From: a virus
Reading direction: 5' to 3' (one strand)
DNA length: 52,582 nt
IMG/VR virus record: IMGVR_UViG_3300034118_000979
Span: 1 to 52,582 of that record
In this document: positions 1-52,582 of the stretch, piece by piece
How the letters are laid out: the number at the start of each line of letters is the position of its first letter
Position numbering within the stretch: position 1 is the first letter of the stretch
The notes under the pieces: model-generated
Told to the model about the DNA's origin: nothing
Seen by the model: only the letters and a program-made list of their open reading frames with translations
Database searches by the model: none
Program-made: the position numbers and the translations under genes

Positions 1-3000
1 TCTTTTAATGCTGGCAACGACCAGGACTCTTCATCCTCCGTGCCGCCCGACTCATTGTTTTCTGGCTTTGTCACTGGTTTACGGGTCGCCCGGCGGAGCA
101 CGCGCTTTTTCGTCTTTTTGACCTTCCCTGCCGCCGGTTTCCGTTTTCGACGGACCACCTTCTTCACGGCTTCTTCCTCGGCGGTCTGGTTGTTCATGGC
201 ACCGAGCACCCGCTGATACAGTTTTTTACCCAGTGCATTGCCGCCGTAAATACCCAAGGCGGGCAAGCCAGCATGTAAAAGCAAGTTGGCAAGACCCGGA
301 TCTTCAATTCTGTTATCGAACTTAGATATCAATTTACGTGCGTGGCCGGCCGCGGTGTTGCCGCCAAAAAATCCAAGGCCGGCGCCGGTGCCCGCCGCGA
401 AGTTTTCTGGATTCTTGGTCAAACCGCCATAAGCAGCCCCAAGCAGGGCCGACGCGCCGAGTGCCCGAGAACCCTGCACAAGTGGATTCTTCGTGACAGC
501 GGCTTGGTCTTTAATATTGCTGAATGTGGGTACGCCGCCGATGACGCTGTTGTGAATATAGTTGATATACCCAGGCACGCCTTCATACACGACGTGCGGC
601 AACGAGTCTTGAAAAAACGTTTTAGTTTGAAAACGCAATTTATCGGCCGTCGTAGCGTTGGGGTGTTCTTTCGCATACCGGGCTACCTGCATGCTTAGGC
701 TCGGCCAGTTGTCCTCGTGAAAAATCCAGTTCTTGCCGTGCCGATGAAAGTGCATGCCGGTATACGGATGCCGTAACGTGCGGAATTGCGTCTGCCCGCG
801 CTCTGGCACGGCGACATACGACGGCAAAAACCCAAGTGCTTTCAAATCTTTTTCAGCAAAAGACGACGCTGGTAAAAAACTTCGCGGCAACGAGCCGATC
901 ATGTCAGAGGAAATATCTGGTGTTTTGCGGTGCTTCATTAAGGAGTTTAATAGCGTTCGGCGCGTGGCCTCTATCTGTGCAGCACGTACTGGAGGCCGCG
1001 GGACTTCTGTCGCATACGCCTTAAACACGCTATCTAAATCACTTCGGGACGGTTTAATATCTCGGCTATTCAGTCGTTGCGGTAATTTTGATAGCCAGCC
1101 TGCAGCGCCTCGGGCAGCAGTTGCTGTTCCCCGGGCGGCGTCGCCCATTGTGTTCTTTGCGTCGCCGAACGCCTCCATGGCGTCAGCCGCTTTCTCGGCA
1201 AACCACGTAGCAACGCCGGCAACGGGATCAATGTAATTTGAGTTTTTCACGCTACCCTCTTCGCGCAGGATCTTGCGGAAGACTTCGTTCAGGCGTTCTT
1301 TATCAGCAGTTAAATGCTCTAACACTTCATCACCTGTGCGTTCGCGTTGGTAACCCATCAGTTTACCCAACCACGACGGATCTTCAGAACTAGAGATATA
1401 CCGCTGCACGGCGACGTTCTTCAGTTCTTCGGGCAAGTCTTGATGGCTGTCAAATCGTAAACCCCGGCCCTTGGCTTGTTGGCTGCGAGACTCGTGCCAG
1501 TGCGGGTCTAACAGCTGTATTAAACTCGTGCCCTTGGTGGAGATACCCTCGGCTGCGGCTGGGCCTAACAGCAATGCCCGCAGTTTGCCCTCGTTGTAAT
1601 CTTTGAGGGCCTGCTGGCGTTGCTTTACCGGAATGCTACCGTGGAAAATACCGTGCGGAATCTTGGCTTTCTCTAACGCCGAACTGTATGGCTTCAGGCC
1701 AGAGTCAATAAAGTTGGAATAAATGATGGCTTTTTTACGGGGGTCTGAGTCCAGCACGCCTTGCAGGTTTTTCATGGCCGTCTGTAACTTGGACGATTGC
1801 CCGAACGCGCGGCCTGGATCTTTGTCATATCGAAATGGCTGCGTAGACAACGAGACTTGGCGAAGGCCCGTGAGAAAACTATTTAACTTGGCCAATTCAT
1901 CGCGGGACATGGGAAACTCTTTGTCGAGTTTCCAGAGAAAGCCCGGCGGGATCTTCGTACGAATGGCTTTCTGAATCTTTTGCTGGTCGGGCGACAGGGG
2001 CACGCGAATGACTTCTTCATTCACGTTGACGCCTTCTGGAGTCTTACTGGGCTGATAATCAATCTTGCCCCGTAGCAAACCCCGTAACTGGTCTTCGTTC
2101 TTGACAACTCCTCGCTCACCAGGCGCCACACCGCGAAACCAATTGACCACGCCGGGGTTCACACTCTCGTAGTCAATAAAACGCTTCTCAAAGTCTTCGG
2201 GCGTAATGTTCTTGTTGTGCAGCATGCCCAGCAAGTTAGCCAGGTCACTCGGCGAATTCGTGACGGGCGAGCCAGTCAGTAGCAGCAAGTTTTTGGCATT
2301 CCGGGCTACGCGCTTTGCCGCCTGACCACTAGCCGACCCAGGATTCCGCAACCGGTGGGCTTCGTCCATGATGACCGTGTCGGGCTGCTCAGCGAAGTTC
2401 TTGCCTAACGCCAGCCCCGTATACGACATGATCTCTGGGCTTGAGTTCGTAGTGAACTTGCCTACTTCTTTTTCGAAGTTGCCCTTGAGTGCCGCCGGGA
2501 CCACGATGCCGTAATCGTCTTTGTATTTCTTCTTGGCCGCCTCAGCAGCAGCAATCGCCGAGAGCGACTTGCCAGAACCCAGCCCGTGATACACCAGCAA
2601 GCGCGACTCGTCGTTCGTTACGCGGTCTGCAATGCGTTGCTGATGGTCCTGCAGTTTTATGTCAGGATTAAGATCGGCTGTTTTGAGAATTGACGGTGAT
2701 GGCGCGAGAGACGGATAGCCCGCTGTTTCGCGAAACTTTTTGAGCCGGGCTGCCAGCAACTCTTTTTGTTTTTGACTCCGCAACCACGCCTGCGAGATCA
2801 ACGCTAAGTCCGTCATCTCTTTGTCGATATTACCTTGCGTCGACAATGCCGTTTGCGTGTCGGTCAGGTGCTGCGGCAATGCAGCTAAAAGGTGGGCCCG
2901 GTCACTCCACTTAGGGGCAAATTTAGTCAGGTCATTGGCTTGCTTTTGTGCCACGTACTTTTGCATCGCCTTGGCCTTGTAGGCGTCCAGCATCTCAGTC

Positions 3001-3359
3001 GTGGCTTGGCTCTGATCGGGTGCTACTAACTTAGCTGGATCGACGCCCCAATTCCGTAAGGCCCAGCCGCGGCGGGGTGTGGGGCTTTTTTTAAACGGGC
3101 CGCCGTGGCGAGCTTTAAAACTCAGCCAGCGTTTGATCTGCCTGTCGTCCTCGCCTTGAATCCTGCGCCCAGACGAATAACGCTTGTACCACTGAGCCCA
3201 GCCCTTGGGGTCGTGCTCGCTGATCCATTCGGGCTTCCAGGCCCCAAGACTGGCTAACCGCGGACCTTGGCCCCGGTAGAGCGAGTCGTACACGCCGAGG
3301 TTCTCTAATTGCTCGGGTGTGTAATCAGGTTGGAATTGGGCGTGCAGGTCGTCGGACAT
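1..3359 (-). CDS. SNF2-like helicase fused to virion-type tail (C terminus off window)
   Basis: An open frame of about 1119 codons starts at ATG 3359 and is still open at base 1. Superfamily 2 helicase motifs are visible: Walker A GLGSGKS at residues 259-265, DEAH at 332-335, TGSP (motif III) at 362-365 and a motif VI-like KGRGLR near 630-635. After about residue 670 the protein stops looking like an enzyme. It has Ala-rich helices, Gly/Ala-rich hydrophobic stretches like the glycine-zipper proteins downstream, then a very basic Lys/Arg segment before the edge. The start overlaps the stop of the upstream gene (TGATG). Known of the family: SNF2-type ATPases move on or remodel DNA. Inferred: a helicase packaged in or attached to the virion. 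The C-terminal length is unknown. Confidence 0.85.
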   Translation of the reverse strand, partial: MSDDLHAQFQPDYTPEQLENLGVYDSLYRGQGPRLASLGAWKPEWISEHDPKGWAQWYKRYSSGRRIQGEDDRQIKRWLSFKARHGGPFKKSPTPRRGWALRNWGVDPAKLVAPDQSQATTEMLDAYKAKAMQKYVAQKQANDLTKFAPKWSDRAHLLAALPQHLTDTQTALSTQGNIDKEMTDLALISQAWLRSQKQKELLAARLKKFRETAGYPSLAPSPSILKTADLNPDIKLQDHQQRIADRVTNDESRLLVYHGLGSGKSLSAIAAAEAAKKKYKDDYGIVVPAALKGNFEKEVGKFTTNSSPEIMSYTGLALGKNFAEQPDTVIMDEAHRLRNPGSASGQAAKRVARNAKNLLLLTGSPVTNSPSDLANLLGMLHNKNITPEDFEKRFIDYESVNPGVVNWFRGVAPGERGVVKNEDQLRGLLRGKIDYQPSKTPEGVNVNEEVIRVPLSPDQQKIQKAIRTKIPPGFLWKLDKEFPMSRDELAKLNSFLTGLRQVSLSTQPFRYDKDPGRAFGQSSKLQTAMKNLQGVLDSDPRKKAIIYSNFIDSGLKPYSSALEKAKIPHGIFHGSIPVKQRQQALKDYNEGKLRALLLGPAAAEGISTKGTSLIQLLDPHWHESRSQQAKGRGLRFDSHQDLPEELKNVAVQRYISSSEDPSWLGKLMGYQRERTGDEVLEHLTADKERLNEVFRKILREEGSVKNSNYIDPVAGVATWFAEKAADAMEAFGDAKNTMGDAARGTATAARGAAGWLSKLPQRLNSRDIKPSRSDLDSVFKAYATEVPRPPVRAAQIEATRRTLLNSLMKHRKTPDISSDMIGSLPRSFLPASSFAEKDLKALGFLPSYVAVPERGQTQFRTLRHPYTGMHFHRHGKNWIFHEDNWPSLSMQVARYAKEHPNATTADKLRFQTKTFFQDSLPHVVYEGVPGYINYIHNSVIGGVPTFSNIKDQAAVTKNPLVQGSRALGASALLGAAYGGLTKNPENFAAGTGAGLGFFGGNTAAGHARKLISKFDNRIEDPGLANLLLHAGLPALGIYGGNALGKKLYQRVLGAMNNQTAEEEAVKKVVRRKRKPAAGKVKKTKKRVLRRATRKPVTKPENNESGGTEDEESWSLPALK

Positions 3360-3613
3360 CAGGCGGCCTTTTTCACGGATAATACGACGGCACACAGGCC
3401 ACAGGCGGCTGACGCCAACCCGAGGAATCTCGCCCATGTGTACACGTCAATATACCATGAAAAGCCCAGCACGACTGCCATCGACCCTACAATAAACGCC
3501 AAGATGTAGCGTTTAAAGTAATACAGAGTTAACGCCACGGGGCCGCACAAAAAAATCGAGCAAAATACGCCCACCATGAGTGTGACCATCACAAGCGTGG
3601 TTAAACTTTCCAT
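3359..3613 (-). CDS. Small membrane protein, unknown function
   Basis: 84 residues, nearly all hydrophobic, with two to three likely membrane segments (about residues 5-30, 34-52 and 60-80) and a short basic C terminus (KKAA). ATG follows directly on the stop of the secreted protease gene upstream (TAA then ATG), and its own stop overlaps the helicase start (TGATG), so the three are translationally coupled. I recognise no family. The position after a secreted protease could suit a membrane partner, but this is only context. Confidence 0.65.
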   Translation of the reverse strand: MESLTTLVMVTLMVGVFCSIFLCGPVALTLYYFKRYILAFIVGSMAVVLGFSWYIDVYTWARFLGLASAACGLCAVVLSVKKAA

Positions 3614-4495
3614 TTATTTCTCCGCCACGTCAGGCCCTAGGGTTGTCTGACCAAGAATAAACCGCTCGTGCTTTTCAATCTGCTCGGCAATCCAGTCTGT
3701 GTACAGGCTTACGCGTGTAAACGCTGCTTCGTCGCCGTAGGTGCCGTCTGGCTTTTTATCTACGGCCATTAAGAACGAATTAATACCGGCTAATTTGTTG
3801 CCAATGAACATGCCGCCCCCAGAGTCCCCAGGTGCAATCATGAACTCCAGCGGGAACCTGTCATGTGTCACGCTCGGAGTGCAAATCAGAATCGTGCGTT
3901 CGCTGGAATCAATGCGGTTGTGGCCGGCTCGTTTCTTATTGTCGTCAAAGACATGGCCGGTGTGAAACGTACCGCGGCGGCCATAACCAGCAATTGTGGC
4001 GGCCTTGCCTGTCTCATCTAAGTCTTCATATAGCGGTATGTAAAAGGGCAACTCAAATGGCTTCGCCGAGTAGCACAGCGCAATATCGTGAAAGCCAAAC
4101 TTCTCGTCTTCAAACAAGTGATGAATAATGACCTTGTCGACGGGGTATTTAATTTTGTCGTCTGTTTCGGCGACGGTAAGCGTAGCCCCGTGCACAACAT
4201 GGGCCGCCGTTAGCATCCAGTGCGGCTTGATGACGACCGCAGAACCCACCTGGAATTCAACGTCAGGTGATATGTCGCTGTCTGGTTTCGGAACCAACGA
4301 GAGCGTTTCAATCTGCTCAGGATCTTTGTCGAGAACTAGGGTGCGAAGGCGGACGACAGTAGGAAAACTTTTACCGAACTCGAGATATTTTTCGTCAGGT
4401 GTGTTGGGATCGATCGTGCCCGCTAGCGCTCTATGCAACGTTAGTGACAAAATCAAAAACGTAATAAGTCGTCGAAATAGTTCGTATCCGTCCAT
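3614..4495 (-). CDS. Secreted trypsin-like serine protease (S1 family)
   Basis: 293 residues. The N terminus has a basic then hydrophobic segment (about residues 8-25) ending ALAG, which reads as a signal peptide. The chymotrypsin-fold triad is complete: His99 in TAAH, Asp137 in HDIAL and Ser225 in GDSGGG. A good Shine-Dalgarno AGGAG lies 8 bases before ATG 4495. The protein should be exported and cleave proteins outside the cytoplasm; substrate unknown. It lies in a run of virion-type genes, so it could be a virion or lysis factor, or a weapon against host surface proteins. Such secreted S1 proteases are uncommon in phages. The 122-base gap upstream contains a short dyad and AT-rich sequence and may carry a promoter. 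Confidence 0.9.
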   Translation of the reverse strand: MDGYELFRRLITFLILSLTLHRALAGTIDPNTPDEKYLEFGKSFPTVVRLRTLVLDKDPEQIETLSLVPKPDSDISPDVEFQVGSAVVIKPHWMLTAAHVVHGATLTVAETDDKIKYPVDKVIIHHLFEDEKFGFHDIALCYSAKPFELPFYIPLYEDLDETGKAATIAGYGRRGTFHTGHVFDDNKKRAGHNRIDSSERTILICTPSVTHDRFPLEFMIAPGDSGGGMFIGNKLAGINSFLMAVDKKPDGTYGDEAAFTRVSLYTDWIAEQIEKHERFILGQTTLGPDVAEK

Positions 4496-4618
4496 GGGAT
4501 GTTTCTCCTGCTATACATATAGCCCCCGAAGTAACCCGTCGGATTTATTTTACACCACGCTGTTATTCACAACACTACGCCCAGGTTCTCGTCACTTGGG
4601 CGGATAGCCCATCCTGCA

Positions 4619-5296
4619 TCAGTAAAATTTCTTGTTTTTGTCGAAGTAAACTTTCTTAAAACGCGCCCATTCTTCTTTTACCGGGTCCCATTTGAAACCG
4701 CGGGCGAGTTCTTCTTTTGCCACCGCAGGGTCAACGGCTTGACCAGCACGGACCCCGACGGTAGGCGGACTAGCAATCCACTTGCCGCTATCGTCTTTCA
4801 TTTGATTCATGTACTCGTAAAAATCGTCATTTCTGGGGCCGGCAATCAAAGTTTTTTCTTCAAAGGTTTCATCGAGTGTACGCGGATGTATTTTATTGAT
4901 CGTGCTATACACCGGATTTTTTATGCCTTTCTGGGGCATGCGCCGTGCGTAACGTTCAATTTCTTTAAACCGAGCAAAGTCTCGTTTCGTGTGGGTCGGT
5001 GCTTGACCAATAATCGCGTCACGCCAGTCTAAAGAACGATAGTCTGGCATAAGTGCGTCTTCTAATTTGTATTTAAGCGCTAATCCCAGCCCGGGAGTTT
5101 TGTACTCAGCAAGTCCGCCGGTTAAACCGCCGGCGCCAGCACCAATCAACGCGTTACGCAGCCGATGCTTTTTAGATGTCAAAGCCCCGGCACCCGCGCC
5201 GACCGCGGTACCTGCTAACGGCAATAGCAAATTTGGTGCGACCATAGGAGCACGCAAACTTGAAGCGATTTTCTGCCCAAAAGAATATGGTGTCAT
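4619..5296 (-). CDS. Glycine-zipper virion-type protein
   Basis: 225 residues. It opens with MTPYSFGQK, sharing a short aromatic-x-F-G-Q/S motif with other proteins of this cluster. Residues about 20-70 are Gly/Ala-rich and hydrophobic with small-xxx-small spacing typical of glycine zippers. The rest is charged and soluble, with no recognised fold. The stop codon of the gene upstream lies 9 bases before this start, and the Shine-Dalgarno is weak (GAAG). Similar small glycine-zipper proteins are often found among virion or ejection genes of large phages; that role is inferred. Confidence 0.6.
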   Translation of the reverse strand: MTPYSFGQKIASSLRAPMVAPNLLLPLAGTAVGAGAGALTSKKHRLRNALIGAGAGGLTGGLAEYKTPGLGLALKYKLEDALMPDYRSLDWRDAIIGQAPTHTKRDFARFKEIERYARRMPQKGIKNPVYSTINKIHPRTLDETFEEKTLIAGPRNDDFYEYMNQMKDDSGKWIASPPTVGVRAGQAVDPAVAKEELARGFKWDPVKEEWARFKKVYFDKNKKFY

Positions 5297-5305
5297 GTTT
5301 TTACT

Positions 5306-5839
5306 TCACGCGTGGGGATCACCGGGGCCCATCGGTCCGTCGTTGGACGACGCATCAAAATCAGACGCGTTAGGGAAGCGAATATCAATCGGCCTGTCGG
5401 GTCCGAACTGCGGCTTCGGCGGCGGCATCCGCAAGGCCGGCGCTTTAATACGCTGGCCAATCGTCCTAGCCTGCCGGTCAACGCTTTGACCCATCGGTGT
5501 TAACTTAGCCACATTGTCGCCACGAGTCAGTTCAGCCTTTGATTTGCCGGTAAACAATCCGCGGGCAAAGTTGTAGGCGTCATTCGTAGCGTTCGGTGCA
5601 TACTGATCGGCTGCGACGCCGCCAGCACCGCCCAAAAGACCGCCGCCTAATGCACCACGCAGCATAGCCGCCAAACGGCTTCGGGGCTGCTTGCTCATCA
5701 GCCGGCCCTCATCGTCATACTCTTCTTCAGAGCCAGGGGCAGCGAAACCATACAGGCCGCCCAGTGCAGCACCTAAGCCAGCACCCGGAAGAACGTTCGA
5801 GCCAAACTTATAAGCAGCGGTCTTTTCTTTTTCTTTCAC
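5306..5839 (-). CDS. Glycine-zipper virion-type protein, GTG start
   Basis: 177 residues from GTG 5839, chosen because AAAGGAG lies 6 bases before it; an upstream in-frame GTG at 5863 has no such site. The protein opens with a Lys/Glu-rich stretch, then AAYKFGS (the recurring aromatic-x-F-G motif). Two Gly/Ala-rich zipper-like blocks follow, separated by an acidic loop with EEEYDDEG, and the C terminus is Pro-rich. Its organisation resembles the 225-residue neighbour, so the pair may be paralogous. No enzyme motif is seen. Confidence 0.6.
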   Translation of the reverse strand: MKEKEKTAAYKFGSNVLPGAGLGAALGGLYGFAAPGSEEEYDDEGRLMSKQPRSRLAAMLRGALGGGLLGGAGGVAADQYAPNATNDAYNFARGLFTGKSKAELTRGDNVAKLTPMGQSVDRQARTIGQRIKAPALRMPPPKPQFGPDRPIDIRFPNASDFDASSNDGPMGPGDPHA

Positions 5840-5872
5840 GGCTTTCTCCTTTGATGTATTCACTCAACTAGT

Positions 5873-8800
5873 TTACACGTTCGTTGGCTCTGTACCGTCT
5901 AAATACAGCGTGCCGATGATATTTGCCGATACGCAGCAACCCCCCACGTCGCCGTTTTCTTGCGGGGCTAATATTTCTTGAGGCGTTTCATTTGGCACCC
6001 AGACCGGAGCACTTTGCATAGACATGGCATTAGCGGCTGGGCGCTCTGCTGTTTCCATAAAATGTGCCTTAAATGTTTCGTTTGTCTGGCACAGCCGATA
6101 ACCCATGTCAAGCAAAGCGCCAACCGATACATTTGTTCGCACATTATTATTGCGATCATATGACATGAGTTCGCCAGGCACGCCGGGTAGCCAAGATTGG
6201 CAGTTTGTAGACGCGTGCTCCCAGTGCAAACCAACAGCCCCCGACAGGCTGTAAGGCCATACCGAAAGTAACGGGATGTGAGTAAAAACGCGCCTATCAA
6301 GCGAGTTGCGTAATCGCACGTGTTCTTGATAGCCGATGAGTGCGTTTTTAAAAATTGTGCCAGAAAGAAGATATTTGCTAGGGCACCACGTCGGCTGTGT
6401 TACGCCGGTATTCCACGTAGACGATGAGCCAATACCCAGCGCATGCCCCAACTCATGCGCCAGTACCGCAGTACTTTGGGTGTACGCTAAATTTCGAGTA
6501 ATCATACACGAGACAGGCACAACATAACCGCCACTTGCCGTAACAATTAGGGCGAAGCTGGCCGCGCAGTTTGCTGCCCAGTACTGGCCCGGCTCATTCG
6601 TATCTTGGCTGCTGATAACAACGCCAGAAAAACTAAGATAACCCGCTAACGCGGTATACACGGCAGCCGGTAACGCTACTACGGTATTCCAGTAGCCGCC
6701 GGCACTTATGTAATCCCGTTTAAGTTGCGCCGCGCTGGAAGGCATCGCGTTAATGTTTACAAAATTCCAAAGTGGTCGTGGCACGATGTTCGTAAACGTC
6801 TGCAGCGGTTGCCCGTAACCAGAGAATTTACCTGCGTTCACGCCCAGGCCTAAAAACGACGGAACAATTCGGAAGTCATACGATCTGTTATTTTCCAGCG
6901 GTGCCCCGGCATGTGACGTTACATCAATCCAGGTTGTCTGCGGCGGCACAGTTCTAAGGCGAGTGTAAATCGCAGCCTGATCATTTGCCGCAGGTGATAT
7001 TCGCGAAAAAATGTCATAGCCACTAAAGTTGGACGGCATCGGGGCATTCGGCGCTTCCCACGCGAGCAGAACGCGCTTATCCCCGTGATGCCAACGTGCG
7101 TTTCTAGGTCGGCTAGAGAACGACATAGATTTACCCTGCGAGACAAACAAACCAGCGCCGGTATCTTGATATGGGCCGATGTGCAAGTGCCCGGGAGCCG
7201 CACCGACGTTGACATTATTTAATTGCATTCCACTGGGGTAATTGAAGTATTGCAGGCCTACTTCAAGTGAAATCGAATTTAAATTGAAAGCCCGCATACG
7301 GCCAGGAGTTCGCCAGCCAGAGTTGTAGTACGCATTTTCAAGGCAGTAGATTAAGCCGTTCTCGTCAAGGCCGACGCCGGTCACATTGCCGTTAAAATTT
7401 TTCTTCCCTACGATATCGTTTGACGTGCAGTTAATTACAAACAACGAGCCATTTTTCATGGTACGAATTGGTGTGCCGGACGAATCATTTGCAATAATCT
7501 CTTCAGGGTTATTGCGTCCGCCAGCAATCAGAAGATTTCTCGCCTCGGCCAGGCTCAGATACAGCCCGCGTGTTTTGCCGTAGCCATACACGCCGTCTGA
7601 GGGCAGCACAATTGTCGATACGCCTGTGCCGGCCGCGCCTCCGCTAAACGCCGTTGCTAAGTTAATGACTTTAATGCCGGCGTCTTCGGTTGCTACATAA
7701 AGCCGATTCAATGCTTTATGCACGCACACGTCGTACAGAGCTACGCCCAGATCAATTGAACCTACGATCTGTTTCGTTGCCACATTAATGGCTTTGATTG
7801 TGCCGTAATTTCTTTCTGTGACATACAATATGCCTGTCGCTGTGTTGTACGACACACCGCTATACAACTCAGTGCGGCCGGCTGTTTTAACGTCAATTGT
7901 GTCGGTTACAGCCGAAGTGGCTACGTCAACGATAGAAACAGTCCCGTCTCCGCTATTGACGACAAAGACTTTTTGATTGGGCTGATTTACCCCGTCGGCG
8001 CCAATGACGCCTTCCAGTGTTGTCGTCATGCCGCGAAACGGCGGATACGCATCAGAGCCACGGCCAACAGTGATGGTCGTGCCGCCGGTCCAACTCAAAG
8101 TTGTTCCGCCGCGCCGAACAACCAACGTGTTCCCGGTTAAAGGAAGTTGGTACAGCCGGTGCGGCAACTGGTCGATTGTCGTACCGGCAGGCAACGAAGG
8201 CCGCGTGATGTGCTTGGTCGTAACAATAGGGAGCACAGTATTTATCGGCGGGTTCGGCAGTTGCGCCGAGTACATTGGATAGTGCCAGACAACATTGCTA
8301 CTGAGCGTGTATCGGGTTGTAAATCCGGCACTGGTTGGTGGTTCTTCACCGACGTTGGTGCCTACCATCACCCACGGCCCCATTATTGTCGGTTGCGTGG
8401 GCTCGCTGAACGCCGCAAGTAATTCACCTGGCCGAGGATTCGTGCTTGTTACCGGCGGCGTGTATTTACGCTGTACAGCAAAAATGTAATTTGTGAAGTT
8501 CTGCAGTCCGCTGACCAAAGTACCCTCGTTGGAGACTATAGCGTTGCGGACAGCCAGCCGCCATGGCTTTGACAGCGCTGTGGTGTAGTAAATATCTGCA
8601 AGCGTCACAGGCGTCCGGGCTGAATAATAACCGTCGCCGCCCGTAGGGCCTGAAACCCAGCGAACGCGTATGCCGCCAGGGGCAGGCGTAGCCGTTACGT
8701 TTGTAGCCGGTGAAAGGCTCGCCGCTAGCGGGGCCACTTCAATCGGGTCGCTATAGTTGTTGCCGCACTCGCTGTTACGGGAGACGCGCACTCTGTACGT

Positions 8801-9613
8801 CGCCGGTTTGCCATTGATGGTTTTCGCCCAAAGTCGTAATCGCACGCCAAGACCCGGCGTTATGAAGGTGCCGCCTATGTTCGGCGGATTTGGAATTACA
8901 TTGCCGCCAATGACCTCCGCGTCTAACCACGTATTGGGCAGCGCCGGATCTTCGTACCAAACGCGATATGACTTGATGTCTTCAGCAATAGGCTGGTCAG
9001 GCGGTAACCACGTGAGGTCAACAGCGTTCAATAACGAAAAAGTGTTCGACCAGCGCGGCTTCGAGGGGGGAACACTGCACGGCGGCGGCGGAAGTGAACT
9101 TACGGGAGTCAACGGTACAGTCCAAACTGGCACTTCGGGAGACAATGCGCTTTCAATTTGCACGTCTTCGTTGTCGATCACAGCGCTCACGGCAGCGTAC
9201 TGCAGCAGCCGCTCGGGCCAGCCTTGGCTAGACGTGCGTTCTGCCATCAGCGTCCAGCCAGCCGGATATGCCGCCGGATTAAAACTGGCGGTTGAACTGC
9301 AGTCTGCTAATGTTGGCGCGTAAAAACCGTTGCACTCAACATTAAAATTGACGGCTGCGATATAGCTGCTTCCGGCATACTGCACGATGTCATTCACGCT
9401 GTAAGATGTCTCTGCGTCCCATTCGCCACGAGCGGGGTACAGCAATCCCATGTCGATAAGGTCGGCTTCCGCGACAGTATCGTGCAGGGTGTACGCAGTC
9501 GTTGACGGTAAACGCTTATAGACTTTGTAATGCGTGGCACCAGGCACAGCCGTCCACGTGGTACCCAAGAACTCAACAGACGTAATTGTCGGGGCAGCAA
9601 TAAAGTCAGACAT
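5873..9613 (-). CDS. Multidomain tail protein: FN3, YVTN propeller, leishmanolysin-like protease
   Basis: 1246 residues with AAGGA upstream of ATG 9613. Order by eye: an FN3-like domain (about 5-60); a short carbohydrate-binding-like stretch (SYSVNDIVQYAG, about 70-85); two or more FN3-like domains (about 180-420); a YVTN-type beta-propeller (about 540-780) with repeats such as VFVVNSGDGTVSIVDVAT; another FN3-like domain (about 840-930); then a metallopeptidase domain. The last has HELGHALG (zinc ligands His1053 and His1057, catalytic Glu1054), a likely third ligand at His1130 (LHW) and ELM at 1148-1150 as Met-turn, then LLDMGY. That order fits family M8 (leishmanolysin-like) rather than M10, because the residue 10 after the first His is Ser. 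Probably a tail protein that binds and cuts cell-surface material. Confidence 0.8.
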   Translation of the reverse strand: MSDFIAAPTITSVEFLGTTWTAVPGATHYKVYKRLPSTTAYTLHDTVAEADLIDMGLLYPARGEWDAETSYSVNDIVQYAGSSYIAAVNFNVECNGFYAPTLADCSSTASFNPAAYPAGWTLMAERTSSQGWPERLLQYAAVSAVIDNEDVQIESALSPEVPVWTVPLTPVSSLPPPPCSVPPSKPRWSNTFSLLNAVDLTWLPPDQPIAEDIKSYRVWYEDPALPNTWLDAEVIGGNVIPNPPNIGGTFITPGLGVRLRLWAKTINGKPATYRVRVSRNSECGNNYSDPIEVAPLAASLSPATNVTATPAPGGIRVRWVSGPTGGDGYYSARTPVTLADIYYTTALSKPWRLAVRNAIVSNEGTLVSGLQNFTNYIFAVQRKYTPPVTSTNPRPGELLAAFSEPTQPTIMGPWVMVGTNVGEEPPTSAGFTTRYTLSSNVVWHYPMYSAQLPNPPINTVLPIVTTKHITRPSLPAGTTIDQLPHRLYQLPLTGNTLVVRRGGTTLSWTGGTTITVGRGSDAYPPFRGMTTTLEGVIGADGVNQPNQKVFVVNSGDGTVSIVDVATSAVTDTIDVKTAGRTELYSGVSYNTATGILYVTERNYGTIKAINVATKQIVGSIDLGVALYDVCVHKALNRLYVATEDAGIKVINLATAFSGGAAGTGVSTIVLPSDGVYGYGKTRGLYLSLAEARNLLIAGGRNNPEEIIANDSSGTPIRTMKNGSLFVINCTSNDIVGKKNFNGNVTGVGLDENGLIYCLENAYYNSGWRTPGRMRAFNLNSISLEVGLQYFNYPSGMQLNNVNVGAAPGHLHIGPYQDTGAGLFVSQGKSMSFSSRPRNARWHHGDKRVLLAWEAPNAPMPSNFSGYDIFSRISPAANDQAAIYTRLRTVPPQTTWIDVTSHAGAPLENNRSYDFRIVPSFLGLGVNAGKFSGYGQPLQTFTNIVPRPLWNFVNINAMPSSAAQLKRDYISAGGYWNTVVALPAAVYTALAGYLSFSGVVISSQDTNEPGQYWAANCAASFALIVTASGGYVVPVSCMITRNLAYTQSTAVLAHELGHALGIGSSSTWNTGVTQPTWCPSKYLLSGTIFKNALIGYQEHVRLRNSLDRRVFTHIPLLSVWPYSLSGAVGLHWEHASTNCQSWLPGVPGELMSYDRNNNVRTNVSVGALLDMGYRLCQTNETFKAHFMETAERPAANAMSMQSAPVWVPNETPQEILAPQENGDVGGCCVSANIIGTLYLDGTEPTNV

Positions 9614-9643
9614 AAGCCATCCTTGCTAAAGATTGGGTTTCAA

Positions 9644-10252
9644 TTAGTTGCGGGCTTGGGCAACTAACTGCCCAAAGGCAAACGCGCTGAGTTTCTTCAT
9701 CATGGGCTGCGGAACTGCCTTCATCGGCGGATTCTTTTGCTCAGCCGGTGCGGTCGCCGAATCTGGTTTCCGCGGCGTGCCCTGCGAACCCTGCCAGTTC
9801 TTAGCCGTCGCATCAGACTTCGGCAACGTACGGGAACCAATCAAGCCACCCGGACCAGTCTTTGAGTAATCAAAGCCTTTCCAGTTTTCGTTTCCCGCGC
9901 CCATCTTATTGAAGATGCCTTTGTTTACAGGGGCTGGTACGGGTTTCGGGGCAGCTGCTCCAGGTTGCGGCACGCCAACTGGAGACGTTGCAGGCTTGGG
10001 CTGGAACATGCTACTGAAAATGCTGGGTTGCTGGTTCTTCGGTGCCTGGCCCGCTTGTGCCGCTGCGGCTGCACCCAGAGCTAACGGCGCCCGGCGGCCA
10101 GCAAAATTACCGCCTTCTTTGTTCATGCCAAATTCGCCCGGCGTGCATTGCTTGTGCGACTCATACACTTCCTTGGGCTTTCCGCCTTCAACGCTTTCAG
10201 CGGCTTCGTAAACTTTGGCGGCTTTGGTTAACAGTTTGGGATCGATGGGCAT
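9644..10252 (-). CDS. Unknown virion-type protein with C-terminal FAFGQ motif
   Basis: 202 residues with AAGGA 6 bases before ATG. The N-terminal 60 residues are charged and carry ESHKQCTPGEFG. The middle is Ala/Gln/Pro-rich and low in complexity, and the C terminus ends MKKLSAFAFGQLVAQARN, a basic-aromatic tail with the same F-G-Q motif seen at the N termini of the two glycine-zipper proteins. No catalytic motif is visible. The shared tail suggests a docking or processing signal used by several proteins of this cluster. Confidence 0.55.
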   Translation of the reverse strand: MPIDPKLLTKAAKVYEAAESVEGGKPKEVYESHKQCTPGEFGMNKEGGNFAGRRAPLALGAAAAAQAGQAPKNQQPSIFSSMFQPKPATSPVGVPQPGAAAPKPVPAPVNKGIFNKMGAGNENWKGFDYSKTGPGGLIGSRTLPKSDATAKNWQGSQGTPRKPDSATAPAEQKNPPMKAVPQPMMKKLSAFAFGQLVAQARN

Positions 10253-10282
10253 GGTAGTTCCTTTTTTTAGATGTCAGACGTT

Positions 10283-11875
10283 TCAGTGTACTAAATATTG
10301 CAGATACTTTGCGACAGATTCTGGCTCCGGCTTTGGTTCTTTCTTCGGCGGCTCAACATACTTGTCATGTAAGTTGTTATAAATCCCGGCCGTTACGGCA
10401 CCAGCTAAGGCGATCGGTGCCTTGCCCGCGATAAAGTTTACAAACTCATGGTTGCCGGCATTTTCGCTGGCTGTTTGCAGTTTCCAGCCGGGATAGCCCC
10501 CCAAAAGCAACCCACCGCCCGTCGAGGCCAGGGCAGTACCGAGCAGACGGCCCATAGACGCGCCAGCTTGTTTCTGTGCATACGTTGCCAGGCTTGCTTT
10601 AAACAGGGTGGCCGCACTGCATTTGCAATTCCATTTCCGCAGTGATTTGTTAATCCGCGAATCAGGATCTTTCTTGGTTTTAGCACCAGTGTTTACGCGC
10701 TTCATGCCGCACATGCGTGAGCAGAACGAGTTTTGCCGCTTGTCTCGTTCGCCTTTAGGATTGGACTCTGTGACCGGGGCTTTGAGATTGCCACCGGTAG
10801 CGTTGTTGTAACTCGCCCGGCCCTTGGCGTTCAGGCCGCCTTCTTCGTTCTTGCCAGCACTGCGTTGCCAGGCTGGAGTGCCAGCACTCTTCATCCGCTC
10901 GTCATAGTCTAGGTCTTCAGGATCAGGGATGTTGGAATTATCAAGACTCATCAGCCACGCCAGCACCTCGTTATTGTTAGCCTGTTTCTTGAGGCCGTAG
11001 CATGAGCCATTCTTTTGTCGGCACGAGCACGACGCAGGGCAGGTGCATTCGTTTACTTTTTGGCCACAGCCGCAGGAGCACTTCTGGGCGGCCATCTTCG
11101 CGCCCGGAGCATTGGCTGTTCCTAAAGACGCATTGCCATTGAATGCACCGGACATCGAGATCCCGCCAAAAGAGTTGATGGGATTCGACTGGGGAGAGCC
11201 GCCCTTACCATTCACAGAAGGCAGCCCGTTTTGCTGGGGCTGTGGCGGCTGGGCTTGCTGTGGTGCTGCAGGCTGGGCTGGGGCAGGAGCCTGTGCCATA
11301 CCAATAGGGGGAGGAATATTCGCCGAGGGCATAGCGTATCGCTTGACGTTAACATTTTGCGGCACACGGACGGCATCTCGGGCCGCTTCTCTTGCCCGAG
11401 CATCTTCAATCATCTGTTGAATTCTCGGCGCCAAGACAGCCGCCAACTTATTTACAAGCGGTGTTTCTTGCATACTTGGCGGAGTGGCTGTGGCGTTCTC
11501 CGTGCGGGACTGCCCAATACTGCCCTCATCTTCCGCCTCTGGTTTTGGCGCTTTCTCAATATGTTTTTCACCTGCAGAAGACGGTTCATGACCCGTTGGC
11601 ATCACGATATGTTCCATCTTTGAGTTAGCTAACTTCGTGCCGAGGATACTTTCAGATGTATAAACCTGGTTTTGGGCATTTGTTAAATTATTTCCGATTG
11701 CAGCCCGAAGAACTGCGAAAACATCGGCTTTTTTCATGGTTTCATCCTCGGAATTAACTTTAGCGTACATGGGCAGGTTTTTATTTGATTCTGGATAGTC
11801 CTTGGCCCACTTCTTAGCGAGTTCGGGATGCGTAGCCCAGAGGTAACGGCGCTGCTTTTCAGACCTAAACGGCAT
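10283..11875 (-). CDS. DUF6321-like phage protein with Cys-rich segment
   Basis: 530 residues from ATG 11875, giving the phage N terminus MPFRSEKQRRYLWATHPEL; a TTG 13 codons upstream (11914) is less likely. A Pro/Gln-rich linker is followed by a Cys-rich segment (KCSCGCGQ, CTCPASCSC) that could bind metal. Next comes a block I recognise from DUF6321-type phage proteins: GGLNAKGRASYNNATGGNLK, then FCSRMCGM, then KDPDSRINKSLRKWNC. The C-terminal third is Gly/Ala-rich with zipper-like segments. Function is not established for the family; virion association is inferred from neighbours. The gene is divergent from the plus-strand thioredoxin gene. Confidence 0.7.
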   Translation of the reverse strand: MPFRSEKQRRYLWATHPELAKKWAKDYPESNKNLPMYAKVNSEDETMKKADVFAVLRAAIGNNLTNAQNQVYTSESILGTKLANSKMEHIVMPTGHEPSSAGEKHIEKAPKPEAEDEGSIGQSRTENATATPPSMQETPLVNKLAAVLAPRIQQMIEDARAREAARDAVRVPQNVNVKRYAMPSANIPPPIGMAQAPAPAQPAAPQQAQPPQPQQNGLPSVNGKGGSPQSNPINSFGGISMSGAFNGNASLGTANAPGAKMAAQKCSCGCGQKVNECTCPASCSCRQKNGSCYGLKKQANNNEVLAWLMSLDNSNIPDPEDLDYDERMKSAGTPAWQRSAGKNEEGGLNAKGRASYNNATGGNLKAPVTESNPKGERDKRQNSFCSRMCGMKRVNTGAKTKKDPDSRINKSLRKWNCKCSAATLFKASLATYAQKQAGASMGRLLGTALASTGGGLLLGGYPGWKLQTASENAGNHEFVNFIAGKAPIALAGAVTAGIYNNLHDKYVEPPKKEPKPEPESVAKYLQYLVH

Positions 11876-11939
11876 GACTGTATTTCCCAAGCTAGAGTGC
11901 CGCCATTTTCGCAAATACAGCGGGAAAAGAAAAGGGAGA

Positions 11940-11948
11940 TGTTATAGT
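11940..11948 (+). promoter_or_regulatory. Extended -10 promoter for thioredoxin gene
   Basis: TGTTATAGT matches the extended -10 form TGnTATAnT and ends 19 bases before ATG 11968, in the intergenic gap between divergent genes. No good -35 box is visible, as is usual for extended -10 promoters. A Shine-Dalgarno AAAGGAG follows. Confidence 0.4.
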
Positions 11949-11967
11949 TAGTTAAAAGGAGTTACCA

Positions 11968-12303
11968 ATGAAAGTGCTTAGAATGTTATTGGTGGCCCTG
12001 ATAGCGAATGTCTGTGGGGGCGGGGAATCGCTGGTTGTGTTCAGTGCCTCGTGGTGCGGTCCTTGCCAGCAATTTAAACAAGACCTCGTTGAAGATCCCG
12101 AACTAATAGCCGGCTACGAAATAGACGTTATTGACGTAGATCTGCTCCCCGATATGGCTGCAGACTTTACTGTTAAATCCTATCCCACGTTTATTGTTGT
12201 CAAAGTAGACGACGACATATTAAAGCCAGAGAATGAAATCCGGCGCGAAATCGGGTACACAGGGCCAGGGAAGTTTAAACGCTGGCTGCTGCGAAACCGC
12301 TGA
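11968..12303 (+). CDS. Exported thioredoxin-like protein
   Basis: 111 residues with AAGGAG upstream. A hydrophobic N terminus (about residues 4-15) suggests export or membrane anchoring. The active site WCGPC lies at residues 29-33 and the cis-proline loop SYPTF near 70. Length and motifs fit a minimal thioredoxin fold. It would exchange disulfides, probably in the periplasm, perhaps serving phage proteins rich in cysteine or the secreted protease. It is one of only three plus-strand genes here, facing the DUF6321-like gene. The stop overlaps the sequence tgatagcta that flanks the minus-strand terminator just downstream. Confidence 0.88.
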   Translation: MKVLRMLLVALIANVCGGGESLVVFSASWCGPCQQFKQDLVEDPELIAGYEIDVIDVDLLPDMAADFTVKSYPTFIVVKVDDDILKPENEIRREIGYTGPGKFKRWLLRNR

Positions 12304-12306
12304 TAG

Positions 12307-12339
12307 CTAAAAAAAACCGCCCAAGTGTTAGTTGGGCGG
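12307..12339 (-). terminator. Rho-independent terminator with AGCTATC suffix
   Basis: On the minus strand an 8-bp stem CCGCCCAA/TTGGGCGG is followed by a run of eight T and then AGCTATC. It ends the unit containing the 67-residue gene and lies convergent to the thioredoxin gene. The T-run-AGCTAT ending recurs at four other terminators in the window. Confidence 0.85.
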
Positions 12340-12363
12340 CGGTGGTTAGTGGTGCCGTAGTGC

Positions 12364-12567
12364 TTACTTCGCCACCACGGTTTTTCTCAGATCGACAATT
12401 TGCTGCTGGAGGTGACCGATCTCCAGAAACAACTTGTCAATTAACTGCCGGTCACGTTCACTCCGATCAATCAACTGAAGGATAGCCCTAGTAGCCGTCA
12501 TCGGTGTGTGCCGAGTGTGGCCCGTAATCACGTCCACACCGCACCACTCAATCATATTGTTAGACAT
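12364..12567 (-). CDS. Small unknown protein with coiled-coil tail
   Basis: 67 residues. AGGAG lies 8 bases before ATG 12567. The C-terminal half (about 35-62) shows heptad-like spacing of Leu/Ile (LIDKLFLEIGHLQQQIVDL) and probably forms a coiled coil. No family is recognised. The gene has its own promoter element (12599-12631) and terminator (12307-12339), a one-gene insulated unit. Confidence 0.65.
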   Translation of the reverse strand: MSNNMIEWCGVDVITGHTRHTPMTATRAILQLIDRSERDRQLIDKLFLEIGHLQQQIVDLRKTVVAK

Positions 12568-12598
12568 GCATATGTCTCCTGTGATGGTTAAGGGGCCT

Positions 12599-12631
12599 CA
12601 TAACATATGCCAGGTTTTTACCCGTTATTTA
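12599..12631 (-). promoter_or_regulatory. Promoter element copy A (TAAATAA-N14-GCATATNTWATG)
   Basis: On the minus strand TAAATAA, 14 bases, then GCATATGTTATG. The right-hand part contains a -10-like TGTTAT. It sits immediately downstream of a terminator and 32 bases before the start codon of the 67-residue gene, the position expected of a promoter. Confidence 0.6.
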
Positions 12632-12648
12632 ACTAATCGTTGATAGCT

Positions 12649-12682
12649 AAAAAAAGGGGTGAGCACACGTGACGCCCACCCC
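12649..12682 (-). terminator. Rho-independent terminator with AGCTATC suffix
   Basis: On the minus strand GGGGTG/CACCCC pairs around a GC-rich loop, followed by seven T and AGCTATCA. It ends the unit of the 126-residue membrane coiled-coil gene and is followed directly by promoter copy A. Confidence 0.8.
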
Positions 12683-12714
12683 AATCGAAGTTTAACCGCT
12701 TCGACGGCTGCCGC

Positions 12715-13095
12715 TTACGCGGACGGGATCTGCTCCAGGGCAGCTTCCACCCGGCGAAGATGCCGAAGCATCTCTTCCTTGCGGATCTCTGCCCGCCGCT
12801 CGGCGGCTGCGAGTTCGTTGGCAAGGATTTCGTGGTTCCGGCTGAGATTGACGATATCCCGTTTGAGCTCGTCCATCTCGGCTGCGACGGCGTCACTGCC
12901 GAAAAGAATGGCCGCGCATCGTGCGAGGCGATGCACCGCGACTTCCGCCAGATTGACGAAGTCGTGGCTACGCCGCCTTACGAATCCGATCGTCTCCTCG
13001 CGGCCGAAGACGTACGTTGCGACCCATATGGTCGCGAGCACCCACCACGCCAGGCACGCCATCGGGATCAGCGTATCGACAATCGACTCGACCAT
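12715..13095 (-). CDS. Membrane-anchored coiled-coil protein, GC-rich gene
   Basis: 126 residues from ATG 13095, chosen because GGAGG lies 7 bases upstream. One membrane segment (about residues 4-30, rich in Trp/Ala/Leu) is followed by a basic stretch and a long charged helix (about 60-125) with coiled-coil character. No family is recognised. Third codon positions are strongly G/C, unlike most neighbours, hinting at a separate origin. Its Shine-Dalgarno lies a few bases after the closing helix of the large structured RNA (13111-13817), so that RNA is also its 5' leader. Confidence 0.65.
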   Translation of the reverse strand: MVESIVDTLIPMACLAWWVLATIWVATYVFGREETIGFVRRRSHDFVNLAEVAVHRLARCAAILFGSDAVAAEMDELKRDIVNLSRNHEILANELAAAERRAEIRKEEMLRHLRRVEAALEQIPSA

Positions 13096-13347
13096 GGGAT
13101 CGTCCTCCACAAGGCACCGAGCTAATCTGTTGTTAACGCACAACAGAGTCCGCTTTTGGGATTCGAACCCATAGCCCCACAGGTTGCCCTGCTGGCTCGC
13201 GGAAAGTTCCTGTACGGCAGACTTACGTCCACCGCGTCGAGTTTCAAAACTTCGCTGGCGTGTAGGAATCCACGCTGCGCAAGTCCGTCCCTCGACTCCG
13301 ATGTGAACAAGGTCTTACCCTTGCCGTGCGTTCCGCTAAAATTGATC

Positions 13348-13380
13348 GATTCAGCGTTCCGTGGGAACGACTTATGAACC
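13348..13380 (-). repeat. Two-part hairpin repeat, copy 2 of the structured RNA
   Basis: Minus strand: GGTTCA, internal loop TAAGT, inner stem CGTTCC with loop CAC and GGAACG, one base, then TGAATC closing the outer stem (one G-U pair). The layout and loop sequences are the same as at 13448-13480, but the stems differ by compensating changes. Confidence 0.75.
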
Positions 13381-13447
13381 GGCCACTTTAAACGGTGAAT
13401 TCTGCGGAAGTACAGAATCCAGCACAATTTGCCAATGAGCACTCTTC

Positions 13448-13480
13448 GGTTCGACACCCCGTGGGAGTGACTTACGAACC
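13448..13480 (-). repeat. Two-part hairpin repeat, copy 1 of the structured RNA
   Basis: Minus strand: outer stem GGTTCG/CGAACC, internal loop TAAGT on the 5' side and a single T on the 3' side, inner stem CACTCC/GGGGTG, loop CAC. It starts exactly 100 nt from copy 2. A looser relative with the same TAAGT core lies at 13198-13236, closed by CGCGG/CCGCG. Confidence 0.75.
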
Positions 13481-13815
13481 TAGCTCACCAACAAACTCAC
13501 GTTGCTCGTCACCGCATATAAGAAGCGGCAGCGGCTTCTGCCCGGCTTGTGACCGGATACAGAACACCGCAGCGACGAACCGCCTACTAACTAACTTGCG
13601 TTAGCGTTCGGTACACAGGCGCTCTAGAACAGCACGCCCATGTCGGGAAAAACGCTCTTGGCGTTTTCGCGGTGGTGATTCCTCACACACCCCATACACG
13701 AATTGTGCTTTAAGCCGCACAGCCTTGTATGACAGGCTAGGCCGTTGAGAGTTTCACTCAACCCCTCCCTTTTTAACGTGGCTAGGTCCCCCACGGATGA
13801 CACCTAGGGTGCCCT

Positions 13816-13848
13816 CATTAGATATGCCGTGATTTATGCTGTTATTTA
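13816..13848 (-). promoter_or_regulatory. Promoter element copy B, driving the structured RNA
   Basis: Minus strand TAAATAA, 14 bases, GCATATCTAATG. The -10-like TCTAAT ends a few bases before the 5' strand of the closing helix of the structured RNA, so the RNA should begin at or near 13817-13815. A terminator lies immediately upstream. Confidence 0.65.
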
Positions 13849-13864
13849 GATACCCGCTGATAGC

Positions 13865-13899
13865 TAAGAAAAACCGCAAGCGCGGGGCTTTCGCCCTGC
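13865..13899 (-). terminator. Terminator with AGCTATC suffix
   Basis: Minus strand GGGC-GAAA-GCCC and then CCGC-GCTT-GCGG followed by TTTTTCTT and AGCTATCA. It ends the 157-residue gene unit and is followed by promoter copy B. Confidence 0.7.
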
Positions 13900-13928
13900 A
13901 ACTTTTGGTTTCTCCCGCAGCGGGCGGA

Positions 13929-14402
13929 TTAACGACCGAACTTGTCGATCGCCGCCGCCTTGGTGATCCGGTCCGCCATGATCACCGTGCCGACCTTGGT
14001 GAACATGGGCCAACCGCCCACAACCTCGTCGAGCACGTGGGCCTCGCGGAGCGCCTGCAGCAGCGGGAACGGAATCAAGATCAGATCCACGTCCCACGAC
14101 TCCTGCAGGTCGGCGAGTGCCCGCATCACCACGTAGGTGAGCACGAACACCGGCTTCACCGCCATGACCGTACCGGCGACGTTGTGGAGAGGCCCAGCCC
14201 ACGGCGTCTCCGCGTCTTTGCGGTCCATCGACAGCACCTTGCTCCGCTCCTCGTCGCAGGCCGGCAGAACCGACCCGTCGACGAAGTTGAAGGGGTGCGG
14301 CGAACTGAAGTTCGCCACCCTGAGCCCGTTGCTCAGGTTGATGACCGGGGCCTCGATCAGGGTGCCCAGAACGCCATCGGAAGAAAGGATGGTCGCGTTC
14401 AT
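13929..14402 (-). CDS. Unknown protein, GC-rich gene
   Basis: 157 residues with a strong AAGGAGG upstream of ATG 14402. No enzyme motif or signal peptide is seen. The segment NFSSPHPFNFVDGSVLPAC looks like a conserved block of an uncharacterised family, but I cannot name it. Base composition is clearly more GC-rich than neighbours, with G/C at most third positions, similar to the 126-residue gene. It is a single-gene unit between promoter copy C (about 85 bases upstream) and its own terminator. The leader includes a GCCGG/CCGGC hairpin. Confidence 0.75.
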   Translation of the reverse strand: MNATILSSDGVLGTLIEAPVINLSNGLRVANFSSPHPFNFVDGSVLPACDEERSKVLSMDRKDAETPWAGPLHNVAGTVMAVKPVFVLTYVVMRALADLQESWDVDLILIPFPLLQALREAHVLDEVVGGWPMFTKVGTVIMADRITKAAAIDKFGR

Positions 14403-14489
14403 ACTCTGCCCTCCTTAAGGCAAAGGCCGGATTCTGCCGGCACAGGATGTCACCGCGTGTCAGTACACACCAACAGCTAACGGCTCCAT

Positions 14490-14522
14490 CATTAGATATG
14501 CCGTAATTTATGCTGTTATTTA
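14490..14522 (-). promoter_or_regulatory. Promoter element copy C
   Basis: Minus strand TAAATAA, 14 bases, GCATATCTAATG. It is nearly identical to copy B throughout, including most of the spacer. It lies between the terminator at 14539-14563 and the 157-residue gene. Confidence 0.65.
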
Positions 14523-14538
14523 GCACTGCCTGATAGCT

Positions 14539-14563
14539 AAAAAAGGGGCCCAAGGGCGGCCCC
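14539..14563 (-). terminator. Strong terminator closing the tRNA/tmRNA operon
   Basis: Minus strand GGGGCC/GGCCCC with a 7-base loop, then six T and AGCTATCA. It lies shortly after the 95-residue gene and ends the transcription unit that appears to begin near 19.55 kb. Confidence 0.85.
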
Positions 14564-14571
14564 GAAGTCAT

Positions 14572-14859
14572 TTACTTTTTAGCTTTGGCCGCACCCTTAG
14601 CGGGTACTGGCGGCAACGCAGATACGCGGGCTATGACCTCGACTACGTCACCGAAGTCGAGGCGACCTAGAACATCGCGCGTGAGCGGCGTGTCGTACAC
14701 AATTTTGTCATCACGCAGAATGGCAATTTCAAACAAACCTTTTTCATTGCCATACGAGAATTCATGCCAGACGATGGACACGCCATAACCGTTGGCAAAT
14801 TGCAGTGTGCGATGATACGCATTGCGATCGTGTCGTTCGAACTTGTCTTCAACGATCAT
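14572..14859 (-). CDS. Conserved phage protein of unknown function
   Basis: 95 residues. The central part (YGVSIVWHEFSYGNEKGLFEI, split here across residues 25-45, then DTPLTRDVLG) looks like a small phage family I have seen without a function. The C terminus is Ala/Lys-rich. The start overlaps the upstream stop by 4 bases (ATGA), showing coupling with the zinc-ribbon gene. Confidence 0.7.
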   Translation of the reverse strand: MIVEDKFERHDRNAYHRTLQFANGYGVSIVWHEFSYGNEKGLFEIAILRDDKIVYDTPLTRDVLGRLDFGDVVEVIARVSALPPVPAKGAAKAKK

Positions 14860-15302
14860 GTTTTCTTAAACCTGTGCCACTTGTGCTTGCAGTCGGGGCA
14901 TTCCCAATAAGCCACCCCGTCATAGTACCCGCGAATCTCAACGCCAACGATGCGCGAGAAAGACTTTGGCTTTTCTTTCGTCCAGCCATAGTTATTCGCG
15001 TGCTGCTCGATTTCTTCGTCTGTCTTGTCTTTCCAGAAAGCGTCGCCATTAGCACGCATATCTTTAAAGACTTCGAAAATATCGCCGTCGCTCCAGTTAG
15101 CGTCGCACTCGGGGCATGTGCCTTGGAAATCAGGAAGGTCTGTGTTTGGCTCAAGCGTAGCGCGGGCCATAAGTTCTTTCCTTGTCGTACGTAGGTCGAA
15201 CAGCAGGCGAATAAGTTCCGACGGGCAAAGGTTTATACCTGTGTCTGTCGGCTGCTGCTGAAGAATATCGATCCATGGTTCGAGTTTGTCAACGACTGCC
15301 AT
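14856..15302 (-). CDS. Zinc-ribbon protein, unknown function
   Basis: 148 residues. Two CxxC pairs (CPEC near residue 63 and CPDC near 137) probably bind one zinc, bringing together a mostly helical charged middle. No catalytic motif is seen. It overlaps the next gene by ATGA and lies just downstream of tRNA-like and tmRNA genes in the same direction, so it may be part of the RNA operon. Confidence 0.7.
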   Translation of the reverse strand: MAVVDKLEPWIDILQQQPTDTGINLCPSELIRLLFDLRTTRKELMARATLEPNTDLPDFQGTCPECDANWSDGDIFEVFKDMRANGDAFWKDKTDEEIEQHANNYGWTKEKPKSFSRIVGVEIRGYYDGVAYWECPDCKHKWHRFKKT

Positions 15303-15322
15303 AAACCTCCGAGAAAAAGAAA

Positions 15323-15395
15323 AGCGCGGCCCGAGAATTGCACCCGAGTGGTTTAGGTATCACTATCCAACGTATAACCCCGTTGGCAACCGCAC
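15323..15395 (-). tRNA. tRNA-like element, anticodon unclear
   Basis: A 73-nt element. Acceptor stem GTGCGGT/GCCGCGC (two G-U pairs), TG at positions 8-9, D arm CCAAC/GTTGG with a 10-base loop, and a T arm TCGGG-TGCAATT-CTCGG are all present. Only 19 bases separate the D and T stems, too few for a normal anticodon arm plus variable loop; the best anticodon stem is AGTG/CACT with an oversized loop. Either a degenerate tRNA or a tRNA mimic. Confidence 0.35.
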
Positions 15396-15464
15396 CATTC
15401 TTTCAGGCAGCGGTTTATCGTAATAGGTTATCCCTTCCAGTCACTAGACGCGCGCATAAACAAG

Positions 15465-15818
15465 TGGACCCGGCGGGAGTCGAACCCGCGTCCGGAGAAG
15501 TGCCCAGTTAAAACATCTACGTGTGTATGCCATTATCTTTCACCAACGGCCAATGCTATCCGCACACTTAGCGGAGTCACGTGGACTACCACGATCTCGT
15601 CCGATTACTTTGCCGGACCGACGCAAGTGACTTATCACTATCAGCCTGATTGGGCGATGAGGTCCAGGCAACCCCACAAGCCACCTAACCGAGGTCAGGC
15701 AGCGAGGGCCGGAGCATAAGCGCCAGCTAGAAACTTAATCGAGTTTTAACGCGGCCTCTCGATCAACCGCGACACGCAGTCAGAACCTTCTTCCTCCCGT
15801 CGATACCAGTACGGGCCC
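15465..15818 (-). ncRNA. ssrA: tmRNA
   Basis: 354 nt. The 5' end GGGCCCG pairs with CGGGTCC at the 3' end, including the G3-U70 pair used by alanyl-tRNA synthetase. It is followed by the tmRNA-type sequence GTACTGGTATCGACGGG, and the T arm is GCGGG-TTCGACT-CCCGC. A reading frame at 15727-15695 gives the likely tag AGAYAPALAA then TGA, with the usual Ala-Leu-Ala-Ala end; the resume codon is inferred. CCA is not encoded. tmRNA with SmpB rescues stalled ribosomes and tags the nascent peptide for degradation. No smpB gene is seen here, so host SmpB is presumably used. Confidence 0.92.
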
Positions 15819-15893
15819 GTTTTAAGTGGCTGGTTGAGCAGGCAACCATTTAACCAAGCCCAACACCTAGCGAATGCGTTGGCACCACTTAAT

Positions 15894-15965
15894 TGACCCC
15901 ACGGGGACTCGAACCCCGGTTACAGCCGTGAAAGGGCCGTGTCCTAACCGCTAGACGATGGGGCC
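15894..15965 (-). tRNA. tRNA-Glu (UUC)
   Basis: Cloverleaf with acceptor GGCCCCA/TGGGGTC, anticodon stem CGGCC/GGCTG, loop CTTTCAC giving anticodon TTC, and T arm CGGGG-TTCGAGT-CCCCG. CCA is not encoded. It lies between the secreted Cys protein gene and the tmRNA. Confidence 0.93.
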
Positions 15966-15972
15966 GTCGAAA

Positions 15973-16068
15973 GGGCGGGTGCCGCAGCCTTGGGCCAACT
16001 GCAGCACCCGCCCAGAACGACCTGTGAAAGTGTGCGCGACCGAGTTCCCCGATCCTTACGCTTCACAG
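15973..16068 (-). other. Two hairpins between secreted-protein gene and tRNA-Glu
   Basis: On the minus strand CCTGTGAA/TTCACAGG (16021-16068) and then GGGCGGGTGC/GCACCCGCCC (15973-16013) followed by TTTC. They lie between the stop at 16078 and the tRNA at 15965. They may be a weak terminator or processing and stability hairpins in the operon transcript. Confidence 0.5.
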
Positions 16069-16077
16069 GTTTGCTAT

Positions 16078-16389
16078 TCAATGATAGCGTACACAAGCAA
16101 ACCAGCCACGTCGACCTCGGGCAATCCCGATGTCACGAGCCGGCCGTGTTCCCCAGTAGCAGCAGTTCCGTTTGGCTGCTTCGGGAGAACTGGAGGAGTA
16201 GCCCACGCCTTCATACCCTCCGGTAGGATTGCCGTAATGGCGACACTGTCCGTCGGCCGCCATTCGCTCGGCAACGCCTTGGGCGGTGGTCGTCGTGTAA
16301 GCAGAACACTTACCGTTCGAACACACCGGGCTTTGTGCCTGCACGCTCACACTGCACAGACAAAGAATCGTAAACAGAACGGAACGCAT
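16078..16389 (-). CDS. Small secreted Cys-rich protein, planctomycete-like
   Basis: 103 residues with AAGGAGG before ATG. A clear signal peptide (about residues 1-19, ending VQAQ) precedes a mature part with GGYEGVGYSSSSPEAA, RNCCYWGTR and RGWFACVRY. I associate this pattern (GYEGVG, NCCYWG, GWYACVLY) with small secreted proteins common in Planctomycetes; the link is from memory. Function is unknown. Likely host-derived. A CATCAGG/CCTGATG hairpin sits just upstream of the ribosome-binding site. Confidence 0.75.
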   Translation of the reverse strand: MRSVLFTILCLCSVSVQAQSPVCSNGKCSAYTTTTAQGVAERMAADGQCRHYGNPTGGYEGVGYSSSSPEAAKRNCCYWGTRPARDIGIARGRRGWFACVRYH

Positions 16390-16439
16390 ACAACCTCCTT
16401 GTTGCCCATCAGGGATGCGCCTGATGTCAGAAAAATGAA

Positions 16440-16456
16440 ACCCCGCACCGGGCAGC
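16440..16456 (-). terminator. Weak terminator-like hairpin
   Basis: Minus strand CCCG-GTG-CGGG followed by a T-rich stretch (GTTTCATTTTTC), just after the stop of the 95-residue gene at 16460. The stem is short, so termination may be partial. Confidence 0.4.
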
Positions 16457-16459
16457 AGA

Positions 16460-16747
16460 TTACCGGCGGTAGCCAGTAACCTTCTCTACCTCTGCCTTGT
16501 TTTCAATTAACAGCCAAGTCTTTGGCCGATCATCGTCAACACGGCTGAATTGTTGAAACTCCTCTTGTCTGTAGCAGTACGCTGCAGCCTCAAAGAGCCC
16601 ATTATCAACGACACAGACGACGGCACAGTCTTGGCACGCGGTCAGAGCCTTTTCAGCTTCAGACTGCGTGACAACAATGCCACCGAGTCGTTCCAGGATT
16701 AAATTAGCCTTGTCCCTGGACGTGCCCGTTTCAATGTAATAACCCAT
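16460..16747 (-). CDS. Conserved phage protein of unknown function
   Basis: 95 residues. The start MGYYIET and the block CVVDNGLFEAAAYCY resemble a small family found in phages whose function I do not know. No metal or nucleotide motif is seen. It follows 9 bases after the cREC gene in the same direction. Confidence 0.7.
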   Translation of the reverse strand: MGYYIETGTSRDKANLILERLGGIVVTQSEAEKALTACQDCAVVCVVDNGLFEAAAYCYRQEEFQQFSRVDDDRPKTWLLIENKAEVEKVTGYRR

Positions 16748-16756
16748 GGTCGCCCT

Positions 16757-17065
16757 TTATGTAGCGTAGTGTCGGGCCCAGTATTTCTTGCACTTCTGCA
16801 CACAGGCGTCGATATTCTTGCGCCCTACCGGGTTAGCAGAGTGCACAAGAATTTCCATCGGTGGGATTGTGCCGCGGTAGGCTCCCTCTTCAATGACACA
16901 AGCTACGTCATAACCAGTCTTGGCATCCGGATCGCCAAGATCGTGGTCAAGAGAAATGACCGTCACGCCACCCGTGCGGATTACATTAATCGCTGTAGCG
17001 GCATTTGTAATCCAGATGTCAAATTCGTCCGGCTTGGGTCGAACATCATCGAGCCACACTTTCAT
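16757..17065 (-). CDS. cREC domain protein (cyclic-phosphate processing receiver)
   Basis: 102 residues. Motifs typical of the cREC family: WLDDVRPKP at the N terminus (acidic pair near residues 6-7), ISLDHDLGD in the middle, GYDVA, and VHSANPVGRKN near the C terminus. The family is a receiver-domain relative proposed to act on cyclic phosphates in RNA processing or repair contexts. Its place among tRNA and tmRNA genes fits an RNA-related job. The start overlaps the upstream gene by 20 bases. Confidence 0.8.
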   Translation of the reverse strand: MKVWLDDVRPKPDEFDIWITNAATAINVIRTGGVTVISLDHDLGDPDAKTGYDVACVIEEGAYRGTIPPMEILVHSANPVGRKNIDACVQKCKKYWARHYAT

Positions 17066-17240
17066 TCTTGTCTCGCTTTCGTGCCAGCGCCTGCTCGACC
17101 TCTTCCTTCGGGTAGAACCGCGTGAAGTCGCCCTTGATCGTTAGCACACCTCGACTCTGAATGCCCACTACCTTCCCGCCGCCGAACTCACTGCCCATCC
17201 GTATGACCGGCGTGACTGTATTGCTCGTTTCAGTCGTCAT
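17046..17240 (-). CDS. Small unknown protein
   Basis: 64 residues from ATG 17240, which overlaps the end of the 80-residue gene; the longer open frame upstream is just a shadow of that gene. Middle part GSEFGGGKVVGIQSRGVLTI looks like a small beta-barrel (SH3-like), followed by a Lys/Glu-rich helix. Overlaps on both sides indicate a tightly packed operon. Confidence 0.55.
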   Translation of the reverse strand: MTTETSNTVTPVIRMGSEFGGGKVVGIQSRGVLTIKGDFTRFYPKEEVEQALARKRDKNESVAR

Positions 17241-17472
17241 CTGTGTTTTCTCGCTGTGCAAGGATCTGACGTGCATTTGTATAAATACTGTAGAGCACGT
17301 CCCTACTGATGGTTGGATCGTTTGCCTTAATTGTGATTTTAAAGACAGCATTACCGTCTTTGATGTCCAGCACGCAAGGCAAGTTTTTTTCTTCCAACTG
17401 CTTTGCGATACGGACCAGATCTTTTTCTTCCAGGCTTTCGCCGATGCCGACGACAATTTCAACGCTATCCAT
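17230..17472 (-). CDS. Small unknown protein
   Basis: 80 residues with GAGG upstream of ATG 17472. Pattern of alternating helix and strand (VEIVVGIGES, helix with EEKD, CVLDIKDG, VFKITIKAND) suggests a compact alpha/beta fold. No family is recognised. It begins just after tRNA-Ile. Confidence 0.6.
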   Translation of the reverse strand: MDSVEIVVGIGESLEEKDLVRIAKQLEEKNLPCVLDIKDGNAVFKITIKANDPTISRDVLYSIYTNARQILAQRENTDDD

Positions 17473-17485
17473 AAAGCCTCTCTAG

Positions 17486-17556
17486 TAGCCCGCCGAGGAG
17501 TCGAACCCCGCGTTGCGAGTTAATAAGACTCGCTTGCCAACCGGTTTCCGCGGGCC
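17486..17556 (-). tRNA. tRNA, probably Ile (UAU)
   Basis: 71 nt. Acceptor GGCCCGC/GCGGGCT (G1-U72 wobble), anticodon stem CGAGT/ACTCG with loop CTTATTA giving TAT, T arm CGGGG-TTCGACT-CCTCG. The D arm is poor and base 37 is T rather than a purine, so identity is less sure than for the other tRNAs. CCA is not encoded. Confidence 0.65.
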
Positions 17557-17560
17557 GTAA

Positions 17561-17634
17561 TAGCCGCAGAGGGACTCGAACCCCCAACCCCCTGCGTGTA
17601 AAGCAGGTGCTCTAACCAATTGAGCTATGCGGCC
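17561..17634 (-). tRNA. tRNA-Val (UAC)
   Basis: 74 nt, canonical. Acceptor GGCCGCA/TGCGGCT (G1-U72 wobble), D arm AGCTCAATTGGTTAGAGC, anticodon stem CCTGC/GCAGG with loop TTTACAC (anticodon TAC), T loop TTCGAGT. Only 4 bases separate it from the tRNA-Ile-like gene. CCA is not encoded. Confidence 0.95.
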
Positions 17635-17643
17635 GACTGCGTG

Positions 17644-17991
17644 TTATGCGTTGTAACCCGTACGCAGGTGACGAGTTGTATACCAGTTGTACCAGTCGAT
17701 ACAGCGCTGGACCCGTTTTCGGCACGAGCGTTGTATCCGGAGCCAGGGCGTGTTTAAACCGTTTTCTTTCAAGTACCTGTTGTACGACCACACAACGGCC
17801 TCGTCACTACCGCCGTCGGTTACGGCGATGTTACAAGTTTCGCAGCGGTGGCAGGGGACGTGCTTGACGGGAACCTGGTGTATTTGCCCGTCAATTCGCA
17901 TACTCCATATGTCGTTAAACCAATACGCCCGCATTGTCTCACCGCATTGATAGCACGCCACAGGGCGATACTGTGCAGTATCATTCGGCAT
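17644..17991 (-). CDS. Zinc-binding protein, unknown function
   Basis: 115 residues from ATG 17991, inside the end of the upstream gene (11-base overlap); a longer frame upstream is only a shadow. CYQCG near residue 13 and CHRCETC near 48 likely bind zinc. The C terminus is rich in Arg, Trp and Tyr (RIQRSCRKRVQRCIDWYNW) and may bind nucleic acid. It is encoded just upstream of tRNA-Val. Confidence 0.65.
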   Translation of the reverse strand: MPNDTAQYRPVACYQCGETMRAYWFNDIWSMRIDGQIHQVPVKHVPCHRCETCNIAVTDGGSDEAVVWSYNRYLKENGLNTPWLRIQRSCRKRVQRCIDWYNWYTTRHLRTGYNA

Positions 17992-18268
17992 CGCTGTCCT
18001 CCTCATCAGGAAACATTTCGTTCCAGCATTTACCGCAAATACCGGAAATAAGGAACTCCCGTTGATCGGCTGACAACGTTGGGAAACAGTCCTGGGCAAA
18101 ACCGCCTTCACGAAATTTAATAGCGGCCTCAGCGTCTAGCCGGATGGATTGCTCGGTGCCACAGTAAATACAAGGACCGGTTACGCGCAGTGTTTGTCGT
18201 TCACCAACGGCACCCCATGTTAGTGAGCAGCAACCGTCGCGAAATGCGTATTTTTTGATTAGCGACAC
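17981..18268 (-). CDS. Zinc-finger phage protein, unknown function
   Basis: 95 residues. CIYCG near residue 33 and CGKCWNEMF near 78 form a likely zinc site around a segment (FAQDCFPTLSADQREFLISG) that I recognise from a small phage family of unknown role. The acidic tail ends DSDAE. It starts 5 bases after the S4-like gene and overlaps the next gene. Confidence 0.72.
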   Translation of the reverse strand: MSLIKKYAFRDGCCSLTWGAVGERQTLRVTGPCIYCGTEQSIRLDAEAAIKFREGGFAQDCFPTLSADQREFLISGICGKCWNEMFPDEEDSDAE

Positions 18269-18272
18269 GCGG

Positions 18273-18455
18273 TCACTCCGTTACCTGAAAAATGTGTTTG
18301 CCGCATGTGATGCGTACCGGCGGCGCCACTCTAGCTGCCGGATCGTCAACGACGTCGCCGTCAACGCGCACGCGGCCCTCGACAATGACCCGCCGGGCTT
18401 CGGACGTGTCGAGCACCGTGAGGTTCGATAGAATATCTACGAGAGGCATCATCAT
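18273..18455 (-). CDS. S4-like RNA-binding protein
   Basis: 60 residues from ATG 18455, chosen for GGAG 8 bases upstream. LSNLTVLDTSEARRVIVEGRVRVDG has the core pattern of the S4 domain (helix-turn, then G-x-V-x-V-(D/N)-G). The domain binds structured RNA such as rRNA or tRNA. Stand-alone S4 proteins exist in bacteria; here it lies between tRNA-Leu and tRNA-Val, so an RNA partner from this operon is plausible. Confidence 0.65.
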   Translation of the reverse strand: MMMPLVDILSNLTVLDTSEARRVIVEGRVRVDGDVVDDPAARVAPPVRITCGKHIFQVTE

Positions 18456-18486
18456 TAAGTACTCCGAAAAAAAGTAAAAAACCAAA

Positions 18487-18559
18487 TAGGAGCGGCGGGA
18501 CTCGAACCCGCACTTGAAGGATTTTAAGTCCTTTGTCTCTGCCGTTGGACTACGCTCCC
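18487..18559 (-). tRNA. tRNA-Leu (UAA), class I shape
   Basis: 73 nt. Acceptor GGGAGCG/CGCTCCT (G1-U72), D stem GTCC/GGAC-like with loop AACGGCAGA, anticodon stem AAGGA/TCCTT with loop CTTAAAA (anticodon TAA), and T arm GCGGG-TTCGAGT-CCCGC. The variable region is short (CAAGT), whereas bacterial tRNA-Leu normally has a long arm. CCA is not encoded. Confidence 0.88.
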
Positions 18560-18564
18560 AAAGA

Positions 18565-18609
18565 GCATTTGACGCAAGTTGTCATGGCGTAACATTTCAC
18601 GTCAAATGC
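18565..18609 (-). other. 10-bp perfect inverted repeat upstream of tRNA-Leu
   Basis: GCATTTGACG and CGTCAAATGC flank a 25-base loop between the 93-residue gene and tRNA-Leu, followed on the minus strand by TCTTT. It may be a terminator, or a cleavage signal that frees the tRNA from the transcript. Confidence 0.5.
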
Positions 18610-18616
18610 CTTGTTT

Positions 18617-18898
18617 TTACTCGCCGGCTAGCCAAGCCTTGTAGTTCTCCGGGCTGCCCCAGCATCCGCCCGGGGCGACGTTATAGAACCACTTCACGTA
18701 GGTTGGCAGCAGTTGCAGGTTATCAGCGTCTGCGCGTCCGCAAGCGTCGCGTAGGTCGTTGCTGATGACTGCCTGCAAGAAGTTACCGGGCGCCACGCGG
18801 TCTACAACGTACCGCGTGAGGGCTTCCTGCATGTGGAGCGGAATCTTGTCATACTCGCCCGTGAAGTATAGGTCGAAAAGAGGTGTTTTAGTTGGCAC
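18617..18898 (-). CDS. Conserved phage protein of unknown function
   Basis: 93 residues. Conserved-looking blocks are IPLHMQEALTRYV, PGNFLQAVISNDLRDACGRAD and CWGSPENYKAWL. I know this pattern from small phage proteins without an assigned function. It overlaps the stop of the upstream gene by 11 bases. Confidence 0.72.
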   Translation of the reverse strand: MPTKTPLFDLYFTGEYDKIPLHMQEALTRYVVDRVAPGNFLQAVISNDLRDACGRADADNLQLLPTYVKWFYNVAPGGCWGSPENYKAWLAGE

Positions 18899-19088
18899 TA
18901 TTGTTCTCCTGCCAGACGTACCACTGCCCGTGCTCTAACTTCCACCATCGGCCCTCGTGGTACGTAATGTAGGGCTGTGGTTGGGCCTGTTGATGAATTT
19001 TAGCCGACATGCGCTGCACTCCATTTTGCAGCACAGGTTGGACGACAGGCATAAATATTGAAACCAGAACCATAACTAACCAGTTCAT
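18888..19088 (-). CDS. Small membrane protein, unknown
   Basis: 66 residues from ATG 19088, chosen because GGAGGAG lies just upstream. The first 20 residues form one hydrophobic segment; the rest is Gln-rich then ends with aromatic residues (YHEGRWWKLEHGQWYVW), perhaps a small beta hairpin outside the membrane. No family is recognised. Confidence 0.6.
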   Translation of the reverse strand: MNWLVMVLVSIFMPVVQPVLQNGVQRMSAKIHQQAQPQPYITYHEGRWWKLEHGQWYVWQENNSAN

Positions 19089-19121
19089 GTTCTCCTCCGT
19101 GAAAATGAACAATCGACATAG

Positions 19122-19195
19122 TGGACCCCCTGGGATTCGAACCCAGGACCAACGGATTAAAAGTCCGATGCTCTAACCAACTGAGCTAGGGGTCC
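19122..19195 (-). tRNA. tRNA-Lys (UUU)
   Basis: 74 nt, canonical. Acceptor GGACCCC/GGGGTCC, D arm AGCTCAGTTGGTTAGAGC, anticodon stem CGGA/TCCG around loop CTTTTAA (anticodon TTT), T arm CTGGG-TTCGAAT-CCCAG. Discriminator A; CCA is not encoded. Confidence 0.96.
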
Positions 19196-19243
19196 AGCGT
19201 GTCACCGAGAGGCTACTCTGGGTGACAAGAGTTTTGCAAGCCC

Positions 19244-19327
19244 TCAAGCAGCGGCACCAAAAAGTGCCTTTGCGAGGTAGCACGCCAGCAGTACGCCAAC
19301 TGCCCAGGCGCAAATTTTTTGAATCAT
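19244..19327 (-). CDS. 27-residue hydrophobic peptide
   Basis: A short frame whose ATG overlaps the upstream stop as ATGA. Sequence is one membrane segment (AVGVLLACYLAKALFGAAA) with a basic residue near each end. The overlap suggests coupled translation, but no independent ribosome-binding site is seen, so it may not be real. Confidence 0.4.
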   Translation of the reverse strand: MIQKICAWAVGVLLACYLAKALFGAAA

Positions 19328-19500
19328 TGGCGATCACTATGAAGACAATGGTGCACAAAGCCGCCGCCAGCAGCCATGCCCGCAAACGAAAACAATAGTT
19401 GTACGTCTTGGGGGCATGACATCCCTGCGGCGTACCCAACAAGCGTGCCACCCACGACGCCAACGAACATCGCGAGTTGTCTGAAGAATCTGAGAGGCAT
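19324..19500 (-). CDS. Small membrane protein, unknown
   Basis: 58 residues from ATG 19500 with AAAGGA upstream. An in-frame ATG at 19548 lies inside the promoter element, so the shorter form is preferred. Two hydrophobic Gly-rich segments (about 8-27 and 33-50) suggest a membrane hairpin. First gene after promoter copy D and head of the RNA operon. Confidence 0.55.
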   Translation of the reverse strand: MPLRFFRQLAMFVGVVGGTLVGYAAGMSCPQDVQLLFSFAGMAAGGGFVHHCLHSDRQ

Positions 19501-19545
19501 AGATTCCTTTCTGTGCTTCAGCGTTAAATGCACGCAAGAGGCGTA

Positions 19546-19578
19546 CATAAAATATGCCCGGCTAATAGAAATTATTTA
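19546..19578 (-). promoter_or_regulatory. Promoter element copy D, head of RNA operon
   Basis: Minus strand TAAATAA, 14 bases, GCATATTTTATG, with the same spacing as copies A-C but an unrelated spacer sequence. It lies just after the stop of the glycosyltransferase gene and before the first small gene of the tRNA/tmRNA operon. A T-rich run precedes it, as for the other copies. Confidence 0.6.
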
Positions 19579-19592
19579 GACGGATTTTACGA

Positions 19593-20708
19593 CTAACTTT
19601 TTTCTTTTTTCAGCCGTTTAAAGCGCTCGGGCAGCGTGTACCAGCCATCGCCATGCAGTTCGGACAGCGTGGTGAACGCTTGATCGTATAACTTGCCGCA
19701 CGCCTGCAGACTGTACTTAGCCCTGGCCTGTTCCGCAATAACTTTTCTATCTAAGGCTGATACTTTTTCAAGTGCCTCTAGCCAGTCACGCAAGGTCTTA
19801 CATCGGAAACCATTTACCCCGTGCTGCACTGTTTCCGAGAACGCCCCATAATCCGCGGCAACCAATGGCGTGCCGCACAATAAGCCCTCGACACCAGAGC
19901 CGCCAAACGGCTCAACAAAGCGCGTGGGCATTAACGAACAAATTGCGTTTTGCATAAACATGCTACGACTTGTTCCGCTAATCGGGCCCCAGTACTCAAT
20001 GTTTGGATGCTCCCAGCGTTTGTGATCGCCTTGGCCGCAAAGCACAATCTTTTTGTCGCCGATGTACTTGGCGATCTCGTAAATTGTGTCTAGCCCTTTG
20101 CACTCTGAAATACGACCCAAGAAAGCGTAATACTGTCCGGGTTCGTATTTGGGCTGCCAGTCGTCAATTTCAAAATAGTTTGGAATTACCCACTCATACG
20201 TCGTACCGTTTTGGTTAGCTTTGCCGGCGTGATAATGCCGCCAAGCGTAGCTCTCAAAGATCCTGAAACTACCGTCCATCAACGTCGGATAGCCGATGCC
20301 AGTCTCGACATGGATATTTGATGGAAATAAGCGGCAGACTTCCGTGTGTGCGTGACCAAATGGGTGGCAAATGATGTCAGTTTTTTTGACCCTCTTTTGC
20401 ATCTCAGGCAAAAGTTTGGCCTCAAAAGCACTATGCCACGGCGTACCCATTGTTGCCAGGTTTGCGTAGAACTCGGTCTTTTCGCGTTTGCCCGTGAGTG
20501 CGTCAAGCGCTTTGCGAGAAAGAATCTGCACTTTCTCAACGGCGTCGCTTTCGCTGCCTTCGTTGGCGTACTCTACAACGTTGTAGCCGTACATCTGCAG
20601 CATCTTGGAAAACCGCAGGGCTTTTCCAGTGAACGCACAGTGTGAGTAATCTTGGCTATGAACAGTATGGAAAATTCCAATAAGGTGCAGCGTAGGCTTA
20701 TCGTTCAT
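19593..20708 (-). CDS. Glycosyltransferase, GT4-like (GT-B fold)
   Basis: 371 residues from ATG 20708, which has AAGGGAG upstream; an earlier in-frame start at 20750 lacks it. C-terminal half shows the retaining GT4 signature: FLGRISECKG, then FVEPFGGSGVEGLLCGTPLVA with the E-x7-E pair, then GVNGFRC. It should transfer a sugar from a nucleotide donor to an unknown acceptor. It is one of five glycosyltransferase-like genes here; its acceptor could be the Thr-rich fibres or host or phage molecules. Confidence 0.85.
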   Translation of the reverse strand: MNDKPTLHLIGIFHTVHSQDYSHCAFTGKALRFSKMLQMYGYNVVEYANEGSESDAVEKVQILSRKALDALTGKREKTEFYANLATMGTPWHSAFEAKLLPEMQKRVKKTDIICHPFGHAHTEVCRLFPSNIHVETGIGYPTLMDGSFRIFESYAWRHYHAGKANQNGTTYEWVIPNYFEIDDWQPKYEPGQYYAFLGRISECKGLDTIYEIAKYIGDKKIVLCGQGDHKRWEHPNIEYWGPISGTSRSMFMQNAICSLMPTRFVEPFGGSGVEGLLCGTPLVAADYGAFSETVQHGVNGFRCKTLRDWLEALEKVSALDRKVIAEQARAKYSLQACGKLYDQAFTTLSELHGDGWYTLPERFKRLKKEKS

Positions 20709-20730
20709 GGCCACTCCCTTGGCGCAAAAA

Positions 20731-21159
20731 TTATTTGACAACCTCAACAAACTGAAACTGCATCTGCTGCGGAACTGTATAGGTTATAGCCGCAGCACCA
20801 GACAATTGATCCGCAGCTGTTCTGAATTGCTGGCTTAAAATTGCACGTTGCTCGCCGGTGACGGCCGGCAGGGTTAACGCATATACATTGTCTGGGCCAA
20901 ATTTGATAAGCACGTCTGTGTGCGTAACAGTAACTGTGGGATCTGTTTTCTTTGCCACTTTCTTAAACAGATTTAAGTCCGCTGCGAGTTTGATAATTGT
21001 CGTGGCCAGTTCGCGTACAGTCGCGTCTGTCGAAATGAGGCGGCTGAGATCACCTGTCCTGGCGATTTCAATAAGTTGTGCAATGACGTCCAGACTAGGG
21101 CCAATTGAGAGTTCTTCTTTTTTGTTGTCGCAGGGTGTGTTTTTGTTGCAGCACGACAC
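20731..21159 (-). CDS. Unknown protein, GTG start
   Basis: 142 residues from GTG 21159, with AAGGAG upstream. N terminus is Cys-rich (MSCCNKNTPCDNKKEE), then helical and beta segments with no recognised fold. It sits between thymidine kinase and a glycosyltransferase. Confidence 0.6.
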   Translation of the reverse strand: MSCCNKNTPCDNKKEELSIGPSLDVIAQLIEIARTGDLSRLISTDATVRELATTIIKLAADLNLFKKVAKKTDPTVTVTHTDVLIKFGPDNVYALTLPAVTGEQRAILSQQFRTAADQLSGAAAITYTVPQQMQFQFVEVVK

Positions 21160-21173
21160 GGCAGCACTCCTTG

Positions 21174-21767
21174 TTACTTTGCGGCGTTTAATTGTTGCGA
21201 ATAACAGTCAGCACACGCGGGTAAATACTTTTCTTCGCAGCCAAGTTCAACAGACGGCCCCAGCACAGTAGCCCGCCCGTCGAGCAGTTTAAGGTTGAAC
21301 ACAGCCTTCTGCAAGCAGTAGTAGCAGATCGTTTTGATTTCTTCAATAGTGTCCGCCAGCTCAAGTAGCCGCTGTGCTGCGGGAAACAAATGCGTGCGAA
21401 AGTCCGTCCGTAAACCGTAACAGATAACTGGAATACCTTTTGGGCTTGCTGGCGCCACAGCGGAGTGGGCAATGTGATGCAACTGATCAATCGCCGGCAC
21501 AGATAAGAACTGCGCCTCGTCTACCAGCACGCAAGCCACGTTATCAAGTGCCGGTATGGTCATTGGCCCTGTCGGCGGTGCAAGCACGTCGGCGTCCATT
21601 TGCAGGCCCGCACGTGTTTTAATTACGCCTGAACCAAAGCGAGTGTCGAGTTCAGGTTTAATGAGCAAAACTTCTTTGCCCTGCTGTCGGTAGTTGTGTG
21701 CGACAGCAAGCAGATTTAACGTCTTGGCACTACCGACAGTACCGTGACGAAAATAGAGTTTAGCCAT
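21174..21767 (-). CDS. tdk: Thymidine kinase (type II)
   Basis: 197 residues from ATG 21767 (a GTG 8 codons upstream is possible). P-loop HGTVGSAKT at residues 8-16 has Ala where Gly is usual. VDEAQF at 82-87 and YGLRTDF near 117-123 match the type II family. Four cysteines (148, 151, 185, 188) form the zinc site. It phosphorylates thymidine to dTMP for phage DNA synthesis, and with the thymidylate kinase at 45.5-46.2 kb would give dTDP. Confidence 0.9.
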   Translation of the reverse strand: MAKLYFRHGTVGSAKTLNLLAVAHNYRQQGKEVLLIKPELDTRFGSGVIKTRAGLQMDADVLAPPTGPMTIPALDNVACVLVDEAQFLSVPAIDQLHHIAHSAVAPASPKGIPVICYGLRTDFRTHLFPAAQRLLELADTIEEIKTICYYCLQKAVFNLKLLDGRATVLGPSVELGCEEKYLPACADCYSQQLNAAK

Positions 21768-21807
21768 TACGTTACTTAGAGAAGCCGGCACTAACGAAAA
21801 TTACACT

Positions 21808-22353
21808 TCAAATGGGAATCGGATCAGTATCAGGATCGTCAGGGCAGATGTCAATCCCGACGGGCGACTCACCGCAAACGCCGTTGAACAACTCTTTCCC
21901 GTCACTGTTGCGTGAAACACGCAGTGCCGCCACGTCGCTATGGCAGCCGCTGTCTAATTCGCATTTAAGCCGCACATAAAGCGTACAGCAGTTTGTTTTA
22001 TTTTCGCGTTTTTTAATGATGCGATTAATAAGCGCTTCGTTTATGTACGTTGCTGGAGCATATGTGCAGGGAGGTGGAGTTGCCAGACTTGTATTTAAAT
22101 TAACGCGGCCAATACGCGTCCATTTAGACGTATCTGGAAATGGATCAAAAGACACGAGAACACCGAACACAGCGCGTTCGCAGCCGTGGCACGCCGAGTA
22201 CTCTAAAGTCATTTCTTCAAATGTATCTTCTTCGCATTCGCTGCAGCAGCAGTCTTTATCGCTGCCAGTTTTTGGCGACATAATAGCCGGACCGCCGCAG
22301 TAATCAACGCGTATTTTGTTTCTAACAAGCGTAAATTTAACAGCGTCTGGCAT
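21808..22353 (-). CDS. Cys-rich unknown protein
   Basis: 181 residues with about a dozen cysteines, including CCCSECEED and CHGCE, suggesting metal sites or disulfides. Mostly beta-like otherwise, ending in an acidic-Pro tail (CPDDPDTDPIPI). No family is recognised. It follows the fibre genes in the same direction and may be a virion part. Confidence 0.6.
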   Translation of the reverse strand: MPDAVKFTLVRNKIRVDYCGGPAIMSPKTGSDKDCCCSECEEDTFEEMTLEYSACHGCERAVFGVLVSFDPFPDTSKWTRIGRVNLNTSLATPPPCTYAPATYINEALINRIIKKRENKTNCCTLYVRLKCELDSGCHSDVAALRVSRNSDGKELFNGVCGESPVGIDICPDDPDTDPIPI

Positions 22354-22367
22354 GTTTTTACGCGCTA

Positions 22368-24104
22368 CTAAGTTGGTACAGTATTTGTAATGATTACGCG
22401 ACTTGTGGAAGAAATATCATTACAACGTACAACAACACGCCAACCCTGTACGTCAGACTCAGCCGCAGTCTGTAACACAAACGTATTGCTAAAAACTAAC
22501 TCGGCTACGGATAGAGGTGATTGACCTGAGCTCATATTATTTACTTCGCCGTTGGCTCCGGGGATGTCTTGCCAAAATTCTTCATCTGGTTGCGTGATAG
22601 GGTTAGCGTTAGTTTGCCACTGATAAGAGAACACGCCGCCCAAGAAGTTACTGATGTAAGCCCGTGCTTTGACTGTATAAAGCCCTGGCGTAATTGTGTA
22701 GTAATGCGCGGGAGCGTAAGTAGTCGTGTCTGTGGCCAAAATAAACGGCCCCGAAAAAGTGCCAAGGTTCTCCCACGCAAATTGTGCGATCGTAATAGTA
22801 ATAGTAGCCGGATCGCTGTACTGTGCTCTAAGTGCGCCGAGTTGTACGTATACACGGTATTTCGTTCCGTTGTCTGCAGTCGTTAAGCCGGTCAAATTAA
22901 GACTTGCACCTTGGGATGTGATCTCGTCGCGAAGTATCCCGCCGACATAAAGACGCCATGTATTAAATTGTTTTGATACCGCAATGTGGTAATAAACAGT
23001 GTTTGTAATTGGACCGTATTTGAGGATTTTGGTTGTGTTGGGAATTTTTACATTTACAAAACCAATTGCCCCATTTTGCGGTGTAAAATAAATGCAGATA
23101 CCGTCTGTGGCGTCTTTGTTTGTGCGTGTGTCTATGAAAATTGATTCTGAGCCGGCGCTATCGTTGTATGAATGCAGAAACCGCCGTACGCGCACATACC
23201 CTTCGTAACAGCAATCATCAAGATAGACTGCGAAGTCGTACGGTACGGTCAAACTGCTATTTGTAATACGAAGATAGTTGAAGTGTGTCCCCAACCCCCC
23301 GGCTACGCTACCAGCGGCGGGCGGCGGGTCGACGTAATTTTTTGTACTCGTTACAAACTGCACTGCAGATGTGTTGCTGCCGTAGCCAAAAAATGCTGCG
23401 CTTTGTGTGACAGGAAAAAGGTTGTCCCACGTGCTGTTAATGCCCGGCGTAGTAGTGACACGAATATTTTGCGAATTACCAGCACTACCAATACTAGGCG
23501 TCCAAACGTTAATTACGGGACTGAATACTGTTCTTGTGCCTGGGCTGCCAAGGTTTACACCTAATTTTGTGTAATTATCGGCTAGGTCAGCCGTTGCAGT
23601 CGCCGGGTTATAGCCCGAAATAACGCCCGCCGTGTAGCGCGGTATTCCCTTTGTTACACGCACAGAGTCGACATATCCGTAAAACTGGTTTGCTGCGTTT
23701 ACTGTCCCGTCACTAGCCTCAGCGTTGCCGATTGTTATTTTTTTGCTTGTTAAATTGTAGGCGCTTTTTGTAACAGGCTGCCATGTGTTGCCACCGTCTG
23801 TTGACACTTCCCAAAAATACAGCGGCGTATAATTAAAAAAATTGCTGTTGTTGCATGGCTGGCTCACCTGACTTTCTAACGTTACAGAATTCACGCAGCG
23901 TAGTTCAACATTGGGCAGCGGCGAAACCGTAAAATATGATGACGGCCAACGTCCTTCGGCTATGTAGTTCGCTGCTTCCGCCAGCGTCCACAGCCCAGTC
24001 GACTGGTTGCATGCCGACGGCGGTACGTAGTTAGCCCCGTGTGCGCTCACCAGGGAGTCGTACTGATTGATGAAAAGTAGGCGGCCCGGACCTGATGAAC
24101 GCAT
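22368..24104 (-). CDS. Tail protein with LamG and Ig-like domains in swapped order
   Basis: 578 residues; ATG overlaps the stop of the FN3/FGE gene (TAATG). The N terminus has the phage tail motif GLWTLAEAANYIAEGRWP. Then comes the first half of an Ig-like domain (FWEVSTDGGNTWQPVTKS, about 97-114), followed by the C-terminal strands of a LamG fold (KKITIGNA and FYGYVDSVRVTKGIPRYT, about 121-158). The N-terminal and middle LamG strands come later (DFAVYLDD, then HIAVSKQFNTWRLYVGGILR), and the second Ig half (LNLTGLTTADNGTKYRVYV) follows directly. So a LamG module appears circularly permuted and nested in an Ig domain. Likely a fibre or receptor-binding part. Confidence 0.7.
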   Translation of the reverse strand: MRSSGPGRLLFINQYDSLVSAHGANYVPPSACNQSTGLWTLAEAANYIAEGRWPSSYFTVSPLPNVELRCVNSVTLESQVSQPCNNSNFFNYTPLYFWEVSTDGGNTWQPVTKSAYNLTSKKITIGNAEASDGTVNAANQFYGYVDSVRVTKGIPRYTAGVISGYNPATATADLADNYTKLGVNLGSPGTRTVFSPVINVWTPSIGSAGNSQNIRVTTTPGINSTWDNLFPVTQSAAFFGYGSNTSAVQFVTSTKNYVDPPPAAGSVAGGLGTHFNYLRITNSSLTVPYDFAVYLDDCCYEGYVRVRRFLHSYNDSAGSESIFIDTRTNKDATDGICIYFTPQNGAIGFVNVKIPNTTKILKYGPITNTVYYHIAVSKQFNTWRLYVGGILRDEITSQGASLNLTGLTTADNGTKYRVYVQLGALRAQYSDPATITITIAQFAWENLGTFSGPFILATDTTTYAPAHYYTITPGLYTVKARAYISNFLGGVFSYQWQTNANPITQPDEEFWQDIPGANGEVNNMSSGQSPLSVAELVFSNTFVLQTAAESDVQGWRVVVRCNDISSTSRVIITNTVPT

Positions 24105-26134
24105 TATAAGACTCCGTCACCCGTCGCTGTCGCGGTAACCGCACTCGGCGGCGTGTTTGAGCGTGTAGCGTACTCCCAGTAACCAGCCTGCGTGCCGCCG
24201 CCTTTGTAAAACGCGGCTTTAAACCATTCGTGCGTTGTCGGCAGAACGTATTTCGCACCGGTTTTACGCACTAACGTAAGATCAGAGTCAGAGCCGTCGT
24301 TTTCGGGCGTGGCAGCGTAGTTTGTAAAATCACCCGCCGGCGTATCGTCGCCAGTTGGGAATGCAGACGAGAATTGATACGAGCCGTTTTCTGTGGTACC
24401 CGGACCAGTCCGTCCGTTGTGCAGCCAGTTAGCGTAACGTATCGCAGAGTACCATGAAACAAAATTAACAGGCTTCGCCGCCATGTTTTGTCTTATTTCG
24501 TACCGTGCCCCCGCTGATCCGGCCGCGTTATACACAATACCGCCGTGCACATTACTTGCCATGTTAGCGTCGTAAAGCCCTAAAGTATTTGCACCGGTTG
24601 GATCTACGTTGTTTAAAAAATCAACATACTCCGCATTTGAGACTTCGTATTTCTGTATTTTGTAGGCATACGCGACGGCACCAAAACTACGGAAAAGAAA
24701 TCCGTTTGAAGCCGCGTTTGAATTACCTATGTCGCCAACATCCATAAAGATATTGCTATGCAAAATAACGGGGCTAGTCTCAAAACTTACCAGTCTAAAG
24801 CCGCATGTCGGCGTCTTTGCCGTGACGGATAAATACTGTTGAGTGTTTAAGCCAGAACCACTAGATATAAATCCTGTGCTGGCGAGTTTATCGAGGAGCA
24901 CGTCGGTAAACGCGCCGCCTGGCGTATAAGCGTCAGCACTTGAACTTGCCTCAACCGAGCGCGTTTCTAACCATTCATTTACGTTGCCGTTCATGTCATA
25001 TAACCCGTACGCGCTAGTACTGCCCGACGTGCCTACAGACAACAAATTACCGTTAGTCGTGGCGTTCCAGTTTGCCGCACCCGCATAATTTGCAGAATTA
25101 ATCGGAGCAGGAGGCGAACTGCTTAACGGGATTACTTGTGTAGACGGTATGCTCCAAATACCCGCAGTATTTGCCGCTATGCCGCGTACACTAAATACAT
25201 ACGGTATGTTGTTCTGCAAATTTAAAATTGTTTTTGCAGTAGTAACGCTGCCAGTCAAAATACCATTACGACTGGGCAACCATGTTTGACCGTCGTCTAT
25301 AGACCAACGTACAGCATACTGTGTAATTACCACGCCGCTCGGAATGCTGCCTGGCGTGCTCCAGTTTATAAGTGCAGACGCGTTATAAGCCGTGGCAGTC
25401 AGATTGCTTGGAGCAGCAAAACTTGTTGGCGTGACGATATCGGTCACGTTGCTCCACGCACCAACACCTAAACCATTTAACGCCCCGACCCGAAACCTAT
25501 ACTCGTGCCCGTTTGTTGCTGCTAACGAAAACGATCGTGCCGCAGATTCTGGTTTAGTTAAGGTAGTGAATACAGGCCACGCCGTAGACGAGTCAGGCCG
25601 CGAAGAAACTTGAATAACGTAATCAAAAACTGGTGTACCGCCGTTTGCAGCTGGTTCGCTCCAGTACAACGAAATAGTCGCGTTACCTGGTTCTGCCGTT
25701 AGATTAAGCGGCGCTGACGGCACTGTAAGCGTTGGCGGGACAACTACGGTGTCGGCAATAAACTCATACGAAACGGTGGCGTCTGCTCGAGCATCTATAC
25801 CGGCTCTAACTTGAACCATATCTCCTGATTCAAGATAAATTGGGTTGTCGCGGCACACGGCAATAAGCGTTGCGTCGCGCGGTACCGTAATGGATTTGGC
25901 TAGATAAAAAGACTTTACTTCCGCGTACGCACCCGAGCCGACAATACGCACAATACGAACATCAATGTCGACTGCGTAGTTTTCGTCTTTATTCGCGATA
26001 AATAGCGAGTTAATTTTGTATATGACGCCGGACTCGGGAGGATTCGCGACTAAAATTTGGTTGTAGTCTGTGACGTTTAAATAGTTCGTACGCCCATAAA
26101 GCGTCGTTGTATTTGCAATATTTGACTCGGCCAT
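24104..26134 (-). CDS. FN3 protein with circularly permuted FGE-like domain
   Basis: 676 residues from ATG 26134, where GGAGG lies 6 bases upstream; numbers below count a TTG two codons earlier as residue 1. About 1-135 is a beta-rich virion domain similar in pattern to the 123-residue protein at 33.5 kb. Two FN3 domains follow (140-236, 242-340). The rest is a formylglycine-generating-enzyme-like (FGE-sulfatase, C-type-lectin-related) domain in swapped order: the normally C-terminal part (YGLYDMNGNVNEWLET at 378-393, CGFRLV at 446-451) precedes the normally N-terminal part (KIQKYEVSNAEYVDFLN at 494-510, PVNFVSWYSAIRYANWL at 557-573, LPTTHEWFKAAFYKGGG at 633-649). Probably a binding rather than catalytic domain. 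The stop overlaps the next start (TAATG). Confidence 0.8.
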   Translation of the reverse strand: MAESNIANTTTLYGRTNYLNVTDYNQILVANPPESGVIYKINSLFIANKDENYAVDIDVRIVRIVGSGAYAEVKSFYLAKSITVPRDATLIAVCRDNPIYLESGDMVQVRAGIDARADATVSYEFIADTVVVPPTLTVPSAPLNLTAEPGNATISLYWSEPAANGGTPVFDYVIQVSSRPDSSTAWPVFTTLTKPESAARSFSLAATNGHEYRFRVGALNGLGVGAWSNVTDIVTPTSFAAPSNLTATAYNASALINWSTPGSIPSGVVITQYAVRWSIDDGQTWLPSRNGILTGSVTTAKTILNLQNNIPYVFSVRGIAANTAGIWSIPSTQVIPLSSSPPAPINSANYAGAANWNATTNGNLLSVGTSGSTSAYGLYDMNGNVNEWLETRSVEASSSADAYTPGGAFTDVLLDKLASTGFISSGSGLNTQQYLSVTAKTPTCGFRLVSFETSPVILHSNIFMDVGDIGNSNAASNGFLFRSFGAVAYAYKIQKYEVSNAEYVDFLNNVDPTGANTLGLYDANMASNVHGGIVYNAAGSAGARYEIRQNMAAKPVNFVSWYSAIRYANWLHNGRTGPGTTENGSYQFSSAFPTGDDTPAGDFTNYAATPENDGSDSDLTLVRKTGAKYVLPTTHEWFKAAFYKGGGTQAGYWEYATRSNTPPSAVTATATGDGVL

Positions 26135-26136
26135 TT

Positions 26137-27822
26137 TCAACCTCCAAAGATAAATGACGGCCAGATTACTCTAGGCCCTGTAGCGCCCGTAACGCCTGAC
26201 TCGCCGCCTGGTGTGCCCGGTGGACCTGACGGGCCTGTGCCCCCTGTATCGCCTTTAGGGCCAGTCGGACCTGACGGGCCTGTTTGCCCGACAGCGGCAA
26301 TGACGCGTACGCCATTAATGAATACCGCTGAAGGATCTGTCGGATCGATAACAACAGTCGGGCCAGGGCCTGTAACCCCAGTTACACCAGTCATACCGGT
26401 GACGCCGACACCAGTAGCGCCTGTAACGCCAGCGCCGGCTGGGCCTGTAACCCCAGTTACACCAGTCATACCGGTGACGCCGACACCAGAAACACCGGTT
26501 ACGCCTGTTTCGCCGGGCATCCCTGGCACGCCTGACGGGCCGTCAAGACCTGTGACGCCAGTAGGCCCTTCAACACCGCTAAAACCTTGTAAACCAGATA
26601 CGCCGGTTGCACCAATGTCACCGCTAGGACCTGTAGGCCCCGTGGGGCCAGTTAAACCAGGGCCACCTGTTGCACCTGTTGCACCCGTTACACCCGTTAA
26701 GCCGGTTACACCAGACGCACCAGTTGCACCCGTTTCGCCCGCTGGCCCGGTTAGGCCTGTAACACCAGTAAAACCGGCTGGCCCTGTAATGCCCGTAGAC
26801 CCCTCCGGACCAGTAATGCCCGTGGCACCTGTGATGCCAGTAACCCCAGTGACGCCTTTTGCACCAGAAGCGCCCGTTATACCGACGCCCGTAACACCTG
26901 TAACGCCAGTGATTCCGGTGATGCCCGTGACGCCAGTTAAGCCCGTAACGCCTGTGGGCCCGCGTGTGCCAGATATACCGGATATGCCTGTCGCACCTGT
27001 TAAGCCAGTAGCGCCCATCTGCCCGATACCGGTTGGGCCTGTAATGCCGGTGGGTCCAGCCGGACCAGTAACGCCTGAAAGCCCCTGAAAGCCTGACACG
27101 CCAGTAGGGCCCGTCATACCAGTTACACCGCTCGGACCCGCAGGGCCCGTTGGTCCAGTAACACCAGTGAACCCAGTAGCACCACTAGAGCCCTGGTCGC
27201 CTTTTCTGCCATCAAAACCAGTGGCACCGATGCTACCCGCAGGGCCGGTGACGCCGGTAACGCCCGTTAAACCAGTAGCACCTGTCTGACCGGTTACACC
27301 AGAAATGCCAGTGACACCAGTTAAACCAGTTGCGCCGGCAGACCCAGTTACACCAGTGACACCTGTAACACCCGTGACACCTTTTGTGCCTGTGACGCCG
27401 GTTACACCGGTCGTGCCGCCTGGGCCAGTAGAGCCTGTTACGCCAGTAATACCGGCGGGCCCTGACAGGCCAGAAGCGCCTGTAACACCAGTGACACCTT
27501 TTGTGCCTGTGGGGCCAGTAACGCCCGTCATGCCACGACCACCGCCCGGACCCGTAGGCCCTGGTGGCCCGCTAGGGCCGGTAGCGCCAGCTAACTCTGC
27601 TGGCAGTTGCGTTGCCGGAACTTTGCCAGACGAATCTAATCCGGCTACACCGCCCGGCTGCCCTATTAAGGAAGTCGTAATTGCACTTACAAGATCCAGG
27701 ATCGCGCCGAGCGTTGTCTTTTTTGTTGTCGGCGGCGAGACCTGCTGGTCAACAATCGCAACTAAGTCGTCACGACTAGGGTTCGCCTTGCCGGGCAAAT
27801 CCGATATGCGTTTTTGTGCCAT
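26137..27822 (-). CDS. Collagen-like fibre protein 1
   Basis: 561 residues. N-terminal head (about 1-80, [20 protein letters not shown] and [10 protein letters not shown]) is shared with the 326-residue fibre at 43.5 kb and probably attaches to the virion. Residues about 83-490 are Gly-X-Y triplets, mostly GVTG/GATG/GPTG with Thr very frequent in Y. A short non-collagen insert near 505-530 is followed by a few more triplets and a hydrophobic tip. Such repeats form collagen triple helices. The Thr-rich Y positions could carry O-linked sugars. The stop overlaps the ribosome-binding site of the next gene. Confidence 0.85.
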
Positions 27823-27856
27823 GGGCGATCTCGCAGCAAACGAAGGAGCAGCCTAT

Positions 27857-27865
27857 AAAATAGCA
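27857..27865 (-). promoter_or_regulatory. Possible extended -10 promoter for collagen fibre 1
   Basis: Minus strand TGCTATTTT in the gap between a glycosyltransferase gene and the fibre start at 27822, resembling TGnTATAnT. It is preceded by AT-rich sequence; no -35 box is seen. Confidence 0.3.
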
Positions 27866-27903
27866 TAATTTTGCCGGTTTACATACCGCGGGCAAGTATT
27901 ACG

Positions 27904-28545
27904 CTAGTGGTGCATAAACCACTCGTCTGACGAGACAAAGGAATGAAACACGTTGTGCACCGGATAGCCAGTCACAATATTTTTATGCCCCTGCAGCGCG
28001 TAATTAAATGCGTGCATATCGTTTAAACCCGTGCACACGCTATTTAAACTACCGAGCCGCAGCATAAATTTTACGATGTCTATGCCGCCTACGATGCCGC
28101 AATTGTAAAGATTTTTTGGTTTTTCCATATGCCCCCAAAAAGGGCACCCGTGAGCAAACTGTGCCAGCCAATTCCAATGATTAAATTCAAGCGACTCTGA
28201 GCCGGCATATAAAAAACCCGGAGCTGGTTTTGGTTTATTTAACATGACGACATCACGTACGTCTGTGCACCATAGTTCTCCGTTAATCGGATGCCGCTTT
28301 AAATACGCTGCAATAACCACAAAACGATAAGTATGCGGTAGGCCTCGGCACACAACCGGCACCTGAGTTACAGGTAAAAAACTACAGTCGGCATCTGTGA
28401 AGAGAACAGGCTGGTAGCCGTGATCGTTTACGGATTCTGCCCACGCACGCCCCATCTCCGGCGTCATTCGTTTATCGTGACTACCAGAATTTGGAATTTC
28501 ACCCTTAGTGAACAGCGCCCCGAGAACATAACCAGTAGGCGGCAT
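27904..28545 (-). CDS. Glycosyltransferase-like protein (GT-A type)
   Basis: 213 residues. Blocks GYVLGALFTKGEIPNSG, PVLFTDADCSF, LWCTDVRDVVML and LYNCGIVGGIDIV resemble nucleotide-sugar transferases with GT-A fold, where an acidic DVRD-like motif binds the metal-sugar nucleotide. Its exact family is unclear. The gene lies between two fibre-related blocks and is divergent from the plus-strand glycosyltransferases, with an 82-base shared upstream gap. Confidence 0.6.
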   Translation of the reverse strand: MPPTGYVLGALFTKGEIPNSGSHDKRMTPEMGRAWAESVNDHGYQPVLFTDADCSFLPVTQVPVVCRGLPHTYRFVVIAAYLKRHPINGELWCTDVRDVVMLNKPKPAPGFLYAGSESLEFNHWNWLAQFAHGCPFWGHMEKPKNLYNCGIVGGIDIVKFMLRLGSLNSVCTGLNDMHAFNYALQGHKNIVTGYPVHNVFHSFVSSDEWFMHH

Positions 28546-28627
28546 TTGGAAGCTCCCGGCGGCGTATTGCAGATTTTTACGGCATACATAGACTAGTGTT
28601 AGTTTAACAGACAGGCCCGCGCTAACT

Positions 28628-29494
28628 ATGCCGCACTACTTAGCCGTACTAGCCGTTTTTAGGAATGAGGCTAGTTTTATGTCCGCCTGGTTAGAGCATT
28701 ATTTTATGCGCGGCGTAGAGCACATATACCTATTAGACGACGGCAGCACAGATGATTTCTACACGCCTACATTTAACAAGTATTTAAACGCTGGCCAGAT
28801 CACGCTACGGCATGTCGCGCCAGAGGACTATGACAACAAAAAAATGGAGCGCCAGCGGTACCTGTACAACAAGTACTTTGGTGACGTCGTAAGCCAGACT
28901 TTTTGGCTGGGAATCCTAGACTTAGACGAATTTTACTACTCGCCCGTGGAGAAGAGTTTAGCCACGCTGCTGAGCCAATATGAAACTAGTTCGTACCAGG
29001 AAATTCTTGCAGATTGGTACTGGTTCGGATCTGCGGGGTACATACAGCAGCCAACTGATACTGTGGGTTCTTTTTTATATCGGTCGGCTGGCCTGTCTCG
29101 CACGTACAATTACCACGCCGAGGGCTACCACCACGAATGGTGTTGCAAGTCATTCAGCAAAACAAAAACAATCGCACAACTTAGTCATCATTTCAACTAT
29201 TATCGCAGGCACCGCACGGCAAATTTTTGCACGCAAGGTAAAGCTGGCAACGAAGATTTTAGTTTTAATCTATCACGCCACGGCCTAGGTTTTATCAACC
29301 ACTACATTGGTGCACGAGATTATTACGCAACTAAAAAAACACGGGGTTCTTGCAACAACAGCGCTATCGTGCGAGACGAAACGCTATACGACAAACTTAA
29401 TAAAAACGACATCTTCGATCCACGTTTAGCAGAGCAAACTAATGCCAGACCGTTTACCGATTCTCGTGATCCAAAACACGTGGTATCACTTTGA
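28628..29494 (+). CDS. Glycosyltransferase, GT92/DUF23-like
   Basis: 288 residues. N-terminal RNEASFMSAWLEHY and GVEHIYLLDDGSTDD (acidic motif near 37-43), then LGILDLDEFYY at about 95-104, which would be the metal-binding DxD, and a His-rich C-terminal half (LSHHFNYYRRHR). This is the pattern of GT92/DUF23 and related GT2_4 enzymes. It overlaps the next plus-strand gene by 53 bases. No clear ribosome-binding site is seen. Plus-strand placement inside a minus-strand fibre region suggests later insertion. Confidence 0.85.
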   Translation: MPHYLAVLAVFRNEASFMSAWLEHYFMRGVEHIYLLDDGSTDDFYTPTFNKYLNAGQITLRHVAPEDYDNKKMERQRYLYNKYFGDVVSQTFWLGILDLDEFYYSPVEKSLATLLSQYETSSYQEILADWYWFGSAGYIQQPTDTVGSFLYRSAGLSRTYNYHAEGYHHEWCCKSFSKTKTIAQLSHHFNYYRRHRTANFCTQGKAGNEDFSFNLSRHGLGFINHYIGARDYYATKKTRGSCNNSAIVRDETLYDKLNKNDIFDPRLAEQTNARPFTDSRDPKHVVSL

Positions 29495-30458
29495 AACTAC
29501 CATCGCCATATACCAGTTACTTGAAGACGCAGGCTACAAACCTTACGTTTATCGGTGCGCCCCCGGCGAAGATGTTTTTAACCAGGCTATATTTTTAAAA
29601 GAGAAAAACATTGCCGTAGCCAATAATGACGTAATTAAAAAAGCCGCCGCTGGTATAGTTATCTCGGCGTATCCGAACCCGCATGTTGATAAAAAAGAAG
29701 CGATTCCTAACGCGGCGCATCTTTGCCTGCCGCCTGAGTTGCGAAACAAACTGCTGTTTATTTCGCATCGGTTTCGTCGCTTAGATGATTACGTAAATAA
29801 CTTGTTTGGAATTACGGCCAAAAACACGTTCTGCCTGTCGCCCAATTCGGAGCGCATAGGAATTGATTACTTGTTTTTAGTCGCCAGTCCCGTAACACCG
29901 GAGACTGTGCCGTATACGCGGCCGTTAAAATTGGCCGTGCAGGGGCACCTAGAACTTGAGAACAGGCGTATCGAGTGGCTATCTGCGGCCCTCAAAAAAA
30001 GAACATGCGCCGAGTTTGCGTTACAAATTATCGGCACACATGCGGGCACGATAGCCGGACCTCATTTTGAAAACTGCAACGACGTAACGTTTGTTCACGG
30101 GCCGAGCGAACAAGAATTTTATTCTCGCTTATCGCGCGACACTCATTTTTTGCTGCCGCTAATAGACGGCGAAATGAAACGAAAAACTTATGTTATCGAG
30201 CGGTACAGCAGCAATTTTATGCTGGCATGGGCGCTGGAAAAACCAGTGTTCTGCCATGAGGTATTCAAAGACATTTACAATACGCCAGGTATTTACTACA
30301 ACTACGGCAACGTAGCTGAACAGTTTGACGAGTTGCTGGCCACAAGTGAGACGACTTACGGCTTATTATTAAAGCGTATGCGTGACCAAAAAAAAATACA
30401 CCAACAAAGTAACACAATAAAATTGCGTGAAAAATTAACGCAAATTATTCAGGGTTAA
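29442..30458 (+). CDS. Glycosyltransferase-like protein (GT-B type)
   Basis: 338 residues. No strong signature, but the layout suits a GT-B enzyme: Rossmann-like strands (LPILVIQNTWYHFETTIAIYQLL), KLAVQGHLELENRRIEWL, then a C-terminal donor-binding region with THFLLPLIDGE and later SNFMLAWALEKPVFCHEVF. It is coupled to the GT92-like gene by overlap and converges with the 112-residue minus-strand gene, overlapping it by 14 bases. Acceptor unknown. Confidence 0.6.
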   Translation: MPDRLPILVIQNTWYHFETTIAIYQLLEDAGYKPYVYRCAPGEDVFNQAIFLKEKNIAVANNDVIKKAAAGIVISAYPNPHVDKKEAIPNAAHLCLPPELRNKLLFISHRFRRLDDYVNNLFGITAKNTFCLSPNSERIGIDYLFLVASPVTPETVPYTRPLKLAVQGHLELENRRIEWLSAALKKRTCAEFALQIIGTHAGTIAGPHFENCNDVTFVHGPSEQEFYSRLSRDTHFLLPLIDGEMKRKTYVIERYSSNFMLAWALEKPVFCHEVFKDIYNTPGIYYNYGNVAEQFDELLATSETTYGLLLKRMRDQKKIHQQSNTIKLREKLTQIIQG

Positions 30459-30783
30459 CGGGCGGCGAGATATTCAGCGACCCGTCTTCGTTGTATGTAA
30501 ACTCGCCTACAACGGAGAGCCCCGGGATTACAGATTCAGGCTTAATCTCTGCCAGCAGAGCCCCGATCTTGGCATGGAGTTGGAAGAGTTCTACGCCGTC
30601 TGTGCCTAGCGCCGCGGCAATCTCTTGCGGAGTTGCCTGCGGATTCTGCCAAAACAGTTTGGAGTTTTGCGAGAAAGCCCCCGTAAGATTTCGGAATATA
30701 TTGCGGGCGTTTTGTTTAAGTTGGTTGGCAATGCGCGTAGCTGGGTCAATGGCCGGAGATGTTTCTGGGTCGAGAACGCTCAT
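30445..30783 (-). CDS. Unknown phage protein
   Basis: 112 residues with AAAGGA upstream. Mostly helical (NQLKQNARNIFRNLTGAF, TPQEIAAALG, LFQLHAKIGALLAEI) and ending with a short beta-like tail. Similar small proteins occur beside tail-fibre genes in phages, but I cannot name this one. No membrane segment is seen. Confidence 0.6.
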   Translation of the reverse strand: MSVLDPETSPAIDPATRIANQLKQNARNIFRNLTGAFSQNSKLFWQNPQATPQEIAAALGTDGVELFQLHAKIGALLAEIKPESVIPGLSVVGEFTYNEDGSLNISPPVNPE

Positions 30784-30813
30784 GGTTAGTCCTTTGTTTA
30801 AAAATAGCGTAAA

Positions 30814-31560
30814 TCAAAGATTCGCCGTTGTCGCTAGTACCGGTGCCGGCGTCGTGTCCGGAGTAAACACATAACCCGGCTCAGTAATATTATCAAATAA
30901 TTGCTGGTCTGCCGAGTAATACAGCCGCACAGCAGTTTCTTGTTCTTCTGTTAACACGGCTTTTTTTCGCTTTGCCTTGTTTGCTTCCGGTATTGGCGCC
31001 GCGATCTCAAGAAACTCCCAAGCGGCTTTCATGTCGCGGGGGAACTTAAAGCAGGTGGTCGGCCCTACGGCGTATTCGTGCTGATGGAGAAAGTGTACGT
31101 TGTCGCGCAAGAACCCAAAGCGAGGCGGTTTTTTTCCTCGGGCTATCATCTGGTTCGCTGTGCGGGTATTTTGCCGCGTTCGGTAATCCAGTTGTTTTTG
31201 CCACTGCGCGGCGGGTAAATTGCTTGGTTTGGGGCGGAGACACTGCACGTCAGCGATGATCGAGTCTATGGCGTTTTGGATATTGCCGGGTTTAATGTTT
31301 ATCTGCTGGCACGCGGACACAAAACGATCAACCGGGTCACGGACAAGTAGCACCACAGGCTTTGTCGGCGTCGGCGATCCGCTACACATCCAATGCCACA
31401 ATTCAGTTTCAGGTGATTTGCCTTCTGGATACGCTGCAGTACGTATCAGCCAATCTTGCCGCGGATAAAACTGCTGGATAATAGCCCGCGCCATGCTGCT
31501 CGAACCAACTTTGGCGTTAAGCGCAACAGAGTATTTTGGCGTGCCGTAATAGAAAATCAT
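30814..31560 (-). CDS. Sulfotransferase
   Basis: 248 residues. The 5'-phosphosulfate loop NAKVGSSSMARAI (about 15-27) and the 3'-phosphate motif LLVRDPVDRFVSA (71-83) match PAPS-dependent sulfotransferases of the carbohydrate type. It should move sulfate from PAPS to a sugar or other hydroxyl. It starts on the stop of the LamG fibre gene (TAATG), tying it to fibre production. With neighbouring glycosyltransferases it may sulfate fibre glycans; the acceptor is not shown. Confidence 0.82.
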   Translation of the reverse strand: MIFYYGTPKYSVALNAKVGSSSMARAIIQQFYPRQDWLIRTAAYPEGKSPETELWHWMCSGSPTPTKPVVLLVRDPVDRFVSACQQINIKPGNIQNAIDSIIADVQCLRPKPSNLPAAQWQKQLDYRTRQNTRTANQMIARGKKPPRFGFLRDNVHFLHQHEYAVGPTTCFKFPRDMKAAWEFLEIAAPIPEANKAKRKKAVLTEEQETAVRLYYSADQQLFDNITEPGYVFTPDTTPAPVLATTANL

Positions 31561-33524
31561 TATAGTGCCGTAAGTTGCGCAGTCGGTGGCGTGAAGGTAG
31601 CCGTGTAAAGAGCGGTACCGCGAGTCAGCCGGATGTCGTCAAGATAACTATTGGCGGTCATACGTGTTGCGGTGTTGTTGGCCTGCGCACCGATCGATAT
31701 CTGACCATTCGAGCCGATTACCGTGTTTGCGGGCAGGGTGACAGAGAGCCGCTGCACTCCGCCAGCGTATACGCGCACATTATCGTTCTCTCTAACGAGC
31801 GCTACGTGCGTCCACGTCGATAACGGAACATGCGTCGCCGGCGACCAATTGTATGAGCCGCCTGCGATGAAAAGACTAGTTGAGTCGCTCCCCACGCGCC
31901 ACAAAATTTGGCCGTCGAGATCAAAAATAGGCGTCGCTGCCCCACGGGACGCCAAGTAAACCCACATTTCTATCGTAAAGTTTTCGGTGCCCAAAACATT
32001 GGCAGAATTGCCGCTGGAGTTGTCGAGCCAATTGCTGCCGTTGAAAAGAATCGAAGCCGAACCATACTTAAACTGCGTTGTGCTTGTAACGGGCCCGGAA
32101 CTGCTTTGATGAACGCGGCGGATAGTTTGTGCTGTTACGCTAGAGTCTGTAATCGTGATTCCGTTATTGTCCCCGTTGCCGTTTAACAAGAGTGTCGTGG
32201 CCGGAGGCACGCTACCAAATACCGTATAGCCCTTCGCGGTGGCTATAGAGGGCGTGTCGGATGATATGCCGGGGTTGCCCTGCACGCTCAAAATACCGTC
32301 GTCGCAAGCGCCGAGATCTGTATAGAACTGATTCAAATCAGCGGCCGCGAGATCGTTGTTCTTTAAACTTGCAAATTCTGGCGGGCCGGGAACCCACTGT
32401 GGAGTATACCGATTGTAATAATACGGATATCCGACATACGTGTATATCCAGTTGTTAGTGCCGGGGCCGCGATCGATTGTGAGGCTTTCTCCCCGCAACT
32501 TGGTAATGTTGTTAGACGACACGTCGAAGCCGTCAAACTGACCGATTGGTGTAAATACGAAGTCTGTATTGAAGTTGTACAGGAGTGCCGTGTTGGCGAT
32601 TGCGGTGAGGGGTGCCGTAGGCGGCGTAAAGTTGGCTGTGTACACAGCAGCCTGCGTCTGCCGGAAATCGTCAATGAAACCTTCGATATAAGCATCGTAG
32701 TTCGGGGCGCCTCCGATTGAGATAATGTTATTCGTTACGGTCGCCGAGTAGTCTTGCGTGCTCGTTCCAACGCTGGTGCCGTCAATGTACAGCGTGTTCG
32801 TGCCACTGTTCCGCACTAAGGCAATATGAACCCATGTGTTTAACGCCGGAACTGATCCGCCAGCGATGCCCGAGGAGATTCCGTTGCTAACCTGCATCTG
32901 ACCGCTTAAATAATACATATGCAGGCCGCCCTGCCCGCTCTGGATATCGCCGGCTTCGTAAAAGGTAGGAAAACTGTTACCGCCATCGCCGGAACGCCGA
33001 AACCAAAATTCTATCGTGAAGTTTGACGAGTAGTTAAACGCAATAGATGTCCTGAGATAGTCGCCGTTGCCGTCAAAATAAGCGCTCGCCCCGCCATGCT
33101 TGCTTTGTGCGGTGCTGATAGCGACGTCGCCGTGTTTGTATGCCAACGCCGCACTGCTAGACGAATCGGTAATCGCCAGCCGCACCGGGTAAATCTCAAA
33201 CGCGCGATAGCCACCCGCGGCGGCTTTGCTGAACGTGTCACCTGAAAGATAGTTTGAAATAGTGTTGTCCCACCATTTCACGTTATAGCGCCCGGTGTCA
33301 GTTGCAGCCGTGCCCGTGACTAGCCCAGAAGACTTTGTCGTTAAGCCCCACAAGCGCGTATAGCCAACAGTCGAGAACGCTGGCGTAGCCGTGCCTTCGA
33401 CCGGCCACGTACCGGCGGCCCGATTGGCGTATACATCGCGAGGCGTCCATATCCCCGCAGCCGCATTAGCACTTGGTACGGGCGTTACGAAACCAGCCGC
33501 GTAACCACCTGACGGGCGGGGCAT
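31560..33524 (-). CDS. Tail protein with two LamG domains
   Basis: 654 residues; start overlaps the upstream stop (TAATG). It opens with the phage motif GIWTPRDVYANRAAGTWP. LamG 1 (about 140-310) runs in normal order: SAYFDGNGDYL, FTIEFWFRR, WVHIALVRN, FIDDFRQTQAAVYTANF. LamG 2 (about 480-650): FTIEMWVYL, WTHVALVREN, YLDDIRLTRGTALYTATF. LamG folds bind glycans or proteins, so a receptor-binding or fibre-tip role is likely. The normal domain order here contrasts with the permuted LamG at 22.4-24.1 kb. Confidence 0.82.
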   Translation of the reverse strand: MPRPSGGYAAGFVTPVPSANAAAGIWTPRDVYANRAAGTWPVEGTATPAFSTVGYTRLWGLTTKSSGLVTGTAATDTGRYNVKWWDNTISNYLSGDTFSKAAAGGYRAFEIYPVRLAITDSSSSAALAYKHGDVAISTAQSKHGGASAYFDGNGDYLRTSIAFNYSSNFTIEFWFRRSGDGGNSFPTFYEAGDIQSGQGGLHMYYLSGQMQVSNGISSGIAGGSVPALNTWVHIALVRNSGTNTLYIDGTSVGTSTQDYSATVTNNIISIGGAPNYDAYIEGFIDDFRQTQAAVYTANFTPPTAPLTAIANTALLYNFNTDFVFTPIGQFDGFDVSSNNITKLRGESLTIDRGPGTNNWIYTYVGYPYYYNRYTPQWVPGPPEFASLKNNDLAAADLNQFYTDLGACDDGILSVQGNPGISSDTPSIATAKGYTVFGSVPPATTLLLNGNGDNNGITITDSSVTAQTIRRVHQSSSGPVTSTTQFKYGSASILFNGSNWLDNSSGNSANVLGTENFTIEMWVYLASRGAATPIFDLDGQILWRVGSDSTSLFIAGGSYNWSPATHVPLSTWTHVALVRENDNVRVYAGGVQRLSVTLPANTVIGSNGQISIGAQANNTATRMTANSYLDDIRLTRGTALYTATFTPPTAQLTAL

Positions 33525-33895
33525 TAGGCAACCTCTTCATACGAGCAAACAACGTCAAGAATACTTGCTGTGCCAGCTGTAACTGTGATGCGCTTGTTTT
33601 CTTCCAGCCACACCGGATTTTCTTTGCCAACTAAAATAACAACAGCGCCTACGGGTACAGTTACCGTAGCGGCAAGGGCGTAACCCGTACCAGCGCTCGC
33701 GGCCGTATAGATTTTTGCGGCAATAGACGCGCTGGTGGTAGCAGAAGTGTTCGCTACGGTTATGTTAGCAATACGTAGTGCTTTATTGCTAGACGCAGCG
33801 TTTGACAGCAGCGTCGTTTCGCTCGTTGAAGACAAGGACACGTACGTCGTCTTGCCAGTGACTGTTGTCGGAGCCTGTAGATTTGGTGCAGCCAT
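33524..33895 (-). CDS. Small beta-rich virion protein
   Basis: 123 residues. Ala/Thr/Ser-rich with strands ending NPVWLEENKRITVTAG and VVCSYEEVA. The pattern resembles the N-terminal domain of the FN3/FGE protein (NPIYLESGDMVQVRAG, VSYEFIAD), so the two probably share a fold. Likely a fibre or connector component. It is coupled on both sides: TAATG with the LamG gene, and 3 bases from the 240-residue gene. Confidence 0.7.
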   Translation of the reverse strand: MAAPNLQAPTTVTGKTTYVSLSSTSETTLLSNAASSNKALRIANITVANTSATTSASIAAKIYTAASAGTGYALAATVTVPVGAVVILVGKENPVWLEENKRITVTAGTASILDVVCSYEEVA

Positions 33896-33898
33896 TGT

Positions 33899-34621
33899 TT
33901 ATCCAAAAAAGATTCCAGCACAATACCCAGAAAGCCTGTTGCCGGTAGGTAGTCTCTCGTTCGCGACAGTACCTGTTGTGATGTCGGCGGCAGAATGTGT
34001 GTGCACGTCGACCGGTAACTTATACCAGCCGCCACCAAGGCCGGAAACGTACTGATACGTAACTTTTTGCCCGGCCGCTGAAAGAACGTCTGTCCCGGTT
34101 TGGGCGCCGGATACCGTCAAAGAACCGGAAGCATACGTTCCAACTAAAATGCACACAATATCGCCATTTAATAGACTTGCCGTCGGTAGCGTTATTGTGA
34201 CAGGCGAAATAACAGTGTATCTATAAAACGCGTCACGGGCAGCAGTCAATGTAACTGTGTTCGCATTGATGGCGGTAAATGACTGCGCTGCGGCAAAGGC
34301 ACTCGCGTGCTGGCCGTCTACGGTATCAGCATTTAAGTTCGTGCAGACAGTGGTAGAGGTAACCGCAAGCGGCGCGGTACCCACGGCCACGCTCGACGTG
34401 AGTGTAGAACCTGCGACATTACCGGTAGCCCCGACAGACGCCGGCGTAATAGCCTGCCCGCTGATGCTGGTAACGGGAAGATTAACGACAGTCCCGGCAG
34501 AGTTCTTGGCGAACAACCTGCCGTCGGCTGTATTGATAGCCAGTTCGCCCGCAGAGAGTTGCCCGGCGGTAGGCTGAGCAGCAGCGGTACTGCTTTTCTT
34601 GATAAGAATCGTGTTAGACAT
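33899..34621 (-). CDS. Tail-fibre protein
   Basis: 240 residues. N terminus ILIKKSSTAAAQPTAGQLS then GELAINTADGRLFAKN is a widespread phage fibre attachment pattern. Middle has a DTVDGQHASAF segment; C-terminal part YKLPVDVHTHSAADITTG resembles a fibre tip with His residues (HTH). Probably trimeric. It lies between the giant fibre gene and the small beta protein. Confidence 0.78.
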   Translation of the reverse strand: MSNTILIKKSSTAAAQPTAGQLSAGELAINTADGRLFAKNSAGTVVNLPVTSISGQAITPASVGATGNVAGSTLTSSVAVGTAPLAVTSTTVCTNLNADTVDGQHASAFAAAQSFTAINANTVTLTAARDAFYRYTVISPVTITLPTASLLNGDIVCILVGTYASGSLTVSGAQTGTDVLSAAGQKVTYQYVSGLGGGWYKLPVDVHTHSAADITTGTVANERLPTGNRLSGYCAGIFFG

Positions 34622-34700
34622 ACAGCTCTTTTACCTCCGCTTTTCCGAATATTAACCGGAATAAGCAAAAGCATCAAGGGCTATTTTTAAGGTCTAAAAC

Positions 34701-37700
34701 TTAGAAAGTTCCGCCGTCAATAGTGCAATCGGCGTTAGCAAAAGCCGTGCAAAAATTGGTAGTAGACGCTGTTGTAAGGACAGTGCCGGTCTCGTCAGGC
34801 AGCGTTAATGTTCTCGCCGTCGTTAACGTCGTCGGCTGCATGGTTACGCGAAGCGTTCCCGAGCCGCCGGCTCGTCCGGCAATGATTACGCCGTCCTGTG
34901 CAGCCGTCGCGGTGCCAAATGTTTGCCCAGTCGCGTTGTAGAAGGTGTTCGCGCCGGTAAACGCGTTGTTTGACGCTACGGCGGCGGCACCAGACACCGC
35001 AGCTACCCCAATAGCGATCGCTGTTGTGGACGCAGCCGTTAAACGACCCTTAACGTCGACCGTAAAAGTAGCAACGCTGGAAGCACTACCATAAGATGCG
35101 GCCGTAACACCACTGTTGGCCAACGTCAGGGCAGACGAACCAGCAGTGCTGGTGGCGTCGCCACTAAACGCCGGGAGTCGAAGTGCATTAAGAGTGCCGC
35201 TGGAGATATTAGAGGCATTCGTGGTGTCGGTCGTGGCCGAGGCGGCTAAACCGGATACAGCGCTAGAGGCGATGGCGATCGTAGTCGAAGCAGCGGCGGT
35301 TAACTGCCCCTGCGAGTTGACGGTGAACGTAGCAACCTGCGACGCAGAACCGTATGCTGCACCGGTGACCGTCGTGTTGGCGATGCTGAGCGTATTACCA
35401 GACTTTGAAAGCCCCGTACCGGCCGTAATTTGCCCAGCACCGCTAAACTGCGAGAACGTAATAGCATTAGACCCTACTGTACCGCCTGCGTCAGCAGTGC
35501 ATACCCAACCGCTGTCAGCATTTGTTGTTCCCTGCTCGACAAACGTAAACGCGCCTGGAACTTCTGTCCATACGTCAAAGTCGGTGGCGCGTGTCCACGC
35601 ACCGGCTGCTACGACGTAAATACCGTTTTGATTTGTTGTTGTCTGGTCTTTAACAAGCACACGGTCGCCGGCAACGAGAGAAACGCCGTCGACAGTTTGT
35701 GCGCCTGACAACGACGCGATGTTAGCAGTCGTTGATGCCTTCACAGACGCTTTTACATCCAGACCCTGTACGAGCGCGTCAACTTGAGCAGCCGTGTAAG
35801 CATCCGTAATACCGTAACCCGAAAGCGTTGTCGGGTTTGTACCGGCGGTGACACGACCCTTAGCGTCTACCGTTACAGATCGATAAGTACCGGCTGTGGC
35901 ACCAGAATTAGAAAGCGTGGCTGCAAAGCTACCCGTACCGCTACCTGTTACGTCACCAGTCAGTGTAATAGTCTGGTCGCCGGTATTTGTTCCCGCCACA
36001 GAAGCAGTTGAAGAAACAGTAAAATCGCCGCTGAGCGATATTGTGCGGTTAGCGTCGTTGACGTTTACGCTTAACGACCGAGCAGCCGTTAGGTTTGCCG
36101 AATTTGTAACCTGCAGGTAATGCGACGGCGAACTGTCGTCATAAAGGTAAATGTCGCCGAAGTAACCGTTTTGAACCGAAGTGGTGCTGTTAGACAACGC
36201 GTCCGTAATACCATAACCCGAAAGCGTTGTCGGGTTTGTGCCAGCGGTAACGCGACCCTTAGCGTCTACCGTTACAGAGCGGTAGGTGCCGCCCGTGACG
36301 CCACTGTTAGCAAGCGTGACGGTAATACTTGTTGTTCCGGAACCGGTAGCATCGCCAGTCAGCGTAATATTTTGATTTGCAGTTAAATAGCCGGCGGTAT
36401 CGAGTGTCCACGTATCCGCAGCTGTCTTTTTAAGAAAGCCGCTCGTTCCGGTTAAACCAGCAATAGCCGTCAGGTCACCGTCCAGCGGTTGTGCGTCCGT
36501 AATGCCATAGCCAGCAAGTGTCGACGGATTCGTACCGCTCGTGACTCGGCCTTTAACGTCTATAGTTACCGACTTGTAAGTGCCGGCAGAGGCAACTGTA
36601 GCTAAAGTTAAGGCAGATGAACCAGCAGTGCTGGTAGCGTCCCCAGAGAAAGCCGGGAGTCGAAGTGCGTTGAGCGTACCACTGGAGATATTAGAGGCGT
36701 TGGTTGTATCAGTGGTAGCCGATGCAGCAAGCCCCGATACAGCGCCAGCGGAGATAGCGATCGCTGTTGTGGCAGCAGCCGTTAAACGACCCTTAACGTC
36801 GACCGTAAAAGTAGCAACGCTAGAAGCACTACCATAAGCCGCGGCCGTGACACCACTGTTGGCCAACGTCAGGGCAGACGAACCAGCAGTGCTGGTGGCG
36901 TCGCCACTAAACGCTGGGAGCCGAAGTGCGTTAAGCGTGCCACTAGAAATGTTACTAGCATTCGTGGTGTCAGTAGTGGCCGAGGCCGCTAAACCGGATA
37001 CAGCACCAGACGCAATAGCGATCGCGACGTTAGCAGCGGCTGTTAACTGCCCCTGCGAGTTGACGGTGAACGTAGCAACCTGCGACGCAGAACCGTATGC
37101 TGCACCGGTGACCGTCGTGTTGGAAATGTTAAGAGTGTTGCCAGACTTTGAAAGCCCCGTACCGGCCGTAATTTGCCCAGCACCGCTGAACTGCGAAAAT
37201 GTAACGGCGGTAGAACCTAGTGTGCCGTTTGCGTCGGCCGTGCATACCCAGCCATTGTCGCCGTTTACTGTACCTTGCTCGACGAAGAAGAACGCACCCG
37301 GAATTTCTGTCCAAGCATCAAAATCAGTAGCCCGTGTCCACGCGCCAGCCGCTACCGAATAAATACCGTTCTGGTTTGTTGTTGTCTGGTCTTTAACAAG
37401 CACACGGTCGCCGGCAACGAGAGAAACGCCGTCGACAGTTTGTGCGCCTGACAACGTCAGATTACCGGTAGACGCCGCTTTGACAGACGCCTTGACGTCT
37501 AGACCCTGTACGAGCGAGTCGACCTGGGCAGACGTGTAAGCGTCCGTAATGCCGTAACCCGAAAGTGTTGTCGGGTTTGTGCCAGCGGTGACACGACCCT
37601 TAGCGTCTACCGTTACAGAGCGGTAGGTGCCGGCTGTGGCACCAGAGGCAGAAAGCGTGGTTACAAAACTACCTGTGCCACTACCCGTTACGTCGCCAGT

Positions 37701-40253
37701 CAGCGTAATAGTTTGATCGCCGGTATTTGTTCCCGAAACCGTGGCGTCAGCCGAGGCGGTGAGATTGCCGCTGAGCGACAACGTGCGACTACCATCATTG
37801 ACATTAATGCTGAACGTACGGGCGGCTGTTAAATTAGCCGAATTTGTAACCTGCAGGTAATGCGACGGCGAACTGTCGTCATAAAGGTAAATGTCGCCGA
37901 AGTAACCGCTTTGCGTCGACGTAGCACTGTTCGATAACGCATCTGTAATGCCATAGCCAGAAAGAGTTGTCGGGTTTGTGCCGGCAGTGACGCGACCGTA
38001 GGTGTCCACAGTTACGCTTCTGTACGTGCCGACGGTCGCAATGACGCTGCCAGTAAGGTTTATAGAGTTTGCACTTACCGTTAACGAGCCGTTGCCGGTA
38101 GAAGCAACGTCAATTGTGCCCGGAGTAGTTTGCGTTAAACCATTGCCCGCAGTGACTGTGGCAGCGGATGCCGCCGCATCGACATAAGCGGTGGTCGCAA
38201 TTGCTGTGCTATTGTTATTTGCCGACTGGGTCGGCGCTGTGGGCGTGCCAGTCAACGCCGGGCTTTCAGAGAACACAAGATTGACGGTACCGGTGGTGTC
38301 GCCGGTAATGCCGTCTCCTACTACTGCATTGCGCAGGTCAGTAGCAGTAATAGTGTCTTTGCTCTCGGCAGTTACGCGACCGTACTTATCAGCGTGCACC
38401 AGTATGTAGGCCGTGCTGATATTCGCGGGATCTGTTGCGACAGTGATGTCGTTGAAAACGCCACCGTTAGGCATTTGTGCTAGATCGACACCAGTCTCAT
38501 TGACAACGATACGATCCGAGCCGGCTGTCTTCACATAAAAAGTACGGTCGTTACGGCCGAGACCGAGACCGGCACGGAAGTCAAGCAAGGCCTGCGGAGA
38601 CTCAAAAACAAGCGCGTCACCGCTTGCTGAATCAATTACTAGCGGGTCAATGTTTGTGACCTGAACAAACCCGCTATTTTTATTTACGTTGCCGAACTTT
38701 ACGCGAATATAAGTACCGTAAACAAGTTCACCGGTTGCATCAGCCGTAGAGTGACGAATCCAGGTAACATTTGCGGCGGTCTCAGGCGCCGTTGGTTTTG
38801 GAATGTAGTAGAGCCCGTTTGTTTTCGGCTCCACTTCATTTTTTACGAGAATAACGCTGCCAAGACGTGTAATGTTGTTGCTACCATCGCGCTGCTCTTC
38901 GACAGTTTGGTAGCCGTCAATAATCGGAACACCGGCAAACGAACCAGTCGTGGCATTAAACGCGGTGGCGTTGTCAAACGTCGCAACATTTGAATCCATC
39001 ACAAAAGACGGACCCGTCGTAATTGTGAATATGGTGTTCTTGTTTACCGCGCCCTCGCGAACCAGCACTTTGGTGTTGTGTGCTAACTGCAGTTCTTCGC
39101 TTGTGTTTAAATCACGTGCACGCACTATCACGTTGTACGGGTCACCGCCGGTCGACCTAGAGTAATTGACGCGATAAATACCCGCGCGAGCATTGTCGTA
39201 TTCGCCGCCTTCGTCCCCGCTGCCTGCGCCGACGTAACCATATGCGGTCAGATTGTGCCCGCCCGGATTATTGTTTTTTGGCGTCCAGATGAAATGATCA
39301 TTTTGATTGAGCGTTACGCCGTCTACAACAACTTTACCGTTAATAATTTGATAGTAATCGCTTTTTGCACGCGCAATACGCTTAAACAAAACTGCACCGC
39401 CGGCAGGCACACTACTCGGGGCGGTTGTTTTGTTTGCATTGAAATTAAGATTCGTAAAACCAAAAGGTACAGTGGCCGTCGGCTCCACGGGGCTCTGCGC
39501 TACTTCAAAAGTGTAATTAGCGTAAGTACCGTTTGTGACGAAAACACGTGCGCCGACCGCAAAGTTTGAAGCTTCTGTCTCGCCTGTCTCACGCGTCCAA
39601 TCGCCGGTTGTTGCTGTCGCGCCGGCAGGTATTTTCCAAATACCTTTTTTCAGGGGATCTAAGTGCCCCATGATCAGTACGCGATCGCCTGCCACCAACG
39701 TTACCGATTGATTTGGGATTGTCGGCAGGCCGCGTAATTCGTACAGCGCTAGCCCGTCAGCCATAGACCCTGGTTGCGGTACCGCCACTTTTACGTTTGA
39801 GAAACCTTGCAGGTTGTCATACGGACTGCCCGCGATAAGCGGCACTGTCGTCGCACAGTCTGCGGCCACAGGGTGCAACGACATACCCGCACCGGCACTA
39901 CGTGCAACAGCGTCATCGACATACTCTGTAGTCGACAACAGTTTTCCACCTTGTGCGCCCGTAGTGGCAGGCGGATATGTGTTCGTGTAGGCGTACGCCT
40001 CGTCGCCAACTGATAACTTACCAGTCGTATTTACTGCACCGAAGGTGGCCGTGCCCGTCCATACGGCGCCGTCGCCCGTGATGGCTAACGGTATTGCGTT
40101 AGCGTTAGTCCCAGTAGCGTCGCCGCCGCGGCCGTAGTACAGCGTGTTAGACGCCTCGTTAAAGGCAAGTTCAGCATTACGTAAAACGTTGTTGCCAGGG
40201 GCCGCTGCTGACTGGTTTGACGCGCGACGCTTAATACGTAATACGTTAGACAT
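34701..40253 (-). CDS. Giant repetitive tail-fibre protein
   Basis: 1850 residues. N terminus VLRIKRRASNQ and ELAFNEASNTLYYGRGG is the usual phage fibre attachment head. The body is built from recurring units such as LTGDVTGSGTG, YRSVTVDAKGRVTAGTNPTT, LSGYGITDA, DGVSLVAGDRVLVKDQTTTN and LPAFSGDATSTAGSSALTL. A stretch of about 580 residues is duplicated (see the 1.74-kb repeat). C terminus ends IDGGTF, the same last residues as the 93-residue gene upstream. Likely a long trimeric fibre for host attachment. Confidence 0.88.
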   Translation of the reverse strand: MSNVLRIKRRASNQSAAAPGNNVLRNAELAFNEASNTLYYGRGGDATGTNANAIPLAITGDGAVWTGTATFGAVNTTGKLSVGDEAYAYTNTYPPATTGAQGGKLLSTTEYVDDAVARSAGAGMSLHPVAADCATTVPLIAGSPYDNLQGFSNVKVAVPQPGSMADGLALYELRGLPTIPNQSVTLVAGDRVLIMGHLDPLKKGIWKIPAGATATTGDWTRETGETEASNFAVGARVFVTNGTYANYTFEVAQSPVEPTATVPFGFTNLNFNANKTTAPSSVPAGGAVLFKRIARAKSDYYQIINGKVVVDGVTLNQNDHFIWTPKNNNPGGHNLTAYGYVGAGSGDEGGEYDNARAGIYRVNYSRSTGGDPYNVIVRARDLNTSEELQLAHNTKVLVREGAVNKNTIFTITTGPSFVMDSNVATFDNATAFNATTGSFAGVPIIDGYQTVEEQRDGSNNITRLGSVILVKNEVEPKTNGLYYIPKPTAPETAANVTWIRHSTADATGELVYGTYIRVKFGNVNKNSGFVQVTNIDPLVIDSASGDALVFESPQALLDFRAGLGLGRNDRTFYVKTAGSDRIVVNETGVDLAQMPNGGVFNDITVATDPANISTAYILVHADKYGRVTAESKDTITATDLRNAVVGDGITGDTTGTVNLVFSESPALTGTPTAPTQSANNNSTAIATTAYVDAAASAATVTAGNGLTQTTPGTIDVASTGNGSLTVSANSINLTGSVIATVGTYRSVTVDTYGRVTAGTNPTTLSGYGITDALSNSATSTQSGYFGDIYLYDDSSPSHYLQVTNSANLTAARTFSINVNDGSRTLSLSGNLTASADATVSGTNTGDQTITLTGDVTGSGTGSFVTTLSASGATAGTYRSVTVDAKGRVTAGTNPTTLSGYGITDAYTSAQVDSLVQGLDVKASVKAASTGNLTLSGAQTVDGVSLVAGDRVLVKDQTTTNQNGIYSVAAGAWTRATDFDAWTEIPGAFFFVEQGTVNGDNGWVCTADANGTLGSTAVTFSQFSGAGQITAGTGLSKSGNTLNISNTTVTGAAYGSASQVATFTVNSQGQLTAAANVAIAIASGAVSGLAASATTDTTNASNISSGTLNALRLPAFSGDATSTAGSSALTLANSGVTAAAYGSASSVATFTVDVKGRLTAAATTAIAISAGAVSGLAASATTDTTNASNISSGTLNALRLPAFSGDATSTAGSSALTLATVASAGTYKSVTIDVKGRVTSGTNPSTLAGYGITDAQPLDGDLTAIAGLTGTSGFLKKTAADTWTLDTAGYLTANQNITLTGDATGSGTTSITVTLANSGVTGGTYRSVTVDAKGRVTAGTNPTTLSGYGITDALSNSTTSVQNGYFGDIYLYDDSSPSHYLQVTNSANLTAARSLSVNVNDANRTISLSGDFTVSSTASVAGTNTGDQTITLTGDVTGSGTGSFAATLSNSGATAGTYRSVTVDAKGRVTAGTNPTTLSGYGITDAYTAAQVDALVQGLDVKASVKASTTANIASLSGAQTVDGVSLVAGDRVLVKDQTTTNQNGIYVVAAGAWTRATDFDVWTEVPGAFTFVEQGTTNADSGWVCTADAGGTVGSNAITFSQFSGAGQITAGTGLSKSGNTLSIANTTVTGAAYGSASQVATFTVNSQGQLTAAASTTIAIASSAVSGLAASATTDTTNASNISSGTLNALRLPAFSGDATSTAGSSALTLANSGVTAASYGSASSVATFTVDVKGRLTAASTTAIAIGVAAVSGAAAVASNNAFTGANTFYNATGQTFGTATAAQDGVIIAGRAGGSGTLRVTMQPTTLTTARTLTLPDETGTVLTTASTTNFCTAFANADCTIDGGTF
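34980..38000 (-). repeat. Internal duplication of about 1.74 kb in the giant fibre gene
   Basis: Anchors repeat at a fixed distance: gactttgaaagccccgtacc at 35401 and 37144 (1743 bases) and tgcgacggcgaactgtcgtc at 36121 and 37861 (1740 bases). Both are multiples of three, so the copies are in frame (580-581 codons). Sequence is closely similar but not identical, and outer limits are approximate. Confidence 0.8.
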
Positions 40254-40289
40254 TGAAATACCTTTTTGTTGGGGTTACACACTACTAGC

Positions 40290-40298
40290 AGTATAGCA
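40290..40298 (-). promoter_or_regulatory. Extended -10 promoter for giant fibre gene
   Basis: Minus strand TGCTATACT, a close match to TGnTATAnT, 36 bases before ATG 40253, between the 93-residue gene and the giant fibre. A Shine-Dalgarno AAAGG follows. Confidence 0.4.
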
Positions 40299-40300
40299 AA

Positions 40301-40581
40301 TTAGAACGTGCCGCCGTCTGTTTGTTCGGCTTCCCACTGGGGCGTATCTTGTCCAGCTATATTTAAAATTGCCGTGACGATCCAGTTCGTGCCCGTATCC
40401 ATAGTTTTAACAATTGACCCAACCGCAAGCCGTGCAACCGGAATGGCATCACGGGCGGCAACACTGGGTACGGCCCGATAACCACCTTTACCGTATTGCG
40501 CATCATGCGTGGGAAAAATATCCTCTTCGGTAGCAGGCAAAATGGGCGCACCCAAATTGATGCCGCCAGAAATTGTCCCCA

Positions 40582-40582
<1 letters not shown>
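40301..40582 (-). CDS. Small virion or fibre-associated protein
   Basis: 93 residues. Starts in the TAATG-type overlap with the 961-residue collagen gene's end. Contains RDAIPVARLAVGSIV and GTNWIVTAIL, a pattern of small beta proteins accompanying fibres, and ends DGGTF like the giant fibre protein. No enzyme motif. Confidence 0.65.
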
Positions 40583-43470
<2,888 letters not shown>

Positions 43471-43483
43471 TCAGGCTTTGCTG

Positions 43484-44464
43484 TTAGAAGAAACAAACAA
43501 TACGCGCTGTGCCGTTCGTATCGCATGACACGACAGAATTCGAAATACGAATTTTAAATGCTGTCGTTTTTGTTGCTCCTGTCATTGTTAGTTCGCTTGT
43601 GGATGTCGGATACCGTGCGTGCCACAAGTCTGTACCGGCGGTGTAACCCCAATAAGTAACGTCTTTAACTTCTTTGCCGACAGTGTGCGTAATCGTCACG
43701 TCATTCGAAGAGATCGCTGATGACCACCCGGCTGGTAGGCCTGTAATAGTGCCGGGTGACGCACCGGAAAATGTCACGTTAAACTCAAACATAGAGTCTG
43801 CGGCACTTAAGCCTGTCACGCCTGTCGCGCCAACTGGGCCTGTGACACCCGTAACGCCAGCTGGGCCCGTAGCACCTGTGACACCAGTAACGCCACTTAC
43901 GCCGATACCCGTGGGACCGTTGACGCCGCTTACGCCAGTAACACCTGTGACCCCAGCAGGACCTGTAGCGCCGCTCGGGCCTGTTACGCTAGCACCTGAC
44001 GGACCCGTTAGTCCTGTAGCACCAGTAACCCCTGTCGCTCCGGCAGGCCCGGTAGCCCCTGTAGTGCCAGTAATGCCAACTGGGCCGGTAATGCTAGCAC
44101 CTGACGGACCGGTTAGCCCGGTAAACCCTGTAGCACCAGTAACGCCGGCAGGGCCTGTAGCTCCTGTGACGCCAGTGATACCTTGTAAGCCTAGAAGCCC
44201 TTGAAGGCCAGACGGCCCCGTGGAACCTAAACCGATATCAGGTAATTGCGCCGTAGGGACTTTGCCGGAACTATTAAGCGTCGCCACGCCGTTAGGCACG
44301 CCCTTATCGCTAGACGGAATACCGCCAGTTAACGCAACAATAGCCGATAACGTTGTGCGTTTTGTCGCCAGTCCACCCGCGTCTTGAGTGTCTACAAGCG
44401 GAATAATGTCATTTAAAATCGGCGTCAGCTTTTCGGGCAGTTCCGAAATCTTTTTTTCTGTCAT
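43484..44464 (-). CDS. Collagen-like fibre protein 3
   Basis: 326 residues. Head (about 1-80: [33 protein letters not shown]) is homologous to that of collagen fibre 1. Residues about 82-222 are Gly-X-Y triplets, again with frequent Thr. A globular C-terminal domain of about 100 residues follows ([19 protein letters not shown], ending ARIVCFF), probably a trimerising tip. It lies just upstream of collagen fibre 2. Confidence 0.85.
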
Positions 44465-44478
44465 TTAACCGGCTCCCA

Positions 44479-44784
44479 CTAGTAGTCATTTTCGTCTTCA
44501 TTCTCTTCCCAGTGGCGCCGGGACTTTTTCTTCTTTTCGGTTTTAACGCCCTCCAAATCGTCAGCGACACGAAGTAGCCATTTTGCTAACTTTCGTGCGT
44601 CGGGCGGGAGGAGCAGCGGGGGGTCTTTTCCAAATACATCCAGAACTATACCTGTTTCTTCGTTATTTCCGATTTGCCACGTACCGGCCTGGGCCGCAAA
44701 AGTTGGTACCTCATCTGCGGGCGTCTTGGACGCTAGATTCTTAAATTCTATGTGATCAGGCTGGTTTATAACAACTGTGGCCAC
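44479..44784 (-). CDS. Unknown protein with basic-acidic tail
   Basis: 101 residues. Beta-rich N-terminal part with LLLPPDARKLAKWLLRVADDLEG, then a Lys-rich stretch (KTEKKKKSRRHWEENEDENDY). Similar DARKLAKWL segments occur in small phage proteins of unknown role. Short spacing to both neighbours. Confidence 0.6.
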   Translation of the reverse strand: MATVVINQPDHIEFKNLASKTPADEVPTFAAQAGTWQIGNNEETGIVLDVFGKDPPLLLPPDARKLAKWLLRVADDLEGVKTEKKKKSRRHWEENEDENDY

Positions 44785-44789
44785 CGCGG

Positions 44790-45053
44790 TTACTCCCCCT
44801 GCGTATCGTCTAAAATTACTGGCGTATTGTCTGCCGCCCAGAGCCCAACAAATTTGCTCAAAAAATACTCTTCCGCGTCATCGGCCGATAAGCCGTCACG
44901 CATTAATTGAGCCAGCATAAGTTTTTTGCTGTAAATAGCCACTGGACTTAAATACCCCGCGGCCCCAAAACCAATGAGGGCCCCGTGCATATTGTCAAAC
45001 AATACCGCGTCTGGATTCTCGTCATTCAGCTGATTTAGAATGTGCTGCGTCAT
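44790..45053 (-). CDS. Conserved phage protein of unknown function
   Basis: 87 residues. LNQLNDENPDAVLFDNMHGALIG, then VAIYSKKLMLAQLMRDG and LSADDAEEYFLSKFVG, then NTPVIL: the pattern of a small phage family known to me only as hypothetical. No catalytic motif. Confidence 0.7.
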   Translation of the reverse strand: MTQHILNQLNDENPDAVLFDNMHGALIGFGAAGYLSPVAIYSKKLMLAQLMRDGLSADDAEEYFLSKFVGLWAADNTPVILDDTQGE

Positions 45054-45065
45054 AATTGCTCACCC

Positions 45066-45554
45066 TCAAATGTCTTCGAGAAATGATATTGCGATGTCGC
45101 TGGCCCTACGATAGCCCTCACGTACGCCGCGCTGAAATTCCTGTGAACCTACTGCCGCTGGTTTATCCGTCAGATCTGCAATTGTAGCAAAACCGGCGAT
45201 AGCCTTGTTCCGCAACTGCCGATGATCATTAGGCGGCGTAAGCATTTCGCTGTCGGAATTTACGGCGGCAGAAAAACGCTCATTAACATTTACAGTCAAA
45301 CCCATTAGTTTTAACGTACTAGCGCAGCGAACTATTTCAGCCGCGTCTGCAAAGGCGGCGGGGCCGTGCGGCACATATTTCTGTGCAAGCCGCAATAGAT
45401 TGCCGCAAAGCTGGGTTAACTCATCGATAAACCCCGGCATCTGTGTTTTTTCATTTAACTGTTGATGCGCCGTTTCTGCCTTGCGCCTCGCACGCGTTAA
45501 AGCCTTTGACCTGTCTGCCTCAAGCCGCGTCGGTGTTGCAGCAACCGTCGTCAT
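45066..45554 (-). CDS. Unknown helical protein
   Basis: 162 residues, mostly helical and charged. No recognised domain. N terminus lies inside the end of the thymidylate kinase gene (overlap 35 bases), so translation is probably coupled. Confidence 0.6.
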   Translation of the reverse strand: MTTVAATPTRLEADRSKALTRARRKAETAHQQLNEKTQMPGFIDELTQLCGNLLRLAQKYVPHGPAAFADAAEIVRCASTLKLMGLTVNVNERFSAAVNSDSEMLTPPNDHRQLRNKAIAGFATIADLTDKPAAVGSQEFQRGVREGYRRASDIAISFLEDI

Positions 45555-46224
45555 CGTAGATCCTTTCTACAGTGGTAATCGATCCATCTTTCCCGCGACG
45601 CTCGGCGGCACGGGTATACGCGTTAAAAATACTGTTATGAATTCGCTCGCTCGGGAGCGTAGCGTTAACAATATGCAGGCCGTGCTTGGCGATCTCGGGC
45701 ACGGCGACTTGTTTGCGGCTAAAGCCTGAGAAACGCAAATAGGCGTCCCGCATTCTGCTGCGCGTTTTGTGATCAACACGCTCGTAACGGTCGCGACCCT
45801 GGCCCGTTCTTTTTGCCGACTCCTCTGGTGGCAAATCTAAAACAACGCAAAGATCAGGAGAAAGATTAGATGTCTGCCGAAACACAGACAAAATAAAATC
45901 ATGGTCAATCTGATTTATTTCGCCCTGATACACGAGCGTCGACAACAGCCACCGGTCACAAATCACTACAACGTTTTCAGATAACCGCTGTTTGATGTGT
46001 TCGGCGAGTTCAGTGCGTGCGGCAGAAAAAAGAAGCATCTGCGCCGCGTTAGATATCGGGGCGTCATTGTGCAAAAGAATCTGCCGGATAGCCGTGCCGA
46101 TGCGTGTCGTGCCGGGATCTGCTACAAGTTCGGCCGTCGTGCCAAGATCATTTAATTTTTGCACCAGCATTCTGGCTTGTGTGCTTTTGCCAGCGCCGTC
46201 GATGCCTTCTAAACAGACAAACAC
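45520..46224 (-). CDS. tmk: Thymidylate kinase
   Basis: 234 residues. P-loop GIDGAGKST at 7-15, DPGTT at 36-40 in place of the usual EPGGT, and DRWLLSTLVYQG (from residue 90) as the DRY/H-like substrate motif. A LID-like stretch rich in Arg (TGQGRDRYERV) is present. It phosphorylates dTMP to dTDP. Slightly longer than bacterial enzymes owing to a C-terminal extension ending in a Cys pair, where the next gene overlaps. Works with thymidine kinase at 21.2-21.8 kb. Confidence 0.92.
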   Translation of the reverse strand: MFVCLEGIDGAGKSTQARMLVQKLNDLGTTAELVADPGTTRIGTAIRQILLHNDAPISNAAQMLLFSAARTELAEHIKQRLSENVVVICDRWLLSTLVYQGEINQIDHDFILSVFRQTSNLSPDLCVVLDLPPEESAKRTGQGRDRYERVDHKTRSRMRDAYLRFSGFSRKQVAVPEIAKHGLHIVNATLPSERIHNSIFNAYTRAAERRGKDGSITTVERIYDDDGCCNTDAA

Positions 46225-46246
46225 AGTACGTCCTTTATGACAACAA

Positions 46247-46567
46247 TTAACGTCCGGTAATCTGAAAACTTGTGTTTAAAACCTGTGGCGTATTCACAGC
46301 AAGTTTTGTGCTTGTACCGCCAATTTGCACATCAGTAGCCGCCGTCGTAGTGTCAGGCGCTGTTGAAAAAAGAATAAGCTCAGAGCCGTCGGCGAATCTG
46401 AGATTCAAGCCGTGCGCGGCGTGCCCGAGACCCAAGCAACTATGCTTAATTAACCACTGCGCCGCGTAATCGCAAAATTGCGTTAGCGCTGCACGGTCAG
46501 CATCTGAGCTGTTATTTTCGGTGGCGTAATCATTGAGAATCGTCGTCAGCAGTTCGCTTTTTTGCAT
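46247..46567 (-). CDS. Unknown small protein
   Basis: 106 residues from ATG 46567; AAGGAG lies 8 bases upstream and overlaps the earlier in-frame GTG, so the ATG is favoured. Helical N-terminal half with FCDYAAQWLIKHSCLGLGH and beta C-terminal half. No family is recognised. It overlaps the end of the HD gene by 38 bases. Confidence 0.6.
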   Translation of the reverse strand: MQKSELLTTILNDYATENNSSDADRAALTQFCDYAAQWLIKHSCLGLGHAAHGLNLRFADGSELILFSTAPDTTTAATDVQIGGTSTKLAVNTPQVLNTSFQITGR

Positions 46568-47297
46568 ACCGCACACTCCTTTTCTTTTTTACCGTAGTTG
46601 GCTTATCATTAGCCTTTGCCGCCAGTTTTTCTTTTAACCGTTGCATGCTGTTTGCCGCGTGCCGGGCCGTCTTAGCCTGGTGTTTGCATTCTTTAATTTT
46701 TTGGCTTATGTCGTTAAGCATGTTACGTGCAGCGTGCACATACAAACGCAGCATGTAATACCTGTTTGCGGCGTAGATTGCAAGTAGGTCGCCGTCTAGT
46801 TGCGTCAAGATTTTTTTGACGGCGGGCACGGCTGTTATGCCATTCGCCTCTAATACTTTGGCGGCTTCGCGGGCTGTACAAATAATATCAGCGGCCACGA
46901 TGATTTGAGCGCCCACTGGGCTCTGACTGACACGCCCCCGGAATTCCATGTCACGCTTTGTTTCGACGAGCCGGAAGTCGCGGCTTATGTCGGCGACCAT
47001 GGCCGCTATCTGCACAGTCGTCGTCTCCGCGACATTTTCAAATGCACAGTCACTGACCTGAATTACGTCGTGGAGCAGCGACGCGTGCACAATAGCTGCA
47101 ATGCTGTCTTTTGTGCTGTCCGGTAAAAAATCAACCCGGACGTCTTGATACAACTTCTGCGCAATTAACTCGGCTTGCCGGGCGACCAAAATACAGTGGT
47201 CAATTAATGCTTGCCCAGAAAGAGTTTTTCTCTGGCCGTAGTACTGTTTAGCGAAGTCTATCGTGCGTTGCGTACACAACACATCTGATTTTTTCAT
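46530..47297 (-). CDS. HD-domain hydrolase, RelA/SpoT-like
   Basis: 255 residues from ATG 47297 (GGAGG 5 bases upstream). H34 in IDHCILVAR, the HD pair at 76-77 in VHASLLHDV, then DCAFENVAETT and, further on, FRGRVSQSPVGAQIIVAADIIC match the metal-binding core of the RelA/SpoT or MESH1 type HD hydrolases, which remove pyrophosphate from (p)ppGpp or act on related nucleotides. No synthetase domain. C-terminal part is Lys-rich and probably disordered. It could lower host alarmone or act on nucleotides beside thymidylate kinase. Confidence 0.7.
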   Translation of the reverse strand: MKKSDVLCTQRTIDFAKQYYGQRKTLSGQALIDHCILVARQAELIAQKLYQDVRVDFLPDSTKDSIAAIVHASLLHDVIQVSDCAFENVAETTTVQIAAMVADISRDFRLVETKRDMEFRGRVSQSPVGAQIIVAADIICTAREAAKVLEANGITAVPAVKKILTQLDGDLLAIYAANRYYMLRLYVHAARNMLNDISQKIKECKHQAKTARHAANSMQRLKEKLAAKANDKPTTVKKKRSVRYAKKRTADDDSQ

Positions 47298-47320
47298 CGG
47301 CACCTCCATGTGCCACACCA

Positions 47321-48364
47321 CTATGCAATACCGAGTATTTTTTTCCAGCCAGCCTCGAACGACTTGCGACGTGTTGCCAGGTTGTAATTTACTCGATTAT
47401 TCATATTGTCAATGTGCCACGGTTCCGCGATTAATGTTTGTAATGTTGCCGTCATTGGGTCGTAGTCGGGAACGGCGTGCGGCACTCCGTTTTCGTCATA
47501 ATCGGTTTTCGTGCGCACCAAAACGCCGTTCTCGTTTGGATAAACGTAATCTAGTTGCGGAGAAACCGCAAATGACAAAACTGGCGTACCACAACTAATT
47601 GACGTTAAACCACAAAAACCATAGTTGTCACATTCCGCCGGAAACAGCGTTAAATCGTGCTCCCCGTACAGGCTGGCTCTTTTAGCGAATGGCACGTTTC
47701 TTACTAATTTAACACGGCCATTTGTACGCTGGCCGAGAGCCTGAAAAAATTTGGCAATGGCTGGCGAAAACCGGCTCGACATAATTGCCACGGTTAATTC
47801 AGCGTCAGGCATGTGCTCAAACAGATACGCTAGATCAGATAAGAAGTTGCTATGAGCACACCTAGCATTACGGTCAAACCAAGGTAAAAAAATCTTTACC
47901 CGGCGCCCGTTGACACGAGCATCTTTTTTTGTGACGGGCAGCCCGGTGTCAAAAGGAATGTATGACGTTGCTCGAACGTTATACACGTCACTAAACAGTT
48001 CGCGGCATTCGGCTGACATCGCGACTACGGTATCAGCCCGCTGCATGGCTTTTTTAAGCGGCGGCATCATTTCCTGCCACATGGGCACCAGCACCGTCAG
48101 CTTGTCGTGCCTATTTGCAAAATTTATTTGCTCTATTTTTGGCACGTGTGTCCAGATTATGGCTGTTTGTTTTTTAGCCCAATCAGTGTAACGCGTTAAC
48201 CCTTTGTGCGTTACTGCGCTGTCGTACGGAATGCGTAACTTGCCCGGCCCATTTTCAGAATAGATGCTGAACTCGACGCCGTTCGCCCGTAAAAAATCTA
48301 CAAGACGCACACAGAAGTACGCCTGGTCGCAGTGGGAGTAGTGGGTGTGAATTCCGACACGCAT
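47321..48364 (-). CDS. Glycosyltransferase, GT4-like
   Basis: 347 residues from ATG 48364, 2 bases beyond the portal stop; longer in-frame starts lie inside the portal gene. GT-B layout: N-terminal MRVGIHTHYSHCDQAYFCVRL, middle RRVKIFLPWFDRN, and a donor-binding end with HDLTLFPAECDNYGFCGLTSISCGTPVLSF, a variant of the E-x7-E motif. Acceptor unknown. Location directly after the portal in the late operon suggests a virion target. Confidence 0.8.
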   Translation of the reverse strand: MRVGIHTHYSHCDQAYFCVRLVDFLRANGVEFSIYSENGPGKLRIPYDSAVTHKGLTRYTDWAKKQTAIIWTHVPKIEQINFANRHDKLTVLVPMWQEMMPPLKKAMQRADTVVAMSAECRELFSDVYNVRATSYIPFDTGLPVTKKDARVNGRRVKIFLPWFDRNARCAHSNFLSDLAYLFEHMPDAELTVAIMSSRFSPAIAKFFQALGQRTNGRVKLVRNVPFAKRASLYGEHDLTLFPAECDNYGFCGLTSISCGTPVLSFAVSPQLDYVYPNENGVLVRTKTDYDENGVPHAVPDYDPMTATLQTLIAEPWHIDNMNNRVNYNLATRRKSFEAGWKKILGIA

Positions 48365-48368
48365 GTTG

Positions 48369-50333
48369 TTACTGCGGTGGCGCTCCGCCCTGCCCATACT
48401 GCTGCTGCATAACCATTGCGCCGCCCTGCGTACGTGCCTGCTGACGAATATCGTCCATAATGCTCGTCACTAACGAGTGCATCATATTGTCAGCCCGTTT
48501 AAGCTTGATAAGTTCGGAGTCCTTGAGTGCTTCGGGCATCGACAGAAGTTGATTAGCAATAAGTTGTGCCTGTGCTTGCAACTCTTCTGGCGTCCGCGGC
48601 ACATTGGGCGAGTTTTGACGCTGCGTAATAAACTGATCCACAGAACTCGGCTGCGTGCCGGGCATAGCCGGTGCGCCACCAGCCGGTGCAGGTGCGCCGC
48701 CCGGCGGCATACCGCCTGCGGGAGGTGCCCCGCCCTGTGGCATACCTGTCGCACCAGATCCAGTATCGCCAACGCCCGCGAGCATGCTGGCCGGCTGCGA
48801 CATAGCCTGCATCTGGTCGGCCTGTTGCATTTCTTCTTGCATGCGTCGCTGCTCGTCTGCGTAGATACGTTCTTCATCCAGCATACGCTTTGTCTCTTCT
48901 TCGTAATCCAGCCCAACGCTTGCCAGGCCTGTCGTCTTGCTGATCGCCGCCCCCTGCATGAGTTGCAGTTTGGCCATCTGCCGATTAAGGTCGTCGGCGT
49001 GCGTGACGCGTTGCAACCTGACAACCACCGGGTCCCAAGACAACGTGCGCGAAACAGAGTCCGCTAATTTGTTGAGAAAAAGATTAAGGTTATGCGGTAA
49101 ATGCCCCCAGTTCGCTTCGAATAACCGCAAGGCTGTCGGTGCCGCCTGCAACGTCAGCGTGCCGTTAAATAACTCCACAGGCATGCCGATGCACTTCAAG
49201 AGAGTCTCGAGACCTTGGTCGATTAAATCTTTGGGGGCTAACTGACTGGCATCGCCGCCAAGGGCCTGGTAATTCACAGGGAACGGCAGCACGTTCCAGC
49301 GTGCCGGGTCACTTCGCCGCGCTCGCAGCATTGACTGTACGCGAGCAGAAAAACTCGAGAGATTGATTGTGTGCACTGGGTCGCCCGATGTGGGGTCGCC
49401 ACCCTTTGGTGCCGGCGTAATAACCCGGAACGGCACTACGTAATCGAGTGCAATGGCTTCGTTGTATCGCTTTAAAATCTGGTAATACCACGCCTCACGG
49501 AAATTGGTCAGGATGCGTGAGATGCCCCAGCCGCGATTACGCATGCCAGCGAGCGCGTCTTCTTTAAGATGGAAAATAACGTCCTTGTCGAACATTAAGT
49601 TTTTACCATCTTTAATGGCTTGAATGACTTCCCAATTCGCGTGGTCTAAATAATGCAGGTAGCCCTGCTTGATCATGTTCCGATAGTCTTCGGGGATCTT
49701 CCAGACATACGTGCACTCTGTGCTGTACGGGTCCCAAAGAATGTCAATCTCGTGCGGACTCCATCGTTTAACTTTGATGCCGTCATCATTGCCTGCCCGG
49801 CGGTCAATATGGCGCCACTTACCGTGCGTCTTGCAGTTAGGGCACGAAGCGTAAAACTCAAAATTCTCCCACTTAAAATTACAACTAGCGGTTGCGTGAA
49901 CTTTCCGCAGCGGCATTTCAAGTCCGCAGCCATTGCAAGACAAATAACGCCGGAACGGAATAAGCAAACTTGTAAACGAGTTGCCGTACGTCATGTAATC
50001 CATGGCGACGGTATGAAGCACGTTTTTAATGCTGAGCGTGTCGTCAAGAAAGACACGAAACTTTTCTTTCTCTTCGCGACCGACAGTATTTTCGCCAGCA
50101 TCTTTGACTTCGATGTCAGTGATGAAGTAGGACACGACGCGGTCAACGGCCTGCCTGTACGGTCCGTTGGCGTTCATGATGTACTCACACCAGCGCAATG
50201 CGGTCTGAATACTTTCCGGCATCGACAGGCTGGCGACGTCGCAGAACGGGTCTGGAAACCGCTCATCGGACATTACGCCGCGGCCCAATGTTCCAAAACC
50301 AGCTTGCGACGAAGGGCCGAGCATTTGTGACAA
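48369..50333 (-). CDS. Portal protein
   Basis: 654 residues from TTG 50333 with AAGGA 8 bases upstream. The region about 40-480 looks like large-phage portal proteins: IQTALRWCEYIMNANGPYRQAVDRVV, TYGNSFTSLLIPF, then WSPHEIDILWDP and DVIFHLKEDALAG. A zinc-ribbon insert uses C133, C136, C164 and C167. The C-terminal 150 residues are Gln-rich, then Gly/Pro/Ala-rich (GGAPPAGG). The portal forms the 12-subunit ring through which DNA enters and leaves the head. Identification rests on pattern memory and position among late genes. Confidence 0.8.
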   Translation of the reverse strand: MSQMLGPSSQAGFGTLGRGVMSDERFPDPFCDVASLSMPESIQTALRWCEYIMNANGPYRQAVDRVVSYFITDIEVKDAGENTVGREEKEKFRVFLDDTLSIKNVLHTVAMDYMTYGNSFTSLLIPFRRYLSCNGCGLEMPLRKVHATASCNFKWENFEFYASCPNCKTHGKWRHIDRRAGNDDGIKVKRWSPHEIDILWDPYSTECTYVWKIPEDYRNMIKQGYLHYLDHANWEVIQAIKDGKNLMFDKDVIFHLKEDALAGMRNRGWGISRILTNFREAWYYQILKRYNEAIALDYVVPFRVITPAPKGGDPTSGDPVHTINLSSFSARVQSMLRARRSDPARWNVLPFPVNYQALGGDASQLAPKDLIDQGLETLLKCIGMPVELFNGTLTLQAAPTALRLFEANWGHLPHNLNLFLNKLADSVSRTLSWDPVVVRLQRVTHADDLNRQMAKLQLMQGAAISKTTGLASVGLDYEEETKRMLDEERIYADEQRRMQEEMQQADQMQAMSQPASMLAGVGDTGSGATGMPQGGAPPAGGMPPGGAPAPAGGAPAMPGTQPSSVDQFITQRQNSPNVPRTPEELQAQAQLIANQLLSMPEALKDSELIKLKRADNMMHSLVTSIMDDIRQQARTQGGAMVMQQQYGQGGAPPQ

Positions 50334-50344
50334 GGCTACATTCC

Positions 50345-50515
50345 TTATTTTTTGGCAGCAGCGTCTACATGCGTGCAGGCCGTGTTAGCCGCCCGCTTAC
50401 GAAAGTCATTGTCTAGATCCGCTATAGCTGCCGATTTTTCGTGCAGTTTATTATCTGCCGCTATTGGCTGCTCTTCAGGAGTGCGGCCCGGCTCAATTAC
50501 GCCTCGTTTTTCCAC
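50345..50515 (-). CDS. Small phage protein, GTG start
   Basis: 56 residues, GTG 50515 with GGAG 8 bases upstream, beginning 2 bases after the stop of the 303-residue gene. EKRGVIEPGRTPEEQ is a start seen in small phage proteins beside portal genes. The rest is an Ala/Lys/Asp-rich helix. Function unknown. Confidence 0.65.
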   Translation of the reverse strand: MEKRGVIEPGRTPEEQPIAADNKLHEKSAAIADLDNDFRKRAANTACTHVDAAAKK

Positions 50516-50517
50516 AG

Positions 50518-51429
50518 TTAAATCTCCTCGGTCGGCGCGATTACAGCCCGCTCGACCCGCAAAACGCAGTGCTCTCTATTGTCATAAATGTACTGGAATC
50601 CGGTCGTATAGACAAGGTAAAGCCGCTGGTCGTTTTTAATCTGCACAGCCCACGGACGTTGATAAGGATCATTTGCGGGCGGAAACCACCTAGCTGCGTT
50701 CTGCTCAAATCGTAGGTCGTATATCAATACTATAAAACCGCTATACTCTGGAATATCAACATCTTCTCTTATCACATTAATTATGACTTCGTGATAAAAA
50801 GCCGGCACAGTGCCGAGCCCTTCTTTTTCAAAATATAGAAGTTGCTGCGGTGCGCCAACTCTTTGACCAGCACTCATGGCGACAGCCGCAGGTGCTGGTT
50901 TTATACCTGACTTCTTCAATCCGAACGCCGCCATCGGGCTGTAACTGCGGTCCACCTGATCAACCGGCGGTGCCACAATTAACGGCTGCGACGCTTCCTG
51001 CTGCAACTCGTCCATTAATTCTTCTTCCGTAGTTTCGACTGCCGCCGGCCGCGGAGTTACCGCTTTTGTCGGCACGCGCTGCACAGAAGAAGAAATTTTT
51101 GCCAGTTCTTCAAATGCCACGGCTGCACGCTCCCTAATAGATTCGATGTCATTTCCTTGCACACGACTCCGTGCCGCGGCAATTGCTTGTGCGGAGGCTT
51201 GTTTACTTACATTGCCCAGCACTAAAGATTGCGCTTTCGAGCCGTCCGGGCTCACCATGTTGACTTTAATATTGTCAAGATCGTGAGGATTAAAATTAGA
51301 CGGCATGCCGCCTGGCGTAGCTTTAGCCACAACAATACCTCTTAAACCATGCGGCCCGGGGCGCATGTAATCAGCCAAAGACCGGCCGTTGCTCATTTTT
51401 TCATCGGACGGGTCTCTGTAATCCGGCAT
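50518..51429 (-). CDS. Virion-type protein of unknown function
   Basis: 303 residues. N-terminal half is low in complexity and charged, with helices (AIAAARSRVQ, SIRERAAVAFEELAKI). C-terminal half is beta-rich with VPAFYHEVIINVI, GFIVLIYDLRFEQNAARWFPP and LYLVYTTGFQYIYDN. AAFGLKKSG near residue 170 echoes the F-G motif of other virion-type proteins here. Located just upstream of the portal; role inferred as structural. Confidence 0.65.
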   Translation of the reverse strand: MPDYRDPSDEKMSNGRSLADYMRPGPHGLRGIVVAKATPGGMPSNFNPHDLDNIKVNMVSPDGSKAQSLVLGNVSKQASAQAIAAARSRVQGNDIESIRERAAVAFEELAKISSSVQRVPTKAVTPRPAAVETTEEELMDELQQEASQPLIVAPPVDQVDRSYSPMAAFGLKKSGIKPAPAAVAMSAGQRVGAPQQLLYFEKEGLGTVPAFYHEVIINVIREDVDIPEYSGFIVLIYDLRFEQNAARWFPPANDPYQRPWAVQIKNDQRLYLVYTTGFQYIYDNREHCVLRVERAVIAPTEEI

Positions 51430-51439
51430 GGAAGCTCCA

Positions 51440-51479
51440 ATAGCTAAAAAAAGGGGTGCGATACATACCGCTACCCCTC
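51440..51479 (-). terminator. Terminator with AGCTAT suffix
   Basis: Minus strand GGGGT/ACCCC extended by GCG/CGC around an 8-base loop, followed by seven T and AGCTAT. It includes the stop codon of the 99-residue gene. The next start (51429) lies only a few bases further on, with GGAG in between, so transcription of the portal unit must come from readthrough or a promoter not seen. Confidence 0.75.
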
Positions 51480-51770
51480 AAAAATTTCCGGCGTTAGCCG
51501 TGGGCAAACACTGTATAACCGATCCCGCGGGATTTGGAAATACAGCCTGCCCATGGGAAACCCGTCGCCGCACGTAGCGACGAAATTTTTAGAATGCGGT
51601 AACACCTCCGCGTAAACCTCTCCAGAGACTAGATGAGCGACAACTAGCCCGAGATTTGCGTCATCCGGGAAGATTGGCAAAACGTTTGGATTTGGATCTA
51701 TATCCAGTAACCACGGCAATACGCCGTTAAGTTTACTACGTTTATCTTCTGGCCGGATGAAGTATCGCAT
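51471..51770 (-). CDS. Unknown small protein
   Basis: 99 residues. Beta-rich and proline-rich (LPWLLDIDPNPNVLPIFPDD, GRLYFQIPRDRLYSVCP). No recognised family. The start overlaps the upstream stop by 1 base (coupled) and the stop codon is part of a terminator hairpin. Confidence 0.6.
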   Translation of the reverse strand: MRYFIRPEDKRSKLNGVLPWLLDIDPNPNVLPIFPDDANLGLVVAHLVSGEVYAEVLPHSKNFVATCGDGFPMGRLYFQIPRDRLYSVCPRLTPEIFEG

Positions 51771-52582
51771 TAGATTAACACGGGCGCCTTTTTCGTGACC
51801 TGCCAGTTAATAGGCGGGATCGCGCTTCCGGCATACGGATCAGGAAGGTTCGACAACGCCTCCGTAGACACGAGTTGGACACGGGAAAACAGGCTCAACG
51901 TCATGTCGTCGCCTACGTTCTGTGCGGCAGTAACAACGTCAATGTCGGTGGCTCCGCCAGAGAGCCCACGACCAAGAAACCTGCGGGCCGCCGCCATGAT
52001 ATCCGCATCAGCAGTAGATTGAATTTTGCTGATCGGAATCGGGTTGTCGTTTTCGTCTCGCACAGCCGACGTCATTCGAAACGGATTTAACACCTTCTGC
52101 CCGAGCACCGGAGAAAAATCTTCCAGTGCGGAATCGTCGTCAATCGCTCTCGATACGTCGGCATCGCGGGCAACGATTGAATCGACCAGCGTTTTGCCGG
52201 TCACGCGCTGACTGTCGATAACTGCGTCGGGGTGCGCGGCAAGTTTTGCCGAATCAACCCGTTCACTACCGACAGCAAACGGAATAAACACACGCGGCAC
52301 TACCAGACTGGTTACTGGGTCCGCGCCCGCCTTGATCTGCTCGCTGGCGTTTATCATTGCCCGAAGCAGCTGCAAACCCCACACAGCCACACGCCTGTGT
52401 CGGGGTTTGTTTTCGTTTAGCGGGCCGCCTCGACGGATGGGGACGGCGAGATCCCATCGACCAAGCACCGTGTCGTACACAAACTTCCCGTTTCTGGGGC
52501 GGCTGACCGTAAGCCCCAGCCACAAGCGGCCGGCACGCGTTGGCTCAAGCGTGACCATCACAGGCCGGTTGGGCTCTCGGCC
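51770..52582 (-). CDS. Unknown virion-type protein, possibly 5'-truncated
   Basis: At least 263 residues. ATG 52558 or GTG 52561 are possible starts, but no ribosome-binding site is seen before them and the frame stays open to the right edge, so the true start may lie beyond the window. Contains WLGLTVSRPRNGKFVYD and, later, TDIDVVTAAQNVGDDMTLSLFSRVQLV. No recognised domain. Probably structural from its position before the portal. Confidence 0.6.
   Translation of the reverse strand, partial: GREPNRPVMVTLEPTRAGRLWLGLTVSRPRNGKFVYDTVLGRWDLAVPIRRGGPLNENKPRHRRVAVWGLQLLRAMINASEQIKAGADPVTSLVVPRVFIPFAVGSERVDSAKLAAHPDAVIDSQRVTGKTLVDSIVARDADVSRAIDDDSALEDFSPVLGQKVLNPFRMTSAVRDENDNPIPISKIQSTADADIMAAARRFLGRGLSGGATDIDVVTAAQNVGDDMTLSLFSRVQLVSTEALSNLPDPYAGSAIPPINWQVTKKAPVLI

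Follow-up and report, generated by a model that had tools for sequence, protein, structure and literature searches.

A large structured RNA is encoded on the minus strand of a phage genome fragment, at positions 13815-13111 of the window (the whole stretch of DNA analysed, 52,582 nucleotides, IMG/VR record IMGVR_UViG_3300034118_000979). In the current analysis four sequence types of this RNA have been identified on ten contigs, the window included. The carriers are large phages sampled as environmental DNA; their RNA is roughly 500-1000 nt in length and holds no credible gene. That it is a real conserved structured RNA is scarcely in doubt. It is considered probable that the RNA acts in trans rather than as a leader, and with moderate confidence we regard it as belonging to a new family of large structured RNAs of phages, acting in trans as a structural scaffold in the manner of GOLLD and ROOL.

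Position, strand and extent of the RNA

A sequence-only reading of this DNA had proposed a structured non-coding RNA between 13111 and 13817. Divergent homologues, described below, uphold the proposal on the minus strand. This is taken as the RNA strand because the tRNAs, the tmRNA, most of the neighbouring genes and a promoter-like element have the same orientation. The plus strand was dropped as the candidate RNA, the minus strand folding better (z -8.0 vs -3.2, 20 shuffles each). The RNA and its proposed closing strands are as follows.

13111..13815 (-), large structured RNA as first delimited, from its fold, its homologues and the absence of an Rfam match; the ends are provisional
13808..13815 (-), 5' strand of the closing helix, partner of 13118-13111; no counterpart recognised in the homologues
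13111..13118 (-), 3' strand of the closing helix, pairing with 13815-13808

The closing strands, AGGGCACC (13815-13808) and GGTGCCTT (13118-13111), form 8 bp with one G-U. Neither this helix as a conserved feature nor the CACC/GGTG alternative, earlier put forward as a switch, has a recognisable counterpart in the homologues as judged by eye and from single-sequence folds. The window RNA also contains other elements of the reading: a pair of hairpins with GCAA caps, a T-arm without mismatches (GGGTTCGAATCCC, 13170-13158) and, at 13482-13447 and 13382-13347, the two copies of the repeated two-part hairpin. The GGAGG and ATG that start a gene of 126 residues come after the closing strand, as had been noted.

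Among 72 stretches of 707 nt, each compared with 10 dinucleotide shuffles, the RNA ranks third (z -6.2; plus strand there -5.7). Two neighbours that contain genes and terminators outrank it, 12301(-) with z -9.1 and 13801(-) with z -7.5. Stability characterises the neighbourhood and not the RNA stretch alone. Since gene-bearing neighbours fold equally or more strongly, fold energy is no proof, and it is the homologues that decide.

Homologues in related phages

The portal protein of the window phage shares 25-28% identity with its counterparts in Salmonella phage Arash and Vibrio phage D69. Portal alignment provided a set of 84 related viral stretches, of which 80 were kept. A DNA similarity search of 50,697 phage records with the window RNA gave no match at E <= 1e-5, and searches with the RNAs of the two types referred to below as G030 and L154 gave none at E <= 0.01. 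Two further contigs with an identical RNA region are uninformative for covariation.

Of 36 related records compared with the RNA by BLAST, 19 have matches at E <= 1, mostly short. G030 has a 21-nt match (95%, E 0.006) on the repeated hairpin, situated behind a thioredoxin gene; the same gene neighbours the RNA in the window, which constitutes synteny. The G030 region is structured (fold z -8.2) and has several short motifs in common with the window RNA. Those designated B, C and D occur in the same order, and some other common 8-mers are not collinear.

The L154 type was identified with a degenerate pattern for hairpin C in G028 and G029, and later in two more contigs. With one mismatch allowed the pattern occurs in 7 of 50 records, as against 2 of 50 for a reversed control pattern; among these one-mismatch matches that of G020, which has no match to the model R1, was dropped, and so was that of G006. 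A pattern for hairpin B alone gave 10 stretches, comprising three known carriers, L263, L264 and five more that have neither C nor D in their vicinity. L263 and L264, which are 100% identical over 3592 bases, carry hairpin C (E 4.5e-8 with a model whose training set did not include them) with D in place, and form the L264 type. The ten contigs thus comprise three of the window type (its own record included), one of G030, four of L154 (one cut inside the RNA) and two of L264.

In a leave-one-out search the model R2, built without the L154 type, ranks the three loci of that type at the top in 302,959 bases (E 0.001, the next match being at 0.74). Model R1 finds 4 of the 50 related records at E <= 2.1e-7 and was itself built from those types. 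At E <= 0.5 model R3 finds 2 of the 50, both in its training set, and misses the L154 type there. Hairpin B alone reaches the L154 type only at E 0.2 and is unreported for G028 and G029 in the 50-record R3 search.

Most of the relatives are without a match to the RNA. Either the RNA is accessory in this group of phages, or it is elsewhere too divergent to be seen; many of the records are fragments. The 126-residue neighbour was found only in near-identical contigs. L011, the one distant phage matching a neighbour of 157 residues, has no RNA similarity and an R1 match at E 0.1 only, and the hairpin-C matches in L148, L170 and L172 were set aside as due to chance. In 84,980 bacterial and archaeal genomes seven stretches match hairpin C, the best with an R1 E-value of 0.0006 and none with B and D in order. 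A looser scan of viruses provided 70 further stretches with four R1 matches at E <= 0.1 (best 0.0007); none of the five stretches inspected has B or D nearby in order. No description of this RNA was found in the literature listings searched.

Conserved core and covariation

Hairpin B, the two-part hairpin C and the strand D are common to the four types, in this order. The core elements in the window are listed below; the pairing of P1 is taken from pair probabilities.

13671..13691 (-), hairpin A with GGAA loop (GAGGAAUC); common to the G030 type, absent from the L264 type, not seen in the L154 type
13643..13649 (-), 5' strand of P1, UUCCCGA, which can close the core junction
13612..13644 (-), hairpin B, stem and UYUAGAGC loop side
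13447..13482 (-), hairpin C, copy 1: outer helix, asymmetric UAAGU loop, inner CNNNCC/GGNNNG helix, CAM triloop
13347..13382 (-), hairpin C, copy 2, 100 nt further on
13296..13302 (-), motif D, AUCGGAG, the 3' strand of P1

Hairpin B has a 10-bp stem with a second, short stem inside it, and carries the sequence UAGAGC. In hairpin C an outer helix is followed by UAAGU looped out on one side (replaced by GUAAGC in the L264 type), a 6-bp inner helix C-NNN-CC / GG-NNN-G and a three-base loop; this hairpin is doubled in the window type only and present as one copy in the other types. Motif D, with the consensus AUCGG(G)AG, can pair with a CCCGA/UCUG strand just 5' of B and so close a junction. The pair probabilities of this P1 helix are 0.56-0.98 in the L154 type, 0.39-0.56 in G030 and a weak 0.16-0.36 in the window. 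The core is 197 nt long in L154, 219 nt in G030 and 365 nt in the window, the last being longer by the duplicated hairpin C and an extra inserted domain. The L264 type is without a domain of about 130-150 nt that contains hairpin A; this domain is therefore dispensable. The tail, hairpin A and the closing helix are not common to all types.

As four sequence types are too few for formal covariation statistics, changes on both sides of a pair were judged by shuffles or random placement. Six of the 12 pairs of hairpin C are changed on both sides, 91.7% of cells are paired and the covariation score is reached in 0 of 500 shuffles, in a four-row alignment to which the window contributes both of its copies. 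For hairpin B 5 of 13 pairs are changed on both sides among three types, and the score is reached in 5 of 500 shuffles. L139, of the G030 type, differs from L264 by 58 substitutions in 503 aligned positions. Among the pairs of the L139 fold 5 are changed on both sides, 13 on one side, 19 are broken and 46 lie at gaps; random placement (2000 times) gives means of 1.0 both-side changes and 30.6 broken pairs, and the observed 5 and 19 each have p 0.002.

A loose pattern for hairpin C has 132 matches, some overlapping, in all the loci compared at that stage. The 49 that have B and/or D correctly sided and spaced are, without exception, copies of the carrier phages, and the other 83 have neither. 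Homologues whose stems showed no covarying pairs had been named as the finding that would speak against the RNA; the changes on both sides in B and C favour it.

The tRNA-like tail

13144..13226 (-), tRNA-like domain by its fold: acceptor-like stem, two arms and a T-arm with the loop UUCGAAU; not called as a tRNA

The counterpart in the L154 type also folds into a tRNA-like form with an acceptor-like stem, arms and a T-arm with canonical loop. This domain is the basis of the main alternative to a scaffold, in which the RNA would be a protein-binding RNA or a tRNA-mimic decoy, its other parts presenting a tail that binds the ribosome, RNase P, a nuclease or the CCA-adding enzyme. The occurrence of a canonical T-loop in a 3' domain of both types is consistent with such a role, as is a weak match to mascRNA, a tRNA-like RNA, at the L154 tail (E 0.57, below cut-off). 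The G030 and L264 types, however, end at a terminator with no tRNA-like domain recognised, and neither ARAGORN nor the Rfam tRNA models call the tail as tRNA or tmRNA. We consider the decoy unlikely, though the main rival.

Genomic setting and transcription

The RNA of the window is flanked by the following features.

15464..15818 (-), phage tmRNA upstream of the RNA, with tRNA-Glu, -Val, -Leu and -Lys further upstream
13815..13867 (-), two-part promoter-like element TTAGCTATCAGC ... GCATATCTAATGA, directly upstream of the RNA
12715..13095 (-), gene of 126 residues 3' of the RNA; one hydrophobic N-terminal segment and a charged C-terminal part
12656..12682 (-), terminator-like hairpin with T7, which would end the unit of the RNA and the 126-residue gene

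In all four types the RNA is on the same strand as a tRNA array that terminates in tmRNA, and about 1.6-5.4 kb downstream of it. The distance is about 1.6 kb in the window, 1.9 kb in G028, 5.4 kb in G030 and 4.6 kb in L263, where the ARAGORN call of the tmRNA is irregular and its 3' end was placed from the sequence. A permuted tmRNA call in L263 was dropped. The odd long tmRNA tags reported by ARAGORN at L143:4856-5203 and L260:1768-2112 are frame mis-assignments, a tag ending in ALAA being present in another frame. Directly behind the tmRNA 3' end of L263 a region judged by eye to be rich in hairpins and non-coding (about 1750-2070, plus strand) is another possible RNA. A Pistol ribozyme (58 bits, above cut-off) is encoded in a carrier phage at L171:794-864 (+), just upstream of tRNA-Lys (1052).

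The view that the RNA directly follows a phage promoter-like element is borne out by TTAGCTATCAGC (13867-13856) and GCATATCTAATGA (13827-13815) upstream of 13815. With at most one mismatch there are 4 occurrences of TTAGCTATCAGC in the window, where 0.23 would be expected, and the gap between the two parts is 40-41 nt in three copies of the region. Sites resembling TTTAGCTATYAG number 38 among those listed for the window and related loci. The first part of the element comes after the T-run of a terminator-like hairpin. In the window (12299-14541, minus strand) and in related loci TTTTTTTAGCTATYAGC is found repeatedly 3' of terminator-like hairpins, and the second part, GCTAAATA...ATATCTATTGA, is present only where a unit begins. 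Terminator and promoter seem to be coupled in these phages. A phage sigma factor was rejected as the user of the element: that of D69 has a homologue in Arash, and none of the six compared phages that are closer to the window has a match to it.

The RNA shares transcription units with genes, and the earlier idea of a switch implies a leader that controls the 126-residue gene. A long cis-acting, riboswitch-like leader is consistent with the window, where the RNA runs into the ribosome-binding site of this gene and no terminator was seen between them in the scan. The protein has no match in Pfam or PADLOC and a weak one to PHROG 1009. The suggestion does not hold across the homologues, which do not keep the same position beside the same kind of gene. 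A gene also follows the RNA in the L154 type (L171:8751-9623, plus strand), but it is unrelated, encoding a membrane protein of 290 residues that has several hydrophobic segments and an N-terminal part rich in Lys and Ala and resembling histone H1. The RNA of the G030 and L264 types is preceded by a small gene (81 and 74 aa, respectively) and followed by a terminator. Across the types the RNA stays near the array while its flanking genes change, which argues for action in trans; a leader is improbable.

The presence or absence of the RNA between close relatives and the gain or loss of whole domains could also suggest a ribozyme, an intron or another mobile RNA. Against this, there is no match to group I, group II or ribozyme families, the site downstream of the tmRNA is conserved and no interrupted gene was noticed, and we hold this origin to be quite improbable.

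Search against known RNA families

The sequence-only reading had compared the RNA with GOLLD and ROOL in size and setting while recognising no known consensus, and had recommended a search of Rfam. Both points are borne out: the RNA lies in the neighbourhood downstream of the array, and none of the four types matches an Rfam family, up to E 5, with sub-threshold matches only. OLE, HEARO and the other Rfam 15 families give no covariance-model match, the best sub-threshold one being mir-2765 (E 0.098), a generic hairpin, in L264.

The GOLLD model (RF02032) finds nothing at E <= 10 in the carriers G002, G028, G029, G030 and G058. This search covered 45 records, these five carriers among them; the L264 type was covered by the Rfam scan of the L264 RNA. 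Vibrio phage D69 served as the positive control, with 186.2 bits against a cut-off of 150. Its true GOLLD (OZ195729.1 99273-99683; L175, L258) is located inside a tRNA array, and the D69 record annotates the hypothetical proteins VPHD69_0166 and VPHD69_0167 inside it. The search for ROOL (RF03087) was silent in 25 of 25 records and also in its control genomes; the Rfam scans to E 5 are likewise without ROOL.

GOLLD and ROOL are phage RNAs of unknown function, often near tRNA islands, that form nanocages (PMC12286853, in part). A very divergent member of either family would explain the same size, the phage setting and the tRNA neighbourhood (PMC12286853, in part), and D69, of the wider lineage, has a GOLLD. 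However, the GOLLD model is silent in five carriers while scoring 186 bits in D69, and neither family appears in the Rfam scans of the four types, making this explanation very unlikely. A protein-coding or chance origin is hardly conceivable. Minus-strand open frames of up to 111 aa inside the RNA would speak for coding, but five frames compared in the region have no Pfam match above cut-off, and the paired sites show the changes given above.

Proposed role of the RNA

The RNA would be transcribed during infection from the phage's own promoter element and would fold round a conserved junction in which P1 encloses B, C and spacer hairpins, with variable domains attached. It may then serve as a structural scaffold, most likely assembling with its own copies, as GOLLD and ROOL do, or with protein. 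By analogy with these RNAs a self-assembling particle is possible, and is put forward tentatively. The tRNA-like 3' domain of two types may be for processing or for recognition by tRNA-handling enzymes. A more speculative and rather doubtful extension is a third class of giant phage RNA beside GOLLD and ROOL, with a particle of its own and, in some lineages, a tRNA-like tail to capture or escape the tRNA-handling machinery of host or phage.

The cage structures of GOLLD and ROOL have been solved and their function is unknown; an unrelated family of like size and place is an independent case for asking why such RNAs exist. Its occurrence in phages whose distant relatives have GOLLD points to repeated acquisition of giant RNAs next to the tRNA genes of phages, in answer to a shared need. 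The small conserved core of about 200 nt in the L154 and G030 types is a starting point.

Comparison with known systems

An acceptor-like stem and a T-arm near the 3' end of two types are reminiscent of tmRNA and other tRNA-like 3' ends. The carrier phages nevertheless have a separate tmRNA, the tail is called by neither ARAGORN nor Rfam, and its middle arm has a 4-nt loop in place of the 7-nt anticodon loop of tRNA.

OLE RNA adjoins a gene for a membrane protein. The window and L154 types resemble the pair of OLE RNA and OapA in that the gene after the RNA codes for a protein whose hydrophobic segments are membrane-like. Unlike that system, there is no match to OLE, the two proteins are mutually unlike and the G030 and L264 types do not have the arrangement; an OapA-like pairing of the RNA with the next gene was rejected as not general.

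The cage of ROOL is an 8-mer. ROOL, a phage RNA about 600-700 nt in length, is often located close to tRNA islands (PMC12286853, in part), and the window RNA is like it in size and in its tRNA neighbourhood; the two differ in that none of the types found here matches ROOL, either in the Rfam scans or in the separate search whose control was silent.

GOLLD is characterised by a closed 14-mer RNA cage. GOLLD has a conserved part with variable parts attached, and its linker can contain tRNAs (PMC12286853, in part). Both are large phage RNAs near tRNA genes that combine a conserved part with variable attachments; in the carriers searched there is no match to the GOLLD model, and the conserved hairpins and the junction are others. 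By the tests made the new family is a member of neither GOLLD nor ROOL, and resembles them at most by analogy, in size, place and build.
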